Assembly: GCF_018327705.1 (NCBI RefSeq)
Contig: NZ_BNEM01000001.1
Location: 1,178,001-1,242,000 of the forward strand
DNA from: Catellatospora sp. TT07R-123
Lineage (GTDB): Bacteria > Actinomycetota > Actinomycetes > Mycobacteriales > Micromonosporaceae
Direction of reading: 5' to 3'
DNA: 64,000 bases
Of this stretch, positions 1 to 64,000 are shown in pieces. A model generated the notes under the pieces. The model was not told the DNA's origin, made no database searches, and was given only the letters and a program-made list of their open reading frames with translations. How positions within the stretch are numbered: position 1 is the first letter of the stretch; each line of letters begins with the position of its first letter. A program made the position numbers and the translations under genes.

Positions 1-1
1 C

Positions 2-445
2 GAGGCGGCGGTGCCCGCCGTGGCCGGGGCCGCCACCGACGACGCGGCGGCCCGCGCCCTGGACCGGCTGCTGCTGGACCTGCGCCCGCTGCCGGACGAG
101 GCGACGCTGCTGGCCGCGGCGGTGACCGACCGCGTCCGCACCGACCGGTCGCTGCGCCGGGTCGACGAGGTCGCCCGCGCGGCCGGGCTGTCGGTACGGG
201 CGCTGCAACGGCTGTTCCTCGACCGGGTCGGGGTCGGCCCGAAGTGGGTGCTGCTGCGATACCGGATCCAGGAGGCGCTGGAGCGCGCGGCGCCGCAGGT
301 CGACTGGGCGGGGCTGGCCGACGAGCTCGGCTATGCCGACCAGGCGCACCTGGTGCGCGACTTCACCGCCGCCGTCGGGATGCCGCCCGCGGCCTACGCG
401 GCGGTCTGCCGGTCGGCGGGACCGCCCGCGCCGCTCGTGAAGTAG
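2..445 (+). CDS. AraC-family transcriptional regulator, C-terminal part (5' truncated by window edge)
   Basis: The reading frame is open to the left edge of the window, so the gene begins upstream; a GTG at 11 is only an internal codon. About 145 C-terminal residues are visible. They hold the two helix-turn-helix motifs of the AraC/XylS DNA-binding domain: the first around VDEVARAAGLSVRALQRLF, the second around LADELGYADQAHLVRDF, followed by the PPAAY end typical of these proteins. The effector domain is outside the window, so the ligand cannot be judged. The 3' end overlaps the convergent NUDIX gene by 52 bp. Confidence 0.85.
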   Translation, partial: EAAVPAVAGAATDDAAARALDRLLLDLRPLPDEATLLAAAVTDRVRTDRSLRRVDEVARAAGLSVRALQRLFLDRVGVGPKWVLLRYRIQEALERAAPQVDWAGLADELGYADQAHLVRDFTAAVGMPPAAYAAVCRSAGPPAPLVK

Positions 446-915
446 CGCTCGGCCACGGCCGTGTGCAGGCTGAACGCCAGCGGCGTAGCGGCGGTGACGA
501 CCTCCCAGCCGGCCGACTCGTCGTTGGCGACCGACGGCGGCAGCTCGGCCAGGTCACGTGCGGGCAGCAGGCCGAACACGAGCAGGTGGCCGTCCGGGGC
601 GCTGAGCGTGTCGTACAGGCGGACGTCGGCCGGGTCGGCCCGTACCCCCGTCTCCTCCCACAGCTCCCGCACCAGCGCCTCCTGCCAGGACTCGCCGATG
701 TCGACGAACCCGCCCGGCAGCGCGACCTCGCCGACGCCCGGCGGGATGCTGCGGCGCACGCCGAGCAGTCCGCCGCCGACCGGCAGCACGGCCACCGCGA
801 CCGGCGTCGGGTTCAGGTAGGTGAACCGGGCACACCCGGCGCACTGCCGCGGCCACGGCTGGTCGGGGGCGAACGCGTCGCCGCAGAAGGAGCAGTGTGA
901 ATGGCGCACCGGCAT
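394..915 (-). CDS. NUDIX hydrolase with N-terminal zinc ribbon
   Basis: A 173-residue protein starting at the ATG at 915 (MPVRHSHC). A CxxC...CxxC zinc-ribbon pair lies within the first 30 residues (CSFC, CAGC). It is followed by a full Nudix box, G-x5-E-x7-RELWEETGV, around residues 70-92. Nudix proteins cleave nucleoside diphosphates linked to another moiety; the zinc-ribbon subgroup resembles NudC-like or ADP-ribose pyrophosphatase relatives. The substrate cannot be read from sequence. The same frame stays open upstream of 915, but the family N-terminus begins here. The last 52 bp run antisense over the end of the AraC gene. Confidence 0.85.
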   Translation of the reverse strand: MPVRHSHCSFCGDAFAPDQPWPRQCAGCARFTYLNPTPVAVAVLPVGGGLLGVRRSIPPGVGEVALPGGFVDIGESWQEALVRELWEETGVRADPADVRLYDTLSAPDGHLLVFGLLPARDLAELPPSVANDESAGWEVVTAATPLAFSLHTAVAERYFTSGAGGPADRQTAA

Positions 916-983
916 GCGCTCACCGTAGCGGCAGCGCGCGAACCGCGGCCCGGCCCACCGCGCGGCGGGCCGGGCCGCGGGCG

Positions 984-1619
984 TCACGGCGTGTACGGCT
1001 CGTCGGTGTGCGACAGCTCCTTGAGGTTCCCGCCGTTCGCGGCGTACACGGCGGTCCGCTTGACGGACGTGCCCGCCGACGGCCCGTCCGCCGGGCGGGT
1101 CAGGTAGACCAGGGTGAGCTTCTTGTCGGCGATGGCGACGGACTCGATCGGGTCGCGGTCGTCGAGCATGAAGTGCACCATGCACTGCGCGCGGTCGGCG
1201 GGCTTGGTGCACACCATCACCGCCCAGAACCGGCCGGTGGTGTCCACGACGCTGCTCATGATGGTGCCGACGGTGACCGTGCCGAGCTCCCCGCCGAGGT
1301 CCCCGGTGGCGCACGGCTTCTGCACGGCCAGGACCAGGCCGTCCTCTCCCGAGTGCATGCCCTCCAGCAGCGGCGCCCCGGCGTCGCCGAAAGCGTAGTA
1401 GGGGTCGATCAGGCCGCGGACCACGGCGTCGCGGACCTCGGCGCAGGTCGGGGCGGGCACCGCCGCCGGGCTCGGCGAGGCCGCGGGCGGCTCGCTCACC
1501 ACGGTGACCGCGCTCGGCGCGGCCGCGGGCTCCTCGGAGTTCTTGCAAGCGGCCAGCGGGCTCAGCAGCAGAGCCGACGCGACCAGCAGGCGGCCGGTGC
1601 GCAGGCGAAGGTGCGGCAT
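984..1619 (-). CDS. putative secreted lipoprotein, function unknown
   Basis: A 211-residue protein with a classical lipoprotein signal: basic start, hydrophobic stretch and an LAAC lipobox with Cys at about residue 25. A short Ala/Pro/Ser-rich spacer follows before the folded region. The mature part has several Cys (CAEV, CATG, MVCT, QCMV) and no recognised catalytic motif. It probably sits on the outer face of the membrane. It is transcribed away from the channel gene at 1871. Confidence 0.75.
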   Translation of the reverse strand: MPHLRLRTGRLLVASALLLSPLAACKNSEEPAAAPSAVTVVSEPPAASPSPAAVPAPTCAEVRDAVVRGLIDPYYAFGDAGAPLLEGMHSGEDGLVLAVQKPCATGDLGGELGTVTVGTIMSSVVDTTGRFWAVMVCTKPADRAQCMVHFMLDDRDPIESVAIADKKLTLVYLTRPADGPSAGTSVKRTAVYAANGGNLKELSHTDEPYTP

Positions 1620-1870
1620 GGGTGGTTCCTCACGGCGAAGACGTCGGGGTCAAGGCACGATATGGCCCCGCGCCGCCGCGATGATCGTCCAGTCGGGTCC
1701 GCGACAGCGCGACCTGCTCAAGCCCGGCTACCATCGCGCAGACACCTAACCTGAGCTGCTCGTCTTTTCCACACAGGACCGTGTTGATAGGTTTTGCTGC
1801 GGTCGTGGCGCGCCTGGATCCTCCTGGGAAGTCGTCAGCGGGAGCCAGCGGCGCAGGAGGCGAAGTGAAG

Positions 1871-3730
1871 ATGCGGTGGCGCGACCGCCTGCGGTCGTGG
1901 TTCGACTCCACCATGGACCGCGGCACCCCGGCGCTGATCGGCTGGCTGGGCATCGCGTCGCTGGCCCTGATCCTGGTGGTCACCTTCGCGGCCTGGCTGC
2001 TCAGCGGCGATGACGTCGCCGCCAAAGGCGGCTGGCTGACCGTGGCGTGGATGAGCCTGTTGCGCACCCTCGACCCCGGGACGATGGGCGCCGACGACGG
2101 CAGCGCCCCGTTCCTGGCGCTGATGCTGGTCGTCACGATCGGCGGCATCTTCCTGGTCTCGTCGCTGATCGGCGTGCTCACCACCGGCCTGGACAACCAG
2201 ATCACCCAGCTGCGGCGCGGCCGCTCGCGGGTGATCGAGCGCGGCCACACCGTCATCCTGGGCTGGTCCGACCAGGTGTTCACCGTGATCGCCGAGCTGG
2301 CGCGGGCCAACGCCGGGCGCACCCGGTCGGCGGTGGTGGTCCTGGCCGACCAGGACAAGCTCGACATGGAGGAGCAGATCCGCACGCGGGTCGGCGACAC
2401 CGGCCGCACCCGGGTGATCTGCCGGTCCGGCAGCCCGCTCAAGCGGGCCGCCCTCGACCTGACCAGCCTCGACACGGCCCGGTCGGTGATCGTGCTGACC
2501 CCGCCCGGCCGCGACCCGGACATCGACGTCATCAAGGCGCTGCTGCTGCTCAACAACCGCCGCTGGCTGGGGCCCCGCCCGCACGTCGTCGCCGCGGTCC
2601 AGGAGTCGGCCAACATGGCGGCGGCCCGGCTCGCCGGGGGCCCGCAGGCGCACATCATCGACGCCGACGACATCGCCGTACGCATGGTCGCCCAGTCGCA
2701 CCGCCAGTCGGGGTTGTCGGCGGTCTGCACCGACCTGCTCGACTTCGCCGGCAACGAGATCTACCTGCGCGCCGAGCCCCGGCTGACCGGCCGCGCCTAC
2801 GGCGAGTGCCTGGACTACTTCGCGCTGGGCGCGCCGATCGGCCTGTGCCGCGCCGACGGCGACGTCGCCCTCAACCCGCCGATGGACACCGTCATCGAGG
2901 CCGGCGACCAGATCGTGGTGATCGCCGAGGACGACCTGCTGATCGACCCGGCGCTGGAGCCGGTGCCGGTCGACGCCACGGCGATCGTCGCGGAGCCGGT
3001 CGGCCGCCCCCAGCCCGACCGCACCCTGTTCGTCGGCTGGAACGACCGCGCCGCGAAGATCATCAGCCTGCTGGACCGCAACGCGCTGGCCGAGTCCGTC
3101 GTCGACATCGCCGCGCCGCAGCCGCCGGAGAACGCCTTCGGCGAGCTGAAGAACCTGACCGTCGGCTACAAGCGGTGCGAACCGGCCAGCCGCCGCTCGC
3201 TGGAGACCCTGGACCCGGGCAGCTACAGCCGCATCGTGGTGCTGGCCGACGACGGCGCCGACCCCGACCGCGCCGACGACCGCACCCTGGTGACATTGCT
3301 GCACCTGCGCGACATCGAGATCCAGCTCGGCGATCCGTACTCGATCGTGACCGAGATGAACGACGACTCCAACCGCGAGGTCGCCCAGGTGACCCGCGCC
3401 GACGACTTCATCGTCTCGGCCCGGCTGATCAGCCTGCTGATGACGCAGCTGTCGGAGAACCCGCACCTGCAGGCAGTCTTCGCCGACCTGTTCGACCCCG
3501 AGGGCTGCGAGATCCACCTCAAGCCCGCCGCCGACTACATCACCACGGACACCCCGGTCACGTACGCGACGGTGATCGAGGCGGCCCGCCGCCGCGGTGA
3601 GACGCCCATCGGCTACCGCATCGCCCACGCCGACACCGAGTCCGGCGACCGGGTCGTGCTCAATCCGCCAAAGGCGGACCTGGTCACCTTCACCGGCGCC
3701 GACAGCGTCATCGTGGTCGCGGAGGACTGA
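1871..3730 (+). CDS. CASTOR/POLLUX-related ion channel with two RCK-like domains
   Basis: A 619-residue membrane protein. Two hydrophobic segments (about residues 17-43 and 75-105) flank a pore-loop-like stretch (AWMSLLRTLDPGT). Two TrkA-N/RCK-like NAD-binding regions follow (for example VILGWSDQVFTVIAEL and LFVGWNDRAAKIISLL), typical of CASTOR/POLLUX-type cation channels. Start: AGGAGG at 1855-1860 lies 10 nt before the ATG at 1871 and 4 nt before an in-frame GTG at 1865; either is possible. The frame is open back to a GTG at 1781, but those residues look non-native. Likely role: potassium or cation flux across the cytoplasmic membrane. Confidence 0.85.
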   Translation: MRWRDRLRSWFDSTMDRGTPALIGWLGIASLALILVVTFAAWLLSGDDVAAKGGWLTVAWMSLLRTLDPGTMGADDGSAPFLALMLVVTIGGIFLVSSLIGVLTTGLDNQITQLRRGRSRVIERGHTVILGWSDQVFTVIAELARANAGRTRSAVVVLADQDKLDMEEQIRTRVGDTGRTRVICRSGSPLKRAALDLTSLDTARSVIVLTPPGRDPDIDVIKALLLLNNRRWLGPRPHVVAAVQESANMAAARLAGGPQAHIIDADDIAVRMVAQSHRQSGLSAVCTDLLDFAGNEIYLRAEPRLTGRAYGECLDYFALGAPIGLCRADGDVALNPPMDTVIEAGDQIVVIAEDDLLIDPALEPVPVDATAIVAEPVGRPQPDRTLFVGWNDRAAKIISLLDRNALAESVVDIAAPQPPENAFGELKNLTVGYKRCEPASRRSLETLDPGSYSRIVVLADDGADPDRADDRTLVTLLHLRDIEIQLGDPYSIVTEMNDDSNREVAQVTRADDFIVSARLISLLMTQLSENPHLQAVFADLFDPEGCEIHLKPAADYITTDTPVTYATVIEAARRRGETPIGYRIAHADTESGDRVVLNPPKADLVTFTGADSVIVVAED

Positions 3731-3933
3731 CCCCGCTCGGCTGAACCAGCGCAGGAGGAACCGCTCCTTCACCGAAGGTTCCGACCGGCAGACCAATCAT
3801 GATGTGAGCGGTAATAGGAATCTTGGCCGAGAGCCGTCACCTCACGCTGCGCCGCGTACGGCGGATGACCCGGCGGGATGGGGCGCTGCACATCGACATA
3901 AGCTGATCATTGCGAAAGGGTTTCGGGTCGGTT

Positions 3934-3948
3934 ATGTTAACGCTCACA
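3934..3948 (-). promoter_or_regulatory. LacI-type operator upstream of the first GH54 gene
   Basis: Read on the minus strand this is TGTGAGCGTTAACAT, matching 14/15 positions of the site upstream of the second GH54 gene (53842-53856) and close to sites before the GH62 and GH10 genes. It lies about 230 bp before the GH54 start, the same distance as at the paralogue. The rest of 3731-4178 holds no convincing gene. Its last ~140 bp (4040-4178) are similar to the leader of the other GH54 gene. Confidence 0.7.
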
Positions 3949-4178
3949 CATGGCCGTGCCCCGAACCGGGCCCGCGCCGTGGTGCGCCGGTACCCCCGTA
4001 CCCGAGAGGAGCGTCAGCCGACAGCCGAGCCGCACCACCGTCGTCCTCTTCGCTCTCGCCGCCGCGAACCCTGTCCTGATGGACCAGCCCTGGCCCGCTC
4101 GCGCGCACCGCCCGGTGGCGCGCCGATGCACCGTGCCCTGGCGACGGTCCCGGTCCCACCGCATCGGAAGAGGTAGCA

Positions 4179-5738
4179 ATGACACTGCACGTAAAGCGCC
4201 ACCCCCTGCGCACCGCCGCCCTGGCGCTGGCCGGCACGGTGGCGCTCGTCGCGGGCGTTCTCACAGGCGCGGGCACCTCGCAGGCCGCGACCACGCAGCC
4301 CTGCGACATCTACGCCTCCGGCGGCACCCCGTGCGTCGCCGCGCACAGCACCACCCGGGCGCTGTACGGCGCCTACAACGGCGCGCTCTACCAGGTCCGG
4401 CGCGCATCGGACAACACCACGCGCGACATCGGGCTGCTCAGCGCGGGCGGCTACGCCAACGCCGCCACGCAGGACTCGTTCTGCGCCGGCACCAGCTGCC
4501 TGATCACGGTCATCTACGACCAGTCCGGCCGCGGCAACCACCTCACCCAGGCCCCGCCCGGCGGGTTCAACGGCCCGGCCGCGGGCGGCTACGACAACCT
4601 CGCCAACGCGACCGCCGCTCCGATCACGGTCAACGGCAACAAGGCGTACGGCGTCTTCGTCGCCCCCGGCACCGGCTACCGCAACAACAACACCAACGGC
4701 GTGGCCAAGGGCGACCAGCCGGAGGGGATGTACGCCATCTTCGACGGCACGCACTACAACGGCGGCTGCTGCTTCGACTACGGCAACGCCGAGACCAACA
4801 GCCGCGACAACGGCAACGGCACCATGGAGGCCATCTACTTCGGCAACATCAAGGTCTGGGGCTACGGCACCGGCAACGGCCCGTGGATCATGGCTGACCT
4901 GGAGAACGGCCTGTTCTCCGGCGTGAACGCCGGCTACAACGCCAACGACCCGACCATCAACCACCGGTTCCTGACCGCGATCGTCAAGGGCGAACCGAAC
5001 CACTGGTCGATCCGGGGCGGCAACGCGCAGTCGGGCAGCCTGTCGACCTTCTACAACGGCGCCCGGCCCAACGTCGCCGGGTACAACCCGATGAAGAAGG
5101 AGGGCGCCATCATCCTCGGCATCGGCGGCGACAACAGCGTCGGTGCCGCCGGAACCTTCTACGAGGGCGTCATGACCTCCGGTTACCCGTCCGACGCCAC
5201 CGAGAACGCGGTCCAGGCCAACATCGTCGCCGCGGGTTACGCCCCCGGCGCGTCCGGCGGCACCGGGCTGACGCCCGGCGCGACCGTCTCGCTGCGCGCC
5301 ACCACCGCCTGCTGCACCACCCGCTACATCAACCACTCCGGCAGCAGCGTCTCCACCGCGGTGGTCAGCGCGTCCAGCACGTCGACCGAGAAGGCCAACG
5401 CGTCCTGGATCGTCCGCAACGGCCTGGCCAACAGCTCGTGCGTCTCGTTCGAGTCCAAGAACACCGCGGGCAGCTACCTACGGCACCAGAACTACCAGGT
5501 CTACCTGCAGGCCAACGACGGCAGCTCGCTGTTCGCCTCGGACGCGACGTTCTGCCCGCAGGCCGGCATGAACGGCCAGGGCATCTCGCTCGCCTCGGTC
5601 AACTTCTCGACCCGCTACATCCGCCACTACAACAACCTGGTCTACATCGCCAGCAACGGCGGCTCGAACGCCTTCGACGCCACCGGCCTGTGGTCCGACG
5701 ACGTGAGCTGGGTCGTCACCGCCCCCTGGACCCCGTGA
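4179..5738 (+). CDS. abfB: secreted GH54 alpha-L-arabinofuranosidase with CBM42
   Basis: A 519-residue exported enzyme that releases terminal arabinofuranose from arabinan/arabinoxylan. The signal peptide (about 1-37) ends near QAA. The catalytic domain (about 38-355) aligns through its length with Aspergillus AbfB (GH54). By that alignment the nucleophile is Glu242 (ADLENG), the acid/base Asp318 (GIGGDNS), and the unusual vicinal disulfide pair Cys197-Cys198 is kept. Residues about 363-519 form an arabinose-binding CBM42 (CCTTRYINH, FESKNTAGSYLRH, STRYIRHYNN). The start has a GAAGAGG ribosome site. A LacI-type operator lies 230 bp upstream. Confidence 0.93.
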   Translation: MTLHVKRHPLRTAALALAGTVALVAGVLTGAGTSQAATTQPCDIYASGGTPCVAAHSTTRALYGAYNGALYQVRRASDNTTRDIGLLSAGGYANAATQDSFCAGTSCLITVIYDQSGRGNHLTQAPPGGFNGPAAGGYDNLANATAAPITVNGNKAYGVFVAPGTGYRNNNTNGVAKGDQPEGMYAIFDGTHYNGGCCFDYGNAETNSRDNGNGTMEAIYFGNIKVWGYGTGNGPWIMADLENGLFSGVNAGYNANDPTINHRFLTAIVKGEPNHWSIRGGNAQSGSLSTFYNGARPNVAGYNPMKKEGAIILGIGGDNSVGAAGTFYEGVMTSGYPSDATENAVQANIVAAGYAPGASGGTGLTPGATVSLRATTACCTTRYINHSGSSVSTAVVSASSTSTEKANASWIVRNGLANSSCVSFESKNTAGSYLRHQNYQVYLQANDGSSLFASDATFCPQAGMNGQGISLASVNFSTRYIRHYNNLVYIASNGGSNAFDATGLWSDDVSWVVTAPWTP

Positions 5739-5762
5739 CGCCCACGCGGTAACAGCTCCACC

Positions 5763-5821
5763 GAGTTGCCGGGCAATCGGGCGCATGAACGCCGTTCATC
5801 GCCCCGATTGCCCGGCAACTC
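5763..5821. repeat. palindromic element, family A (possible bidirectional terminator)
   Basis: Two 28-nt arms (5763-5790 and 5794-5821) pair at 25 positions around a 3-nt centre. The core AGTTGCCGGGCAATCGGG recurs at 46484-46544. Here it sits between convergent genes and could terminate both. The recurrence in an unrelated intergenic region suggests a dispersed palindromic repeat rather than a private terminator. Confidence 0.7.
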
Positions 5822-5842
5822 GCCCAGAGGTGGCGGGGCGGG

Positions 5843-8053
5843 TCAGAGGAGGAGGTGGTCGATGGTCATGGGGAGGGAGCGGAGGCGGCGGGCGGTGGCA
5901 TGGAAGACCGCGTTGCCGATGGCCGCCGCCACCCCGACGAGGCCGATCTCGCCCACACCCTTCGTGCCCGCCGGGCTGAACCGGTCCGGGCCGCCCGCGA
6001 ACAGCACCTCGACGTCGGGGACGTCGGCGCACGAGGCGATCAGGTAGTCGCCGAACGTCCCGTTGGCGACGCGACCGGTGTCCGGATCGGTCACCGTCTC
6101 CTCGAACAGCGCCATGCCGATGCCGCCGACCGTGCCGCCGAGGATCTGGCTGCGGGCCAGTTTCGGGTTCAGGATCCGGCCGGCGTCGCTGACGCTGACG
6201 ACGCGGCGCACCCGCAGCCGCCCGATCAGCGGATCGATCGCCACCTCGACGAACCGGGCCCCGAACCCGCCCGCCTGATGCATCCCCGCCGTCCGCGGGT
6301 CGGGCAGCCGGACCCGGCCCTCGGCCGACAGCTGGTTCAGACCGCCGCGGGCGAGCAGATCGCTGAACGAGACCCGCGCCGCCGGGTCGCCGTCGCGGCA
6401 CAGCGCGCCGCCCCGGCAGACGACCTGGTCCGCCGTGGCGCCGTGCATGGCGTCGCCGGCCAGGTCGAGCAGGCCGCGCCGCAGGTTCGCCACCGCGTCG
6501 ATGACGGCGGCCGACAGCGACGAGGCCAGGCCCGAGCCGCCGGACTGGGCGGAGTCGGGCAGGTCGCTGTCGCCGAGCTGGAAGTCGACCTGCGGTGGGC
6601 GCAGGCCGAGCTGGTCGGCGGCCAGCTGCGTGATGACCGTGTACGTCCCGGTGCCGATGTCGGTCGCGGCGGCGCGCACCGCGGCGGTGCCGTCCGCGTA
6701 CACGGTGACGCGGGCGGTGGACATGGGCAGGTAGGCGCCGTAGAAGGCGGTGGCCATGCCCCAGCCGAGCAGCAGGTCCCCCTCGGTCGTCGAGCGGGGA
6801 CGCGGGTCGCGGCGCGACCAGCCGAACACCTCGGCGCCGATGCGGCAGCAGTCGAGCAGCGCGTTGCTGGACCAGGGCAGGCCGGAGCCGGGGTGCACGT
6901 CGGCGGAGATGTTGCGCAGCCGCAGCTCCAGCGGGTCCATGCCGAGTTCGTAAGCGAGTTCGTCGAGTGCGGTCTCGATCGCCCAGTTGCCCTCGGCCTC
7001 GCCGGGGCCGCGCATCGCGGCCGGGTAGCGGCGGTGCAGCCGTACGGTGCGCTCGACGGTGGTGACGTTGTCGCAGGCGTACAGCTGGCTGGTGGCGGCG
7101 GTGAGCAGGCCGAGCGCGGGCTTGTCCAGCGCGCCCATCGACCGGGCCCGGTGCTCGATCACGGTGAGCGTGCCGTCGCGGCGGGCGGCCAGGCGCACCC
7201 GGTGCTCGGAGTCGGGCCGGTGCCCGACCAGCTTGAACATCTGCGGCCGGGTCAGCATCAGCTTGACCGGGCGGCCCAGCACCCGCGCCGCGCCCGCACA
7301 CAGGATCTTGTACGGCCACGTGTTGAGCCCCGCCCCGAACCCGCCCCCGAGGTACGGCACGCGCACCCGTACCCCCGATTCGGGCACCCCGAACATCCCG
7401 GCCAGGATGCGGCGCACCGCCACCGGCCACTGGGTGGAGTCGTGGAAGTCGAGGTGGTCGCCGTCCCACGCGGCCACCGCCCCCATCAGCCCCAGCGGGT
7501 TGTTGACGTTCTCGGCCGTGGTGTAGGTGCCGCTGACCCGCACCTCCGCCTGCGCCCAGGCGGCGGCGGTGTCGCCGCGGTGCACGTCGGGCAGGTACGG
7601 CAGCGGCTCCTCCGCCCCGTCGGACCAGTCGAGCCGGGCCGGCTCCGGCGCGTACACGACCTCGATCAGCCGGGCCGCCTCCACCGCCTCCTGCGCGGTG
7701 TCCGCCACGACCAGCGCGATCTCCTGTCCGTGGAAGCTGACCCGGGCGTCCTGCAACGGGATCGCCGGGGCGTCGCCGAACATCACGACGGGCGGCTGGT
7801 GCAGGCGCGGGAAGTTCTCGTGCGTGAACACCGCGCGCACGCCGGGCAGGGTCAGCAGCGCGCTCGTGTCGATCTTCGTGACGGTCCCGGCCGGGATCGT
7901 CGCGGTGACCACGATCGCGTGCAGCATCCCGGGCAGCGTGACGTCACTGGAGTACGGCGCACTGCCGGTGACCTTGTGCGGGCCGTCGACCCGGTCCAGG
8001 CCCTGGCCCACCCACGGGCCGCGCGAGCCCGGCCGCGAATGCGTGGCGGTCAT
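5843..8053 (-). CDS. molybdopterin-binding subunit of xanthine/aldehyde oxidoreductase
   Basis: A 736-residue large subunit of a three-gene molybdenum hydroxylase. The N-terminal part (VDGPHKVTGSAPYSSDV) is the Ald_Xan_dh a/b-hammerhead domain. Cofactor-binding motifs follow, including GGGFGAG and the Arg of MRGPGEAEG. The base Glu702 lies in GVGEIG near the C-terminus, as expected for this family. It oxidises an aldehyde or N-heterocycle with water as oxygen donor; the substrate is not readable. The start codon overlaps the FAD-subunit stop (ATGA). The subunit layout resembles PaoABC/YagTSR. Confidence 0.92.
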   Translation of the reverse strand: MTATHSRPGSRGPWVGQGLDRVDGPHKVTGSAPYSSDVTLPGMLHAIVVTATIPAGTVTKIDTSALLTLPGVRAVFTHENFPRLHQPPVVMFGDAPAIPLQDARVSFHGQEIALVVADTAQEAVEAARLIEVVYAPEPARLDWSDGAEEPLPYLPDVHRGDTAAAWAQAEVRVSGTYTTAENVNNPLGLMGAVAAWDGDHLDFHDSTQWPVAVRRILAGMFGVPESGVRVRVPYLGGGFGAGLNTWPYKILCAGAARVLGRPVKLMLTRPQMFKLVGHRPDSEHRVRLAARRDGTLTVIEHRARSMGALDKPALGLLTAATSQLYACDNVTTVERTVRLHRRYPAAMRGPGEAEGNWAIETALDELAYELGMDPLELRLRNISADVHPGSGLPWSSNALLDCCRIGAEVFGWSRRDPRPRSTTEGDLLLGWGMATAFYGAYLPMSTARVTVYADGTAAVRAAATDIGTGTYTVITQLAADQLGLRPPQVDFQLGDSDLPDSAQSGGSGLASSLSAAVIDAVANLRRGLLDLAGDAMHGATADQVVCRGGALCRDGDPAARVSFSDLLARGGLNQLSAEGRVRLPDPRTAGMHQAGGFGARFVEVAIDPLIGRLRVRRVVSVSDAGRILNPKLARSQILGGTVGGIGMALFEETVTDPDTGRVANGTFGDYLIASCADVPDVEVLFAGGPDRFSPAGTKGVGEIGLVGVAAAIGNAVFHATARRLRSLPMTIDHLLL

Positions 8054-9045
8054 CGCGTCGCCTCCGTCATCAGCACGGTCAGCTGCCGGGTCAGCGTGCG
8101 CACGGCCAGCTCGACCTTGAACGCGGTCCCGGGCAGGGTGTAGGCACCTGCCATGACCGCCCGCCCGGCCCGGTCGAACAGCGCCGGGTCGGGGCGGGTG
8201 CCGCGCAGCAGCTCCTCGGCCTCCCGGGCCCGCCACGGCACCGAGCCGACGCCGCCCAGCGCGATGCGGCAGTCGCCGATGACGCCGCTGTCCATCCGCA
8301 CCGCGACGGCCGCGCTGGTCAGCGCGAACTCGTACGAGGCCCGGTCGCGGACCTTCAGGTAGCCCGAGACCCACCGCTCGGGCAGCAGCGGGATCCGGAC
8401 CTCGGTGATCAGCTCGCCGTGGCCGAGCACGTTCTCGATCGACGGGCCCTCGTCGGCGCGTACCCAGAACGCGGTCAGCGGGATGTCGCGCTGCCCCTTG
8501 GCCCCGGTGACCGTCACCGACGCGTCCAGGGCGACCAGCGGCACGGCGACGTCGGAGGCGTGCAGGGCCACGCACCGCTCGTCCACGCCGAGCACGGCGT
8601 GCATGCGCGCGGTGTTGGCCACGGCGGCGCAGCCGGAGTCGGGGCTGCGCCGGTTGCACGCCGACACCGACGGGTCGCGGAAGTAGCGGCAGCGGGTGCG
8701 CTGGAGCAGGTTCCCACCGATCGTGGCCATGTTGCGCAACTGCGTCGACGCACCCGCCAGCAGCGCCTCGCGTACGAACAGCAGCCGCTGGGCGACCACC
8801 GGCTCGGCGGCGAGCTGCTCCATCGTCGTCAGCGCGCCGACCCGCAACAGCTGCCCCTCGGCCATGACACCGCGCAAAGGCAGCCGGGTGATGTCGACCA
8901 GCCGGTCCGGGGTCCACACCCCGTCCTTCATCAGGTCGAGCTGGGTCGTGCCCCCGGCCAGGAACGCCGCCTGCGGGTCGGCGGTCACCGCGGCGACCGC
9001 CTGCTCGACCTGCGTGGGCCGGTCGTAGGCGAACGCGCGCATCAC
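8050..9045 (-). CDS. FAD-binding subunit of the molybdenum oxidoreductase, with extra [4Fe-4S] cysteines
   Basis: A 331-residue medium subunit of the CO-dehydrogenase flavoprotein family. FAD-contact motifs LAGGTTQLDLMK (about 29-40) and TIGGNLLQ (108-115) are present. After TIGGNLLQ comes an insertion with Cys119, Cys130, Cys139 and Cys158, the pattern that carries an additional [4Fe-4S] cluster in PaoB and 4-hydroxybenzoyl-CoA reductase. That suggests electron transfer other than the classical NAD-linked xanthine dehydrogenase. It overlaps both operon neighbours by 4 nt. Confidence 0.92.
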   Translation of the reverse strand: MMRAFAYDRPTQVEQAVAAVTADPQAAFLAGGTTQLDLMKDGVWTPDRLVDITRLPLRGVMAEGQLLRVGALTTMEQLAAEPVVAQRLLFVREALLAGASTQLRNMATIGGNLLQRTRCRYFRDPSVSACNRRSPDSGCAAVANTARMHAVLGVDERCVALHASDVAVPLVALDASVTVTGAKGQRDIPLTAFWVRADEGPSIENVLGHGELITEVRIPLLPERWVSGYLKVRDRASYEFALTSAAVAVRMDSGVIGDCRIALGGVGSVPWRAREAEELLRGTRPDPALFDRAGRAVMAGAYTLPGTAFKVELAVRTLTRQLTVLMTEATR

Positions 9046-9566
9046 GCACCGCCCTCACTCTGCGCGGCCACCTCGCGGACCGCGGCGACGATGTTGTCGT
9101 ACGCCCCGCAGCGGCACAGATTGCCCGCCATGAACTCGCGGATGTCGGCGTCGCTGCCCGCCCGGCCCTCCCGGAGCAGGCACGCGGCCGACATGAGCTG
9201 GCCCGGGGTGCAGAAGCCGCACTGGAACGCGTCGTGGCGCAGGAACGCCTCCTGGAGCGGGTGCAGGTCGGGCCCGTCGGACAGGCCCTCGACCGTGGTG
9301 ACCGAGCAGCCGTCGACCTGCGCGGCGAGCATCAGGCAGGCCAGCACGCGCACGCCGTCGACGTGGACCGTGCACGCGCCGCAGGCGCCCTGGTCGCAGC
9401 CGCGTTTGGTGCCGGTGAGCCCCGCGGTGTCGCGCAGGGCCTCCAGCAGCGTCGTGCGGGTGTCGACCCGCCACTGGTGCGGGCTGCCGTTGACCACGGT
9501 CAGGACGTCGACGAAGTACTCGTCCTGCACCGATGGGGTCCGTGTCGTCGTTCGGGTGGTTTTCAT
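9042..9566 (-). CDS. [2Fe-2S] subunit of the molybdenum oxidoreductase
   Basis: A 174-residue small subunit and first gene of the operon. The plant-type ferredoxin cluster uses Cys57, 62, 65 and 77 (CDQGACGAC...C). The second, helical domain cluster uses Cys116, 119, 151 and 153 (CGFC, CRC). It passes electrons from the Mo centre to the FAD subunit. Start chosen at the ATG at 9566, which has a GGAG 6-9 nt upstream; the open frame continues further but leaves the family. The ATGA stop/start overlap with the FAD gene implies translational coupling. Confidence 0.92.
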   Translation of the reverse strand: MKTTRTTTRTPSVQDEYFVDVLTVVNGSPHQWRVDTRTTLLEALRDTAGLTGTKRGCDQGACGACTVHVDGVRVLACLMLAAQVDGCSVTTVEGLSDGPDLHPLQEAFLRHDAFQCGFCTPGQLMSAACLLREGRAGSDADIREFMAGNLCRCGAYDNIVAAVREVAAQSEGGA

Positions 9567-9687
9567 CGGTATCTCCGGAGCGCGATCAGTCGCCGAACCG
9601 GCGCTGCGGCCACTGGCGTGGAGCGGACACCTCAGAATCCCACCGACCGGCGCCGGCCAGCGCAGATTCAGGCGATTCCGCGGCCGG

Positions 9688-10284
9688 TCAGGCGCGGGCC
9701 ACCTGGTAGCGCAGGTGGGTGACCAGGTCGGTGCGGCGTACGCCGGCCGGGACCAGGTCGATGCGGTCGATGCCCTCGAACAGCCGCTCGCCGCGCCCCA
9801 GCAGCACCGGGGCCACGTGCAGGCGCAGCTCGTCGATGAGCCCGGCGGCGAGGAACTGGTTGACGGTGGCGGCGCCGCCCGCGATGGCGACGTCGCGGTC
9901 CCCGGCGGCGGCGCGGGCCAGCCGCATCGCCTCGTGGACGCCCCCGGTGACGAAGTGGAAGACGGTGCCGCCCTGCATCGTGATCGGCTCCCGCTCGTGG
10001 TGGGTGAGGACGAACACCGGCGCGTGGTACGGCGGCTCGTCGCCCCACCAGCCCGTCCAGTCCAGGTCCCAGGCGCCCCGATCGGGGCTGAACATGTTGC
10101 GGCCCATGATGAACGCACCCGCGGCGACGATCGCGGCCCGCTCCTCGGCGTTCTCCTCGGGCGCCTCGAACATCCACCGGGTCAGCACGTCGTCGACGTC
10201 GCCGAACGGCGCGTCCAGGCGCTGGTTCAGCCCGGCCGTGTAGCCGTCCACCGACACCGCCATGTCGCAGGTCACCTTGCTCAT
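9688..10284 (-). CDS. RibD/dihydrofolate-reductase-like protein
   Basis: A 198-residue protein of the RibD C-terminal/DHFR fold. Recognisable elements are the N-terminal strand CDMAVSVDGYTAG, the MGRNMFSPDRG nucleotide-binding segment, and IAGGAATVNQFLAAGLIDELRLHVAPVLLG near the C-terminus. Such stand-alone proteins are NADPH-dependent reductases of unknown substrate, common in actinobacteria. The ATG at 10284 has GGGGAG 8 nt upstream; an ATG and a GTG lie 6 and 9 nt further out. It is downstream of nothing obvious and transcribed towards the Mo operon, with a 121-bp gap. Confidence 0.85.
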   Translation of the reverse strand: MSKVTCDMAVSVDGYTAGLNQRLDAPFGDVDDVLTRWMFEAPEENAEERAAIVAAGAFIMGRNMFSPDRGAWDLDWTGWWGDEPPYHAPVFVLTHHEREPITMQGGTVFHFVTGGVHEAMRLARAAAGDRDVAIAGGAATVNQFLAAGLIDELRLHVAPVLLGRGERLFEGIDRIDLVPAGVRRTDLVTHLRYQVARA

Positions 10285-10447
10285 CGTCATCACTCCCCGG
10301 TCAACACGGGGCCGCTGCGGCCCCTCTGACTATTGGTCGAACGAGCGCCGCGCACATCGACATCCGGCAGAAATTTCGCAGCGAGGTTGGACCCCGGGCA
10401 TGTGGACTGGGTTGAGGCGGCGGCGGTGCGGTGCCGCCGCCCCGGTC

Positions 10448-10762
10448 TCAGCGGCGCTGACGCTGCGGTAGCCCGGCGAGCTGCCGAAACGCCGCATGTG
10501 CCAGTTCACGGAAGCGGCATGGCGCGAATTCGCGACATGTACGGCAGCGCCCGGTCATATCGCTGTCGATGTGGGCGTCGATTAGATCCTGCGCCTCGGC
10601 AACGGTCGCTGGCAGCCGGACGACGCCACGTGCGCGGGCGGTCGTTGCGGGTGCGCCCGACCGGACGGAGTCGTTGTCACGTCCGGCCGGGCAGTCCGCC
10701 GCGCTACCGACCGAAGATGGTGTGGCTGGTGAGCGATTCAGCCATGGCGGCGCGCTTGTCAT
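10448..10762 (-). CDS. small Cys-containing protein, function unknown
   Basis: A possible 104-residue protein. The C-terminal half looks coding (VAEAQDLIDAHIDSDMTG, then CRTCREFAPC and a helical tail). The first ~50 residues are low-complexity and may not be translated, so the true start is uncertain. Three clustered Cys could bind a metal. It is divergent from the HTH regulator at 10924, a spacing in which small companion proteins are common. The rest of 10294-10923 shows no other gene. Confidence 0.45.
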   Translation of the reverse strand: MTSAPPWLNRSPATPSSVGSAADCPAGRDNDSVRSGAPATTARARGVVRLPATVAEAQDLIDAHIDSDMTGRCRTCREFAPCRFRELAHAAFRQLAGLPQRQRR

Positions 10763-10923
10763 TCATCCACGATGATCGACAGTATGTTCATTCACTACCC
10801 GGTGTCATATGGATGTTTCGTGGCGTCATCTCCTCGTGTCGCGGGGAAGTTCCCCTGGTGGGGTCGGTTGCGTACCGTCTAGACAATTGATCGACGCGCG
10901 TGACTGATCTTGTGGGGGATGAC

Positions 10924-12576
10924 ATGGGCGAGGGTCGGCCGGAGAGCCTGCGACGGCAGCAGGCCCGGCTGTCGGCCGAGTTGCGGGCCGGCGGCAAGAC
11001 CTGGGTGGAGGCAGCGGAGGCCTTCCAGACGAGGTTCCGGCTCAACCCACGGGTGGCGCTGCGGTCGGTGAGGGGATGGAGCCAGGCACATGCCGCCGAG
11101 GAGTGGAACCGGCGCTGGCCCAACGAGCCCAAGACCTTCAAAAGCTTCTCCTATTGGGAGATCTGGCCGGGCAGGGGCGGCTATTCGCCTTCGCAGGACA
11201 ACCTGGTTCGGCTGGCCGAGATCTACGAGTGCAGCGTGGCTGACCTGCTGGCCGACTTACCCAGCTTCCGCCACCTGGACTCCGCCTCTGGGGCGACTTT
11301 GGTGGTGCCTCGGGGTACGGCAATTGCTCTTGAGGGTGAAATCATGGTGCGGAGCGAGGCGGAGTCCCTGCTTCGCGACCTGCTCGGCCGGCGCCCTGGT
11401 GCCGAGGCGACTGCTCCGCCACCGGCGGACGTCACCAGCCTGTGCCGCCTGCCCGGGGAGGTCGACTTCGGAGATTTGGCGCAGGTCATCGTGAAGTGGA
11501 TTCAGCAGCTACCGCATTCCAAGGCCCGCAGGGACATGCTGGGCAAGCTGACGACCGCGCTTGCTGTCGCCGCGTCGGCGCCATTGGCCGAACTGGCAGG
11601 CACGGCCGGGCGGGCTGGTACCGCACCGGTCCCGGACTCCGGCAGATTCGACCCGGCCACGCTGGCACATTGCGAGGCCATGATGCCGAACCTGCGTAAG
11701 CAGGGCGATGTGCTCGGGGCGAGTTCGACGCTGCCCAGCGCGTTGGAGTACCGGCGCATAGCCGAACAGCAGGCCAAAGCCGCCCCGACCGGTGCTGCGC
11801 GTGACCGCGCGGTCGCCGTGTACGCCGAGTTGACCCAGCTGTCGGGCTGGCTGTGCTTCAACATGGGCGACTATGGCTCGGCGCAGCGGCTCTACGACGA
11901 CGCGCGGGCCGCCGCCCATGAAGCGCGGGCCGTGGAGCTGGTGACCTACATCCTGTGCACGATGAGCCACCTGGCGACCTGGCAGGGCCAGCCCCGGGTC
12001 GGTATCGATCACGCTGTCGCCGCTGCTGCGTGGGCCGAGCAGAGTGGCAGCCCGTACGCCCGTGCCTATGCCGCCGACGTGGCCGTACGGGCGCTGACCG
12101 CCGACGGTCAAGCCGACCGGTCGAGGGAGGCGCTCGACCGAGAGTACGACGCCCTGCAGACGGCTCTGAGCGGACGAGGCCCCCGCCAGTCGTGGTGGTA
12201 CTTCTACGACGAGTCGTTCTTCTGGAGCACCAGCGCCCAGAACGCGTTGAAGTTCCGCGGCGCCGACCAGGTGATCGCGGCCACGGACAAGGCACTGGGC
12301 CTCAGCGACCAGACCAACCTGCACAACCGGTCATTCCGGCTGCTATACCGGGCTGAGGCGTTCGCGCGCCAGCAGAGCATCGGGTTGGCCTGCCAGACCA
12401 TCACCGAAGTGGTGGAGCTGACGGCGGTGAACTCCACCCGCCGCATCGAGCAGCGGGTGCAGCAGTTGCGTCGTGGGCTTGACCCGTGGCGGCGTACCCG
12501 GGCCGTCAAGGAGCTCGACCAGGCGATCCGCGCCTACCGGATCAGTTCCGGCCAGCTAGCGGAAGCGGGTGCATGA
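10924..12576 (+). CDS. XRE-like transcriptional regulator with helical-repeat sensor domain
   Basis: A 550-residue protein. The N-terminal part contains a helix-turn-helix core (ALRSVRGWSQAHAAEEWN ... SPSQDNLVRLAEIYECSVADLL) of the large actinobacterial XRE-like group. After a linker, residues about 170-550 are mostly helical and resemble TPR-type repeats (for example LSGWLCFNMGDYGSAQRLY). Such proteins often tie development or secondary metabolism to a signal, but no ligand can be inferred. Start ATG at 10924, with GGGGGA 4-6 nt upstream, preferred over a GTG at 10900. The 3' end overlaps the convergent GNAT gene by 35 bp. Confidence 0.75.
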   Translation: MGEGRPESLRRQQARLSAELRAGGKTWVEAAEAFQTRFRLNPRVALRSVRGWSQAHAAEEWNRRWPNEPKTFKSFSYWEIWPGRGGYSPSQDNLVRLAEIYECSVADLLADLPSFRHLDSASGATLVVPRGTAIALEGEIMVRSEAESLLRDLLGRRPGAEATAPPPADVTSLCRLPGEVDFGDLAQVIVKWIQQLPHSKARRDMLGKLTTALAVAASAPLAELAGTAGRAGTAPVPDSGRFDPATLAHCEAMMPNLRKQGDVLGASSTLPSALEYRRIAEQQAKAAPTGAARDRAVAVYAELTQLSGWLCFNMGDYGSAQRLYDDARAAAHEARAVELVTYILCTMSHLATWQGQPRVGIDHAVAAAAWAEQSGSPYARAYAADVAVRALTADGQADRSREALDREYDALQTALSGRGPRQSWWYFYDESFFWSTSAQNALKFRGADQVIAATDKALGLSDQTNLHNRSFRLLYRAEAFARQQSIGLACQTITEVVELTAVNSTRRIEQRVQQLRRGLDPWRRTRAVKELDQAIRAYRISSGQLAEAGA

Positions 12577-13108
12577 ACACGGCGTACTCACGGTAGTACG
12601 CGCCGGGCCGTCCAGGTTTGGAACCGACTCGCTGCCATCCCCACCCCTCGTAGAGCGCGTGGGTGGCGGTCGCGACCGGGTTCGCGGACAGGGTCGCACG
12701 CTCTTCGTGCCGGCCGCTGAGGAACGTATCGTGTAGGCCGCGCCCGACGCCCTTGCCCTGCCAGGCTTTGCGCACCTCGATCTCAGCCAGGACCACCGTA
12801 CGCTCGCCGCCGCGCTCGTCGGTGAACCCCGGCTCGGGAGCCGGGGCGAGACCCACGAACCAGTCGCGGTCCTGCCGCAGGCTGTACCCGAAGACGAACC
12901 CCACCAGCTCGCCGTCCACCGACGCGGTGACCAGCTGGTAGTTGCGGGCACTCAGGGCGCTGGTCGCACGGTCACGGAAAGCGCTGCTCTTGACGGTGGT
13001 GTCCTCTCCGGGGACCTCGCCGTACGCGTCAGCGTAGACCTCGCACAGCTGATCCATCACGCCAGCGGCAGCCTCGTCGTTGAGGCGGGTGTACGTCACG
13101 TCGGTCAT
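12542..13108 (-). CDS. GNAT-family N-acetyltransferase
   Basis: A 188-residue acetyltransferase. The acetyl-CoA-binding motif A is clear at VLAEIEVRKAWQGKGVGRGL (R-x-x-G-x-G/A type). It is followed by ATHALYEGWGW, typical of motif B. The N-terminal part is variable, so the substrate (small molecule or protein amine) is unknown. It is convergent with and slightly overlapping the XRE-like gene, and divergent from the nucleotide-sugar dehydrogenase at 13263. Confidence 0.85.
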   Translation of the reverse strand: MTDVTYTRLNDEAAAGVMDQLCEVYADAYGEVPGEDTTVKSSAFRDRATSALSARNYQLVTASVDGELVGFVFGYSLRQDRDWFVGLAPAPEPGFTDERGGERTVVLAEIEVRKAWQGKGVGRGLHDTFLSGRHEERATLSANPVATATHALYEGWGWQRVGSKPGRPGAYYREYAVFMHPLPLAGRN

Positions 13109-13262
13109 GCCACGACCCTACGTGCGTATGGTTGCCGATCCTTCCCCGTGGCGCTGGGAAATGCGCTCAGCAGCCACTTTCCGGCACGAATCATGCCACA
13201 CGAAGGGTTACAGTCCGCTGGTCATCGACGGATGATGATCACTCGCGAAGGGTTGCAGGCTG

Positions 13263-14579
13263 TTGAAGATCACTGTCATCGGATCGGGCCACCTAGGCGC
13301 TACGCACGCCGCCGGCATGGCCGACATCGGGCACGAGGTCATCGGTGTCGACATCGACCAGGCGAAGATCGAGACGCTGAACGCCGGGCGGGGCTGGTTC
13401 CACGAACCCGAGCTGGACGTGCTGCTGGCCCGCAACATCGGCACCGGCAGGCTCCGCTTCACCACCGACTTCGCGGCTGCCGCAGACTTCGGCGACGTGC
13501 ACTTCCTCGCCGTCGGCACCCCGTCCGGCCCGGACGGCACATACGACCTGGCCCAGATCACCGGAGCGATCGAGCTGCTGGCCCCGCATCTCAACCGCCC
13601 GTGCTTGATCGTCGGCAAGTCCACCGTGACACCCGGAACCGCCTCGATGGTCGAAACCCTGGCCCGCAAGCTCGCCCCCGCAGGCGACTCGGTCGAGGTG
13701 GCGTGGAACCCCGAGTTCCTGCGCGAAGGCACCGCTGTCGCCGACACCCTGACCCCCGACCGCATCGTCCTCGGGGTGGCCTCCACCGAGGCGGAGAAGA
13801 CCCTGCGCCTGCTGTACGAGCCGATCACCAGCAGCCACGACTGCCCCCTGGTGGTCACCGACCGCATCACCGCCGAGATGGTGAAGGCGACCGCGAACGC
13901 CTACCTGGCCACCCGGATCTCGTTCGTCAACGCCGTCGCGGAGATGTGCGCCGCAGTGGGCGCCAACGTCGCCGAGCTCGCCGACGCGATCGGCCACGAC
14001 GCGCGCATCGGACACCACTACTTCCATCCCGGCCTCGGCTTCGGCGGCGGCTGCCTGCCCAAGGACCTGCACGCCTTCACCCGCCAGGCCGAGCGCAGCG
14101 GCGTCACCGCCGCAGCCGGGTTCCTGAGAGGCGTGGACGCTCTGAACCTGCACATGCGCTCCCGCGCGGTCGAGGTGGCCGCCACCGCCCTCGGGGGCGA
14201 CCTGGCCGGGCGGCGCATCGCCATGTGGGGTGCGGCGTTCAAGCCCGGCATCGACGACGTACGCGACTCCCCGGCCCTGGACGTCGCGGTGCGGTTGCAC
14301 GACGCGGGCGCTACGGTCACGGTCTACGACCCGCAAGGGCTGGCGATGGCCCGCCAGGCAGCGCCGCAGCTCACGTACTCCGCCAGCGCGACCGAGGCCG
14401 CCACCGACGCCGAGCTGATCGTGGTCGGCACCGGATGGCCAGAGTTCGGCGCGCTCGACCCGTACGCCATCGCCAACAGCGTCGCCGCCCGGAACCTGCT
14501 CGACACCCGCGGCGTGATCTCCGGCCAGCGCTGGCGCGCCGCGGGGTGGACCGTCCACGGCCTGGGCTACCAGTCCTGA
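13263..14579 (+). CDS. UDP-glucose/GDP-mannose-type dehydrogenase (first copy)
   Basis: A 438-residue NAD-dependent enzyme that oxidises a nucleotide-sugar C6 alcohol to the acid, probably UDP-glucose to UDP-glucuronate. N-terminal Rossmann motif GSGHLG (7-12), NPEFLREG (149-156), a helical middle with Lys208, catalytic Cys264 in GGGCLPKD, and a C-terminal Rossmann domain with GAAFKPGIDDVRDSPAL. The start codon is TTG at 13263, with a GAAGGG-like site upstream. A paralogue lies tail-to-tail downstream; no glycosyltransferases flank the pair, so the fate of the product is open. Confidence 0.9.
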   Translation: MKITVIGSGHLGATHAAGMADIGHEVIGVDIDQAKIETLNAGRGWFHEPELDVLLARNIGTGRLRFTTDFAAAADFGDVHFLAVGTPSGPDGTYDLAQITGAIELLAPHLNRPCLIVGKSTVTPGTASMVETLARKLAPAGDSVEVAWNPEFLREGTAVADTLTPDRIVLGVASTEAEKTLRLLYEPITSSHDCPLVVTDRITAEMVKATANAYLATRISFVNAVAEMCAAVGANVAELADAIGHDARIGHHYFHPGLGFGGGCLPKDLHAFTRQAERSGVTAAAGFLRGVDALNLHMRSRAVEVAATALGGDLAGRRIAMWGAAFKPGIDDVRDSPALDVAVRLHDAGATVTVYDPQGLAMARQAAPQLTYSASATEAATDAELIVVGTGWPEFGALDPYAIANSVAARNLLDTRGVISGQRWRAAGWTVHGLGYQS

Positions 14580-14594
14580 CAGGTGTTCACGAAC

Positions 14595-14632
14595 AGGCGA
14601 AGGGGCGGCCTAAGCGGGCCGCCCCTTCGCCT
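14595..14632. terminator. bidirectional terminator hairpin
   Basis: Perfect 16-bp stem (arms 14595-14610 and 14617-14632) with a 6-nt loop, exactly between the two convergent dehydrogenase genes. Confidence 0.85.
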
Positions 14633-14641
14633 GCCATCAGT

Positions 14642-15949
14642 TCAGAGCACCTGCACCGACCAACCCGCCACCCGCCAATCGGTGTGCAGCAGCAGGCCTC
14701 GCCGCGCGTCGATCAGCGTGGGCCGCCGGCCGGGTGCGAGCTGCGCCGGGATGACGCGACCGAACTCGGGCCAGTTCGTCAGGTGCAGCAGCACAGCGGC
14801 ACCCTCGGCCACAGCCTCCGGATCAGCCGCGTACGCCAGCTCGGGAAACTCGGCCTGCGCGCCGTCCATGGCCTGCGGGTCGTAGACGGTGACCACCGCC
14901 CCGGCCCGGTGCAGGCGGGAAGCCACATCCAGGGCCGGGGAGTCGCGGATGTCGTCGATCCCGGCTTTGAACGACGCTCCCCAAATCCCGACCCGGGCTC
15001 CGGTCGCGTCACCGCCGACAGCCTGGACTGCCAGCTCGACCGCCCGCTGACGGCGCCGCTGGTTGATCTCGTCCACGTGGGTCAGGAAGGCCAGCGAGCG
15101 CCCGACCCCCAGCGACTCGGCCAACGCCACGAACCCCCGCGTGTCCTTGGTCAGGCACGACCCGCCGTAGCCCAGGCCGGGCTGCAGGTACGTGCTGCCG
15201 ATGCGCGCGTCGTGGCCCATCACCGCGGCCAGGTCCTCGACGCTGGCCCCAGCGGCGTCGCAGAACTCGGCCAGCGCGTTGACGAACGACACCCGCGTGG
15301 CCAGGAACGCGTTCGCCGCCAGCTTGCACAGCTCCGCCGTGACCAGGTCCGTGACGACCAGGGGAACCCCATCGGCCAGGCACTCCGCCCACACCCGGCG
15401 CAGCATCGTCTCCGCCTGGCCACCGGGCTCCACGCCCAGCACGATCCGCGTCGGGCGGCGCACGTCGGCGATCGAGTGCGCCTCGCGCATGAAGTCCGGC
15501 GACGCGGCCACCTCGACCGAGACACCCGCCGGGACCAGCTCCATCACCCGGGCCTTCACCTTCGCGGTGGTGCCCGCCGGGACCGATGACTTGACCACCA
15601 CCAGTGTGTCCCTGGTGATCTCGCGGGCCAGCGACTCGGCGGCGGCGAACACATCACCGAGATCGTGATGCGCCGAACCGGCCGCCTGCGGTGTCGGCAC
15701 CGCGATGAAGTGGAGGTCCGCGTGAGCTGCGGCGTTGGCGTACGACGAGGTGAACGTCAGCCGCCCCGTCGCCGCGCCGTCTGTGATCGCCTCGGCCAGG
15801 CCCGGCTCGGCGAACGGCGGCTTTCCGGCGTGCAGCAGGGCGGCGGTCTCGGTGTTGGTGTCCACCCCCAGCACCTGATGGCCAAGCGCGGCGAGCCCAG
15901 CAGCGTAGGGTGCACCGAGCCTCCCGCACCCGATGACAGTGATCTTCAT
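14642..15949 (-). CDS. UDP-glucose/GDP-mannose-type dehydrogenase (second copy)
   Basis: A 435-residue paralogue of the dehydrogenase ending at 14579. It has the Rossmann motif GCGRLG, Lys209, catalytic Cys265 in GGSCLTKD and a C-terminal GASFKAGIDDIRDSPAL. The usual NPEFLREG segment is changed to SPDFMREA, and PKD to TKD, so the substrate may differ from that of the first copy. Its ATG abuts the stop of the upstream methyltransferase (TGA-ATG), with GGAGG inside the end of that gene, indicating co-transcription and coupling. Confidence 0.88.
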   Translation of the reverse strand: MKITVIGCGRLGAPYAAGLAALGHQVLGVDTNTETAALLHAGKPPFAEPGLAEAITDGAATGRLTFTSSYANAAAHADLHFIAVPTPQAAGSAHHDLGDVFAAAESLAREITRDTLVVVKSSVPAGTTAKVKARVMELVPAGVSVEVAASPDFMREAHSIADVRRPTRIVLGVEPGGQAETMLRRVWAECLADGVPLVVTDLVTAELCKLAANAFLATRVSFVNALAEFCDAAGASVEDLAAVMGHDARIGSTYLQPGLGYGGSCLTKDTRGFVALAESLGVGRSLAFLTHVDEINQRRRQRAVELAVQAVGGDATGARVGIWGASFKAGIDDIRDSPALDVASRLHRAGAVVTVYDPQAMDGAQAEFPELAYAADPEAVAEGAAVLLHLTNWPEFGRVIPAQLAPGRRPTLIDARRGLLLHTDWRVAGWSVQVL

Positions 15950-16747
15950 TCAGTCCTCCCCGCGACGCGCGATGATCATTGCCGGCTGGATGGTGGCGGT
16001 GAACATGCCGCCTGGCTCGGCTGCCAGCAGCAGGCGGCGAAGGTCGGCATCGAACTCGGCCAGCCGGTCGCCCAGCACGGCCGGCGAGCTGTAGGCCTGC
16101 GTGTACTGCAGACCCATGACCTGGTCGAGGCTCATCGACAGCCTCACGTCGGTGCGCATCACGGTCAGCGCATTGAATGCCGAGGATCGAAGGACCGTCT
16201 CGTGGTCGCCTCCGGGCTGCTCGTGATGCAGGGCGTCCGGCCCCGCGCGGCGAACAATGCCGAGGTGGCGATGGATGACTCGATCGGCCAGCGGATACCA
16301 CCATGGCTTGGCCGAGCCTGCCGCGAACGACATCATGATCGCGACGAAGCCACCCGGCACCACCAACTCGTCAAGCTGGCGCACGACGCTCGCACGATCG
16401 AACCAGTGAAACGCGTCGCCGATCACGACGCCCGCAACCTTCGGTAGCCCAATCAATTCGTGCACGTCACCGACACGGAACTCGACCTCATCACCGAACC
16501 CCTCCTCGGCCGCCCGATTCCGGGCAATCTCGATCATTTTCGGGCTAGCGTCGATGCCGACGACGTGACGGTCCCGCGTGGCCAGGCCCAGCGCGAGCGA
16601 ACCGGGACCTGTCCCCAGATCCAGCACGGCTCCACCCGGATGGAGACCGGCAACATGATTGACGAACACCGCAGGATGCGGTGGACGATAGGTCGAGTAA
16701 TCCTCTTCCGTGCCCGCGAACAGGGTCGCGGGCGCCGCATAGCGCAC
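15950..16747 (-). CDS. class I SAM-dependent methyltransferase
   Basis: A 265-residue methyltransferase. The SAM-binding motif I is VLDLGTGPGSLAL (about 42-54), with an acidic residue in VVGIDASPKM and motif II/III regions around DAFHWFD. The GTG start at 16747 has AGGGGG 7 nt upstream. Directly followed by, and translationally coupled to, the second nucleotide-sugar dehydrogenase, so a sugar or small-molecule substrate is plausible but unproven. Confidence 0.85.
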   Translation of the reverse strand: MRYAAPATLFAGTEEDYSTYRPPHPAVFVNHVAGLHPGGAVLDLGTGPGSLALGLATRDRHVVGIDASPKMIEIARNRAAEEGFGDEVEFRVGDVHELIGLPKVAGVVIGDAFHWFDRASVVRQLDELVVPGGFVAIMMSFAAGSAKPWWYPLADRVIHRHLGIVRRAGPDALHHEQPGGDHETVLRSSAFNALTVMRTDVRLSMSLDQVMGLQYTQAYSSPAVLGDRLAEFDADLRRLLLAAEPGGMFTATIQPAMIIARRGED

Positions 16748-16943
16748 GGCTTGCCCCCTCGGTCAAGATCCAGCACATGGCAACGGTGCGGGCCGAACAG
16801 GCCCTGACGTCTGGCTTCGATGGCGACGACCTACAGGCTCCGCACCACATTCACGGTCATCTAAACCACCCTGAACGGACACCCGGCATGCTCGGGAAGT
16901 GCCCCGGCGCACAATTCCCTGTACGGCCTGGAAAGATCGAGGT

Positions 16944-17366
16944 ATGCAGGCCGCAGGTATTTTGCTCGTGCGCCCCGACGGCTCCGTGCTACTACAGCTA
17001 CGCGACGACCACGCGCCAACCGACGCCAACCGCTGGGGCATCCCCGGCGGACTCGTCAACCCAGGCGAGACACCAGAAGCCGCCGCACGTCGGGAGCTGC
17101 TCGAAGAAACTGGCCTCGTCATCAACACAGAGCTGACCCTCTTCTGGACAGGCGCCACCGCCGACAAAAGGCTCACCGCCCATGTCTACTGCGCCGCCAC
17201 GGACGCCAGCCAGGAGGAGATCGTGGTTGGCGAGGGACGCGCTATGGAATTCGTGCCCGCCGACAAGGTGGCCAGCATTGCACTGGCCGACAACGCCCGA
17301 CCCGTCCTGCTCGACTTCGTATCGTCGGAGCGCTTCAAGCGACTCGCACCCTCCGCCATGATCTGA
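16944..17366 (+). CDS. NUDIX hydrolase
   Basis: A 140-residue Nudix protein with the box G-x5-E-x7-RELLEETGL at about residues 34-56 (in GGLVNPGETPEAAARRELLE). It likely cleaves a nucleotide-diphosphate derivative. The start at the ATG at 16944 gives MQAAGILLV, the usual first strand of the fold, and a GAGG sits just upstream; a GTG at 16899 would add 15 atypical residues. Confidence 0.85.
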   Translation: MQAAGILLVRPDGSVLLQLRDDHAPTDANRWGIPGGLVNPGETPEAAARRELLEETGLVINTELTLFWTGATADKRLTAHVYCAATDASQEEIVVGEGRAMEFVPADKVASIALADNARPVLLDFVSSERFKRLAPSAMI

Positions 17367-17534
17367 ACCGCAACTGCATAGGACGCCGCGTTCGACCATC
17401 ACCCGACGCCCCAGCTCGCCGCCGGGCACCTTGCGTCGGTGGATCGAGGCCGCGACTCACCGCACGTCGTACGTCCCGCCATTCCAAGCGTCGAACCCAC
17501 GGAGGATGTCGCAGCAGATCGTTACCATCCGTGG

Positions 17535-20500
17535 ATGGCCGATGCAGGCACACAAAAACCCATGCAAACTGCCATGGGAGAGCTGGACCGTATCGAACTC
17601 GCGCTGGCGACCAAGCGGCTCGACCCAGCCTTGTTCGAACGGTGTGTCACCGACATACTGGCCGATCAGTACCCGGGGCTGTCGCCAGTTCCCGAGGGGA
17701 CCGACCACGGCCGTGATGCCGACTTGTACGTGCCAGGTGAGACGGTTCCCACACGCATCATGATCACCACCGCCTGTACCCCAAAGGGGGTACAGGCGAA
17801 TATGGTCAAGAGCCTAAAAAGCATGACGGAGCACTCTGTTGCCTACGATCGAATCATCCTGGCCAACCGGGCCACCCTCAACGAACGGCAGCGGGCGAGC
17901 CTTCGCATAAAGGCGCAGGATTTCAATGCGACGATCACCGCGTTCTACGACCACGGCTTTTTCGCCAGCCGTCTTCGTCGAGACGGTGCCTGGCGGGCCG
18001 CTCTGCTCGGCATCCCGGGTAATCCGATCAGCCTCACCCGTATACCGGCAGACTTGGCCGAGCGACCCTGGACACAGCTAAGTTCCATAGGACGCGAGGC
18101 GGAACTACAGGTGCTGAACTCGCTGACGTGCGACGTTGTCGTCGCAGGGCCGCCTGGGGTGGGTAAGACCCGGCTGGTCGCCGAACTTGAAGACGTCGTC
18201 TTCGTCGACCCCGACTTCGCCGAAACGGGCTCCCTCGCCGACGACCTGCGCTGGATCCAGCCACGCACCGTGGTCGTCGACGACGCCGGCCAACACCTGG
18301 CCCTGCTACGTACGCTGGTCAAGCTCCGGCGGCACGAAAATGAGCTGCTCAGCTATCGGATCATCGCCATCGGCTGGCCCGACGAGACCACCGAACTCTG
18401 CCATCTGCTGGCCAAGGCACAACCCGTCGAGGTCGGCCTGCTCGACCGCGCCAGCATGGACAGGATCATCGTTGAAATGGGCGTTCGTAACCGACTCGCC
18501 CGCAGCGAGATCCTCGACCAGGCCGAAGGAAGGCCCGGCTGGGCGGTAGCGCTGGCCTCTATGCTCACGCAGACCAACCGCTGGGATTCCCTGTTCAGCG
18601 GAACCGTTCTGATCGCGGAGGCGCAGCGATACCTGCAACGCTCCAGTATCGCTGCTGAGACCCAGGACGTCATTGCCACCATCGCGGCCCTGGGGGGTAT
18701 TCGTCACGACCAGATGAACATGCTGGCCAGCATCCTAGCCCTGTCGCCCACCGCGGTGCGAAGATCGATTGAGATCGCCGCCCACAGCGGCCTCATCGAC
18801 GTAGAGTCCGTATGGGCCGAAGGCGACGTACGCCAGCGCTGCTACACAGTACGGCCACCGATGCTGGCCGATGCGCTCGTTGCCCAGCAAGCCTTTCGCA
18901 CCCCTGTGCCCTCGCTTGACCTGCTCGACCTCGCGGACCGGTGGACAGGACCGGTGACGTACATTGCCCTCGCCGCGATCAACAGCGCCTTGCTCGGCGC
19001 CGACGAGGCCAAACCCGTAGCCTCGCACTTCATCCACCGTTTCCGCGCCAACAGCTTGAACGAGCGGCCTCTTAAAGCGCTCGCGGCCCGCTACGCCTGC
19101 ATTGACCGTCACACTGGGGCCGAAATGCTCAGCTGGGCCCGCCAGGAGGCCGACTCCGCGTTCAGCGCATCAGCTACTTCCGGCTTAGCCGGAGTGGTTG
19201 AGATCGCTACGATCGTCGCTGGCAGGTACCTCAACCGCGACGCAGTGAAGCTGCTACTTGACGCAGCGTATATCGACTCCCGGACCCCCCATCAGCACTC
19301 CGACCACCCCCTGCGCAAGCTTGAGGATCTGATCGGCCACGAACACCCAGACATTATTAAGTCGGTGAACCCTCGCAACGTCATCGCCGACACAGCAGGC
19401 GTGTGGATCGCCCAGCGCATCGGCGATAACACCGCCTGGGCAGTGTATGGCGCCACTATCCGCTATGTGCTGTCACTTCACGTAAGCAGCCGCTATCTCG
19501 ACCACGTGCACCGTCGTCAGCTACACATGGTCGAGACTGTTCTGACACCCGACGAAGCTCGCGTCGTGTACATCGACACGTGGCCACAGATCAAGGAGCG
19601 GCTTGCGGCGGCACCCTCCAACGTCGTGAAGAACGTCGTTGATGTGGCCCTGGACTGGCTACGCATTGGCCATGGATATGACCGCCCCTTCAACGCCGAG
19701 CACCCGCACGACAGCATCACCGCAGCCAGGGAACTCGGCGAAGCACTCCTCCGTGACCTAACCAGTTTCGTCAACGGAAGACCGGGTCTGACCATCTACG
19801 TCAACAACGCCGCCGCGCGCCTCGGAATCGAGATCACTCTCGCCCCGCTGACTGGCCACGTAGAGTTCTTCGTAGGACTCGATCGTGACGACGATGTCAT
19901 CAGCCGCCTGTCAGTAGCGCAAGCAGGCGTCGCGCGAGCCGTCCAACCGTGGGTCGGCGAAGAGCCGTGGGTCGTTATCGCACGTCTCAGGGAGCTCAAG
20001 ACTGAGCTGCACGACGCTGGCATGGACTGGCCAAACCGCATCGAGTGGGCGTGCCGCACCATAGCCGCGGAAGTCGACAATCCGACTCTGTGGACCGCGG
20101 TCGCGCTCGACATGCAGTTGTTCCCTGAAGCTGAACCTTTCGTCAACGCAATGGTCAGTAGAAGCCTCGACATCGAGGCAGCGGCAAACCAGATCGCCCG
20201 CTGCCTCGACATGCCGACTGCGCGCTGGGCTGTGATCAACGCCGTGCTGAGTGATCCTGGCAGCGAGCACCTCATGCTGGTCCTTGCCACGCTACGACCC
20301 TCCGACTACCGGACTCTGGAGGCCATGGCGTTTCGGCGGCAACTGACGTCCGAGTGCCTACACCTGCTGCTTACCGCCACGCCCGACGCCGCCCGAGGCA
20401 TGGCAACGTTCGCGATGGCCCGGCCTGTCCACGAAGACGACGACAACTGGCCGCCGCCCGAGATCGAGGAGCATTGGCTTGAGGCCATCAGGCACTTCGA

Positions 20501-21110
20501 CCCCGGGACCGTTCCGGAAGCCGCCTCGCACGATCTCGACCGCCTAGCAAGGTTTCTCGGCCAACGCTTTCCTGACACCCTCTACTCCTACGTCATCGAC
20601 TGTTTGGACGCCGCCGCGTCCCGCGATGAGTGGTGGTCTCCCAACGAGCTGCTCACCAACGGGATCCGCCACCTGACCCGCGCGCACAAGACAAGGGTGT
20701 GGCAGACATACCGCCCAACGAATCAAGGTTGGTTCCTCGCCCGCTCCATCGCTGGCAACGACGTGACCTGGCTTGGCGAGATGCTCGATGCCGGCCTGAT
20801 GACCACGGCAGACGCACTCAAAGCGCGTGACGGATTGATCGGCCCTGAGCCAACCCTCACCGAAATGGCACAGCTGCTCATTCCCAGAGGTGTCGAACCC
20901 ATCGAAATCGCCGTCCTTGCCGAGCTCGGCGTCAGCTGGGGCGAGGACTCTGAACGAGCCGCGCGGCTCGTCGATGAATTCACGAAATACGCAGGATCAG
21001 ATGACCCCAGCACGGCAGCCGTTGGAACGGCAGGCGTCACCTACTACCAGGAGAAACGTGATATCGCACTAAGCAGGGAGGCCAAAGCCCGAATCCGAGG
21101 ACAAATGTGA
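17535..21110 (+). CDS. large STAND-like NTPase with degenerate restriction-endonuclease-like N-terminus
   Basis: About 1,191 residues. N-terminal region (about 30-170 from the chosen start) resembles Mrr-like PD-(D/E)xK nucleases: FERCVTDILADQYPGL, then GTDHGRDADLY, but the usual (E/Q)xK strand reads RIMITTA, so catalysis is doubtful. A P-loop NTPase follows with Walker A GPPGVGKT (about 204-212) and Walker B TVVVDDAG (about 246). The remaining ~850 residues are helical, repeat-like and lack known motifs, as in sensors of STAND defence proteins. Start is uncertain (candidates 17535, 17562, 17574; GTG 17439). No partner gene overlaps it. Defence is an inference. Confidence 0.6.
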   Translation: MADAGTQKPMQTAMGELDRIELALATKRLDPALFERCVTDILADQYPGLSPVPEGTDHGRDADLYVPGETVPTRIMITTACTPKGVQANMVKSLKSMTEHSVAYDRIILANRATLNERQRASLRIKAQDFNATITAFYDHGFFASRLRRDGAWRAALLGIPGNPISLTRIPADLAERPWTQLSSIGREAELQVLNSLTCDVVVAGPPGVGKTRLVAELEDVVFVDPDFAETGSLADDLRWIQPRTVVVDDAGQHLALLRTLVKLRRHENELLSYRIIAIGWPDETTELCHLLAKAQPVEVGLLDRASMDRIIVEMGVRNRLARSEILDQAEGRPGWAVALASMLTQTNRWDSLFSGTVLIAEAQRYLQRSSIAAETQDVIATIAALGGIRHDQMNMLASILALSPTAVRRSIEIAAHSGLIDVESVWAEGDVRQRCYTVRPPMLADALVAQQAFRTPVPSLDLLDLADRWTGPVTYIALAAINSALLGADEAKPVASHFIHRFRANSLNERPLKALAARYACIDRHTGAEMLSWARQEADSAFSASATSGLAGVVEIATIVAGRYLNRDAVKLLLDAAYIDSRTPHQHSDHPLRKLEDLIGHEHPDIIKSVNPRNVIADTAGVWIAQRIGDNTAWAVYGATIRYVLSLHVSSRYLDHVHRRQLHMVETVLTPDEARVVYIDTWPQIKERLAAAPSNVVKNVVDVALDWLRIGHGYDRPFNAEHPHDSITAARELGEALLRDLTSFVNGRPGLTIYVNNAAARLGIEITLAPLTGHVEFFVGLDRDDDVISRLSVAQAGVARAVQPWVGEEPWVVIARLRELKTELHDAGMDWPNRIEWACRTIAAEVDNPTLWTAVALDMQLFPEAEPFVNAMVSRSLDIEAAANQIARCLDMPTARWAVINAVLSDPGSEHLMLVLATLRPSDYRTLEAMAFRRQLTSECLHLLLTATPDAARGMATFAMARPVHEDDDNWPPPEIEEHWLEAIRHFDPGTVPEAASHDLDRLARFLGQRFPDTLYSYVIDCLDAAASRDEWWSPNELLTNGIRHLTRAHKTRVWQTYRPTNQGWFLARSIAGNDVTWLGEMLDAGLMTTADALKARDGLIGPEPTLTEMAQLLIPRGVEPIEIAVLAELGVSWGEDSERAARLVDEFTKYAGSDDPSTAAVGTAGVTYYQEKRDIALSREAKARIRGQM

Positions 21111-21150
21111 ACCAACCTCCGACTCGTTCAATCCGTAGGAGCAGCGATCT

Positions 21151-21196
21151 ATCGTGGTCGGCACAGAACTCGCAATCGTTCGGTGCCGACCACGAT
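21151..21196. terminator. inverted repeat after the STAND-like gene
   Basis: Perfect 14-bp arms (21151-21164 and 21183-21196) with an 18-nt loop, 40 bp after the STAND-like gene and before the convergent beta-helix gene. Probably a terminator. Confidence 0.6.
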
Positions 21197-21341
21197 CACT
21201 GAATCACGCTATTGGCAGCCGGCTAAGCCGTGATACCAGCCGATCGTGACCTCCTCATCGAGCGTGAGGGTGCCCGCAGTTTGGTTCTGCGCGGATCCAC
21301 GTCGACCCCTAACGCGATAAGAAGATGCCCTTCCTCGCCAG

Positions 21342-23717
21342 CTATTGGTGGACTGTGAGGTTAAGGGGGAGGCCGGTGCCGGCGGCGTTGAAGCCGAAGC
21401 TCTCCTCCTGCCCGGGGGCGATGTCGCCGTTGTAGGAGACGTTGACGAACTTGTGGTGCTGGCCGGTGGAGGTGCGCACCGAGCTCCACGAGCTGCTGAC
21501 GGTGGTGCCCGAGGGCAGGTCGAAGTCGACGGTCCAGGTCAGGGTCGTCTGGGCGCAGTTGTTCTTGATGAACACGTCCATGCCGTACCCGGTGCTCCAG
21601 GAGGAGGTCCGCACGGTCCGGACGCTCAGGCACCCGGCCGGGGCGCTCGGCGAGACCGACGGCGACGGGGACGCCGAGCGGGAGGGGGACAGAGACGGGG
21701 ACGGAGACGGAGACGGGGACGCCGAGCGGGAGGGTGAGGGCGACGGGGAGGCCGGGGTGCTGGCCGAGGCGGACGGGCTGGGTGCGCCGGTCACGGACTT
21801 GAGGAACAGCGACGGGCCGGGATCGGTACGCGTCGCGTCGACGCCGTGTCCGCCGGTGTAGTCGAGCTGCTCGCGCCCCGACCAGTCCGGGATCGCCGTG
21901 CCGCCGCTGTCCAGGTGCTTCCACCCGGTCCCGTTCCAGCCGAACTGGTAGATGCGCTGGTGGTCGGCGTAGTACGGCGTGTACGCCGCCCCCGCGGTGA
22001 CCTGCTTGCTCATCGTGTTGTTGAAGAAGACGTTGCGCGGCCCGCTGGACCCGGACCACTTGACGGCCTTCTTACCCGCCGCCCACCAGATCGGGAACCA
22101 GGTCGAGGCGTCCGGACCGCCGCCGCCCTCCTCGCCGCAGTTGGCGGAGCAGCTGCCGGAGCGGTGCTCGTACGGCACGGTCACCGTGTTGAGCTCGATG
22201 AGGTTGTTGCGCTCCCAGCCGCCGTGCAGGTTGACGTCGGAGTCGAAGTCGTTGCCGATCACGACGTTGCCCGACGCCGACCACTGGAACGTGAAGTGGC
22301 GCAGGTTGCGGGAGGTGTTGCCCGCGTAGAGGGAGTCCCAGACGCGCGAGCCGCGGAAGTAGCCGTTGCCGCCCTTGCCCTTGTTCCAGGAGCCGTCGAA
22401 GCTGTTGCCGACGATCTGCAGGTGGTACGCCTCCTCGGAGACGATCGGGTGCGAGCCGGTCATGGTGGCGCTGATGCCGCGCACCCAGGAGTCGGCGGCC
22501 CATTTGAAGACGATGCCGTGCATCTCGTCGGCCGGGGCCATGTTGCCGTAGTTGTGCACGGCGTTGCTCGGGTTGAGACCGGGCATGTCCTGGGTCAGCG
22601 CGAAGTTCTCGAAGCCGACGCCGACCACCGGGTCCACCAGCGGCGCGGCCTTGGAGTCGTAGACGGCGCCGTCGATGGCGGCCGAGCCGTCGGAGGTCGA
22701 GGTGACCGGGACGTCGTACTCCAGCGGCTTGTTCAGGGTGATGGTGCGGTTGGTGGTGTCGACGGCGGTGATGGTGAAGATCTGCTGGCGCATGTGGATG
22801 TTCTGCAGGGTGCCGTCGGCGGGCGTGACGTCCTGCTGGGCGTAGAAGTTCAGCGAGTTCGCGGCGCGGACGTTGACCAGGCCGCCGACCGTGAACGCGC
22901 TCATCGAGCCGCTGGTCGCCAGGTAGACGACGGTGTCGCCGGTGCGGGCGGCGAACCCGGTGTCGCCGGTCTTGCCGCGCAGCTTCAGCCCGGCCTTCCA
23001 GTGCACGTTGACGGTGCCCTCGAACAGGTCCTTGCGGTTGGCGGGCGCTGCGGCGTACTCGCTGGCGTAGCTGGAGTGCACGCCCCGCGACTGGACCCGG
23101 AACAGGCCGCGGCCGGGCCAGATCCAGCCGCCCTTGGCCGAGCCCGAGGTCATCCCGTCCTCGTCCCAGTCCGAGCCGTCGTCGGTGAGCGCGTCGTAGC
23201 GGGTGTTCGCGTCGGGGCGGAACACCAGCTTGGTGCCGCCCGCGCCGCTGCCCGCACCTCTGATGATCAGGTAGTCGGCGTCGACGCCGAGCTGCCGCGA
23301 CACGTTGAGGGTGCCCGCGGGCAGGGTGATCAGGGACAGCTTGGTGTAGCTCGCGGTGGGCGAGCAGCCGGTGCGGATCGCGTCGATGGCGGCCTGGAGC
23401 CCGGCCGAGTCGTCGGCGCCGTCGTCGGGGGTGACGGCGTACTGGCTCGCCAGTTCGGCGGGGGTGAGCTGGCAGGCGGCGTCGGGGTTGGTCTCGGCGG
23501 CGCCGGGCAGGTTGGCGCCGCCCCGGTAGCCGGCCTTGGACCAGTCGTAGAGACCGGCGACGGGGGCGCGGCGGTTGGCGGCGGACAGGTCGAGGGTGGT
23601 GAGGGCGGCGGCCGGGTGGAGCGAGGGGCGGGCCGGGACCAGGGCCAGGGTGCCTGCGGCCAGGGCGGCGACGGTGAGGCCGGCCAGCAGGGGTACGGGG
23701 ACGGAACGTCGAGACAT
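21342..23717 (-). CDS. secreted right-handed beta-helix (pectate-lyase-like) protein with C-terminal CBM2-like domain
   Basis: A 791-residue exported protein: signal peptide (about 1-35), Pectate_lyase_3/beta-helix region with repeated short strands (for example LQIVGNSFDG, GNVVIGNDFDSD, NNLIELNTVTV), a Pro/Ser linker with Arg (about 660-705), and a ~95-residue domain (CLSVRTVRTSSWSTGYGMDV...NVSYNGDIAPG) like cellulose-binding CBM2. It probably cleaves or trims an acidic plant polysaccharide, feeding uronates to the adjoining pathway; the exact activity is not readable. ATG at 23717 has a GGAG upstream. A copy of the IclR-type operator lies about 105 bp upstream. Confidence 0.75.
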   Translation of the reverse strand: MSRRSVPVPLLAGLTVAALAAGTLALVPARPSLHPAAALTTLDLSAANRRAPVAGLYDWSKAGYRGGANLPGAAETNPDAACQLTPAELASQYAVTPDDGADDSAGLQAAIDAIRTGCSPTASYTKLSLITLPAGTLNVSRQLGVDADYLIIRGAGSGAGGTKLVFRPDANTRYDALTDDGSDWDEDGMTSGSAKGGWIWPGRGLFRVQSRGVHSSYASEYAAAPANRKDLFEGTVNVHWKAGLKLRGKTGDTGFAARTGDTVVYLATSGSMSAFTVGGLVNVRAANSLNFYAQQDVTPADGTLQNIHMRQQIFTITAVDTTNRTITLNKPLEYDVPVTSTSDGSAAIDGAVYDSKAAPLVDPVVGVGFENFALTQDMPGLNPSNAVHNYGNMAPADEMHGIVFKWAADSWVRGISATMTGSHPIVSEEAYHLQIVGNSFDGSWNKGKGGNGYFRGSRVWDSLYAGNTSRNLRHFTFQWSASGNVVIGNDFDSDVNLHGGWERNNLIELNTVTVPYEHRSGSCSANCGEEGGGGPDASTWFPIWWAAGKKAVKWSGSSGPRNVFFNNTMSKQVTAGAAYTPYYADHQRIYQFGWNGTGWKHLDSGGTAIPDWSGREQLDYTGGHGVDATRTDPGPSLFLKSVTGAPSPSASASTPASPSPSPSRSASPSPSPSPSLSPSRSASPSPSVSPSAPAGCLSVRTVRTSSWSTGYGMDVFIKNNCAQTTLTWTVDFDLPSGTTVSSSWSSVRTSTGQHHKFVNVSYNGDIAPGQEESFGFNAAGTGLPLNLTVHQ

Positions 23718-23820
23718 CACTGCTCCGAAGGGGGACGGGTGTCTGCTGTGGATTCCTGTGATCGCCCATTCTGCTGACACGTTTCCAACAGGTCAATAGC
23801 CTGCTACAAACTGGCACGGC

Positions 23821-23836
23821 GTCCATGTATATGGAC
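23821..23836. promoter_or_regulatory. 16-bp operator, uronate regulon site 1
   Basis: GTCCATGTATATGGAC, nested in a longer perfect inverted repeat with 13-bp arms (23814-23826 and 23831-23843). Close matches are at 31899-31914 and 33712-33727. It lies between the end of the dehydrogenase gene and the start of the beta-helix gene, so it most likely controls the latter. The longer stem could also act as a terminator. Confidence 0.7.
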
Positions 23837-23880
23837 GCCGTGCTGGAGGGATCACGTATCAGCAGCTCAGGGCAGCACCC

Positions 23881-25179
23881 TCAGGGCAGCAGCTCAGGCG
23901 GCAGTCCCTGCAACGCGACGGGGCGGCGGAACCGCTCGACCGCCTCCGTGCCGACCGACGTCGACCACGGCGCCGACGTGGCGGGCCAGGGGCCGCCGTG
24001 GTGCATCGCGTCGCAGACCGCGACCCCGGTCGGCACGCCGTTCCAGACGATCCGCCCGGCTCGGGCCAGCAGCCCCGGCAGCAGCGCGGCGGCCGCGTCG
24101 CGGTCACCGTCGGCGGCGTACACCGACGCGGTCAGCGATCCGTCCAACCTGTCCAATGCCTGCTCGGGCGCGCCGACGCCGATCACCACCGATGGTCCGA
24201 AGTGCTCCTCCAGCAGCTCCCCCGCCAGTTCTGCGACGTCGACGACGACCGCGAACGGGACGGGCTCGCCCGCGCCGGCGACCACCCGGTGCCGGGCCGA
24301 CGCGGCCGCCAGCCAGCCCTGATGTGCCTGGCCCATCGGCTCGGTCAGCATCCGGTGCACCGGGGCGGCCGCCACCGCTGCCGCGAGCGCGTCGGCGAAC
24401 GCCGCCGACCCGGCCAGCACCAGCCCCGGCTTGGTGCACAGCTGCCCGGCCGAACCGGTCACGGCGGCCGCCAGCGCGGCGACGGTCGCGTCGCCGCTCG
24501 CCCCCGGCAGCACCAGCACCGGGTTCAGCGAACCCATCTCGGCGTACACCGGGATCGGGTCGGGGCGGGCCGACGCCGCGTCCATCAGCGCCCGGCCGCC
24601 CCGCAACGAGCCGGTGAACCCGACCGCCTTCACCCCCGGTGCGCGCACCAGCTCCAGCGACACCTCGGGCCCGCCCGCCACCAGCGAGAACGCGCCATCG
24701 GGCAGGGCGGCGGCCAGCAACCGGCCCAGCAGCCGCCCCGTACGCGGCTGCGCCGGATGGGCCTTGACCACCACCGGGCAGCCCGCCGCCAGCGCCGACG
24801 CGGTGTCCCCGCCGCTCACCCCGAACGCGAGCGGGAAGTTCGACGCGGCGAACACCGCGACCGGGCCGACCGGCACCGGCACGGTCACCAAGTCCGCCCC
24901 GCCCGCCGCGACCCCGGCCGACACCCGCCGCCATGGCTTGGCCGCGTGGTCGCCGAGCAGCCGGAACTGGTTGGCGGTGCGGTCCAGCTCGCCGCGCAGC
25001 CGCGCCTCGGTCAGCCCCGTCTCGGCCAGCGCGGTCGCGACGACCTCGTCCCCGGCGGCCAGCACCGCATCGGCGCACGCGTGCAGCATGTCCCGCCGCG
25101 CGCCCGCACCCGTCGCCGCCATCGTCGGCGCAGCCTGCACGGCCCGCGCCACCGCCTTCATAACGTCCATGACATTCAT
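23881..25179 (-). CDS. aldehyde dehydrogenase, likely 2-ketoglutarate semialdehyde dehydrogenase
   Basis: A 432-residue NAD(P)-dependent dehydrogenase. Asn114 (FAASNFPLAFG), Lys139, general base Glu214 (YAEMGSLNP) and nucleophile Cys248 (QLCTKPG) are all present. The ASNFPLAFGVSGGDTASALAAGCPVVVK stretch is characteristic of the ketoglutarate-semialdehyde branch. It would convert 2-oxoglutarate semialdehyde, the product of KdgD, to 2-oxoglutarate, the last step of oxidative uronate breakdown. It is somewhat short for the family. AGGAG lies 6 nt before the start. It is the last gene of the operon beginning at 31883, after a 147-bp gap. Confidence 0.85.
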   Translation of the reverse strand: MNVMDVMKAVARAVQAAPTMAATGAGARRDMLHACADAVLAAGDEVVATALAETGLTEARLRGELDRTANQFRLLGDHAAKPWRRVSAGVAAGGADLVTVPVPVGPVAVFAASNFPLAFGVSGGDTASALAAGCPVVVKAHPAQPRTGRLLGRLLAAALPDGAFSLVAGGPEVSLELVRAPGVKAVGFTGSLRGGRALMDAASARPDPIPVYAEMGSLNPVLVLPGASGDATVAALAAAVTGSAGQLCTKPGLVLAGSAAFADALAAAVAAAPVHRMLTEPMGQAHQGWLAAASARHRVVAGAGEPVPFAVVVDVAELAGELLEEHFGPSVVIGVGAPEQALDRLDGSLTASVYAADGDRDAAAALLPGLLARAGRIVWNGVPTGVAVCDAMHHGGPWPATSAPWSTSVGTEAVERFRRPVALQGLPPELLP

Positions 25180-25216
25180 CGGAATCTCCTATCGCGATCC
25201 CGACCCGGCCGCCTTG

Positions 25217-25280
25217 CGTGCAGTTTCAGGGAAAGTGCAGGAATCGGACCGCGAATTCACGCACTTTCCCCGAAACTGCA
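25217..25280. repeat. palindromic element, family B
   Basis: Arms 25217-25237 and 25260-25280 pair at 20 of 21 positions. The core CAGTTTCGGGGAAAGTGC also forms the 27-bp hairpin at 33772-33833. It lies in the gap between two co-directional genes of the uronate operon. Confidence 0.7.
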
Positions 25281-25326
25281 CCCTCCGTGCCAGGGCGGGC
25301 GGCAGCGGCGGCGGGACGGGTGGGGG

Positions 25327-26445
25327 TCAGGGGCGGAAGTGCCTGGTCAGGGTGGCGAGGTGGGGTTGGCGGTCCGCGGGGGCCAGGCCGAGGTGGTACA
25401 GGCTGAGCCGGGCCGCTCCGGCGTCGCGCAACCGGGCCACGTGGTCGGCGAGGTGGTCGGGGTGGGCGGGCGGGAGCACGGTGACGTAGGCGTCGACCGT
25501 GGTCTGCCCGGCCAGCGCCGACACCAGCCCGGCGGTGGCCGGGTCGGTCGGCCAGCACGGCACCAGCACGTTGTCCACCTTGGACAGCAGCTCCGGCGCC
25601 AGGCCCGGCGAGGGCCCGGCCGCCCACGGGTCGGGGTGGCCGTGCAGGGTGATCGCGGCGTTCGGGGCCTGCTCCCGTACCGCCGCGAGGACGCCGTCGA
25701 TCAGCTCGGCCGTCGCCGACCGGCGGACCGCGAGCAGCTCGGCGCCCAGGTCGTCGGGCAGCCAGGACCCGGTCTGGATCGACTCGCGCAGCGCGGCCGC
25801 CACGCGGGCCGGATCGAGGCCGCGCAGGGTCCAGGCCGTCGCGCAGGCGTCGCAGCAGCAGACGCTCAGCGCCCGCTGGACCAGCGGCGGGAACGCGCCG
25901 TCGGTCTTCTCGTGGCAGCCGACATGTGCCACGCCCATCTGCCCGGCCGACTCCAGCGACACGCCGCCGACCGGCAGCCCGCGCAGCGCCTCGGCCGCCA
26001 GCACCGCGCAGTGCTCGCGGACCTGCGGCTGCGCCGGGCACAGGGCGTAGGAGTAACGCTCGCCGAAGCAGTTGCGCACGGTCAGGTCGGGGTGGGCCAG
26101 GCCCAGCCGGGTGCTGTGGGCCAGCACGATCCACGCGTTGACCGCGATCCCGGCCGCCCGCAGCACGGCGACGGCCTCGGCGGCCGGGTCCTCGTGGCCG
26201 GGCAGCCAGTCCGGCGCCTGCGGCACCAGCCGCCGCCCGGCCCACGCCTGCTCGCGTACGGGCCGGTAGAGCGCGGCATACCGGGCGTCGACCAGCCGGC
26301 GCGACGGGTGCAGCGGGGTCGCCGCCCGGGTCGAGTGGTACGTCACCGCCAGCGTCACCGCGTCCGCCCCGGTCTGTTCGAACCGGTCGGTGAACCCCGG
26401 GTCGCCGAGCACGTCCCAGGGGAAGGCGTGCACGCTGGTCACCAT
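25327..26445 (-). CDS. uncharacterised protein of the uronate operon, possibly TIM-barrel
   Basis: A 372-residue cytoplasmic protein I do not recognise. It has alternating strand/helix segments (AVTLAVTYHS, IAVNAWIVLAH, AITLHGHPDP, TVDAYVTVLP, AARLSLYHLG) suggesting a TIM barrel related to glycoside-hydrolase-like proteins. Unusual features are a Cys cluster (SVCCCDACA) around residue 205 and conserved-looking HGHPDPW and SLESAGQMG segments. The ATG at 26445 overlaps the glucarate dehydratase stop by 7 nt, so it is firmly in the operon. A role on a uronate-derived glycan, lactone or epimer is inference only. Confidence 0.75.
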   Translation of the reverse strand: MVTSVHAFPWDVLGDPGFTDRFEQTGADAVTLAVTYHSTRAATPLHPSRRLVDARYAALYRPVREQAWAGRRLVPQAPDWLPGHEDPAAEAVAVLRAAGIAVNAWIVLAHSTRLGLAHPDLTVRNCFGERYSYALCPAQPQVREHCAVLAAEALRGLPVGGVSLESAGQMGVAHVGCHEKTDGAFPPLVQRALSVCCCDACATAWTLRGLDPARVAAALRESIQTGSWLPDDLGAELLAVRRSATAELIDGVLAAVREQAPNAAITLHGHPDPWAAGPSPGLAPELLSKVDNVLVPCWPTDPATAGLVSALAGQTTVDAYVTVLPPAHPDHLADHVARLRDAGAARLSLYHLGLAPADRQPHLATLTRHFRP

Positions 26446-27731
26446 CGCGGCCTCCGCTTGGTGTACTCCGGCTCGAAGAGCTGCCGGTACGACGTGTCGT
26501 CGCGTTCCCGGACGGCGCAGCGCAGGTAGTCCTCGTGCAGCCGGGCGAGGGCGTCGCGGTCCAGGCTGACGCCGAGGCCGGGGGTGTCGGGCACGGTGAC
26601 CGCGCCGCCGGTGATCGGCAGCGGACGTTCGAGCACGTCCACGCCGCACTGCCACGGCGTGTGCGTGTCGGCGGCGTAGGTCAGCTCCGGCAGGGCCGCG
26701 CCGAGCTGCGTCATCGCGGCCAGGCTGATGCCCAGGTGGCTGTTGGAGTGCATGGACACCCCGACGCCCCAGGTGCGGCAGATCGCGGCGAGTTCGGCGC
26801 TGCGGCGCAGCCCGCCCCAGTAGTGGTGGTCGGCCAGCACCACGCCGACGGCGCCCTGGGTGAACCCGGGCGGGATGTCGGCGGGGCTGACCACGCACAT
26901 GTTGGTGGCCAGCGGCATCGGCGCGGCCCGCGCGACCTCGGCCATGCCGGGGATGCCGGGCGTCGGGTCCTCCAGGTATTCCAGCAGGCCTTCGGTCTCC
27001 CGCGCGACGCGGATCGAGGTCTCGACGCTCCAGGCCGCGTTGGGGTCCAGCCGCAGCGGCAGGTCGGGGAACGCCTCGCGCAGGGCGCGGATCGCGGCGA
27101 TCTCCTCGTCGGGCGGGAAGACGCCGCCCTTGAGCTTGATCGAGCCGAAGCCGTACGCGTCGATCAGCTGCCGGGCCTGGGCGACGATCCCGGCCGGGTC
27201 GAGTGCGGCCGGATACGGGTCGTCGACCGGCGGCAGCCCGCCGACCAGCGACGGGGGCCCGTCGGCGGCCGGGTGGGCGGCCCACTTGTAGAACAGGTAC
27301 GCCGAGAACGGCACCCGCTCACGCACCCTCCCGCCGAGCAGGTCCGCGACCGGCCGCCCGGTCAGGTGACCCTGCAGGTCCAGGCAGGCGACCTCGAACG
27401 GGGCGAACACCCGCAGCGCCGTCTTCTGCGGGCTGGAGCCGCCGGTCAGCCCGTGCCGGTCGGGCGAGTCGGCGCCGCCCAGCGCCTGGCACACCCGCCG
27501 CCACAGCCCGTTGGTGTCGAACGGGTCCAGCCCGACCAGGGTCGGCCCGGCGGCGCGCAGCAGTTCCAGGTGCGGGGCGTCGCCGTAGGTCTCCCCCAGC
27601 CCGATCAGGCCGTCGCCGCAGCGCAGCTCGACGACGGCGCGCAGCGCCCACGGCTGGTGCACCCCGGCGGAGTTGAGCAGCGGCGGGTCCGGGAACGCCA
27701 CCGGCGTGAGCACGACCTCGCGGATCCTCAT
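26439..27731 (-). CDS. gudD: glucarate/galactarate dehydratase (enolase superfamily)
   Basis: A 430-residue enolase-superfamily enzyme. Lys199-x-Lys201 (SIKLKGG), metal ligands Asp229 (LRLDPNAAW), Glu254 (EYLEDP) and Asn277 (ATNMCV), and the catalytic His332 in HSNSHLGIS match the glucarate dehydratase subgroup. It would dehydrate glucarate or galactarate to 5-dehydro-4-deoxyglucarate for the adjacent KdgD. ATG at 27731 overlaps the KdgD stop by 4 nt; the next gene overlaps its own stop. Which C4/C5 epimer is preferred cannot be told. Confidence 0.88.
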   Translation of the reverse strand: MRIREVVLTPVAFPDPPLLNSAGVHQPWALRAVVELRCGDGLIGLGETYGDAPHLELLRAAGPTLVGLDPFDTNGLWRRVCQALGGADSPDRHGLTGGSSPQKTALRVFAPFEVACLDLQGHLTGRPVADLLGGRVRERVPFSAYLFYKWAAHPAADGPPSLVGGLPPVDDPYPAALDPAGIVAQARQLIDAYGFGSIKLKGGVFPPDEEIAAIRALREAFPDLPLRLDPNAAWSVETSIRVARETEGLLEYLEDPTPGIPGMAEVARAAPMPLATNMCVVSPADIPPGFTQGAVGVVLADHHYWGGLRRSAELAAICRTWGVGVSMHSNSHLGISLAAMTQLGAALPELTYAADTHTPWQCGVDVLERPLPITGGAVTVPDTPGLGVSLDRDALARLHEDYLRCAVRERDDTSYRQLFEPEYTKRRPRW

Positions 27732-28651
27732 GCGGCGGCCTCGGCCAGCACCGCGCGGCCGCGCGCGATGATCGCGGCGAGCTCGGCCTCGTGCTCGGGG
27801 GTGACGTCGACCAGCGGCGGGCGCACGGGCCCCATCGGCTGGCCGTCCAGCCGCGCCCCGGCCTTGACCAGCGCGACGGCGTAGCCGGGGACCCGGTCGC
27901 GCAGGGTCACCAGCGGGAGGTAGAACGCGGCGATAAGGCGGGCGACGAGGGCCTGGTCCCCGGCGCGTACGGCACGGTAGAACGCGGTCGCGATGTCGGG
28001 GGCGAAGCAGAGCACGGCCGAGGAGTAGCTGTCGACGCCGATCGCCTCGTACGCCTGGACCGACATCTCGGCGGTGGGCAGTCCGTTGAGGAACCCGAAC
28101 CCGGCCGCGCGCGGGTGGCCGGACTGGCGTACGGCGGTGACCAGGCGCAGCATCGCGTCGACGTCGCCGCGCCCGTCCTTGATCCCGGCTACGGTCGGGA
28201 TGTCCAGCAGCGCCACGGCCGCGGCCGGGTCGAGCACCGCGTTGGCGCGCTGGTAGACGGTGATCGGCAGCGCGGTGGCCGAGGCGACGTAGCGCACGTG
28301 CTCGACCAGCCCGGCCGGGGTCGAGGAGACCAGGTACGGCGGGAGCAGCAGCAGCCCGGCCGCGCCGCACGCGGCGGCGATCTGCGCGAACTCGCGGGCC
28401 TGCTGGGGCCCGCCGCCGCAGCCCGCGAAGATCGGCAGGCGGCCGTCGGACACCCGCACCGCGGTGGCCACGACGTCGCGGTACTCGTCGGCGGACAGGG
28501 CGGTGAACTCGCCGGTGCCGCAGGCGACGAACAGCGCGGTGGGGGCGGCGGCGATCTGGCGTTCGACGTGCTCGGCGAAGACCGCCAGGTCTACCTTGTC
28601 GTCGCCGGTGAACGGGGTGAGCGGAAACGAGAGCAGCCCCTGCAGGCGCAT
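27728..28651 (-). CDS. kdgD: 5-dehydro-4-deoxyglucarate dehydratase (DHDPS family)
   Basis: A 307-residue class I aldolase-fold enzyme. The Schiff-base Lys158 (AGIKDGRGD), Tyr133 (TVYQRANAV) and the substrate loop GTGEFTALSADEY are as in KdgD. The reaction converts 5-dehydro-4-deoxyglucarate to 2-oxoglutarate semialdehyde plus CO2 and water. Neighbours supply the step before (GudD) and after (dehydrogenase at 23881). Positioned directly after the transporter genes and overlapping gudD by 4 nt. Confidence 0.9.
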   Translation of the reverse strand: MRLQGLLSFPLTPFTGDDKVDLAVFAEHVERQIAAAPTALFVACGTGEFTALSADEYRDVVATAVRVSDGRLPIFAGCGGGPQQAREFAQIAAACGAAGLLLLPPYLVSSTPAGLVEHVRYVASATALPITVYQRANAVLDPAAAVALLDIPTVAGIKDGRGDVDAMLRLVTAVRQSGHPRAAGFGFLNGLPTAEMSVQAYEAIGVDSYSSAVLCFAPDIATAFYRAVRAGDQALVARLIAAFYLPLVTLRDRVPGYAVALVKAGARLDGQPMGPVRPPLVDVTPEHEAELAAIIARGRAVLAEAAA

Positions 28652-28697
28652 GGTGGTTCTCCTCGGTGGTGGCGGTGCGGACTTTCGGGTGGCGGCC

Positions 28698-29546
28698 TCA
28701 GCCCTTGACGGCGCCGGAGGTGAGGCCGCGCATGAACTGGCGCTGCATGGCGATGAACGCGAGCACGCTGGGCAGCAGGGCCAGCAGCGCGGCGGCGAGC
28801 AGGACGCCGATGCCGACCTGCTCGTCGGAGCGCAGCGTGCGCAGGGCCAGCGGCAGGGTGAACTGCTGGGCGTCGGTGGCGACCAGCAGCGGGAGCAGGT
28901 ACTGGTCCCAGATCATGGTGAAGCCGAAGATGCCGACGACCCCGAGTGCGGGACGGCACAGCGGCAGCACCACCGACCAGAACACGCGCAGGTCGCCCGC
29001 GCCGTCCAGGCGCGCCGCCTCCTCCAGCTCGACCGGGATCTCCTTCATGAACTCGGTCATGACCAGGATGGAGAACGCCCACGCGCCGACCGGGATGATC
29101 ATGCCGAGCAGGGTGCCGGTGAGGTTGACCCGCGACAGCACCAGCGACAGCGGGATCGCCAGCACCTCCTCGGGCAGCATCATCGTGGAGAGCACCAGCA
29201 GGAACACCAGCTTCATCAGCGGGAACGTCTTGCGGGCCAGCGAGTACGACGCCGACACGCTGACCGCGATCTGCAGCAGCAGTCCCCCGCCGACGACGAT
29301 GAACGAGTTCGCCAGGTAGCCGAGCACGCCCCGGTCGAAGGCGCGGGTGAAGTTGTCGAGGGTGAACCCGCCGCCCGACACCAGCGAGGTCGGGTCGTTG
29401 ACCTTCGTGAACGCGCCGATCATCAGTGCCAGCAGCGGCCCGGCGAAGACGATGACGAGCAGGCCGTACACGATCGTCTTGACCAGCAGGGCCAGCGGGC
29501 CGCGCCGGGCGGTGAAGCCGAGCGCGCTGTCGAATCCGGAGGCCAT
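28698..29546 (-). CDS. carbohydrate ABC transporter permease (MalG type)
   Basis: A 282-residue membrane protein with about six hydrophobic segments and the cytoplasmic EAA loop EEAARLDGAGDLRVFWSVVLP. Second permease of a CUT1-type importer. The ATG at 29546 shares one base with the stop of the first permease. No ATPase gene is present in the operon, as is usual for actinobacterial CUT1 systems that share an MsiK-like ATPase. Confidence 0.9.
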   Translation of the reverse strand: MASGFDSALGFTARRGPLALLVKTIVYGLLVIVFAGPLLALMIGAFTKVNDPTSLVSGGGFTLDNFTRAFDRGVLGYLANSFIVVGGGLLLQIAVSVSASYSLARKTFPLMKLVFLLVLSTMMLPEEVLAIPLSLVLSRVNLTGTLLGMIIPVGAWAFSILVMTEFMKEIPVELEEAARLDGAGDLRVFWSVVLPLCRPALGVVGIFGFTMIWDQYLLPLLVATDAQQFTLPLALRTLRSDEQVGIGVLLAAALLALLPSVLAFIAMQRQFMRGLTSGAVKG

Positions 29547-30526
29547 CACGCCACCTTCCGTTCCGCGCGGGACCGCAGCAGGCGCACGACCAGGGTCAGC
29601 AGCACGGTCGCGGCCAGCAGCAGCATCGATCCGGCGGCGGCGACGCCGAGTTCGCCGCGTTCCAGGCCGAGCTTGTAGATCAGGGTCATCATGACCTCGG
29701 TGGCGCCGTTGGGGCCGCCGTTGGTGAGCAGGAAGATCTCGGTGAACACGCGCAGCCCGCGGATCGCGGCCAGGGTGAACAGGATCGCGAAGACCGGCCG
29801 CAGCGCGGGGAACGTGACGTGCCACAGCCTGCGGGCGACGCTGGCGCCGTCGACGGCGGCGGCCTCGTACAGGTTGCGGTCGACCCCGGCCAGGCCCGCC
29901 AGGAAGATCATCATGTCGTACGGCGCGCCGCGCCAGATCCCGACGGCCATCACGCTCAGCAGCGAGCTGTCCTGGCTGTTGAGGAACTGCGACGGTCCCA
30001 TCCCGAGCCAGCCCAGCACGGTGTTCACGGTGCCGTCGGGGGCCGGGTAGTACAGGATGCGCCACACCTCGGCGACCACCGCCATCGCCACGACGGTCGG
30101 CAGGAACACGGCGGTGCGGACCACCCACAGGTGCTTGGCCGAGCCCTCCAGCAGCAGGGCCAGCGCCATCCCGAGCAGGATCGAGCCGCCGGTCTGGCCC
30201 ACGGCCAGCACCGCCGTGTGGCCGATCGCGGACAGGAAGTCCTCGTCGGTGAGCACCTGGGTGTAGTTGTCCAGCCCCACCCACCGGTCGCCCAGGTACG
30301 GCCGCACCTCGTGCAGGCTCATCGCCACGGCCTGCGCCATCGGCCAGAACTTGAACAGCGCGAAGATCGTCAGTGCGGGGGCCAGGAACAGCCACGGGCT
30401 AAGCGCGCCCGTCAGGTCGAGGCGGCGGCGGGGCCGCGGGGCGGGGTCCGGCGGCGGGGCGCTGCGCCCTGCCTGCCGGCCGGGGCGTACGGCCGTGGCC
30501 GCCGCCCCGGAACCGGTGTGCGACAT
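29546..30526 (-). CDS. carbohydrate ABC transporter permease (MalF type)
   Basis: A 326-residue inner-membrane protein. A Pro/Arg-rich cytoplasmic N-terminus (about 1-38) precedes six hydrophobic segments, and the EAA loop is YEAAAVDGASVARRLWHVTFP. It pairs with the following MalG-type permease and the lipoprotein encoded at 30555-31883. By context the substrate is a uronate or oligogalacturonide; this is inferred. Confidence 0.9.
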   Translation of the reverse strand: MSHTGSGAAATAVRPGRQAGRSAPPPDPAPRPRRRLDLTGALSPWLFLAPALTIFALFKFWPMAQAVAMSLHEVRPYLGDRWVGLDNYTQVLTDEDFLSAIGHTAVLAVGQTGGSILLGMALALLLEGSAKHLWVVRTAVFLPTVVAMAVVAEVWRILYYPAPDGTVNTVLGWLGMGPSQFLNSQDSSLLSVMAVGIWRGAPYDMMIFLAGLAGVDRNLYEAAAVDGASVARRLWHVTFPALRPVFAILFTLAAIRGLRVFTEIFLLTNGGPNGATEVMMTLIYKLGLERGELGVAAAGSMLLLAATVLLTLVVRLLRSRAERKVA

Positions 30527-30554
30527 CAGCGGCTCCAGCCTCCGAGCGGCCGCG

Positions 30555-31883
30555 TCATGCGCCCGCTCCCTGCTTCTTCAGCTCGGCGCCGAACTCAGTG
30601 GCCAGCTTGGCCAGCTCCGCCTTCGGGTCGGAGGCGCAGTTCGAGACGATCGCGTTGAGCGCCTCGGCCGACGCGGTGCGGAACGGGGTCCACTCCGGCA
30701 CGACCGGCGCGTAGCGGCCGACCTCCTTGTACACCTTGTCGAAGACCAGCCAGCGGGCGTCGGTGCGGACCTTGGCCAGGTCGATGTTCTTGTTGACCGG
30801 CAGCCGGACGACGTTGCCGTCGGTGTCCCCGGCCATGCCGATGGTCTGCCCCTGCTCGCTGATCAGGAACTCGGCGAAGCGCTCCTGCCCGGCGGGGTTG
30901 GCCGAACCGGCCATCAGGTAGACGTTCTCGCCCTCGGCCAGCGACGCCGACTTTCCGCCGGGCCCGGCGGGCAGCGCGACGACCTCGTACTTGTCCTTGC
31001 CGAGGCTCTTGTCGAACCGCGCCATGTTGTACGGCCCGGTGAAGTAGACGCCGCCCTTGCCGGTCTCGAACAGGGGGTGCGCCTGGGTGGTCTCGGCCGT
31101 GACCGCGCCGGGTACGACGCTCTTGGCGGTGCAGAACTGGCTCTTCAGCCACGTCGCCGCGCCGACCGCCTGGTCGGAGCCGATCGCCGGGGTCAGGCTG
31201 CCGGGGCTGCCACTGAAGTAGTCGGCGCCCGACGCCCACAGGAAGCTGCTGAAATACCAGTCGAGGTAGCCTCGCTTGGTGGAGCCGGGGATGACGTACC
31301 CGTAGGTGTCGGCCTTGCCGTTGCCGTCGGGGTCCTTCGTGGTGAACGCGGTGGCCAGCGCGTCCAGCTCGGCCCAGCTCGTCGGCTGGGCCAGGCCCAG
31401 CCTCTCGCGCCAGTCCTTGCGGATGAACAGCGCGAACGACTGCGCCGAGAACGGCACCGCGTAGAGCTTGCCGTCGGCGCCCCTGGCCGCGTCCCACGAG
31501 GCCGGGGTGAGCTGGTCGCCGCCGGCGATGTCGGCCTGGTTCACGTCGCGCACCAGGCCCTGCTTGACCAGGGTGCCGAGCTGGGCGGTGTCGTTGACGA
31601 CGATGTCGGGCAGCTTCTTCTGCGCCGCCGCCTGCTGCAACTTGGTCTCGAAGTCCTCGAACACGGCCGTGACCCTGGTCGGGACGCCGGTGGCCGCCGT
31701 GAACTTCGCGGCCAGGTCCTGATGGGTCTTCTCCGTCGGCGAGCCCGGGGGCTTGCGGACCCAGATCTCCAGCGGCGCCTTGCTGTCGGCGGCCGGCTGG
31801 TCCTCACCACAGCCGGTCACGGTCGCCAGCGCGAACGTGACCGCCAGCGCCGCCACGAGCCTGGTCGCTTTACGACTGAGCAT
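30555..31883 (-). CDS. extracellular solute-binding lipoprotein of sugar ABC transporter
   Basis: A 442-residue family 1 solute-binding protein. Lipoprotein signal with VTGC lipobox (Cys25), then the mature N-terminal strand LEIWVRKPPGSPTEKTHQDL and a long two-lobed fold (for example DIVVNDTAQLGTL, VPFSAQSFALFIRKD). It is the first gene of the uronate operon and has AGGAGG 10 nt before the ATG. An operator palindrome is centred about 24 bp upstream of the start, overlapping the expected promoter or leader. Confidence 0.9.
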   Translation of the reverse strand: MLSRKATRLVAALAVTFALATVTGCGEDQPAADSKAPLEIWVRKPPGSPTEKTHQDLAAKFTAATGVPTRVTAVFEDFETKLQQAAAQKKLPDIVVNDTAQLGTLVKQGLVRDVNQADIAGGDQLTPASWDAARGADGKLYAVPFSAQSFALFIRKDWRERLGLAQPTSWAELDALATAFTTKDPDGNGKADTYGYVIPGSTKRGYLDWYFSSFLWASGADYFSGSPGSLTPAIGSDQAVGAATWLKSQFCTAKSVVPGAVTAETTQAHPLFETGKGGVYFTGPYNMARFDKSLGKDKYEVVALPAGPGGKSASLAEGENVYLMAGSANPAGQERFAEFLISEQGQTIGMAGDTDGNVVRLPVNKNIDLAKVRTDARWLVFDKVYKEVGRYAPVVPEWTPFRTASAEALNAIVSNCASDPKAELAKLATEFGAELKKQGAGA

Positions 31884-31898
31884 CGGACGCTGCCTCCT

Positions 31899-31914
31899 GT
31901 CTACATATGTGGAC
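31899..31914. promoter_or_regulatory. 16-bp operator, uronate regulon site 2
   Basis: GTCTACATATGTGGAC, a palindrome with one mismatched pair, in the intergenic region between the solute-binding protein and the divergent IclR regulator. It can control both the catabolic operon and the regulator itself. Confidence 0.75.
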
Positions 31915-32009
31915 GGCTTCTTGTCTTGTGCAAGTGGTGCATCGACAAGTTAGCGTCCGCTACTATGACCGTCAACACTGCTGAAACAATTCGCGTGGAC
32001 GGTGGACCC

Positions 32010-32789
32010 ATGACGTCAAGCCAGTCCGACAGCTCGCTGGTCAAGTCAGCCGAGCGCACGGTGCGCATCCTTGAGACGCTGGCCGCGTCGCCGAGGCGGC
32101 TGAGCATCTCCGAGCTTCAGGAGCTCATGGGGTACCCCCGCAGCAGCCTCCATGCCCTGGTCCGGACGTTGCGCGAGCTGAAGTGGGTGGAGGCCGACGA
32201 CAGCGGCTCGACGTTCGGCGTCGGCCCGCACGCCCTGCTGTCCGGCACCGCCTACCTCGACCGCGACCCGGCCCTGCCGCACGTGTACGAGGCCCTCGAA
32301 GACCTGCGCTCGGAGATCGGCTACACCGTGCACTACGCCCGCCGCGACGACGGGCACGTGCTCTACCTGGGCAGCCGCGAGTCGCGCGACGCCGTGCGCG
32401 TGGTGTCGCGGGTCGGGCGGCGGCTGCCGGCGCACCTGACCGCGCTGGGCCAGGCGCTGCTGGCCGAGCTGACCACGGTCGAGGTGGACAAGGTGCTGCC
32501 CGACGAGCTGGAGGCGTACACGCCGCGCACCGTCACCGACCTGGCCGCCCTGCACGAGGAGCTGGCGCGGGTGCGCGACCGGGGCTGGGCCGCCGAGCAC
32601 GAGCAGGGCACCACCGGCGTGGCCTGCGTCGCCGCGCCGGTGCACTACCGCATCCCGGCCACCGACGCGATCAGCTGCTCGATGCCCGCCGAGCTGGCCA
32701 CCGAGGCCGAGGTCGCGCGGGTCGCCGCGGCCGTGGTCCGGGCCGCCGGCGCGCTGGCGGGCACGCTGCGCCGCCACGGCATCCGCTGA
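32010..32789 (+). CDS. IclR-family transcriptional regulator
   Basis: A 259-residue regulator. N-terminal winged helix-turn-helix (about 10-70: VKSAERTVRILETLA ... SISELQELMGYPRSSLHALVRTL), then an IclR effector domain (about 85-255) with the usual SRVGRRLPAHLTALGQALLAEL segment and GTTGVACVAAPV. It is divergent from the uronate transporter operon, and the shared operator lies between them, so it is the prime candidate regulator, probably a repressor released by a uronate or aldarate. ATG at 32010 chosen; an in-frame ATG at 31965 lacks a ribosome site. Confidence 0.9.
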   Translation: MTSSQSDSSLVKSAERTVRILETLAASPRRLSISELQELMGYPRSSLHALVRTLRELKWVEADDSGSTFGVGPHALLSGTAYLDRDPALPHVYEALEDLRSEIGYTVHYARRDDGHVLYLGSRESRDAVRVVSRVGRRLPAHLTALGQALLAELTTVEVDKVLPDELEAYTPRTVTDLAALHEELARVRDRGWAAEHEQGTTGVACVAAPVHYRIPATDAISCSMPAELATEAEVARVAAAVVRAAGALAGTLRRHGIR

Positions 32790-32795
32790 CCCGCG

Positions 32796-32818
32796 GGGGC
32801 GGCCCGCCGGGCCGCCCC
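32796..32818. terminator. terminator hairpin between IclR and uronate dehydrogenase
   Basis: 9-bp perfect GC stem with a 5-nt loop directly after the IclR stop, between convergent genes. Confidence 0.7.
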
Positions 32819-32830
32819 GTCATCGCGCCG

Positions 32831-33661
32831 TCAGTACGCCACCCCCAGCGGGATCTCGCACCACTGGCCGCCGACCCGGGTCAGCACCGGGTCCTTGTCG
32901 AAGTCGGGCTCGCCGTGCTGGGCGATCAGCTCCTGCGCGAACACCTCCGCGTCGTCGACCGGGTGGTAGCCCAGCGCCTCGCCCTCGGCCAGCGACCACC
33001 AGCGGCGGGTGTTGCGGCTGATCCCCCACACGATCCGGAACCCCGGCGACGGTACGGTCAGGCACGCCTCGACCAGGCGCACCCCGTCGTCGGGCGACAG
33101 CCACAGCGCCAGACCGCGCAGCCCCGGCGGCTTCGGGAACCACAGCCCGATGCGCAGGCAGACCACGTCCATGCCGAACCGGTCGGCGTAGAGCTGCCCG
33201 CAGGACTCCATCGCGACCTTGCTCCAGCCGTACAGGGTGTCGGGGCGGCCGGGCAGGTCGGCGGGGAGCAGGCCGTCGGCGCCCGTCTGGCCCCGGTCCT
33301 GGAACCCGGCGGCGTGATTGGACGAGGCGAGCACCAGCCGGTTCACCCCTGCGGCGCGGGCCGCCTCCAGCAGCTGGTACGTGCCGAACATGTTGGACTC
33401 CAGCACGTCGCGCACGTCGGACTCGCGGCTCTGGCCGCCCAGGTGCACCACCGCGTCCACCCCGCGCAGCGCGTCGGCCAGCACGTGCGGGTCGGTCAGC
33501 GAGCCGATGACCACCTCCTCGCGGGCACCGCCGCCGTCGTCGGGCAGCGGCGCGGGCGGGCGGATGTCCAGCAGCCGCAGCACCCGGTCCGGGCGCCTCA
33601 TCCCGGTACGCAGCAGCGTGGCGACCTTGCCGGCGCCGCCAGTGATCAAGATTCGCTCCAT
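32831..33661 (-). CDS. udh: NAD-dependent uronate dehydrogenase (SDR/epimerase family)
   Basis: A 276-residue extended short-chain dehydrogenase. Nucleotide motif TGGAGKVA (about 8-15), Ser in LASSNHAAGF and the catalytic YGWSK (Tyr-x3-Lys) are present. The compact length, SNHAAG and the downstream LRIG-FPKP region match uronate dehydrogenases, which oxidise galacturonate or glucuronate to the aldarolactone. This is the missing first step of the pathway encoded at 23881-28651. An in-frame ATG at 33673 would add four residues. An operator of the IclR type lies about 50 bp upstream. Confidence 0.85.
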   Translation of the reverse strand: MERILITGGAGKVATLLRTGMRRPDRVLRLLDIRPPAPLPDDGGGAREEVVIGSLTDPHVLADALRGVDAVVHLGGQSRESDVRDVLESNMFGTYQLLEAARAAGVNRLVLASSNHAAGFQDRGQTGADGLLPADLPGRPDTLYGWSKVAMESCGQLYADRFGMDVVCLRIGLWFPKPPGLRGLALWLSPDDGVRLVEACLTVPSPGFRIVWGISRNTRRWWSLAEGEALGYHPVDDAEVFAQELIAQHGEPDFDKDPVLTRVGGQWCEIPLGVAY

Positions 33662-33711
33662 GGCCAGCAGCATAGCCAGCCCGCCACCGCCCAGCCAAGA
33701 TGCAACCTACC

Positions 33712-33727
33712 GTCCACATACGTGGAA
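33712..33727. promoter_or_regulatory. 16-bp operator, uronate regulon site 3
   Basis: GTCCACATACGTGGAA, matching the sites at 23821 and 31899 in spacing and half-sites; 51 bp upstream of the uronate dehydrogenase start. Confidence 0.7.
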
Positions 33728-33734
33728 GCGAACG

Positions 33735-33765
33735 CGGGCGGGGGCGGGGGCGGGGGCGGGCGGGC
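33735..33765 (+). other. G-rich run with G-quadruplex potential
   Basis: Six consecutive runs of three to five G separated by single C bases, between the uronate dehydrogenase operator and the 27-bp palindrome. Function unknown. Confidence 0.5.
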
Positions 33766-33771
33766 CTATCG

Positions 33772-33833
33772 GACAGTTTCGGGGAAAGTGCTGGAATCCC
33801 GGCCAAGATTCCAGCACTTTCCCCGAAACTGTC
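33772..33833. repeat. palindromic element, family B (27-bp perfect stem)
   Basis: Arms 33772-33798 and 33807-33833 are perfectly complementary around an 8-nt loop. The core is shared with 25217-25280. The genes on both sides point away from it, so it is not a conventional terminator. Confidence 0.8.
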
Positions 33834-33905
33834 GGACCGGCGCACGAGACAGCAGACATCTGCGTATCTCGATGTATGATGCTGTTCCCCCAGTTTGGAG
33901 GCATG

Positions 33906-34148
33906 ATGCGCAGGTCACGAACCGTCAGTCGGATCGCCGCCGTCGCCGCGGCCGCGTGCCTGGCCCTGGTCGGCACCGCGGTGCCCGCCCACGCCAACGG
34001 CACCATCACCTTCGTCGCCTACTTCAGCGACGCCGCCCACAGCAACCTCGTCGGCGGGTCCACGTTCAGCGAGTGCCCCGGCGATCCCAGCTACCACTGG
34101 GGCGCCTACACCTCGTACTACACGATCGAGTCCGAGCCCTGCCCCTGA
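33906..34148 (+). CDS. small secreted protein (DUF6289-like)
   Basis: An 80-residue protein: signal peptide (about 1-40, ending AHA), then a ~40-residue mature part rich in Tyr/Ser with two Cys (FSECPGDPSY, SEPCP) and the segment YFSDAAHSNLVGGSTF. The DAAHxxLVGG motif resembles the small exported DUF6289 peptides of actinobacteria (family assignment by recollection). TGGAGG at 33896-33901 favours the ATG at 33906; another ATG is at 33903. A single disulfide in the mature peptide is possible. Confidence 0.7.
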   Translation: MRRSRTVSRIAAVAAAACLALVGTAVPAHANGTITFVAYFSDAAHSNLVGGSTFSECPGDPSYHWGAYTSYYTIESEPCP

Positions 34149-34160
34149 CGCGTCCCGGCA

Positions 34161-34191
34161 CGGGGTGGGCCGCCAGGTGCGGCCCACCCCG
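34161..34191. terminator. bidirectional terminator hairpin
   Basis: Perfect 13-bp GC stem with a 5-nt loop between the convergent small secreted protein and the S51 peptidase. Confidence 0.85.
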
Positions 34192-34203
34192 CATCACCGC
34201 AGG

Positions 34204-35403
34204 TCAGGCCTGGGTTATCCGGACGCCCAGGCCGCGGAACGCCACGGCGGTGGTGCCGTCGGCCGTGTAGGCGGCGTAGCCGCGCCCCTTGGCGAGGGTC
34301 ACCGCGAAGCGCGGGCCGGTCTGCCGGGAGTAGCCGGTGACGGTGCGGGCGGCGGACCCGGCCAGCCGCAGCGCGAGCGCCGTGGCGACGTCGTCGCCGA
34401 GGACGTCGTCGCCGCCCTCGATCGCGGCCGGGCCGGCCGGGCGCAGGTCGCGCAGCCCGGCCGGGGCGTGCTCGTGCCAGGTACGGGGCCGGTAGTCGAA
34501 GCGCGCCGTCAGGTGGCTCCAGCGGATCCCGTCGCGCAGGTCGAGGATGTTGACGCCGCCGGTGCCGAGCACGCGGCCGCGCTCGTCGGCCCCGCCGGGA
34601 TCGGTGACGAGCAGCGCGGTGTCCGGGTCGAGGCCGTAGACGCGGTCGTGGCCGGTGGTGGCGGCGAGCGTGACGGCGCGGCCCAGGCGGGCGTACGCGG
34701 AGAAGTGCGTGTCGATCAGCCCCGAGGTGAGCAGCCCGAACCCGCCCGCGGGCCAGTAACCGCTCGCGTCGGGGTCGTCGAAGTAGCCGGGGTGGCTGCC
34801 GTCGCGCAGGGCGTTGTAGCTCTCACCGCCGGTGACCATGTCAGCGCCCTGCTGGATCTGGGCACCCGCGCTGGACCCGGCGACCACCGCGCCGCAAGCG
34901 TGGCGCCGCCGGATGGCGGCCATGACCAGCGTGTCGGTGTGGGCGTCGCCGTGCAGCAGCGTGGTGACGTAGCGGAACTGGTCTCCGCCGCCGAAGAAGA
35001 ACCCGGTGCACCCCGCGGCCAGCGCGGCGACGGCCGGGTCGTCGGCGGCGGCGACGTTGTCCAGGTCGACGGGGATCCACACCGCGTCGCCGGCGCCGTG
35101 CGACAGCAGCAGGTCGCGGTAGAACGTGCCGTTGGCCTCGCTGTTGCTGGCGTCCGGGGTGCCCGCGTCGGGGTCCTGGCTGGGCGGCACCGACGCGGCG
35201 GTGAGCACGCCGATGCGGGCCCGGGGCCCGCCCGCACGCCGCACGATCTCGCCGTAGACGTCGGTGTTGTCGTCGGCGAGCGCACCGCCGACGAGGATGA
35301 GCGGGCCCTTGCGGCCGGCGGCGCCGGCGGCGGTGGCGGGTCCGAACGCGGTGAGTGCGGCGGCGCCGAGGGCGCCGGCCAGCACGGAACGTCGATGGGT
35401 CAT
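34204..35403 (-). CDS. exported cyanophycinase-like S51 peptidase
   Basis: A 399-residue protein. The N-terminus HRRSVLAGALGAAAL is a twin-arginine export signal. The S51 fold is marked by FFFGGGDQFR (about 135-144) and the nucleophile elbow AGSSAGAQ with Ser178. The C-terminal ~130 residues are an extension not needed for catalysis. S51 cyanophycinases hydrolyse the poly-Asp/Arg storage polymer cyanophycin to beta-Asp-Arg dipeptides. It is divergent from a second S51 gene at 35661, with RpiR-type palindromes between. GGAGG precedes the ATG at 35403. Confidence 0.85.
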   Translation of the reverse strand: MTHRRSVLAGALGAAALTAFGPATAAGAAGRKGPLILVGGALADDNTDVYGEIVRRAGGPRARIGVLTAASVPPSQDPDAGTPDASNSEANGTFYRDLLLSHGAGDAVWIPVDLDNVAAADDPAVAALAAGCTGFFFGGGDQFRYVTTLLHGDAHTDTLVMAAIRRRHACGAVVAGSSAGAQIQQGADMVTGGESYNALRDGSHPGYFDDPDASGYWPAGGFGLLTSGLIDTHFSAYARLGRAVTLAATTGHDRVYGLDPDTALLVTDPGGADERGRVLGTGGVNILDLRDGIRWSHLTARFDYRPRTWHEHAPAGLRDLRPAGPAAIEGGDDVLGDDVATALALRLAGSAARTVTGYSRQTGPRFAVTLAKGRGYAAYTADGTTAVAFRGLGVRITQA

Positions 35404-35547
35404 GGGAATGCCTCCCGGCGGGGGGAAGGCTCCGCCCGTCGCAGCGTGGTGGGGTTCCGACGGCGGGCGGAGCCGGTCTGGGGTGACACGCACGCCCGGT
35501 GGGGCGATGGGAGGCGACGTTACAAGAGGCCGAACTCTCCGTCTAGA

Positions 35548-35563
35548 TGTAATGAATGTTACA
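35548..35563. promoter_or_regulatory. RpiR-type operator between the two S51 peptidase genes
   Basis: TGTAATGAATGTTACA, similar to the perfect palindrome at 38064-38079. The surrounding region 35404-35660 is AT-rich for this genome and holds further short inverted repeats (TTACAAGA ... TCTTGTAA at 35520-35572; TGTAC-N6-GTACA near 35612), consistent with a divergent regulated promoter. Confidence 0.6.
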
Positions 35564-35660
35564 GTCTTGTAAGTAATAGAAAATACAGATGTACAGATCT
35601 AGAGGCGGCTTGTACTGTGCGGTACATCACAGCGTGGTGGGACTCTCGTGAGGAGAAACA

Positions 35661-37082
35661 ATGCCCCCTGTTCCCCGCCTAGCCGCCGCGACAGCCCTCG
35701 TCGTAGCGGCGTCCACTCTGGTCGCCACCCCCGCCCACGCCGCCGTGACCCGCGTCCGGCAGGGCAGCACCACGGACGTCAGCCGCAGCAGCTGGAGCGG
35801 CCCGGCGTTCACCATGAACGGGTCGGGCGCGATCATCCCGGCCACCATGACCAAGGCCATCGACGCCATCCGGGGCGGCACCGGCAGCATCGACGTCGTG
35901 GTCCTGGCCGGATCGGCGCCCACCTCGGGCAGCAAGACCCCCGAGTGTGACGCGATCACCGCACTGTCCGGGGTCAACTCGTGCACGACGCTGACCCTGA
36001 CCGCGACGAACGACGGCAACAACAGCCAGGTCAACACCGACATCCGCAACGCCGAGTTCGTCTACTTCGCCGGCGGCGACCAGTGCCGCTACGCCGCCTG
36101 GAAGACCACGTCGCTGCGCGCGTCCGTGCAGTCCGTCATCACCAAGGGCGGCGGTTCCGGCGGCGGCAGCGCGGGCCACCACATCAACAGCGCGATCGTG
36201 TACGACGCCTGCAACGGCAGCGTCCTGTCCTCGGAGGCGCTGGCCAACCCGTACGACGGCTACATCAGCTTCACCACCGGGATGTTCAGCTGGCCGAACT
36301 ACGCCAACACGATCAACGACTCGCACTTCGTGACCCGCGACCGGATGGGCCGGACCATGGCCTTCGTCGCCCGCGCCATCAAGGACGGGCTGACCACCGG
36401 GGGCGCGGCCTGGGGCGTCGGCGTCGAGGAGGGCGGCTCGCTGTTCATCGACGCCGCGGGCAGGGCGACACTGTCCGGCGCCGACGCGTACATCGTGCTC
36501 GGTGACCACCAGCCGGAGAAGGCCGTCTCCGGGCAGCCGCTCACCTTCAGCAACTACAAGATCTGGCGGCTGACCAGCGGGCAGAGCTACGACTTCGCCA
36601 ACCGGCCCACCTGCGGCTACTACCTGCGCAGCGTCACCGGCGGCGTCGCCGACGCCAACCTCTACAGCGGCACGCCGGTCACCACCTGTCCCCCGCCCGG
36701 CGGCGGGGGCGGCGGCTCCAGCTACACCGAGGTGGAGGCCAACAACTCCCGCACCACCGCCAACAGCATCGCGGGCCTGACCTACCCGGCCGCCGTCACC
36801 GGCAGCATGGGCAGCACCTCCGACCGCGACTACTTCGCCACCACGCTGAGCAGCGGCCAGACGATCACCGTCGACTGCGCCGTGCCAACGGCCTACGACG
36901 CCGACCTGTACCTGCTCGACAGCGGCGGCAGCACCCTGGTGCGCTCGGTCAACAACGGCGCCGGGATCGACGAGTCGCTGTCGTACACCCGCACCGCGTC
37001 CGGCAGCGCCACCGTCTACGTCGAGCTGGAGGCCTACTCCGGCTCCGGCTCGGCCGCCTACACCTGCACCGTCGCCAAGTGA
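35661..37082 (+). CDS. secreted S51-like peptidase with C-terminal PPC domain
   Basis: A 473-residue exported protein. Sec signal (about 1-28, ending AHA); S51 domain with YFAGGDQCRYAAW (about 135-147) and the nucleophile region GGGSAGHH, Ser170. A Gly-rich linker (about 350-358) leads to a bacterial pre-peptidase C-terminal (PPC) domain at about 365-470 (EVEANNSRTTAN ... GSMGSTSDRDYFA ... YDADLYLLD). PPC domains often help secretion or substrate binding. The acid/base context differs from the other S51 gene, so specificity may differ. GAGGAG precedes the ATG. Confidence 0.82.
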   Translation: MPPVPRLAAATALVVAASTLVATPAHAAVTRVRQGSTTDVSRSSWSGPAFTMNGSGAIIPATMTKAIDAIRGGTGSIDVVVLAGSAPTSGSKTPECDAITALSGVNSCTTLTLTATNDGNNSQVNTDIRNAEFVYFAGGDQCRYAAWKTTSLRASVQSVITKGGGSGGGSAGHHINSAIVYDACNGSVLSSEALANPYDGYISFTTGMFSWPNYANTINDSHFVTRDRMGRTMAFVARAIKDGLTTGGAAWGVGVEEGGSLFIDAAGRATLSGADAYIVLGDHQPEKAVSGQPLTFSNYKIWRLTSGQSYDFANRPTCGYYLRSVTGGVADANLYSGTPVTTCPPPGGGGGGSSYTEVEANNSRTTANSIAGLTYPAAVTGSMGSTSDRDYFATTLSSGQTITVDCAVPTAYDADLYLLDSGGSTLVRSVNNGAGIDESLSYTRTASGSATVYVELEAYSGSGSAAYTCTVAK

Positions 37083-37087
37083 GACCC

Positions 37088-37123
37088 GCGGGTTCCGCCC
37101 GGCACCCGCCGGGCGGAACCCGC
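37088..37123. terminator. terminator hairpin after the S51-PPC gene
   Basis: Perfect 15-bp stem (37088-37102 with 37109-37123) and a 6-nt loop, starting 6 bp after the stop codon. Confidence 0.85.
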
Positions 37124-37166
37124 CGCAGCGCACCCGGCTGGCTACGCTGTGCCGCGGAGGTGGCAG

Positions 37167-38027
37167 ATGACCGCAGTGGAGCACGGCGTCGCAGGAATGA
37201 TCCACGCGAGGCTGGCCGAGTGCAGCCCGGCCGAGCGCCGGGTGGCCCGGGTGCTGCTGGCCGCCTACCCGACGGCGGCGCTGGAGACGGTGGCGGTGCT
37301 GGCCGAGCGGGCCGGCGTCAGCGGTCCGACGGTGCTCCGGTTCGTCAACCGGCTCGGCTTCCGCGGCTACCCGGAGTTCCAGAAGGCGCTGCGCGACGAA
37401 CTGTCCGAACGCGACACCTCGCCGCTGGCCGCGTTCACCGCCGAGCCGCCCGCCGCACCCGGCGGGGCGCTGGAGCGCGCCCGCCGCGTGCTGCCCGCCG
37501 CCGTCGAGGCGACCCTGGCGGAGCTGCCCGAGGCCGAGGTGGAAGCGGCGGTGAAGCTGCTGGCCGACCCGCATCTGCGGGTGACCGCGCACGGCGGCCG
37601 GTTCTCCGGGCTGCTGGCGCACTACCTGGTGATGCACCTGATCCAGGTGCGCGGCAACGCCCGGCTGCTGCCCGCCGGGCAGGTGGAGCGGGCCGGGGCG
37701 CTGGCCGAGCTGGGCCGCCGCGATCTGCTGGTGCTGTTCGACTACCGCCGCTACGAGCAGCCGACGCTGACCATCGCGCAGGCGGCGCGGGAGCACGACT
37801 GCAAGATCATCCTGCTCACGGACCGGTGGCTCTCGCCGATCGCGGGCGTGGCCGACGTGGTGCTGCCGAGCCGGGTCGACTCGCCGTCGGCGTACGACAG
37901 CTTCGTGCCCACCGTCGCGGTGCTGGAGACGCTGATCGACGGCATGATCGCCCGCCTGGGCGCGGCCGCGGGCGAACGACTGAGCTCGATCGAGACCGCC
38001 GCGCAGCGGTACGGGTTACTCGACTGA
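37167..38027 (+). CDS. MurR/RpiR-family transcriptional regulator
   Basis: A 286-residue regulator. N-terminal HTH_6 domain (about 1-77: LAECSPAERRVARVLLA ... LAERAGVSGPTVLRFVNRLGFRGYPEFQKAL) and a C-terminal SIS domain (about 110-250). GGAGG before the ATG at 37167; a GTG at 37149 is unlikely. It lies between the S51 peptidases and the amino-acid transporter and reads towards the transporter. TGTAAT/ATTACA palindromes flank its cluster, suggesting it controls both. A SIS domain usually senses a sugar phosphate, so the true ligand here is an open question. Confidence 0.88.
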   Translation: MTAVEHGVAGMIHARLAECSPAERRVARVLLAAYPTAALETVAVLAERAGVSGPTVLRFVNRLGFRGYPEFQKALRDELSERDTSPLAAFTAEPPAAPGGALERARRVLPAAVEATLAELPEAEVEAAVKLLADPHLRVTAHGGRFSGLLAHYLVMHLIQVRGNARLLPAGQVERAGALAELGRRDLLVLFDYRRYEQPTLTIAQAAREHDCKIILLTDRWLSPIAGVADVVLPSRVDSPSAYDSFVPTVAVLETLIDGMIARLGAAAGERLSSIETAAQRYGLLD

Positions 38028-38034
38028 CCTCTTC

Positions 38035-38079
38035 GTTACATCAAAACGTAACTTCCACTTTTCTGTAATAGCTATTACA
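38035..38079. promoter_or_regulatory. operator region upstream of the amino-acid transporter operon
   Basis: Contains GTTAC-N8-GTAAC (38035-38052) and the perfect 16-bp palindrome TGTAATAGCTATTACA (38064-38079), 40 bp before the solute-binding protein start. The latter matches the site at 35548-35563. Confidence 0.7.
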
Positions 38080-38118
38080 TTCCCCGGTACTGACGTCACG
38101 TCGACCGGGAGGATTCCC

Positions 38119-39066
38119 ATGCGCCTGCGCCGTATCGCGCTCGGCACCGCCGTCCTGGCCACCGCCCTCGCGGCGGCGGCCTGCGGCACCAACGACAGCG
38201 CCGCCCCCACCAGCTCCGCTGATAACCGCACCGTCACCGTGACCATCGACGGCGCCGGAGCCGTCACGACCGACCCGAAGCTCGCCGCCAAGGTCCCCGC
38301 CGACTGGCGCGCCAAGGGCACCGTCACCGTCGCCACCAACGCGCCGTACCAGCCGTTCATCGACTTCCAGAGCGAGGGCGACACCACGAAGTTCAAGGGC
38401 CTGGACTACGACCTGGTCCAGGCCGCCTCCGCCCGGCTCGGGCTGACCCCGCAGTGGAGCCAGCAGCCCTTCGACGGCCTCGTGCCCGGACTCCAGGCCG
38501 CCAAGTACGACATGATCGTCGGCGGTGTCACCGACAAGAAGGCCCGCCAGGAGGTCGCGACCTTCGTGGACTACTCCGCGTCGGGCACCGGCTTCCTGCT
38601 GCTCAAGGACAACCCGCTCGGCATCGACGACGTCGCCGACCTGTGCGGCCGCACCGTCGGCGTCCAGAAGGCCAGCAACCAGGCCAAGAACCTGGCCGAG
38701 TACAGCAAGGCCAGCTGCGGCGGCAAGGACATCACCGTCAAGGAGTACCCGGAGAACCCGCAGGCCGTGCAGGCCCTGCTCGCCGGGGCCGTCCAGGTCG
38801 TCGCCGCGACGAAGGTCAACCTGATGGACACCCAGGCGCAGCTGGCCGACAAGGTCGTGGTCGCCGGTGACAGCGCCAACCCCAACGGGTGGCTGGCCAG
38901 CCCCAACGGCTTCGGCTTCCTCAAGTCGCACCCCGACCTGGCCGGGGCGTACCAGGCCGCGCTCCAGTCCCTGGTCGACGACGGCACCTACGGCAAGATC
39001 CTGGCCCACTGGCAGCAGCAGGCGATCGGCCTGGTGACCATCACCGTCGACAAGGCCATCGACTGA
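38119..39066 (+). CDS. polar amino-acid ABC transporter solute-binding lipoprotein
   Basis: A 315-residue family 3 solute-binding protein. Lipobox AAAC with Cys22; mature domain begins about residue 65 (GTVTVATNAPYQPFIDFQ) and carries the family signature GLDYDLVQAASARLGL. It captures a polar amino acid or small peptide. Together with the downstream permease and ATPase it forms a complete importer; the nearby cyanophycinase-like enzymes and peptidases suggest beta-Asp-Arg or a related dipeptide as cargo, which is inference. Confidence 0.9.
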   Translation: MRLRRIALGTAVLATALAAAACGTNDSAAPTSSADNRTVTVTIDGAGAVTTDPKLAAKVPADWRAKGTVTVATNAPYQPFIDFQSEGDTTKFKGLDYDLVQAASARLGLTPQWSQQPFDGLVPGLQAAKYDMIVGGVTDKKARQEVATFVDYSASGTGFLLLKDNPLGIDDVADLCGRTVGVQKASNQAKNLAEYSKASCGGKDITVKEYPENPQAVQALLAGAVQVVAATKVNLMDTQAQLADKVVVAGDSANPNGWLASPNGFGFLKSHPDLAGAYQAALQSLVDDGTYGKILAHWQQQAIGLVTITVDKAID

Positions 39067-39080
39067 CCGACGCCCGCCCC

Positions 39081-39108
39081 GGGCGGGGCGCGCCGCCGCG
39101 CCCCGCCC
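39081..39108. terminator. intercistronic stem-loop
   Basis: Perfect 11-bp GC stem between the binding-protein and permease genes. Such loops often keep binding-protein mRNA in excess over permease mRNA. Confidence 0.6.
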
Positions 39109-39127
39109 ACCACCGGAGAGCCCCCTC

Positions 39128-39984
39128 ATGACCACACCGAACCGACCGGTCAAGGCCGTGCCGGTGCGCCACTACGGCCGCTGGATCGCCGCGGCCGCCG
39201 TGCTCGCCCTGGCCTACCTCTACGCCACCACCGTGCTGGCCAGCCCCAACCTCGAACCGCACACCATCGGCGCCTACCTGTTCAAGGACTTCGTCCTCGA
39301 CGGCGTACGCACCACGCTGCTGCTCACCGCGCTGTCCATGGCCTTCGGCGTCGCCGGAGGCGTCCTGCTGGCCGTCATGCGGCTGTCGGACAACCCCGTG
39401 CTGCGGGCGGTCGCCGCGGCCTTCGTCTGGTTCTTCCGCGGCACCCCGCTGCTGGTCCAGATCGTCTTCTTCGGCTTCCTGGGCGCGCTGCTGCCCCGGC
39501 TGACCCTCAGCGTGCCGTTCACCGGCATCGTCCTGTTCGACCAGCCCACCAACGCCGTCATGGTCGGCATCGTCCCGGCCGTGCTCGCCCTGTCCTTCAA
39601 CGAGATGGCCTACGCCGCCGAGATCGTGCGCGCCGGCATCCTGTCCGTCGACCCCGGGCAGACCGAGGCCGCGTACGCGCTGGGCATGTCCCCCGCCCTG
39701 AGCATGCGCCGCATCGTGCTGCCGCAGGCCATGCGCGTCATCGCGCCGCCGATGGGCAACGAGGTCATCACCATGCTCAAGTCCACCTCCCTGGTGTCCG
39801 TCATCGCAGGACGCGACCTGATGACCGCGGTGCAGACCGTCTACGCCCAGAACTACAAGGTCATCCCGCTGCTGTGCGTGGCCGCGATCTGGTACCTCGC
39901 GCTGGTCAGCGCCCTGTCGGTGGTGCAGTGGTTCGTCGAGCGCCGGTTCGGCCGGGGCCACCGCCCCGTCGTGGGAGGAATCCG

Positions 39985-39988
<4 letters not shown>
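39128..39988 (+). CDS. polar amino-acid ABC transporter permease
   Basis: A 286-residue HisM/GlnP-type permease with several hydrophobic segments. The motif [16 protein letters not shown] and the EAA-like loop [21 protein letters not shown] are typical. Its stop overlaps the ATPase start (ATGA). A single permease gene implies a homodimeric membrane channel. Confidence 0.92.
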
Positions 39989-40742
<754 letters not shown>

Positions 40743-40746
<4 letters not shown>

Positions 40747-41900
40747 GCCGCGCCCCGGCCCCCGACGCGCTGCTGGCCGCGGCCGGCCGCCGCTACCCGG
40801 CGTTCCTGGCCCGGCTGGCCGAACTCGTCGCCGTCGACAGCGGCTCGCGCCACCTCGGCGGCCTGCGCGAGGTCGCCGAGCTGGTGGGCGGATACTGCCG
40901 CGAAGCCGGGCTTACGGTCGCCCGCGTCCCGGTCGCCGACGGCGGCGAACCGCTGGGCGAGGCGGTGGTCGCCCGGCTGGCCGGGTCCGGCACCCACCGC
41001 GTGCTGCTGGCCGCGCACCTGGACACGGTGTTCCCGCCCGGCACCGCGGCCGACCGGCCGCTGACCGTGGACGGGGCCGCGGGCCGCGCCTTCGGCCCCG
41101 GCGTGTGCGACGACAAGGGCGGGCTGCTCGCCGGGCTCGCCGCGGTCGAGACGCTCACCGCCCTGGACGCGACCGGGTTCGGCGAGGTCGTCCTGGTCGC
41201 CACCCCCGACGAGGAGATCGGCTCCATCGGCAGCAGGCCGCTGCTGGCCGAACTCGCCGCGCAGGCCGACACCATCCTGTGCCTGGAGTGCGCCCGCGAC
41301 AACGGCGACCTCGTCTCGGCCCGCAAGGGCGTCGCGGACGTGGAGATCGACCTGCACGGGCGGGCCGCCCACGCCGGGATCGAGCCCGAACGCGGCGCCA
41401 ACGCGGCGCTGGCCGCGGCCCGGCTGACCGTCGCGTTGCAGGCCCTGCCCGGCGTCAACGTCGGCATCGTGCAGGCCGGGACCCGCGCCAACGTGGTCGC
41501 CGACCGGGCCCGGCTGGTCGTCGACGTCCGCGCGACCGACCCGGCCGCCTACGACGCCGCGCTGGCCGACATCACCCGGCTCACCGCGCGGCCGCTGGTC
41601 GAGGGGGTCACCGCGCGACTGCGCGTGGTCGCGCCCACACCGCCCTGGCCGGGCGGCCCGGGGACGGTCGCGCTGCTCGACATCGCCGCGCGGGTCGGCG
41701 CGACCCTGGGTATCGCGGTCTCGCACGCCGCCACCGGCGGCTGCGCCGACGCGAACCTGCTGGCCGCCTCCGGCAAGCCGGTGCTCGACGGGCTGGGCCC
41801 GGTCGGCGGCGGCGACCACGGCCCCGACGAATGGCTCGACCTCGGCAGCGTCGTGCCCCGGGTCGCGCTGCTCGCCGGGCTGATCAGCAGCCTGCCCTGA
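40743..41900 (+). CDS. M20-family metallopeptidase
   Basis: A 385-residue cytoplasmic zinc peptidase of the glutamate-carboxypeptidase/ArgE/DapE type. Metal and catalytic motifs: HLDTV (first His and Asp), [10 protein letters not shown] (bridging Asp), and TPDEEIGS (catalytic Glu pair); a dimerisation lid follows ([12 protein letters not shown]). GTG start overlapping the ATPase stop (GTGA). Coupling to the importer suggests it cleaves the imported peptide, for example an isoaspartyl dipeptide; the family is broad, so this is inference. Confidence 0.88.
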
Positions 41901-41901
41901 C

Positions 41902-41952
41902 TCCCGGTGCCGGGGGCGGCCGCGCAGGCACGCGCCGCCCCTGGCACCGGGA
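41902..41952. terminator. terminator hairpin after the M20 peptidase
   Basis: 18-nt arms (41902-41919 and 41935-41952) pairing at 17 positions, beginning immediately after the stop codon. Confidence 0.8.
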
Positions 41953-42042
41953 ACGACACCGGCTTCCCCTCCGGCGACGGCAGCCGGGCCGGGCGGAGAA
42001 CTGAGCGCGCCGACGGCACGGCCCGCCGACCGTCATCCGAGG

Positions 42043-43101
42043 TCAGTGACCGCGGCCCCGGCCCAGCAGGTTCAGCAGGCGGTCGTGCGGCACCGCGAAC
42101 TTGACGCGGCCCCGGAACCCGACGGTGGTACGCGCCATGAACAGCGAGTTCAGCAACGCCTCCTCCACCGCTTCCTGCACCGCCGCGAACACCGGCTCCA
42201 GCTCGGACTCCGCCGCCGCCGGGCCGTCCACCTCCGCCGTCGACAGGGCCAGGGCGTAGTCGCCGCTGCCACCGGCGAAGTCGGAGCCGACCCGCCCCAT
42301 CGCGAACACCGCCCGCCGCGCCACCCGGCCCAGTTGCCGGGCGTCGAACCGCCCGTCGGTGGCCACCACGATGACGCACGAGTTGCCCGGATGCTCGGGA
42401 ACGTACGGCGGCAGCGGCGGCCCCGTCGGCACTCCGACCGCCTCGCGGGGCACGGGCACGCCCAGCACCCGGAGCACCCCGGAGAAGTTGGCCTGCACCA
42501 GGACGCCGACGGTGACCGGGCCGCCCCGCGTGGCCGCCAGCCGCGAGGCGGTGCCGATGCCGGCCTTGAACCCGAGCGCCGCCGTCCCGGTCCCCGCCCC
42601 CGCCGCGCCTTCGGCGGGCAGGCCGCCACGGGCCGAGCCCAGTGCGTGCAGGACGTGCTCGGCCCGGATCGGGCGCGCCCGGATGTCGGACAGGAAGCCG
42701 TCGTTGGTCTCGGCGACCAGCGGGTTCAGCGACTGGACCATTTCGCGGCCCGGCTGGGCGAGCACGTGGTCGAGCAGCGCGTCGGCGGCCCGGAACACCG
42801 ACAGCGTCGCGGTCAGCACGACCGGGGTCTCGATCTCGCCGAGTTCGACCACCTGTGTCGACCCGACCAGCTTGCCGTAGCCGTTGCCGACGTACAGCCC
42901 GGCGGGCAGGGAACTCCGGGTGGCCAGCTGGTCGGGGACGATCGCCGTCACGCCGGTGCGGATGTCGGCGCCCTCGACCAGCGTGGTGTGGCCGACCCGG
43001 ATGCCGGGCACGTCGGTGACGGCGTTCAGCGGGCCCGGCGGCAGCTCGCCGACGACGATGTCCAGCTCCCGCGCGCGGCGGGGTTCCTGCGATGCTTCCA
43101 C
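42043..43101 (-). CDS. P1/DmpA-type peptidase (S58-like)
   Basis: A 352-residue N-terminal-nucleophile-like hydrolase of the DmpA/BapA family. Landmarks are NAVTDVPGIRVGHTTL at the N-terminus, a Gly/Ala-rich linker with GFKAGIGTASR, and PGNSCVIVVATDGRF, where the Ser or preceding residues mark the self-processing nucleophile. Relatives include L-aminopeptidase D-Ala-esterase and beta-peptidyl aminopeptidases that cut beta-linked peptides. GTG start with GAGGG upstream. It is convergent with the transporter/M20 operon, so a second isopeptide-cleaving enzyme is a tempting, unproven role. Confidence 0.85.
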   Translation of the reverse strand: MEASQEPRRARELDIVVGELPPGPLNAVTDVPGIRVGHTTLVEGADIRTGVTAIVPDQLATRSSLPAGLYVGNGYGKLVGSTQVVELGEIETPVVLTATLSVFRAADALLDHVLAQPGREMVQSLNPLVAETNDGFLSDIRARPIRAEHVLHALGSARGGLPAEGAAGAGTGTAALGFKAGIGTASRLAATRGGPVTVGVLVQANFSGVLRVLGVPVPREAVGVPTGPPLPPYVPEHPGNSCVIVVATDGRFDARQLGRVARRAVFAMGRVGSDFAGGSGDYALALSTAEVDGPAAAESELEPVFAAVQEAVEEALLNSLFMARTTVGFRGRVKFAVPHDRLLNLLGRGRGH

Positions 43102-43249
43102 GCCCTCATCCTGCCCGGTCCCCGGGCGCCGTCGGCCCCGTAGCCAATCAATCGTCTTTCGTCAATATTTACAATCGTCGCTCAATTCGATAAGCATAGC
43201 CTGCCATCGATTAGCTCATGGCAGTCGACGCAGTTCGGAGAGGACACTC

Positions 43250-45475
43250 ATGAGACGTACCCTCGCGGGCGCAGCCGGCGCACTGTTGCTGGCCGCCCTG
43301 CTCACTCCCCTGTCGGCCGCCGCGTCAGCGGCCGCACCCACCGGTGCGCCGACGCTGGCCGCCACCGCCGGCGCCGCGCTCGCGCAGCACCTCGACGTGA
43401 TCCACGGGACCGCGGCCGAGACGTACACGGTCGGGCGCACCATCGCCGACCCCAGCGGCGCCGGACACGTCCGCTACCAGCGCACCTACCACGGCCTGCG
43501 CGTGTACGGCGGCGACCTCGTCGTGCACACCGCCCCCGGCGGCGCGTTCGCGGGCGCCGACACCGGCCTGACCGCCCCGCTCACCCTCGGCGTCCTGCCG
43601 AAGGTGACCGCGAGCGCGGCCGGCGCGAGCGCGGCCAAGGCGTTCACGGGCACGGTCACCTCGGTCGGCTCCGCCGAACTGTTCGTCGACGCCAGCACCC
43701 CGGCCGCGCCCGCGCTGGCCTGGGAGACGGTCGTGCGCGGGTGGGCCCGCGACGGGCAGACCCCCTCGGTGCTGCACGTCATCACCGACGCGCGCACCGG
43801 CGCGGTCCGCGGCAGCTTCGACGAGATCGAGAACGTGCTGGGCACCGGCAACTCGATGTACTCCGGCACCGTCTCGATCGACACCACGCTGACCTCGTCG
43901 TCGCCGGTGACCTACTCGCTGATCGACCCGTCGCACGGCAACGGCCGGGTGTGCAGCATGGGCGGCGGCACCGGCACCAGCTGCACCGTCATGACCGACG
44001 CCGACAACGTTTGGGGCAACGGCTCGGCCAGCAACACGCAGACCGCCGGGGTAGACGCGCACTTCGGTGCCGCCAAGACCTACGACTACTTCAAGAACGT
44101 CCACAGCCGCTGCGGCATCTGGGGCGACTGCAACGGCGTCGTCTCGCGGGTGCACTACGGCAGCAACTACGTCAACGCGTTCTGGGACGGCACCCAGATG
44201 ACCTACGGCGACGGTTCGAGCAACCTCAAGCCGCTGACCGCGCTGGACGTCGCCGGGCACGAGATGAGCCACGGCGTCACCGAGGCCCTGGCCGGGCTGG
44301 TCTACGCCAACGAGTCGGGCGGCCTCAACGAGTCCACCAGCGACATCTTCGGCAACATGGTCGAGTTCTACGCGGGCGTGGCCGCCGACCCGGGCGACTA
44401 CAGCGTCGGCGAGAAGATCGACATCTTCGGCACCGGGCAGCCGCTGCGCTACATGTACAACCCGCCGCTGGACGGCGCGTCGTACGGCTGCTGGTCCTCC
44501 GCTGTCGCCGGCGCCGACCCGCACTACTCCTCCGGCGTCGGCAACCACTTCTTCTTCGACCTGGCCGAGGGCACCGGCGCCACCGCGTACGGCACCAGCC
44601 CGGTCTGCGGCTCGGCCCCGGCCGTGGTCGGCATCGGCCGCGCCAAGGCCGAGAAGATCTGGTACCGGGCACTGGACGTGTACTTCGTCTCCAGCGAGAC
44701 GTACGCGCAGGCCCGCACCCACACGCTGGCCGCCGCGGCCGACCTGTACGGCTCCTGCTCGACCGAGTACAAGGCCGTGCACGCGGCCTGGGCCGCGGTC
44801 GCCGTCACCGGCGCCGACCCGTGCGTCACGGGCCCGACCGCCGGCAGCCTCGTCTGGCTGCGCGCCGACGCGGGCGTCACCAGCAGCGCGGGCAAGGTCA
44901 GCAACTGGGCCGACCAGAGCGGCACCGGCCACCACGCCAGCATGACCGTCGCCGCCCGCCAGCCGAGCCTGGTCAGCAGCGTCGTCAACGGCAAGCCGGT
45001 GATCCGGTTCGGCGGCAGCCAGTCGCTGAGCCTGGTCACCATCAACCCGACGGCGTTCACGGTGTTCGTGGTGGGCAAGAACTCCAACCCCGCCGAGTCG
45101 TACAGCATGATCCTCGGGCCGGGCGGCAACAACGCCAACAACCAGCTGCGCTGGGAGAGCGGCACCAAGTCGCTGGTGTACGGGTCCAACGGCCTCGGGA
45201 CCACGACCAGCACCATCGGCAACACCCGGGTCTTCCACGACCTGGTGATCCGGTATGACGGCAGCACGCTCAAGGTCTACCGCGACGGCACGCTGTACAG
45301 CTCCACCGCCGTGGCGGCCAGCGGCGGGTGGTCGATCAACCAGATCGGCGCCTACTACTCGTCCTCGTTCATGCTGGGCGACCTCGCCGAGCTGCTGGTC
45401 TACCCCAGCGCCCTCAGCGACACCGACCGCACCACCAATCAGAACTACCTGAAGTCCAAGTACGCCCTGCCGTAA
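43250..45475 (+). CDS. secreted M4 thermolysin-like metalloprotease with C-terminal LamG-like domain
   Basis: A 741-residue prepro-protease. Signal peptide (about 1-28), FTP/propeptide region (about 40-190), catalytic domain with zinc motif HEMSH (337-341) and third ligand Glu361 in GGLNESTSDIFGN, and the GVGNHFFFDLAEG segment with the transition-state His. Residues about 525-741 form a concanavalin/LamG-like domain (VWLRADAGV ... IRYDGSTLKVYRDGTL), probably for glycan or protein binding. GGAGAGG precedes the ATG. Extracellular protein digestion fits the peptide-scavenging genes next door. Confidence 0.92.
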   Translation: MRRTLAGAAGALLLAALLTPLSAAASAAAPTGAPTLAATAGAALAQHLDVIHGTAAETYTVGRTIADPSGAGHVRYQRTYHGLRVYGGDLVVHTAPGGAFAGADTGLTAPLTLGVLPKVTASAAGASAAKAFTGTVTSVGSAELFVDASTPAAPALAWETVVRGWARDGQTPSVLHVITDARTGAVRGSFDEIENVLGTGNSMYSGTVSIDTTLTSSSPVTYSLIDPSHGNGRVCSMGGGTGTSCTVMTDADNVWGNGSASNTQTAGVDAHFGAAKTYDYFKNVHSRCGIWGDCNGVVSRVHYGSNYVNAFWDGTQMTYGDGSSNLKPLTALDVAGHEMSHGVTEALAGLVYANESGGLNESTSDIFGNMVEFYAGVAADPGDYSVGEKIDIFGTGQPLRYMYNPPLDGASYGCWSSAVAGADPHYSSGVGNHFFFDLAEGTGATAYGTSPVCGSAPAVVGIGRAKAEKIWYRALDVYFVSSETYAQARTHTLAAAADLYGSCSTEYKAVHAAWAAVAVTGADPCVTGPTAGSLVWLRADAGVTSSAGKVSNWADQSGTGHHASMTVAARQPSLVSSVVNGKPVIRFGGSQSLSLVTINPTAFTVFVVGKNSNPAESYSMILGPGGNNANNQLRWESGTKSLVYGSNGLGTTTSTIGNTRVFHDLVIRYDGSTLKVYRDGTLYSSTAVAASGGWSINQIGAYYSSSFMLGDLAELLVYPSALSDTDRTTNQNYLKSKYALP

Positions 45476-45482
45476 CAGCCGT

Positions 45483-45519
45483 GGTGCGGTCCGGCGGCAC
45501 AGCCCCGCCGGACCGCACC
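45483..45519. terminator. terminator hairpin after the M4 protease
   Basis: Perfect 15-bp stem with a 7-nt loop (45483-45497 with 45505-45519), 8 bp after the stop codon. Confidence 0.85.
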
Positions 45520-45597
45520 CCGCCCGCCTGCCCACTGACCAGCGGCAGTCGCGAATCCGTCATGGCACAGCACGGGTGGCGAACCTACCGTCAGGGC

Positions 45598-46065
45598 ATG
45601 CGTCGACTGACCTCAGCACTCGTCTGCACCGGACTCGCCGCGGCGACCCTCGTGGCCGCCGCCCCGGCCGCCGCCATGCCCGCGGGCGACCTGACCATCC
45701 ACCGCGCCGGAACCTGCGAGTGGTACCAGGACTCCGGCGCCAACCTCTGGATCGCCCCAGTGCTCGCCGCGAACTGGACCGGCAAGATCTTCCCGAGCAA
45801 CGCGTTCAACATGCGCTCGAACTACGGCAAGCGGACGGCGGGCGGCCCGGTCACCTCGGCGGCCCCGTTCCGGTGGGCGATCGGCGGCGAGCCCACCGCA
45901 GGCAACTCGTTCCTCGGCCACACCGTGCTGCTCACGGCCGCCATCGACCCCATCAACACCGTGTACGAGCTGGACGAGTCCAACAACACCACCGTGATCA
46001 CGGTCCTGGTCCCGGCCACCCCACCCCCCGCCACCGGCACCGTCCTGACCATCCCCTGCTCCTGA
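45598..46065 (+). CDS. secreted CARDB-like protein, function unknown
   Basis: A 155-residue exported protein. Signal peptide (about 1-27, ending AAAM), then a mature part with two Cys (TCEWYQD, IPCS) and a C-terminal strand pair DPINTVYELDESNNTTVI, the hallmark of CARDB adhesion-like beta-sandwich domains. The ATG at 45598 follows a weak CAGGG; an ATG at 45562 would lengthen the basic N-terminus. No enzymatic motif. Confidence 0.7.
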   Translation: MRRLTSALVCTGLAAATLVAAAPAAAMPAGDLTIHRAGTCEWYQDSGANLWIAPVLAANWTGKIFPSNAFNMRSNYGKRTAGGPVTSAAPFRWAIGGEPTAGNSFLGHTVLLTAAIDPINTVYELDESNNTTVITVLVPATPPPATGTVLTIPCS

Positions 46066-46116
46066 CCCCCTGCTCCCGACCCCCGCCCCGCCCGCCACCC
46101 CGCGGGCGGGCCCATC

Positions 46117-46200
46117 CGCTCCCGCTCCCGCTGCCACTGCCGCTGCCGCTGCCGCTGCCGCGCGTCGGCGCTTCCGCTGCCGCGCGTCGGCGCTTCCGTG
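46117..46200. repeat. short tandem repeats (GCTSCC hexamers and a 22-bp duplication)
   Basis: A run of hexamers (gctccc, gctgcc) followed by two copies of a 22-bp unit starting gctgccgcgcgtcgg. It opens the 649-bp gene-free region 46066-46714, which also holds a family A palindrome, an 18-bp tandem repeat and two operators; no gene is supported there. Confidence 0.7.
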
Positions 46201-46483
46201 ATGATCGCCGTTTGCGGTCAGGGTCAGCGTTTGCAGAGGACGTAGTGACCGAGAACAGCGATCTTGGGCACCCAAGGGCTGAAGATCAGCAGCTTCGGTC
46301 CGAAGGCCACCTTCTGCGCGGCGTCCTTACGGGGGTGTGCGCCCGGTGATCGTCGTTGTCGGTCAAAAGACGAACAGGCGGCCATGTTCATGACCGCAAA
46401 CGACGATCACGCCCCGGCACACCCCGGCCCGAACGCCCACCATGACCCGGCCACCGCGCGGCGACCACGCCCCCAAGATCGGC

Positions 46484-46544
46484 CAAGTTGCCGGGCAATC
46501 GGGCGATCGAGGCCCCAAGATACGCCCAGTTGCCCGGCAACTTA
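46484..46544. repeat. palindromic element, family A (second copy)
   Basis: Arms 46484-46505 and 46523-46544 share 19 of 22 paired positions. The left arm repeats AGTTGCCGGGCAATCGGGCG found at 5764-5783. Here both flanking genes read rightwards. Confidence 0.7.
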
Positions 46545-46560
46545 GCCGATCCTGGAACGC

Positions 46561-46620
46561 CCCACGCGCTCTACGCGCCCCACGCGCTCTACGCGCCCCA
46601 CGCGCGCTGCGCGTGCAGCG
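46561..46620. repeat. 18-bp tandem repeat, about three copies
   Basis: Unit cccacgcgctctacgcgc repeated with period 18, the last copy diverged. Not CRISPR-like: no spacers. Confidence 0.7.
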
Positions 46621-46647
46621 CGCCCCGCGCACGTGCCGCAGGTCACC

Positions 46648-46702
46648 AATCTTGTCGTTGACAAGTTTGGGTGTGTGACGCAATCTTGTCAGTGACAAGA
46701 TT
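46648..46702. promoter_or_regulatory. twin operators upstream of the DoxX-like gene
   Basis: Two palindromes with centres 34 bp apart: AATCTTGTCGTTGACAAGTTT at 46648-46668 (arms CTTGTC/GACAAG conserved) and its near-perfect twin at 46682-46702. The second ends 12 bp before the ATG of the DoxX-like gene and touches its ribosome site, so binding would block expression. A MarR- or TetR-type regulator is likely; none adjoins. Confidence 0.7.
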
Positions 46703-46714
46703 GGAGAACACGAC

Positions 46715-47155
46715 ATGGCTCCCCTCATCGCCCTGATCGCCGGTTCCGTCGTGCTGCGACTGCTCGGACTGGCCGGAGTGGACGCGCTCGACGCCTGGCA
46801 GCCCGCCCTGCGCGGTGGACTCGCCCTCATGTTCGTCGTCACCGGCGTGGTCCACTTCGTCCCGGCGTACCGGCGCGACATGATCGCGATGATCCCGCCG
46901 CGCCTGCCTGCCCCCGGCCTGCTGGTGACCCTCACCGGCGTGCTGGAGCTGGCCGGGGCCGCCGGGCTGCTGATCGCCCCGCTGGCCCGCCCGGCCGCGA
47001 TCGGCCTGGCGCTGCTGATGGTCGCGATGTTCCCGGCCAACGTCTCGGCCGCCCGGCGCGGGCTCAGCCTCGGCGGCAAGCCGGTCACCCCGCTGCCGCA
47101 GCGCACCCTCCTGCAGCTGGTCTTCCTCGCAACGGCCGTCGCCGCCGCCGTCTGA
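46715..47155 (+). CDS. DoxX-like membrane protein
   Basis: A 146-residue protein with about four hydrophobic segments and the pattern MFVVTGVVHFVPAYRRDMIAMIPP plus ELAGAAGLLIAPLARPAAIGLALLMVAMFPAN, typical of small DoxX/SURF4-like membrane proteins linked to redox or organic-peroxide stress. GGAG lies 8 nt before the ATG. Two operator palindromes directly upstream imply tight repression and induction by a ligand or stress signal. Confidence 0.82.
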   Translation: MAPLIALIAGSVVLRLLGLAGVDALDAWQPALRGGLALMFVVTGVVHFVPAYRRDMIAMIPPRLPAPGLLVTLTGVLELAGAAGLLIAPLARPAAIGLALLMVAMFPANVSAARRGLSLGGKPVTPLPQRTLLQLVFLATAVAAAV

Positions 47156-47293
47156 GCACCGTTCGCGCGTACCGTCGCCGACTGAGAGCCGCATCGCACG
47201 CCGCCGTCTGAGCACCGTTTCGCGCGCACCGTCGCTAGCTGAGCACCGTTTCGCGCGCACCGTCGCCGGCTGAGAGCCGCATCGCACGCCGCC
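47150..47293. repeat. interspersed tandem repeats after the DoxX-like gene
   Basis: A ~30-bp unit (tctgagcaccgtttcgcgcg...) occurs three times and a ~24-bp unit (ctgagagccgcatcgcacgc...) twice, alternating. They begin at the end of the DoxX-like gene. Confidence 0.7.
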
Positions 47294-47317
47294 CGCCGCC
47301 ACCTGGCGGCGGGCGGC
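47288..47317. terminator. terminator hairpin
   Basis: Perfect 14-bp GC stem with a minimal loop, between the repeat tract and the DUF2237 gene. Confidence 0.75.
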
Positions 47318-47344
47318 TTCGTCACGGATGCGACGCTTGTGGAC

Positions 47345-47734
47345 ATGACCGATCGCAACGTGCTGGGCGGCGAGCTCGAACCGTGCGGGACCGACCCGAT
47401 GACCGGCTTCTACCGCGACGGCTGCTGCAGCAGCGGACCGGACGACTTCGGCAGCCACACCGTCTGCGCCGTGGTCACCGCCGAGTTCCTGGCCCACCAG
47501 CAGCGCATCGGCAACGACCTGAGCACCCCGCGCCCGGAATGGCACTTCCCCGGACTGCGCCCCGGCGACCGCTGGTGCGTGGTGGCCGTGCGCTGGCTCC
47601 AGGCCTACCAGGACGGGGCGGCCGCGCCGGTGGTGCTCGCCTCGACCCATGCGCGCGCGCTGGAGGTCATCCCGCTGGAGGCGCTGCGCCAGCACTCGGT
47701 CGACGTGCCGCCGGACCTGGCCACGCTCCAGTAG
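47345..47734 (+). CDS. DUF2237 family protein
   Basis: A 129-residue protein matching the DUF2237 pattern along its whole length: NVLGGELEPCGTDPMTGFYRDGCC, GSHTVCAVVTAEFL, GNDLSTPRPEWHFPGL, PGDRWCVVAVRW and ATH-like THARALEVIPLEAL. Four to five conserved Cys hint at metal binding or redox chemistry; the biochemical role is unknown. ATG at 47345 preferred; GTG at 47339 would add two residues. Confidence 0.9.
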   Translation: MTDRNVLGGELEPCGTDPMTGFYRDGCCSSGPDDFGSHTVCAVVTAEFLAHQQRIGNDLSTPRPEWHFPGLRPGDRWCVVAVRWLQAYQDGAAAPVVLASTHARALEVIPLEALRQHSVDVPPDLATLQ

Positions 47735-47744
47735 GCCCGGCGGA

Positions 47745-48065
47745 TCAGCGCCCCGGGCGCAGCACGGGCAGCACGGGCAGCACCCGGCCACCGAGGTCGC
47801 CGATCGTGTCTGCGACCTCGGCCGGGCTGCCGGCGGCCTCGACCATCAGCACCAGTCCCCGCACCCCGGTGGCCTCGACGGCGCGGTGCAGCCGCTCGGC
47901 GGCGTCCGGACCGGACTCGGCGTACGCGTCGAGCATGGCCCGGTGCCCGGCCGAGTCCTCGTGCACGCCTGGCAGCAGCGGCACGCCTCGGGTCGCCGCC
48001 GTACGCGCGAGAGCGGCTGTGCAGTGCTGTGGCGACGGGACCGCACGGCCGCGAACGTAGGGCGG
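47745..48065 (-). pseudogene. remnant of an unidentified gene lacking a start
   Basis: The minus-strand frame ending at 47745 encodes a protein-like sequence (RTAATRGVPLLPGVHEDSAG ... GVRGLVLMVEAAGSPAEVADTIGDLGGRVLP) that stays open to an in-frame TGA at about 48063, with no ATG, GTG or TTG before the GTG at 47984. The coding-like character upstream of that GTG suggests the 5' part of the gene was lost. A 79-residue product from 47984 remains possible. Family not recognised. Confidence 0.45.
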
Positions 48066-48117
48066 TCAACTGCCGCCGAGCCGGGCCGGCACGATCACTG
48101 GGATTTCCACTCGCCGC

Positions 48118-48146
48118 TTGACATGAATTGGTTTTGTTCCAAAACT
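48118..48146 (+). promoter_or_regulatory. promoter with overlapping palindromic operator before the monooxygenase operon
   Basis: TTGACA at 48118-48123 with a 17-nt spacer to AAAACT (48141-48146). The palindrome GTTTTG-TTC-CAAAAC (48131-48145) covers the spacer and -10. The second gene of the operon encodes a MarR regulator, the obvious candidate to bind here. Confidence 0.6.
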
Positions 48147-48173
48147 ACTTTCATCCGAGCGGAGCGGGGACAT

Positions 48174-49433
48174 ATGACGATCGTGATCGCCGGCGCCGGC
48201 ATCGGCGGCCTCACCGCGGCGCTGAGCCTGCATGAAGCCGGCCTGAGCGACATCCGGATCTACGAGCGCGTCGTTCGGCTCCAGCCGCTGGGGGTCGGGA
48301 TCAACCTGCTCCCCCACGCCGTACGCGAGCTGACCGAACTCGGCCTCGGGGAGCAGGTCGCCCAGCTCGGCGTCGCGCCGAGCGCCCTGGCCTACTTCAA
48401 CCGGTTCGGTCAGCAGATCTGGAGCGAGCCACGGGGCCTGCAGGCCGGGTACCGGTGGCCGCAGGTGTCGCTGTACCGGGGCCGCCTGCAGGCGGCACTG
48501 CTGGACGCGGTGACCGAGCGGCTCGGGGCCGACGCGATCCGCACGGGTCACCGCCTGGTCGGAGTCGAGCACGGCCCGGACACCGGCACCGCCTGTTTCG
48601 ACACCGTCGGGGGTGAGGTCCGGGTCGAGGCCGAGGTGGTCGTCGGGGCTGACGGCATCCACTCGGCGCTGCGTCGCCAGCATCACCCGCACGAGGGCGC
48701 ACCCCGCTGGAACGGCCTGACCCTGTGGCGCGGCACCGCCCGCGTACCGGCCTACCTGGACGGACGAACCATGATCATGGCCGGTGACGGGGAGCAGAAG
48801 TTCGTGGCCTACCCGGTCGGGCCGCCTGACGCCGACGGGCACTGCCGGCTCAACTTCATCGCCGAACGCCGGCAGGACGGCACCTCCGAGCAGAACGCCG
48901 ACTGGAACCGGGCCGTCGACCCCGCCCCGATCATCGACCTGTTCGCCGGCTGGCGCTTCGACTGGCTCGACATCCCGGCGGTCATCGCCGCCGCCGACCA
49001 GATCCTGGAGTACCCGATGGTCGACCGCGACCCTGTCGACCGGTGGACGTTCGGGCGAAGCACCCTGCTCGGCGACGCCGCCCATCCGATGTACCCCAAC
49101 GGCTCCAACGGCGCCTCCCAGGCGATCATCGACGCCCGGACCCTGGCCTTCCACCTGGCGACCGCGCCGACCGTCGCACAGGCCCTGACCGCGTACGAGA
49201 CCGACCGGCGCCCGGCCACCAGCGCGCTGGTGCTCAGCAACCGCCGCCAGGGCCCGGAGCAGGTCATGGTGCTGGCCCACGAACGCGCCCCGGCGGGCTT
49301 CGCCGACATCGGCGACGTCTTCGCCCCAGGCGAACTCGCCGAGATCGCCGCCTCGTACAAGCGCGCGGCGGGCTTCCATCCCGACGCCCTCAACGAGCGG
49401 CCGTCGCTGACCCCGCCGCGGACGGCCCGGTGA
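48174..49433 (+). CDS. FAD-dependent aromatic monooxygenase
   Basis: A 419-residue class A flavoprotein monooxygenase. FAD motif GAGIGGLTAALSL (about 7-19), the DG motif GADGIHSALR (about 155-164), and GDAAHPMYPNGSNGASQAI (about 300-318) are intact. The sequence is of the PhzS/VioD-like group that hydroxylates aromatic or heteroaromatic rings using NAD(P)H and O2. GGAGCGGGG precedes the ATG. First gene of a tightly coupled operon with a MarR regulator and a CocE hydrolase, suggesting inducible detoxification or catabolism. Confidence 0.88.
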   Translation: MTIVIAGAGIGGLTAALSLHEAGLSDIRIYERVVRLQPLGVGINLLPHAVRELTELGLGEQVAQLGVAPSALAYFNRFGQQIWSEPRGLQAGYRWPQVSLYRGRLQAALLDAVTERLGADAIRTGHRLVGVEHGPDTGTACFDTVGGEVRVEAEVVVGADGIHSALRRQHHPHEGAPRWNGLTLWRGTARVPAYLDGRTMIMAGDGEQKFVAYPVGPPDADGHCRLNFIAERRQDGTSEQNADWNRAVDPAPIIDLFAGWRFDWLDIPAVIAAADQILEYPMVDRDPVDRWTFGRSTLLGDAAHPMYPNGSNGASQAIIDARTLAFHLATAPTVAQALTAYETDRRPATSALVLSNRRQGPEQVMVLAHERAPAGFADIGDVFAPGELAEIAASYKRAAGFHPDALNERPSLTPPRTAR

Positions 49434-49918
49434 GCGCCCTCGACCCGGCGAAGCTCGCCGCGGTCATCTCCCCGCTGCGGCGCACCCTGCTGGCCGCCGC
49501 GCGAGCCGCCGAGCACCTGCCCGAGATCCCCGACGCACAGATCGAAGTGATCCGCGCGCTGCCCCGGGGCACTTCCGCCACCCCTGGCGAGCTGGCCGTC
49601 CGGCTCGGCCTGAGCCGGCCCACGGTCAGCAACCTGCTGCGCGCCATGGACACCGCCGGGCTGATCACCCGCACCCCGAGCGACACCGACCGCCGCCAGG
49701 TGAGCATCGCGGCGTCCGCCACGGCACTGGACCTGTTCGAACGGTTCGACCGCGCCGGCACGGCCCTGGTCGCCGACGCCGCCGCGACCCTGCCCGACAG
49801 CGACCGCCAGGCTCTCGCCGCCGCCCTGCCCGCTCTGGAGCGGCTGCGCGACGCCATCACGGCCCAGCGCCTGGCCCGCGCGACAGACCCCGCCCCCGAA
49901 CCGGAGGACCAGCGATGA
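49430..49918 (+). CDS. MarR-family transcriptional regulator
   Basis: A 162-residue winged-helix regulator. The DNA-binding core is TPGELAVRLGLSRPTVSNLLRAMDTAGLITRTPSDTDRRQVSI (recognition helix and wing). Helices at both ends would form the dimer interface. GTG start overlapping the monooxygenase stop, and its own stop overlaps the next ATG, so it is co-expressed with the enzymes. It likely autoregulates through the palindrome at 48131-48145. Confidence 0.88.
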   Translation: MSALDPAKLAAVISPLRRTLLAAARAAEHLPEIPDAQIEVIRALPRGTSATPGELAVRLGLSRPTVSNLLRAMDTAGLITRTPSDTDRRQVSIAASATALDLFERFDRAGTALVADAAATLPDSDRQALAAALPALERLRDAITAQRLARATDPAPEPEDQR

Positions 49919-51597
49919 CCAGAAGACTCGGACGCCTGTCACGGTGGCTGCAGAACAGGTCACTGCCCGGCCTGACGCCCGGCCCGTACGCCGTGGAGGT
50001 GAGCGCGAAGCAGCGCATACCGATGGACGACGGCGTCGAGCTGCTCGCCGACCTGTTCACACCCGTCGGCACGGTCGCCCCGGCGCTGCCGACCATCGTG
50101 ATGCGCTCGCCGTACGGGCGACGTGCCTTCGCCACCCAGGCCGGCGCGCTGGCGCGGGAAGGCTTCACGGTCCTGATCCAGAGCTGCCGCGGCACGTGGG
50201 GGTCGGCGGGGGTGTTCACTCCGCAGGTCGACGAGCAGCGCGACGGTATCGCCACCCACCGGTGGGTGCGCCGCCAGCCGTGGTTCACCGGCGTGGTGGC
50301 CACCTATGGGCCGAGCTACCTGGGGTACACGCAGTGGGCGGTGGCCGGGCGGATGCAGCGCGACGACCCCGACAACGCGCCCGACGCGCTGTGCCTCATC
50401 ACGACGATGCCCGACTTCGGCGCGATCACCTGGGACAACGGCGCGTTCTCGCTGCGCAATGCGCTCGGCTGGTCGCAGATGATGGACTGGATGGAACGCC
50501 GCGCCTTCCACCGGCTGATCCTTGAACAGCTGCGCGGCACGCCCAGACTCCGCCGCGCCTTCGAGGTGCTGCCGCTGCGCGACGGCGACACCGCCGCCGC
50601 CGGGCGCCCCATCCGCTGGTACCAGGACTGGCTCACGTTCGAGAAGCTCACCGACGACTACTGGACCGAGCAGTCGCACACCGCCTCGGTAACCGACGTG
50701 ACCGCACCCGTCTACATGATCACCGGCTGGTACGACATCTTCCTGCCCTGGCAGCTGCGCAACTACGCCCAGCTCGCCGCAGCCGGGCGCCCACCCCGGC
50801 TGACCATCGGACCGTGGGGCCACGTCTCGCCCGGCATGGGCGTGCCGGCCGTCGGTGAGTCGGTCGAGTTCCTCAAGGAGCACTTCACCGGCGCAGCAGG
50901 TGACCGGGCAATGCCGGTACGCGCGTTCCTCACCGGCGAGCAGCGCTGGCACGACCTGCCGACCTGGCCACCGCCGGGCTCCGCCGCCGCGCCCTGGCAC
51001 CTGCACGCCTCCGGGCTGCTCGACCCCGCCGCCCCCGACGGCGGCGTCACCGCCTACACCTACGACCCGACCGACCCGACCCCCGCCGTCGGCGGCCCCA
51101 GCCTGGAACGCGACTGCGAACCCGTCGACAACGCCGTCCACGAGACCCGCGCCGACGTCGCGGTCTTCCGCAGCACCCCGCTGGAGGCCGCCGTCGTGCT
51201 CGCGGGCGAGCCGGTGGCCCGGATCCGGTTCCGCTCGTCGCAGCCCACCGCCGACGTGTTCGTACGGATCTGCGACGTGCACCCCGACGGCCGGTCGATG
51301 ACGGTGTGCGACGGCATCCGCCGCATCGGCAGCCCCGGCACCGCGGCCACCGACCCCGGTCCCGACGGCGACGGCTTCGTCGAGGTCGACGTGCCGCTGT
51401 GGCCCGCGTTCCACCGCTTCGACGCCGGGCACCGCATCGGCGTGCAGGTCAGCTCCGGCGCGCATCCGCGCTACGCCCGCAACACCGGCATCGGCGAGCC
51501 CGCCGCCACCGCGACGGTCACCCGGGTGGCCGAGCAGGAGATCTCCCACGACACCGCCCGCGCCTCGCGCGTCGACCTGCCGGTGTGGCAGCCGTGA
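49915..51597 (+). CDS. CocE/NonD-family hydrolase (X-Pro dipeptidyl-peptidase-like)
   Basis: A 560-residue alpha/beta hydrolase with a C-terminal jelly-roll domain. Nucleophile Ser134 in YGPSYLG, the acid in ITGWYDIFLP and His in GPWGHVSPG complete the triad. The C-terminal beta domain (about 350-555) starts near the region DLPTWPPPG. Family members hydrolyse esters such as cocaine or cleave beta-lactam-like esters. No signal peptide is obvious, so it probably acts in the cytoplasm on a product or substrate of the monooxygenase. Confidence 0.88.
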   Translation: MTRRLGRLSRWLQNRSLPGLTPGPYAVEVSAKQRIPMDDGVELLADLFTPVGTVAPALPTIVMRSPYGRRAFATQAGALAREGFTVLIQSCRGTWGSAGVFTPQVDEQRDGIATHRWVRRQPWFTGVVATYGPSYLGYTQWAVAGRMQRDDPDNAPDALCLITTMPDFGAITWDNGAFSLRNALGWSQMMDWMERRAFHRLILEQLRGTPRLRRAFEVLPLRDGDTAAAGRPIRWYQDWLTFEKLTDDYWTEQSHTASVTDVTAPVYMITGWYDIFLPWQLRNYAQLAAAGRPPRLTIGPWGHVSPGMGVPAVGESVEFLKEHFTGAAGDRAMPVRAFLTGEQRWHDLPTWPPPGSAAAPWHLHASGLLDPAAPDGGVTAYTYDPTDPTPAVGGPSLERDCEPVDNAVHETRADVAVFRSTPLEAAVVLAGEPVARIRFRSSQPTADVFVRICDVHPDGRSMTVCDGIRRIGSPGTAATDPGPDGDGFVEVDVPLWPAFHRFDAGHRIGVQVSSGAHPRYARNTGIGEPAATATVTRVAEQEISHDTARASRVDLPVWQP

Positions 51598-52061
51598 CCG
51601 GCGCACTCCCCGTGCCGGGCCTGGCCCCGGCGTTCGACGTCGCGGTCCGGCTCGGCCGGCTCGAAGACCACGGCATCACCCGCGCGGGGCATCGCCGGGT
51701 CGTGCCGATCGTCGGCGGACGGGTGTCGGGCCTGTTCGCCGCGCAGATCCTGCCCGGCGGCGCGGACTGGCAACTCGTCCGCCCGGATGGCGCCGTAGAG
51801 ATCGACACCCGCTACACCGCGCGAACCCCCGCCGGGGAGTACGTCTACCTGCGCACGTTCGGGGTCCGCAGCGGCCGGCCCGAGGTGCTGCAGGCGTTGC
51901 TGCGCGGAGACCCGGTCGACCCGTCGGAGTACTACTTCCGCATCGGCGTCCAACTGGAGACCTCCGCACCGACGCTTGTCGAACTCGAGCATTCGATCTT
52001 CGTAGCCGCCGCGGTCCGCGACGCCGACCAGGTCCGTTACACCGCCTACCGGGTCACCTGA
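51594..52061 (+). CDS. DUF3237 family protein
   Basis: A 155-residue beta-rich protein of the DUF3237 family (VRLGRLEDHGIT, RVVPIVGGRVSGLFAAQILPGGADWQLVRPDGAVEIDTRYT, EYYFRIGVQLETS). Members fold as a lipocalin-like barrel of unknown function and often accompany aromatic-compound enzymes. GTG start overlapping the CocE stop (GTGA). Last gene of the four-gene operon. Confidence 0.85.
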   Translation: MTGALPVPGLAPAFDVAVRLGRLEDHGITRAGHRRVVPIVGGRVSGLFAAQILPGGADWQLVRPDGAVEIDTRYTARTPAGEYVYLRTFGVRSGRPEVLQALLRGDPVDPSEYYFRIGVQLETSAPTLVELEHSIFVAAAVRDADQVRYTAYRVT

Positions 52062-52084
52062 GCGGGGCCGGCATCGACCGGCCC

Positions 52085-52118
52085 GGCTGTGGCGCGGTGT
52101 TCCGGCCGCGCCACAGCC
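52085..52118. terminator. bidirectional terminator hairpin
   Basis: 13-bp perfect stem (52085-52097 with 52106-52118) and an 8-nt loop, between the convergent DUF3237 and second GH54 genes. Confidence 0.85.
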
Positions 52119-52124
52119 CGCGGC

Positions 52125-53618
52125 CTACGGTGCGATGGACCAGAGCTGGCAGGTGTTGTTGAGCCACATCCACAGCTGCGCCTTGGTGCCGTTGGCGGTG
52201 CCGCAGTTCTGGGCGTCCAGGACCATGCCGCTGTTCTCGACCACCAGTTCGTAGCGGCCGTTGCCGGCGGGGATCACCGCCCACTGCTGGCAGGTGTTGC
52301 CGAGTGACTGCCACAGGTTGGTGGCCGTGCCCAGCGCCTGGCCGCAGTTGACCGCGTCCAGGACCTTGCCCGCGTTGACGTTGGTGATGGTCCATTTGTT
52401 AGCGCCGACGCTGTTGAACCGCCACTGCTGGCAGGTGTTGCCCAGCGACTGCCACAGCTGGAGTCCGGTGCCGTTGGCGGTGCCGCAGTTGACGGCGTCG
52501 AGGACCTTGCCGCCGGCCAGGTTCGTGAGCCGGTAGGTCGCCCCGTCGACCGGGAACGTCACGCTCTTGCTGTAGCCGACCGACACGATGTTGGCCTGCA
52601 CCGAGTTCTCGGTGGCGTCGCTGGGGTAGCCGCTGGTCATGACGCCCTCGAAGAACGAGCCGACCGAGCCGTTGCTGTTGTCGCCGCCGATCCCGAGGAT
52701 GATCGCGCCCTGCTTGGTCATCGGCTTGTAGCCGGACTGGGTCGGCAGCCCGCCGTTGTACTGGGTCTTGAGGCCGCCGGACCGCGCGTCGCCGTCCTTG
52801 ATCGCGTACGTGGTGGTGCCGTTGTTCTTCAGCATCGCGGTCACGAACGCGCTGTTGCGGCCGGTGTTCGCGGTCCAGGAGCCGTTGCCGCCCGCGAACA
52901 GTCCGTTCTCCAGGTCGGCCGCGACGCGCGGGCCGCCCGAGCAGGGCGAGAACCAGCACAGGTTGCCGAAGTAGATCGCGTCCATGTCGCCGTTGCCGGT
53001 GTCCAGGTTGTTCGTCTCGGCGTTGCCGTAGTCGAAGCAGCACCGGTCGTTGACGTGGGTGCCCTCGGTCACCATGTACAGGCCCTCGGGCTGGCTGCCG
53101 GTGGCGATGCCGTTGGTCGCGTTGTTGCGGTAGCCGTTGCCCGCCGAGATGTAGACGCCGTAGACCTTGTGCCCGCCCGCGGTCACGGGCAGCGCGGCGG
53201 CGTTCGCACCCTGGTCGGCGGTCGGGTTGGCGCCGCCGCCGGGAGCGATCGTCAGATCGTTGTGACGCGACGTCTGGTCGTAGATCCGCACGATCGTGCA
53301 GTACGTGCCGGAGCAGAAGTTGTCCTGCGTCGCCGCGTTGGCGTAGCCGCCGGCGCTGAGCACCCCGACGTTGGTGGTCGCGCCGTCGGACCAGCGCCGC
53401 ACCTGGTAGAGCGAGCCGCTGTAGGTGCCGAACAGGGCCCGGGTGGTGCTGTGCGCGGCGACGCAGGGGGTGCCGCCGGAGGCGTAGATGTCGCAGGGGC
53501 CGGTCGTGGCGGCCAGCGAGGTGCCCGCGCCCGTGAGGACGCCCGCGATGAGCGCCGCCGTGCTGACGACCGCCAGCGCGGCGGTGCGCAGGTGACGGTG
53601 CCTGGGGTGGAGTGCCAT
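52125..53618 (-). CDS. secreted GH54 alpha-L-arabinofuranosidase with CBM13 (ricin-type) domain
   Basis: A 497-residue paralogue of the GH54 enzyme at 4179. Signal peptide (about 1-37). GH54 domain (about 38-350) keeps the vicinal Cys193-Cys194, nucleophile Glu237 (ADLENG) and acid/base Asp313 (GIGGDNS). Instead of CBM42 it ends with a CBM13 beta-trefoil (about 358-497) made of three repeats, each with a LDAxNCG and a QxW-type motif (TCQQW, TCQQW, TCQLW). Different substrate targeting, same linkage chemistry, is expected. GAGGAAG before the ATG at 53618. An operator lies ~225 bp upstream. Confidence 0.92.
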   Translation of the reverse strand: MALHPRHRHLRTAALAVVSTAALIAGVLTGAGTSLAATTGPCDIYASGGTPCVAAHSTTRALFGTYSGSLYQVRRWSDGATTNVGVLSAGGYANAATQDNFCSGTYCTIVRIYDQTSRHNDLTIAPGGGANPTADQGANAAALPVTAGGHKVYGVYISAGNGYRNNATNGIATGSQPEGLYMVTEGTHVNDRCCFDYGNAETNNLDTGNGDMDAIYFGNLCWFSPCSGGPRVAADLENGLFAGGNGSWTANTGRNSAFVTAMLKNNGTTTYAIKDGDARSGGLKTQYNGGLPTQSGYKPMTKQGAIILGIGGDNSNGSVGSFFEGVMTSGYPSDATENSVQANIVSVGYSKSVTFPVDGATYRLTNLAGGKVLDAVNCGTANGTGLQLWQSLGNTCQQWRFNSVGANKWTITNVNAGKVLDAVNCGQALGTATNLWQSLGNTCQQWAVIPAGNGRYELVVENSGMVLDAQNCGTANGTKAQLWMWLNNTCQLWSIAP

Positions 53619-53749
53619 TGCTTCCTCTTCCGTTGCGGTGGGGAGCTGGGGACCGTCGCCGGGCAGGGTGCACCGGCACGTCGGGACGCGACGCGCGGCG
53701 GGCTGGGACTGGTCCGTCAGGAGGGGTCGCTGCGGCGAGAGCTGAGGGG

Positions 53750-53809
53750 TCAACGGGTGCGGCGGCGGGACTGCCGAACCTCCTTTCGGCGGGGACGCCG
53801 ACGCAGCAT
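53750..53809 (-). other. possible upstream leader ORF in the second GH54 transcript
   Basis: Nineteen codons plus stop, encoding an arginine-rich peptide (MLRRRPRRKEVRQSRRRTR), between the operator and the GH54 start. It contains an internal AAAGGAGG. The first GH54 leader has a related coding pattern (RRYPRTREERQP). No ribosome site precedes its ATG, so translation is uncertain. The remainder of 53619-53999 holds the conserved leader and operators; no other gene. Confidence 0.3.
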
Positions 53810-53841
53810 GGCCAGGCGCGCAGGGCAACGGCGCGGCCAGT

Positions 53842-53883
53842 TGTGAGCGCTAACATACTCGGGGCGAAATGTTTACGCAACAT
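53842..53883. promoter_or_regulatory. LacI-type operators upstream of the second GH54 gene
   Basis: TGTGAGCGCTAACAT at 53842-53856, the best match to the regulon consensus, and a second palindrome ATGTTTACGCAACAT at 53869-53883 spaced 27 bp away. Both face the GH54 promoter. Confidence 0.7.
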
Positions 53884-53999
53884 CGAGTGTCGTCGAAGGA
53901 ACCCGTGAGCCGCCGGCTCGTGTAGGCGCCGGCCGGGGCGTGTGGGCGCAGCGAGCACCCCACGCCCGACCGGCGCTTCGACGAGTTCGGCGGCACCCG

Positions 54000-55724
54000 T
54001 CAGAGAGTGATCACCACGGTGGAGATGCTGCGGGCGGCGACATTGACGGTGACCTGGCGCCCGTTCACCCCGGTCGGCTGGCCGGCGGCGTTGGCGTTCT
54101 GCGAGGTGAGGTAGTACTCGGCCTTCGTGATGTTCTGCGGCGCCTGGATCACGGCGTTGTTCACCGCGCTGGTCGACCGGTTGAGGATGACCAGCGTGAC
54201 CTTCCCGCCGCCCAGGTAGGCGGTCACCTCCAGCGGCGACGCCTTCGAGCTCTTCGTCAGGGCGACCCGCTGGTAGCCGGGGCGGACGTACTTGGCGAAC
54301 TGCGAGAACGCGTACCCGCGCTTCAGCGGAGCTCCGGCGGTGGTGCCGTAGGCGGCCTCGCCGTCACCGATGAAGGAGTAGTAGCGCTTGCCGTACCACC
54401 AGATGTAGGCGCTCCAGTCGGACTCCATGGACTTGTGCACGGTGCGCATGATGTCGTCGAGCGTCTCGTTCCAGACAGCCTGGTTGCCGGGGTCTCCCCA
54501 GATGTTGGAGCCGTTGCCGTCGGCGGCGTGCAGGTTCCACTCGGTCATCCACACCGGTTTGTTGTACTGCTTGGCAAGGGCGTAGGGCGTCAGCCGACCG
54601 GCGGACTCCGTGCCGTACAGGTGACCGCCGATGTAGCCGATGTTGTTGCGGGCACACGAGTCGTTCAGGGTCGGGTCGGTGTAGCCGTAGTTGAGGTTCA
54701 CCGCCTCGGCGACCAGCAGCCTGGTGTTCTGCACCTTCGCGCCCTGGGTGCATGCCCAGTTCTGCAGCTCGGTGCCGCTCCAGTCCATCGAGTCATAGTC
54801 AGGATGCCAGTCCGGCTCGTTCTGCACCGACGTCACATCGATCGTGACGCCCTGGTTGCGCATGTACTGGACGTAGCTGTTGAGATGGTTTGCGTAGTCG
54901 TCGTAGTAGTCGGTCTTCAGCTTGCCGCCGTTGGTGCGGCTGTTGTTGGTCTTCCAGGCCGCGGGCGCCGTCCACGGCGATGCGAGGATCTTCACCCCCG
55001 ACCCGTACGACTTCGCCGTCTTGAGCGCGTTCACCTGAGTCGCCCACTCACCGGAGACCGGCGAGATGCCGGTACGCACGATCGACAGGCCCAGCTGGTT
55101 CTGCCCCAGCCCGACCAGCGTCTGCGTCTCGGCGGTCGACCAGGCACTCCCCCAGATCGACACGGCGGCCCCGAACCCGTCGATCGTCTGGTACGTGGTG
55201 GCGCTGTTCACCGTGATGTCCGCGGGGCCGCTGGAAGGCGCGGTGCTGGGTGAGACGCTCGGCGAAGGACTCCGCGACGCGCTCGGGGAGGCGCTCGGCG
55301 ACGTCGGCGCAGTGCCGCCGGTACAGGCCACGCCGTTCAGCGCGAAGCTGGTGGGCGCGGGATTGCTGCCGGCCCACGAGGCGTTGAAGCCGAACGAGGC
55401 GGTGCCGTTGGTCGCGACAGTCCCGTTGTAGCCGACGTTCTTGGCGGTGACCACGGCACCGTTCTGGGTCAACGTCGTGTTCCAGGCCTGCGTGACGGCC
55501 TGACCGGCGCCATAGGACCAGGTCAGGGTCCAGCCGGTGATCGGGTCACCGAGGTTGGTGAAGGTGACGTCGGCGCCGAAGCCGTCCTGCCACTGCGACG
55601 ACACCGTGTAGTCCACCGCGCATCCTGCCGCTGCGGCCCCGGCCGGCAGCGCGACCGCGACCGCGGCCAGTAGCACAGCGCCGGCTGACACCCAGGCGGC
55701 ATGGGGCATGCTGCGTTTTCTCAT
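54000..55724 (-). CDS. secreted GH30 glucuronoxylanase-like hydrolase with N-terminal CBM2
   Basis: A 574-residue exported enzyme. Signal peptide (about 1-34), CBM2 (about 35-136, starting GCAVDYTVSSQWQDGFGAD), Pro/Ser linker (about 138-166), then GH30 (about 168-574). Acid/base Glu303 in SVQNEPDW and nucleophile Glu395 in MTEWN are in place; the C-terminal beta-sandwich is present (VTLVILNRSTSA). GH30 members of this type cut xylan at glucuronosyl-branched positions. GAGGAG before the ATG. It may be co-transcribed with the GH62 gene upstream; no operator was seen in its own 294-bp leader. Confidence 0.88.
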   Translation of the reverse strand: MRKRSMPHAAWVSAGAVLLAAVAVALPAGAAAAGCAVDYTVSSQWQDGFGADVTFTNLGDPITGWTLTWSYGAGQAVTQAWNTTLTQNGAVVTAKNVGYNGTVATNGTASFGFNASWAGSNPAPTSFALNGVACTGGTAPTSPSASPSASRSPSPSVSPSTAPSSGPADITVNSATTYQTIDGFGAAVSIWGSAWSTAETQTLVGLGQNQLGLSIVRTGISPVSGEWATQVNALKTAKSYGSGVKILASPWTAPAAWKTNNSRTNGGKLKTDYYDDYANHLNSYVQYMRNQGVTIDVTSVQNEPDWHPDYDSMDWSGTELQNWACTQGAKVQNTRLLVAEAVNLNYGYTDPTLNDSCARNNIGYIGGHLYGTESAGRLTPYALAKQYNKPVWMTEWNLHAADGNGSNIWGDPGNQAVWNETLDDIMRTVHKSMESDWSAYIWWYGKRYYSFIGDGEAAYGTTAGAPLKRGYAFSQFAKYVRPGYQRVALTKSSKASPLEVTAYLGGGKVTLVILNRSTSAVNNAVIQAPQNITKAEYYLTSQNANAAGQPTGVNGRQVTVNVAARSISTVVITL

Positions 55725-55888
55725 GGGAGCTCCTCGAAATGAAGGACGACCGGCACATCCGGTGCGAACCCCCGGCTGCCGTCCGGCCGCCATGTCGGAC
55801 AACGTGACTGCCGTGCTCGGCGGCTGCCCGCGCCGCGGTCACCGGACGAGACCCCGGTGCGGGCAGCAAGTTGCGCTGAACTGTGCGT

Positions 55889-55928
55889 GAGCTGGGCGGC
55901 CTCGCTCTTGGACGAGTCCGCCCAGCTC
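55889..55928. terminator. stem-loop between GH62 and GH30 genes
   Basis: Perfect 11-bp arms (55889-55899 with 55918-55928) and an 18-nt loop, downstream of the GH62 gene; a possible partial terminator. Confidence 0.5.
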
Positions 55929-56018
55929 GGCTTCGGAACTCTCGCCACACCGCCTGCCGAAGGTGGTGTGGGCCATCCTGAATGTCAGGAAGACACGGCC
56001 TGGACCGGCGTCAGAGCA

Positions 56019-57425
56019 CTACCGCTGGAGGGTGAGTAGGCCGGGTCGGTAGGGCAGTAGGCCGTAGTCGCCGCCGGAGTTGGTGGCGCGGCCTTGGTAG
56101 AGCAGTTGGAGGTTGCAGGGGTCGATGGTCATGGTCTGGTCGGCGGTGTTGCGGATGATTTCGCCGTGGCTGATGTCGTTGGTCCAGGTGGCGCTGCTGT
56201 TGGTTTTGCCCGCGAAGGGGTTGCTCTCGGTGGCGGCTTGGGGGGTCCAGGTTCCGTTGAGGGTGGTGGTGGTGAAGGAGCGGAAGTAGCGGCCGTTGTT
56301 GCCGATGGCTTCGACGATCATGAGGTATTGGTTCTGGCCGGCGATTTTGTAGACCTGGGGTGCTTCGAAGAGGTTGTTGGTGGTGTCGGTCAGGATGGTG
56401 GTGTAGGTGGTGCCGAAGTTGCCGGGGAAGTTGGCGATGGGCATGCTGGCGCGGTAGATCTTGCCGTTGTCGCCGGCGAAGAACAGGTACATGTTGGTGT
56501 TGTCGCCGATGATGGTCTGGTCGATGGGTCCGGTGCCGGAGCCGGTGATGGTGCCGGTGAACAGGGGTTGTGCGGCGGACCAGCCGTTGGCGTTGGTGGG
56601 GTCGCTGGTGGTGCGGTAGGAGAACGCGGTGGGGCCCCATTGGTAGGTGAGGACCCAGGTGTTCTTGGGGGCGAAGTAGAACAGGTGGGGTGCGACGGTG
56701 CCGGATGTCATGGTGTTCTGGGTGGCGGTGGCCATGTCGGTCCAGTTGGTGAACGGGCTGAAGTTCATGGAGCCCCAGGTGGAGCCGTTGTCGTGGGTGG
56801 TGGCGTAGACGAGGTGTCTGCCGTTGTAGGGGACGGTGGTGAAGTCTTTGAGTGAGGCCCAGCCTGATTTGGGGGTGGCCAGGGCGCCGGTGGAGGTCCA
56901 GCGGTAGCTGGACGGCAGCGAACACTGACCGGGCGGCGACGTCGAGGGTGACGGCGACGGCGAGGCCGAGGGCGACGGCCCGGTGGACGGTGAGGATGTC
57001 GGCGTCGGGACGCCGTTGCACGTCACGCCGTTCATGGCGAAGTTCGTCGGAAGCGGATTGCTGCCCGTCGACGAGCCGTTGAAGCCGAACGACACCGCGG
57101 CGTTGGTCGCGATCGAGCCGTTGTAGCTCATGTTCTTGGCGGTCACCGCCGAACCGCTCTGGGTCAGCGTCGTGTTCCACGCCTGGGTGACCGTCTGACC
57201 GGCGCCGAACGACCAGGTCAGCGTCCAGCTGGTCACCGGGTCGCCCAGGTTGGTGATGGTGACGTTGGCGCCGAATCCGCCCGGCCACTCCGACGACACG
57301 GCGTAGTTGACCGAGCAGCCTGCGGCGGCGGCACCGGCGGGCAGCGCCACGAGAACGGTTGCCGACGCCAGCATCGTGGCACCCGCTGCCACCAGGCCGG
57401 CGAGGGTCGATCTGGTCCTTGCCAT
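56019..57425 (-). CDS. secreted GH62 alpha-L-arabinofuranosidase with N-terminal CBM2
   Basis: A 468-residue exported enzyme. Signal peptide (about 1-36), CBM2 (about 37-138, close to that of the GH30 protein), Pro/Ser linker (about 140-166), GH62 five-bladed propeller (about 168-468). By comparison with Streptomyces GH62 the base is Asp194 (SLKDF), the modulator Asp302 (GPIDQT) and the acid Glu354 (LFEAPQ). It removes arabinose from singly substituted xylose of arabinoxylan. The catalytic part (56019-56880) is rich in C/A on the coding strand unlike the CBM part. AGGAGG before the ATG at 57425. Confidence 0.92.
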
Positions 57426-57472
57426 CAAACACCTCCTGACATCTCGCGGTCCACAGGTTCCAGCGCCTGAAA

Positions 57473-57487
57473 TGTGACCGCTAACAG
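57473..57487 (-). promoter_or_regulatory. LacI-type operator upstream of the GH62 gene
   Basis: TGTGACCGCTAACAG when read on the plus strand, 48 bp before the GH62 start. Matches the sites at 53842 and 58517. The region 57426-57743 has no gene. Confidence 0.7.
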
Positions 57488-57504
57488 TAGTAGCGAGCAT
57501 GTTA

Positions 57505-57518
57505 CGGGAGCGCTCCCA
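57505..57518. promoter_or_regulatory. CebR-box-like palindrome upstream of the GH62 gene
   Basis: CGGGAGCGCTCCCA, 13 of 14 positions identical to the TGGGAGCGCTCCCA box bound by CebR (cellobiose repressor) in Streptomyces. It lies 18 bp beyond the other operator, suggesting dual control by arabinose- and cellulose-derived signals. Confidence 0.6.
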
Positions 57519-57743
57519 GACATACAACCACAAGCATCGATCACCTCGACCGAGCGGCAAGACGCCATCGCGTCATCGCCAGCAGGCAGGCCGGCTCGGC
57601 GAACGGAGTTGTCGACCGCGTCTGTAACCACGGCGGACCGGGCGAGCAGAGGAGGCGCCATGTGACCGATCACTTGAGGTGGTGACATCTGGTGACCGGT
57701 GCACGTTCCGCGACTCCCCGCGTGCAGCCGTTATCGTCTGGCG

Positions 57744-58377
57744 GTGACGATCCGCATGTCCGCCCGCGTCGCCGGGTTCGCCGTCCTCGCCGCCGAGGTG
57801 ACGGCGATCGCCTCCCAGGCCGACGGGATGCCCGCGCGAACCGCGTGGACGTTCTTGATCGCCCTGCAGTTCGCGGCGATCCTGTGGGCGACCCGGCCGC
57901 AGTCGGCCTCGGCCCTGCGGATCGCGGCGCCAGCGTGCCTGGCCGCGGTCACCGGCGCAGCGGTTTGGGCCATGTTCGCGATCACGGTGCCGCTTGCGGC
58001 CGGCGACGCTTCGGCGCTGGCCGCCGTCGCGGCCACCGGTCTGGTCGTGGCGGTGTTGTCACGTGCCGACGGAAGGCACGGGCTGCGGGCCGCAATTGAT
58101 CTCCTCGGCCTTCAGCTCCTTAATGATCTTCCTGGTCATCTCGTGGGTGCTGCCGGCGTTGACGGGCTTCGTCAGCCACAACGACCCCCCGGCCTACGAT
58201 GACGCGGTCCGCCTGCCCGATCCCGTCACCGAACTGCTCCTGTCCGCGACACTGACCGCGGTTCTCTGCTGCGACATCCTGCGTACCGGGGTCCGCGCTC
58301 GCCGCGGAGCCAGGCTCGACAGAAAGCCCGTTCTCGCGCCGGCGTTCAACGAGATGATCGTCGAACGTGCCGATTAG
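57744..58377 (+). pseudogene. membrane protein gene with apparent frameshift
   Basis: Frame one (from GTG 57744) encodes hydrophobic segments such as VAGFAVLAAEVTAIASQ, WTFLIALQFAAILW and ACLAAVTGAAVWAMFAITVPL, then turns non-native after LLGL at about 58110. Another frame continues with LMIFLVISWVLPALTGFV and ELLLSATLTAVLCCDIL to a stop at 58377. Joined, they give a six-helix protein of ~210 residues. The break lies near 58100-58130. It may be a real decay, a sequencing error, or two overlapping genes. Family not recognised. Confidence 0.55.
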
Positions 58378-58516
58378 TACGCCGGTGTGACGGGTGCTCG
58401 CGGCTGCCACCTCGGCTCGGAGCCGAAGCGGCGCCGCCCGCGGCGACCGCGACACGACCAGGTGGCCGCCTGACCTGCGGCATCCGAAACATTTCGCCGC
58501 CCCATTGACTATTTGA

Positions 58517-58531
58517 ATGTTATCGGTCACA
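58517..58531 (-). promoter_or_regulatory. LacI-type operator upstream of the GH10 gene
   Basis: TGTGACCGATAACAT on the minus strand, 287 bp before the GH10 start. The rest of 58378-58817 shows no supported gene. Confidence 0.65.
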
Positions 58532-58787
58532 TTCGACTGGCGGGCAAGCGACGTGCTCGCCTCATCAGGCCACCTTGTCGCCGCATGGAGCAGGGCAGTG
58601 ACCCATGCGGTGCGTTCACATGGAGCCGTGTCCGGTGGCCTGGGCGGGGTTGTTCATGGGCGATTCGTCCGGCCACCGGCCGACTGGGCCGGCGTGCCGC
58701 CGACGGCACCGTTCGCAGCAGTCCGGCGCGCCCGCCCGGGAGCCGCCGCGTTCCCGCACCACCGCATCCACCCGGTCCGGCCGCTGA

Positions 58788-60203
<1,416 letters not shown>

Positions 60204-60353
60204 CCGGTCATGCGCAGCGACCGGGCTCGTCCAGGAGGTGACGGAACCATCGGCAGGGCTGCCGCGGTGACCCGCGATGTCCCGGCCACGCCCCCTGACA
60301 CGGGTCGTACAGTCCCGTCAGACTGACCAATCAAGCCGCCGACCAGCGGCAAC

Positions 60354-60383
60354 GTTCGGCCCGGCGGTATCGCCGGGCCGAAC
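60354..60383. terminator. terminator hairpin after the GH10 gene
   Basis: Perfect 13-bp stem with a GTAT loop (60354-60366 with 60371-60383). Confidence 0.85.
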
Positions 60384-60460
60384 GCATGTCCGCGTATGCC
60401 GTCCGCGCTGTCGCCTCTGGGCACCCAGGCGGCGCTGCGCGGTGGCGCGGTGTCGAGAGT

Positions 60461-60493
60461 GCCCGACCCCCCGTTCCGGTCGGGGGGTCGGGC
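60461..60493. terminator. terminator hairpin between GH10 and GH27 genes
   Basis: Perfect 13-bp stem with a 7-nt loop, 105 bp from the GH27 stop; with the hairpin at 60354 it insulates the two convergent genes. No gene lies in 60204-60597. Confidence 0.85.
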
Positions 60494-60597
60494 GCCGCTG
60501 ACCTGCACCGCCAAGCCGGCTGGTACAGGCCCGCGGAGATCTCGGGTCCTCGGCCGATCGGGCCGGTTTCCCGTCCGTGCCCGTCAGCCGTGCCGGA

Positions 60598-62388
<1,791 letters not shown>

Positions 62389-62519
62389 TCAGCGGGCGCC
62401 TCGGCGACTCACTCGACAAGACTGTGAGCGATCACATCCATAATCGTCAAGACGTAACGACGAAATTGCACGTACACGAGCCCCAGAGGTCCATCTTGAT
62501 CAATGATTGACATCTGTAG

Positions 62520-62534
62520 GGTGACCGCTAACAT
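62520..62534 (+). promoter_or_regulatory. LacI-type operator between GH27 and LacI genes
   Basis: GGTGACCGCTAACAT, 14/15 of the regulon consensus, about 280 bp from the GH27 start and 300 bp from the LacI start. It could serve both divergent genes. Confidence 0.6.
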
Positions 62535-62636
62535 GGCGCTACCCGACAACCACGGCGCCAGGCCGGGCAGCCCAGGCTTCGTGGTCGCGATGCCGCCGCA
62601 CGGGTCTGTCAGACCCCGCCGCAGGCGGCACGCGCT

Positions 62637-62674
62637 GGACCTCCCCGGTCGGCGAAGACCGGCCGGGGAGGTCC
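62637..62674. other. stem-loop upstream of the LacI gene
   Basis: 16-nt arms (62637-62652 and 62659-62674) with one mismatch and a 6-nt loop in the divergent GH27-LacI region. Too far from either coding end to be a simple terminator; may be a leader structure. Apart from this hairpin and the operator at 62520, 62242-62837 contains no supported gene. Confidence 0.5.
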
Positions 62675-62837
62675 ACCTCCGTCGGTCACGCACCCGCTCG
62701 CCCTGGCACCGCCAGGTGCCCTGCGACCGGCCACCGCCAGCCGTCGCATCCGCGTGCGGGTGACCGCACCCTGAACTGGCAGTTCCATGGCGGCCCGGAA
62801 ACATACCTGCGCTAGCATGCCGTCTCAGGGGGTCGCC

Positions 62838-63872
62838 ATGAGCCAGCAGCCACGCAGTGCGGTCATCCGGGACGTCGCGCGGCTCGCCGGGGTGTCGCAC
62901 CAGACCGTCTCCCGCGTGATGAACAATCATCCGAGCGTACGGCCGGAGACACGTGACCGCGTGATGAAGGCGGTTCACCAGCTGAACTTCCGGCCCAATG
63001 CGAACGCCCGCGGCCTGGCCAATCGTCGTTCGCGTCTGATCGGCGTCATCAGCTTCGAGCCGCTGCTGTTCGGCCCGGCGTCAACCCTGCTCGGCGTCGA
63101 ACGGGCAGCCAGGGCCGCAGACTACGGCGTCAGTGTCGTCGCGTTGGAGCAGCTCGACCACCATGCCGTCGTCGAGGCACTCGACCGGCTCACCGCACAG
63201 GCTGTCGCCGGTGTGGCCGTCATCGCGCCCCTGTTGAGCGTCTCTGAAGCGACGCAGACTCTGCTGGCCGCCGTCCCCGCGGTCCTGGTCGAGCCCGACG
63301 CGGAAGCCCACCTCTCGACCGTGGCGGTCGACCAGGTCGCCGGCGCGCACCTGGCGGTCGAGCATCTGCTCGGCCTCGGGCATGAGACGGTCTGGCACCT
63401 GTCCGGGCCGCAGAACTGGTCGCAGGCACGCAGCCGTGAGGACGGATGGCGTCAGGCGTTGCAGGCGGCGCAGCGGCGAGTCCCACCGGTCCTGGCGGGT
63501 GACTGGAGCCCCCGCTCAGGCTACGAGGTCGGGCTGGACCTGGCCCAGCGGCCGGAGGTGTCAGCGGTGTTCTGCGCCAATGACCACCAGGCGCTGGGTC
63601 TGCTCCGGGCACTGCACGAGCGCCGGGTCCGCGTGCCCGAGGACGTCAGCGTCGTCGGCTTCGACGACATCCCCGAATCGCGCTACCTGTCTCCGCCGTT
63701 GACGACGGTGCGCCAGGACTTCGACGAGGTCGGTCGACGCTGCCTGGGAACGCTTCTCGAAGTGATCGAGGCAGGCTCGGCCACCGCGACTTCACGTCAC
63801 CTTCGCGTGCAGCCGACCCTGATGGTGCGTGCCAGCAGCAGCCCGCCGTCCCGGGTGGTCCTGAGCCGGTGA
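62838..63872 (+). CDS. LacI-family transcriptional regulator
   Basis: A 344-residue regulator. DNA-binding domain (about 8-60: VIRDVARLAGVSHQTVSRVMNNHPSVRPETRDRVMKAV) with the hinge-helix NANARGLANRRSRLIGV, then a periplasmic-binding-protein-like effector domain (SVVGFDDIPESRYLSPPLTTVRQDF). AGGGGG precedes the ATG at 62838. The presence of five matching operators at the GH54, GH62, GH10 and GH27 loci makes it the candidate repressor of arabinoxylan breakdown; the inducer is presumably an arabinose- or xylose-derived sugar. The 128 bp after its stop hold nothing identifiable. Confidence 0.9.
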   Translation: MSQQPRSAVIRDVARLAGVSHQTVSRVMNNHPSVRPETRDRVMKAVHQLNFRPNANARGLANRRSRLIGVISFEPLLFGPASTLLGVERAARAADYGVSVVALEQLDHHAVVEALDRLTAQAVAGVAVIAPLLSVSEATQTLLAAVPAVLVEPDAEAHLSTVAVDQVAGAHLAVEHLLGLGHETVWHLSGPQNWSQARSREDGWRQALQAAQRRVPPVLAGDWSPRSGYEVGLDLAQRPEVSAVFCANDHQALGLLRALHERRVRVPEDVSVVGFDDIPESRYLSPPLTTVRQDFDEVGRRCLGTLLEVIEAGSATATSRHLRVQPTLMVRASSSPPSRVVLSR

Positions 63873-64000
63873 CCGCGCCGACGGGACTGCCGTCGGGTCA
63901 GTCTGCGCCATCCTGCCATGAGCGGCCAACGGATCGACTGCTCCGGATCAGCTCTGGCGACCGGCACTCCGCATAGCGGACCACTCCGGCCGCAGGTCAA

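What the first reader, a model, noticed from the sequence alone, without database searches (positions are those of the whole stretch)
34204..43101. Possible extracellular cyanophycin (or isoaspartyl-peptide) scavenging cluster under an RpiR regulator
Two exported S51 peptidases, a polar amino-acid importer, an M20 peptidase translationally coupled to its ATPase gene, a P1/DmpA-type peptidase and an RpiR regulator lie together with shared palindromes. Cyanophycinases yield beta-Asp-Arg dipeptides outside the cell; the importer and peptidases could take up and split them. I know of cyanophycin-recycling gene sets in bacteria, but not one built on this RpiR plus M20/P1 combination. Function is inferred from families and layout.
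Basis: partly seen in the sequence, partly recalled or inferred. Interest (0 to 1): 0.8.

Follow-up and report, generated by a model that had tools for sequence, protein, structure and literature searches.

The report
Conserved actinobacterial cyanophycin-scavenging gene set (candidate)
A seven-gene set found in many soil actinobacteria appears to cut up an aspartate-containing storage polymer outside the cell, import the fragments and split them with a peptidase not previously linked to that job; it is inferred from sequence and untested at the bench.

Summary
The core is a seven-gene unit: two exported S51 peptidases, an RpiR regulator, a one-permease polar amino-acid importer and an M20 peptidase. 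Of 99 distinct loci (Catellatospora, Micromonospora, Streptomyces, Kitasatospora and others) 85 hold all seven, median span 7.9 kb, in several gene orders. The P1/DmpA (S58) gene is not part of it (0 of 98 other loci). A palindrome TGTAA-N6-TTACA lies before the S51 pair and the importer; exact TGTAAY-N4-RTTACA copies occur only there in the 9.17-Mb genome. S51b is predicted to fold like cyanophycinase and keeps its published pocket residues. Aspartate ammonia-lyase joins 18 loci, with operator-like sites upstream in 17. The genus lacks IaaA and AstE/AspA-type enzymes and has no IadA above cut-off. Best reading: scavenging of cyanophycin or a close beta-aspartyl polymer, with M20 as a candidate new dipeptide hydrolase. 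The cyanophycin-utilization locus is known; I found no paper on this version in my searches. Substrate untested; both S51 proteins score below the cyanophycinase cut-off, and S51a here departs from its pattern at two positions.

The parts
34204..35403 (-). S51a: S51 peptidase, cyanophycinase-like; twin-arginine-like leader (by eye)
   Evidence: TIGR02069 96.1 bits, cut-off 126.6; 3en0 E=1.2e-9; profile vs three cyanophycinase-family PDB sequences E 1.1e-20 to 2.5e-19; Q142, S178, D231, T232, H233, R239, R242 in 88 of 88; Arg178 position Tyr here, acid position Pro here
35661..37082 (+). S51b: S51 peptidase, cyanophycinase-like, Sec-type leader (by eye), C-terminal PPC domain
   Evidence: TIGR02069 52.6 bits; PPC; no PDB sequence hit alone; AF2 pLDDT 93.6; Foldseek top 9 chains are six cyanophycinase and three pseudo-CphB, E 1.4e-15 to 1e-13; pocket residues kept in 94-95 of 95
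37167..38027 (+). RpiR-family regulator (HTH_6 + SIS) with unusual SIS loops (GGRF; FDxRRYE)
   Evidence: loop residues 88 of 88
38119..39066 (+). SBP_bac_3 lipoprotein (importer binding protein)
   Evidence: closest to Lys/Arg/Orn and glutamine/arginine binders; R143 93 of 93, T231 85 of 93
39128..39988 (+). polar amino-acid ABC permease
39985..40746 (+). ABC ATPase, overlapping the permease stop
40743..41900 (+). M20 metallopeptidase (carboxypeptidase-G2-like), overlapping the ATPase stop; candidate beta-Asp-X dipeptide hydrolase
   Evidence: H92, D94, D124, E157, E158, E182, H210 in 89 of 89, H359 in 87 with 2 gaps
35548..35563 (.). operator TGTAATGAATGTTACA in the S51a/S51b divergent promoter
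35572..35587 (.). degenerate operator-like site (2 mismatches)
35611..35626 (.). degenerate operator-like site (2 mismatches), 63 bp from the first
38064..38079 (.). operator TGTAATAGCTATTACA upstream of the importer
37088..37123 (.). hairpin after S51b (16-nt arms, 100%), terminator-like
41902..41952 (.). hairpin between M20 and S58 (19-nt arms, 95%), likely end of the unit

Best explanation
A scavenging regulon for extracellular cyanophycin or a very close beta-aspartyl polymer. Two secreted cyanophycinase-type serine peptidases release beta-Asp-X dipeptides (beta-Asp-Arg if the polymer is cyanophycin). The lipoprotein and ABC importer take them up. The cytosolic M20 enzyme hydrolyses them; beta-Asp-Arg is chemically an N-acyl-arginine, the kind of bond M20 deacylases cut. 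The products feed nitrogen metabolism, in some Streptomyces through aspartate ammonia-lyase encoded beside the set. The RpiR protein controls the S51 and importer promoters through TGTAA-N6-TTACA and probably senses the dipeptide or a product. Shown by sequence: gene set, linkage, operators, S51b fold similarity, absence of the tested dipeptidase families above threshold in the genus. Inferred: polymer identity, M20 activity, importer ligand, effector, and that RpiR is the protein that binds the palindrome.
For: Seven-gene linkage in 85 of 99 loci across several gene orders. In 354 family genomes S51b orthologues (E <= 1e-103) occur in 40 and M20 orthologues (E <= 1e-60) in 39, together in 37. 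Both M20-only genomes still hold S51a: G054 with the importer, G009 as a remnant pair. Operators: 146 of 150 near-exact sites lie in cluster promoters, mononucleotide shuffles give 3.7. The only two TIGR02069 hits of the genome are here. S51b fold: cyanophycinases E down to 1.4e-15, peptidase E 3.3e-7 or weaker. Pocket residues. Aspartate ammonia-lyase in 18 of 99 loci; a site with at most 3 mismatches upstream in 17 of 18 (0.61 expected from dinucleotide shuffles) and a pair 38-39 bp apart in 14 of 18 (0.005 expected; 6 of 387 other ORFs). No CphA over cut-off, no IaaA, no IadA over cut-off, no AstE/AspA in 11 genus genomes, so M20 is the only hydrolase in the set for the dipeptide. SBP keeps the Arg that aligns with the carboxylate-binding Arg of LAO but mostly has Thr where LAO has the amino-binding Asp (residue roles recalled), which suits a ligand with a blocked alpha-amino group.
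Against: No assay. Both S51 proteins score below the cyanophycinase cut-off. Window S51a has Tyr for Arg178 and Pro for the catalytic Glu. The best PDB sequence-profile hit of S51a and S51b, 7uqv, is titled pseudo-CphB, so conserved residues may not guarantee activity. M20's nearest solved relative, carboxypeptidase G2, removes C-terminal glutamate (recalled). Apart from aspartate ammonia-lyase the recurrent-neighbour lists, read by eye, show no obvious arginine-catabolic gene, and 81 of 99 loci have no aspartate ammonia-lyase in the fetched stretch. PMC10206079 reports that all 35 cphA1-bearing Actinomycetota genomes have IadA and/or IaaA, so a new dipeptidase is not called for in the phylum at large. 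RpiR proteins usually sense sugar phosphates (recalled). Six of 11 genus genomes lack the complete set (five have no S51 match, one a remnant).
Confidence: 0.6

Rival explanations
1. The same architecture, but the polymer is another aspartate-rich or isoaspartyl substrate (polyaspartate, isoaspartyl peptides from aged protein); the M20 enzyme frees aspartate from beta-aspartyl peptides in general.
For: Aspartate ammonia-lyase points to aspartate, not to arginine; no obvious arginine-catabolic gene in the recurrent-neighbour lists; the Arg178 position of S51a is not Arg in 58 of 88 relatives; an M20 poly(aspartic acid) hydrolase is a weak relative of this M20 (7ljh, E 1.6e-5).
Against: S51b keeps all three pocket arginines and Gln in 95 of 95 and Asp in 94 of 95; predicted fold closer to cyanophycinase than to peptidase E.
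Confidence: 0.2
2. A peptide or N-acyl-glutamate scavenging unit: M20 acts like carboxypeptidase G2 on C-terminal Glu, and the S51 enzymes act as general aspartyl peptidases.
For: M20 closest to carboxypeptidase G2 and NCBIfam glutamate carboxypeptidase PRK06133, 284 bits, below its cut-off of 349.
Against: Aspartate ammonia-lyase is the most recurrent extra gene near the set in Streptomyces-type loci; S51b is not peptidase-E-like in its predicted fold.
Confidence: 0.12
3. The S51 enzymes protect against peptidyl-nucleotide antibiotics (microcin-C-like), as described for some S51 peptidases.
For: S51 peptidases can do this (PMC9239234, start of abstract seen in search listing).
Against: That abstract describes a toxic payload released inside the cell; here both S51 proteins carry export leaders (read by eye) and sit with an importer and, in some relatives, a catabolic lyase.
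Confidence: 0.02
4. Chance neighbours without common function.
For: None of weight.
Against: Set kept together across rearrangements with shared operators.
Confidence: 0.01

Closest known systems
Cyanophycin utilization locus (Ben Hania et al., known to me only as cited in PMC10206079, sections 5, 6, 8 and passages read) and cyanophycinase + IaaA/IadA + transporter clusters in genomes without cphA1
   Same: Cyanophycinase-type enzymes, amino-acid transporter, no cyanophycin synthetase over cut-off in the genus
   Different: No IadA (above cut-off) or IaaA; an M20 peptidase instead; two S51 types; RpiR regulator with its own operator; Actinomycetota
CphZ (M14/AstE-AspA-type) dipeptide hydrolase and the Pseudomonas aot operon (name and operon recalled; family annotation and specificity from PMC10206079 section 8)
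   Same: Polar amino-acid ABC importer coupled to a beta-Asp-Arg hydrolase (recalled)
   Different: Hydrolase is M20; AstE/AspA is absent from 11 of 11 genus genomes
Extracellular cyanophycinase CphE of Pseudomonas (PMC3235067, passages read)
   Same: Exported; Asp-Thr-His at the active site as in S51a; Gln, Asp, Arg pocket as in S51b
   Different: S51b has Asp-Ser-His and a PPC domain; window S51a lacks the Arg178 and Glu equivalents
Carboxypeptidase G2 (M20)
   Same: Nearest solved relative; zinc-ligand positions shared in alignment (residue roles recalled)
   Different: Specificity unknown here; gene coupled to the importer

Membership tests
Cyanophycinase (CphB/CphE), applied to S51b | S51 fold closest to solved cyanophycinases | tested here: met
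   AF2 pLDDT 93.6; Foldseek top 9 chains: six cyanophycinase, three pseudo-CphB, E 1.4e-15 to 1e-13, TM (target) 0.74-0.80; peptidase E 3.3e-7 or weaker
Cyanophycinase (CphB/CphE), applied to S51b | Ser132, His174, Gln101, Asp172, Arg178, Arg180, Arg183 equivalents (list from PMC3235067) | tested here: met
   95, 95, 95, 94, 95, 95, 95 of 95
Cyanophycinase (CphB/CphE), applied to S51b | Catalytic Glu | tested here: inconclusive
   Position 257: E in 82 of 95, Q 7, D 4, R 2; window has E; alignment to CphB weak here
Cyanophycinase (CphB/CphE), applied to S51a | Same residue set including Arg178 and the catalytic Glu | tested here: not met
   Window S51a has Tyr237 and Pro260; Arg in 30 of 88, Glu in 78 of 88. 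S51a is therefore called cyanophycinase-like only
NCBIfam TIGR02069 cyanophycinase | Score over curated cut-off 126.6 bits | tested here: not met
   96.1 and 52.6 bits
Cyanophycin utilization locus | Cyanophycinase-type gene + transporter clustered, no cphA1 | tested here: met
   no CphA over cut-off in 11 of 11 genus genomes
Cyanophycin utilization locus | Known isoaspartyl dipeptidase (IadA or IaaA) in the cluster | tested here: not met
   IaaA 0 of 11 genomes; IadA none over cut-off (8 of 11 have weak pieces, best 25 of 331 bits), no match in G000
Cyanophycinase | Hydrolysis of cyanophycin to beta-Asp-Arg | not testable with these tools
   needs purified enzyme
M20 metallopeptidase, active | Zinc ligands and catalytic Glu (roles recalled) | tested here: met
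   H92, D94, D124, E157, E158, E182 in 89 of 89; H359 in 87 of 89 with 2 gaps

The most novel reading that the evidence does not exclude
The M20 enzymes of this set are a further class of beta-Asp-Arg/beta-Asp-X dipeptide hydrolase, unrelated to IaaA, IadA and CphZ, and the RpiR protein is a peptide sensor whose SIS domain has traded its phosphosugar loop for a conserved FDxRRYE loop; together they form a dedicated polymer-scavenging regulon widespread in Streptomyces and Micromonosporaceae.
Probability: 0.45. Interest if true: 0.72.

Novelty: new variant of a known kind. Interest (0 to 1): 0.6.

Why it matters
[quoted passage not shown] This set gives a concrete, cloneable candidate (M20) with matched peptidases, importer and regulator, found in common laboratory genera such as Streptomyces, and suggests that many soil actinobacteria eat other bacteria's nitrogen-storage polymer.

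Tried and rejected
S58/P1 as a member: rejected, 0 of 98 other loci within the fetched stretches of about 8 to 21 kb; I did not look for it elsewhere in those genomes. Cyanophycin made by the same cell: no CphA over cut-off in 11 genus genomes. First AlphaFold run of S51b with a narrow alignment failed (pLDDT 51.4); repeated on the catalytic domain with S51a rows added. VIA-align was unavailable. Paper searches: cyanophycin with RpiR and Streptomyces, cyanophycinase with Micromonospora, and pseudo-CphB gave none; cyanophycin with CphZ gave one paper that mentions it once, so what I say of CphZ and the aot operon beyond PMC10206079 is recalled. Cyanophycin with M20 and peptidase: 7 papers listed; of these only PMC11078827 was opened (passages). 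A phylum sample (396 genomes, 21 over the cut-off) put window S51a below those 21 and one partial hit; I did not examine neighbours there.

Caveats on counts: the 99 loci are S51b-centred plus the G009 remnant and G054, left after dropping 20 duplicates from 119; a few come from one contig or strain (Kitasatospora phosalacinea pairs L163/L184 and L170/L185; S. wedmorensis L120/L188; Streptacidiphilus ASG 303 L119/L175), so they are not fully independent. L163/L184 means that the 18 aspartate ammonia-lyase loci are 17 contigs; in those two the gene is not adjacent to S51b; L147 holds only a 72-residue piece. Of the 14 incomplete loci, L110, L153, L159, L163, L180, L181 and L187 have hits at or near a locus end and look truncated. 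Gene orders were counted on 79 loci only; L093's order is an artefact of a merged reading frame, and loci with two RpiR or two SBP genes may be split. The neighbour lists rest on a crude GC3-based gene finder. Residue counts drop short or unparsed proteins (95 S51b, 88 S51a, 88 RpiR, 93 SBP, 89 of 91 M20). The operator control is a mononucleotide shuffle of whole loci (3 rounds) and does not model AT-rich intergenic DNA; that is a dinucleotide shuffle of the upstream windows.
Full report
What is there. Between 34204 and 41900 lie S51a (-), S51b (+), an RpiR regulator, a family-3 binding lipoprotein, one permease, one ATPase and an M20 peptidase. Permease, ATPase and M20 overlap stop-to-start. 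The S58/P1 gene (42043-43101, -) follows after a hairpin.

Conservation. In 11 genus genomes S51a, S51b and the M20 orthologue (78-80% identical) occur together in five; five have no match to S51a or S51b and only distant M20 paralogues (about 37-44%); the sixth, G009, keeps only adjacent pieces of S51a and M20, as a single internal deletion would leave. In 354 family genomes S51b orthologues (E <= 1e-103) are in 40 (18 more have weak hits, E >= 3e-7), M20 orthologues (E <= 1e-60) in 39, both in 37. S51b without M20: G155 (alone), G174 (contig end) and G290 (broken S51b, M20 fragment). M20 without S51b: G009, and G054, which keeps S51a, RpiR and the importer. A scan of named genomes gave 77 loci. 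With the 40 regions, G054 and the window that makes 119; after removing 20 duplicates 99 remain, and all seven families are hit in 85, median span 7.9 kb, range 7.1 to 11.0. The 14 incomplete ones are seven that look cut by locus ends, two with S51b alone (L105, L175), one partial (L133), one without RpiR (L129), one degraded (L107), G054 and the G009 remnant. Order and orientation vary (13 arrangements in 79 loci, some from RpiR or SBP duplicates or a merged frame), so the link is not mere lack of rearrangement. Within the fetched stretches S58 is in 0 of 98 other loci, the Azf-like SDR in 0, M4 in 1.

Operator. TGTAA-N6-TTACA with at most one mismatch occurs 150 times in 1.96 Mb of loci; 146 lie within about 300 bp upstream of S51a, S51b, SBP or RpiR; mononucleotide shuffles give 3.7. 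Of 42 Micromonosporaceae loci 36 have it at both the S51 and the SBP promoter; over all 99 loci 66 have it at an S51 gene and 67 at SBP or RpiR, so many Streptomyces-type loci lack a near-exact copy. Genome-wide the exact TGTAAYNNNNRTTACA pattern is found twice in G000, both here. In the 11 genus genomes there are nine sites; seven are in clusters and two (G001, G003) elsewhere; the reversed control pattern gives none. In the window at up to 2 mismatches there are four sites, all in the two promoters, with 1.37 expected.

S51 enzymes. S51b: TIGR02069 52.6 bits, S51a 96.1, cut-off 126.6. These two are the genome's only hits of that family. The S51b catalytic-domain model (pLDDT 93.6, pTM 0.91; its alignment mixes S51b and S51a rows) matches in first place six cyanophycinase and three pseudo-CphB chains at E 1.4e-15 to 1e-13 (15-20% identity), then an acI actinobacterial peptidase (6nqc) at 6.3e-10 and peptidase E at 3.3e-7 or weaker. 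Residues reported as critical in cyanophycinase (PMC3235067, passages) are kept: in S51b Gln, Ser, His and the three Arg in 95 of 95, Asp in 94; in S51a Gln, Ser, Asp, Thr, His and two Arg in 88 of 88, the Asp-Thr-His being as in CphE. Against: in S51a the Arg178 position is Arg in only 30 of 88 and Tyr in the window, and the Glu position is Pro in the window (Glu in 78 of 88). Arg178 is described as needed for binding beta-(Asp-Arg)2 (PMC12661447, passage). The title of a paper cited in PMC11078827 (passages seen) speaks of catalytic-triad heterogeneity in S51, so loss of the Glu need not mean inactivity. Also against: the best sequence-profile hit of both, 7uqv, is a protein titled pseudo-CphB.

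Downstream chemistry. Aspartate ammonia-lyase, the most recurrent extra gene near the set (16 of 57 Streptomyces-type loci by the crude gene finder), matches in 18 of 99 loci by tblastn, all from Streptomyces or Kitasatospora, 16 of them directly downstream of S51b and facing it. Three representatives pass the NCBIfam subfamily NF008909 (653 to 669 bits, cut-off 510) but not the stricter TIGR00839 (593 to 603, cut-off 681). Upstream of the gene a site with at most 3 mismatches to TGTAAC-N4-GTTACA is found in 17 of 18 (0.61 expected from dinucleotide shuffles), and a pair of looser sites 38-39 bp apart in 14 of 18 (0.005 expected; 6 of 387 other non-core ORFs). M20 aligns with carboxypeptidase G2 (1.7e-68 for 1cg2) and keeps the metal site. 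IaaA (PF01112) and AstE/AspA (PF24827) are in 0 of 11 genus genomes; IadA has no hit over cut-off, and none at all in G000. Those 11 include genomes without the set, so absence is not correlated with it. That PF24827 covers CphZ rests on the annotation quoted in PMC10206079 section 8. The same paper (section 5) finds IadA and/or IaaA in all 35 cphA1-bearing Actinomycetota genomes, which tells against a general need for a new enzyme in the phylum.

Importer and regulator. The lipoprotein aligns with Lys/Arg/Orn binders; it keeps Arg143 in 93 of 93 but has Thr231 in 85 of 93 (Asp in 8) at the position of the LAO amino-binding Asp (residue roles recalled). The RpiR SIS domain has invariant GGRF and F-D-x-R-R-Y-E in 88 of 88 in place of the usual Ser-rich phosphosugar loop (loop motif recalled). 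I did not test whether other RpiR subfamilies share this loop, nor that this RpiR binds the palindrome.

Known or new. Scavenging loci of cyanophycinase, isoaspartyl dipeptidase and transporter are described (PMC10206079, sections 5, 6 and 8 read). I found no paper on this RpiR/M20 version in searches (listings only, and capped at 15 of 1,072), which cover open-licence papers only. I file it as a new variant of the cyanophycin utilization locus by analogy of working, not as a proven member: the known-dipeptidase feature is not met.

Verdict.

Noticed in passing
33764-33841: Near-perfect inverted repeat, 35-nt arms, 91% complementary, 8-nt loop, between the Azf-like SDR and a small secreted-looking ORF; possibly a terminator or a small mobile repeat.
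   Followed up: no
42043-43101: S58/DmpA-type aminopeptidase (2drh, E 1e-68), not linked to the S51/M20 set in the fetched relatives.
   Followed up: partly
43250-45475: Secreted-looking M4 thermolysin-type protease with a C-terminal laminin-G-like domain.
   Followed up: no
32831-33673: SDR resembling NAD-dependent glucose-6-phosphate dehydrogenase Azf (139 bits, below the cut-off of 400), next to an ORF that reads like an IclR-type regulator (by eye).
   Followed up: no
L136, L143, L152, L163, L170, L172 (second SBP); L127, L137, L152, L162, L168, L172 (second RpiR): Some Streptomyces-type loci carry a second binding protein or a second RpiR gene beside the set.
   Followed up: partly
L163/L184, L170/L185, L119/L175: Kitasatospora phosalacinea and Streptacidiphilus ASG 303 carry a second S51b-like gene, beside the set or alone.
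   Followed up: no
G003:C26:47333-47348 and G001:C25:174078-174093: Exact operator-like palindromes outside the cluster with a different core.
   Followed up: no
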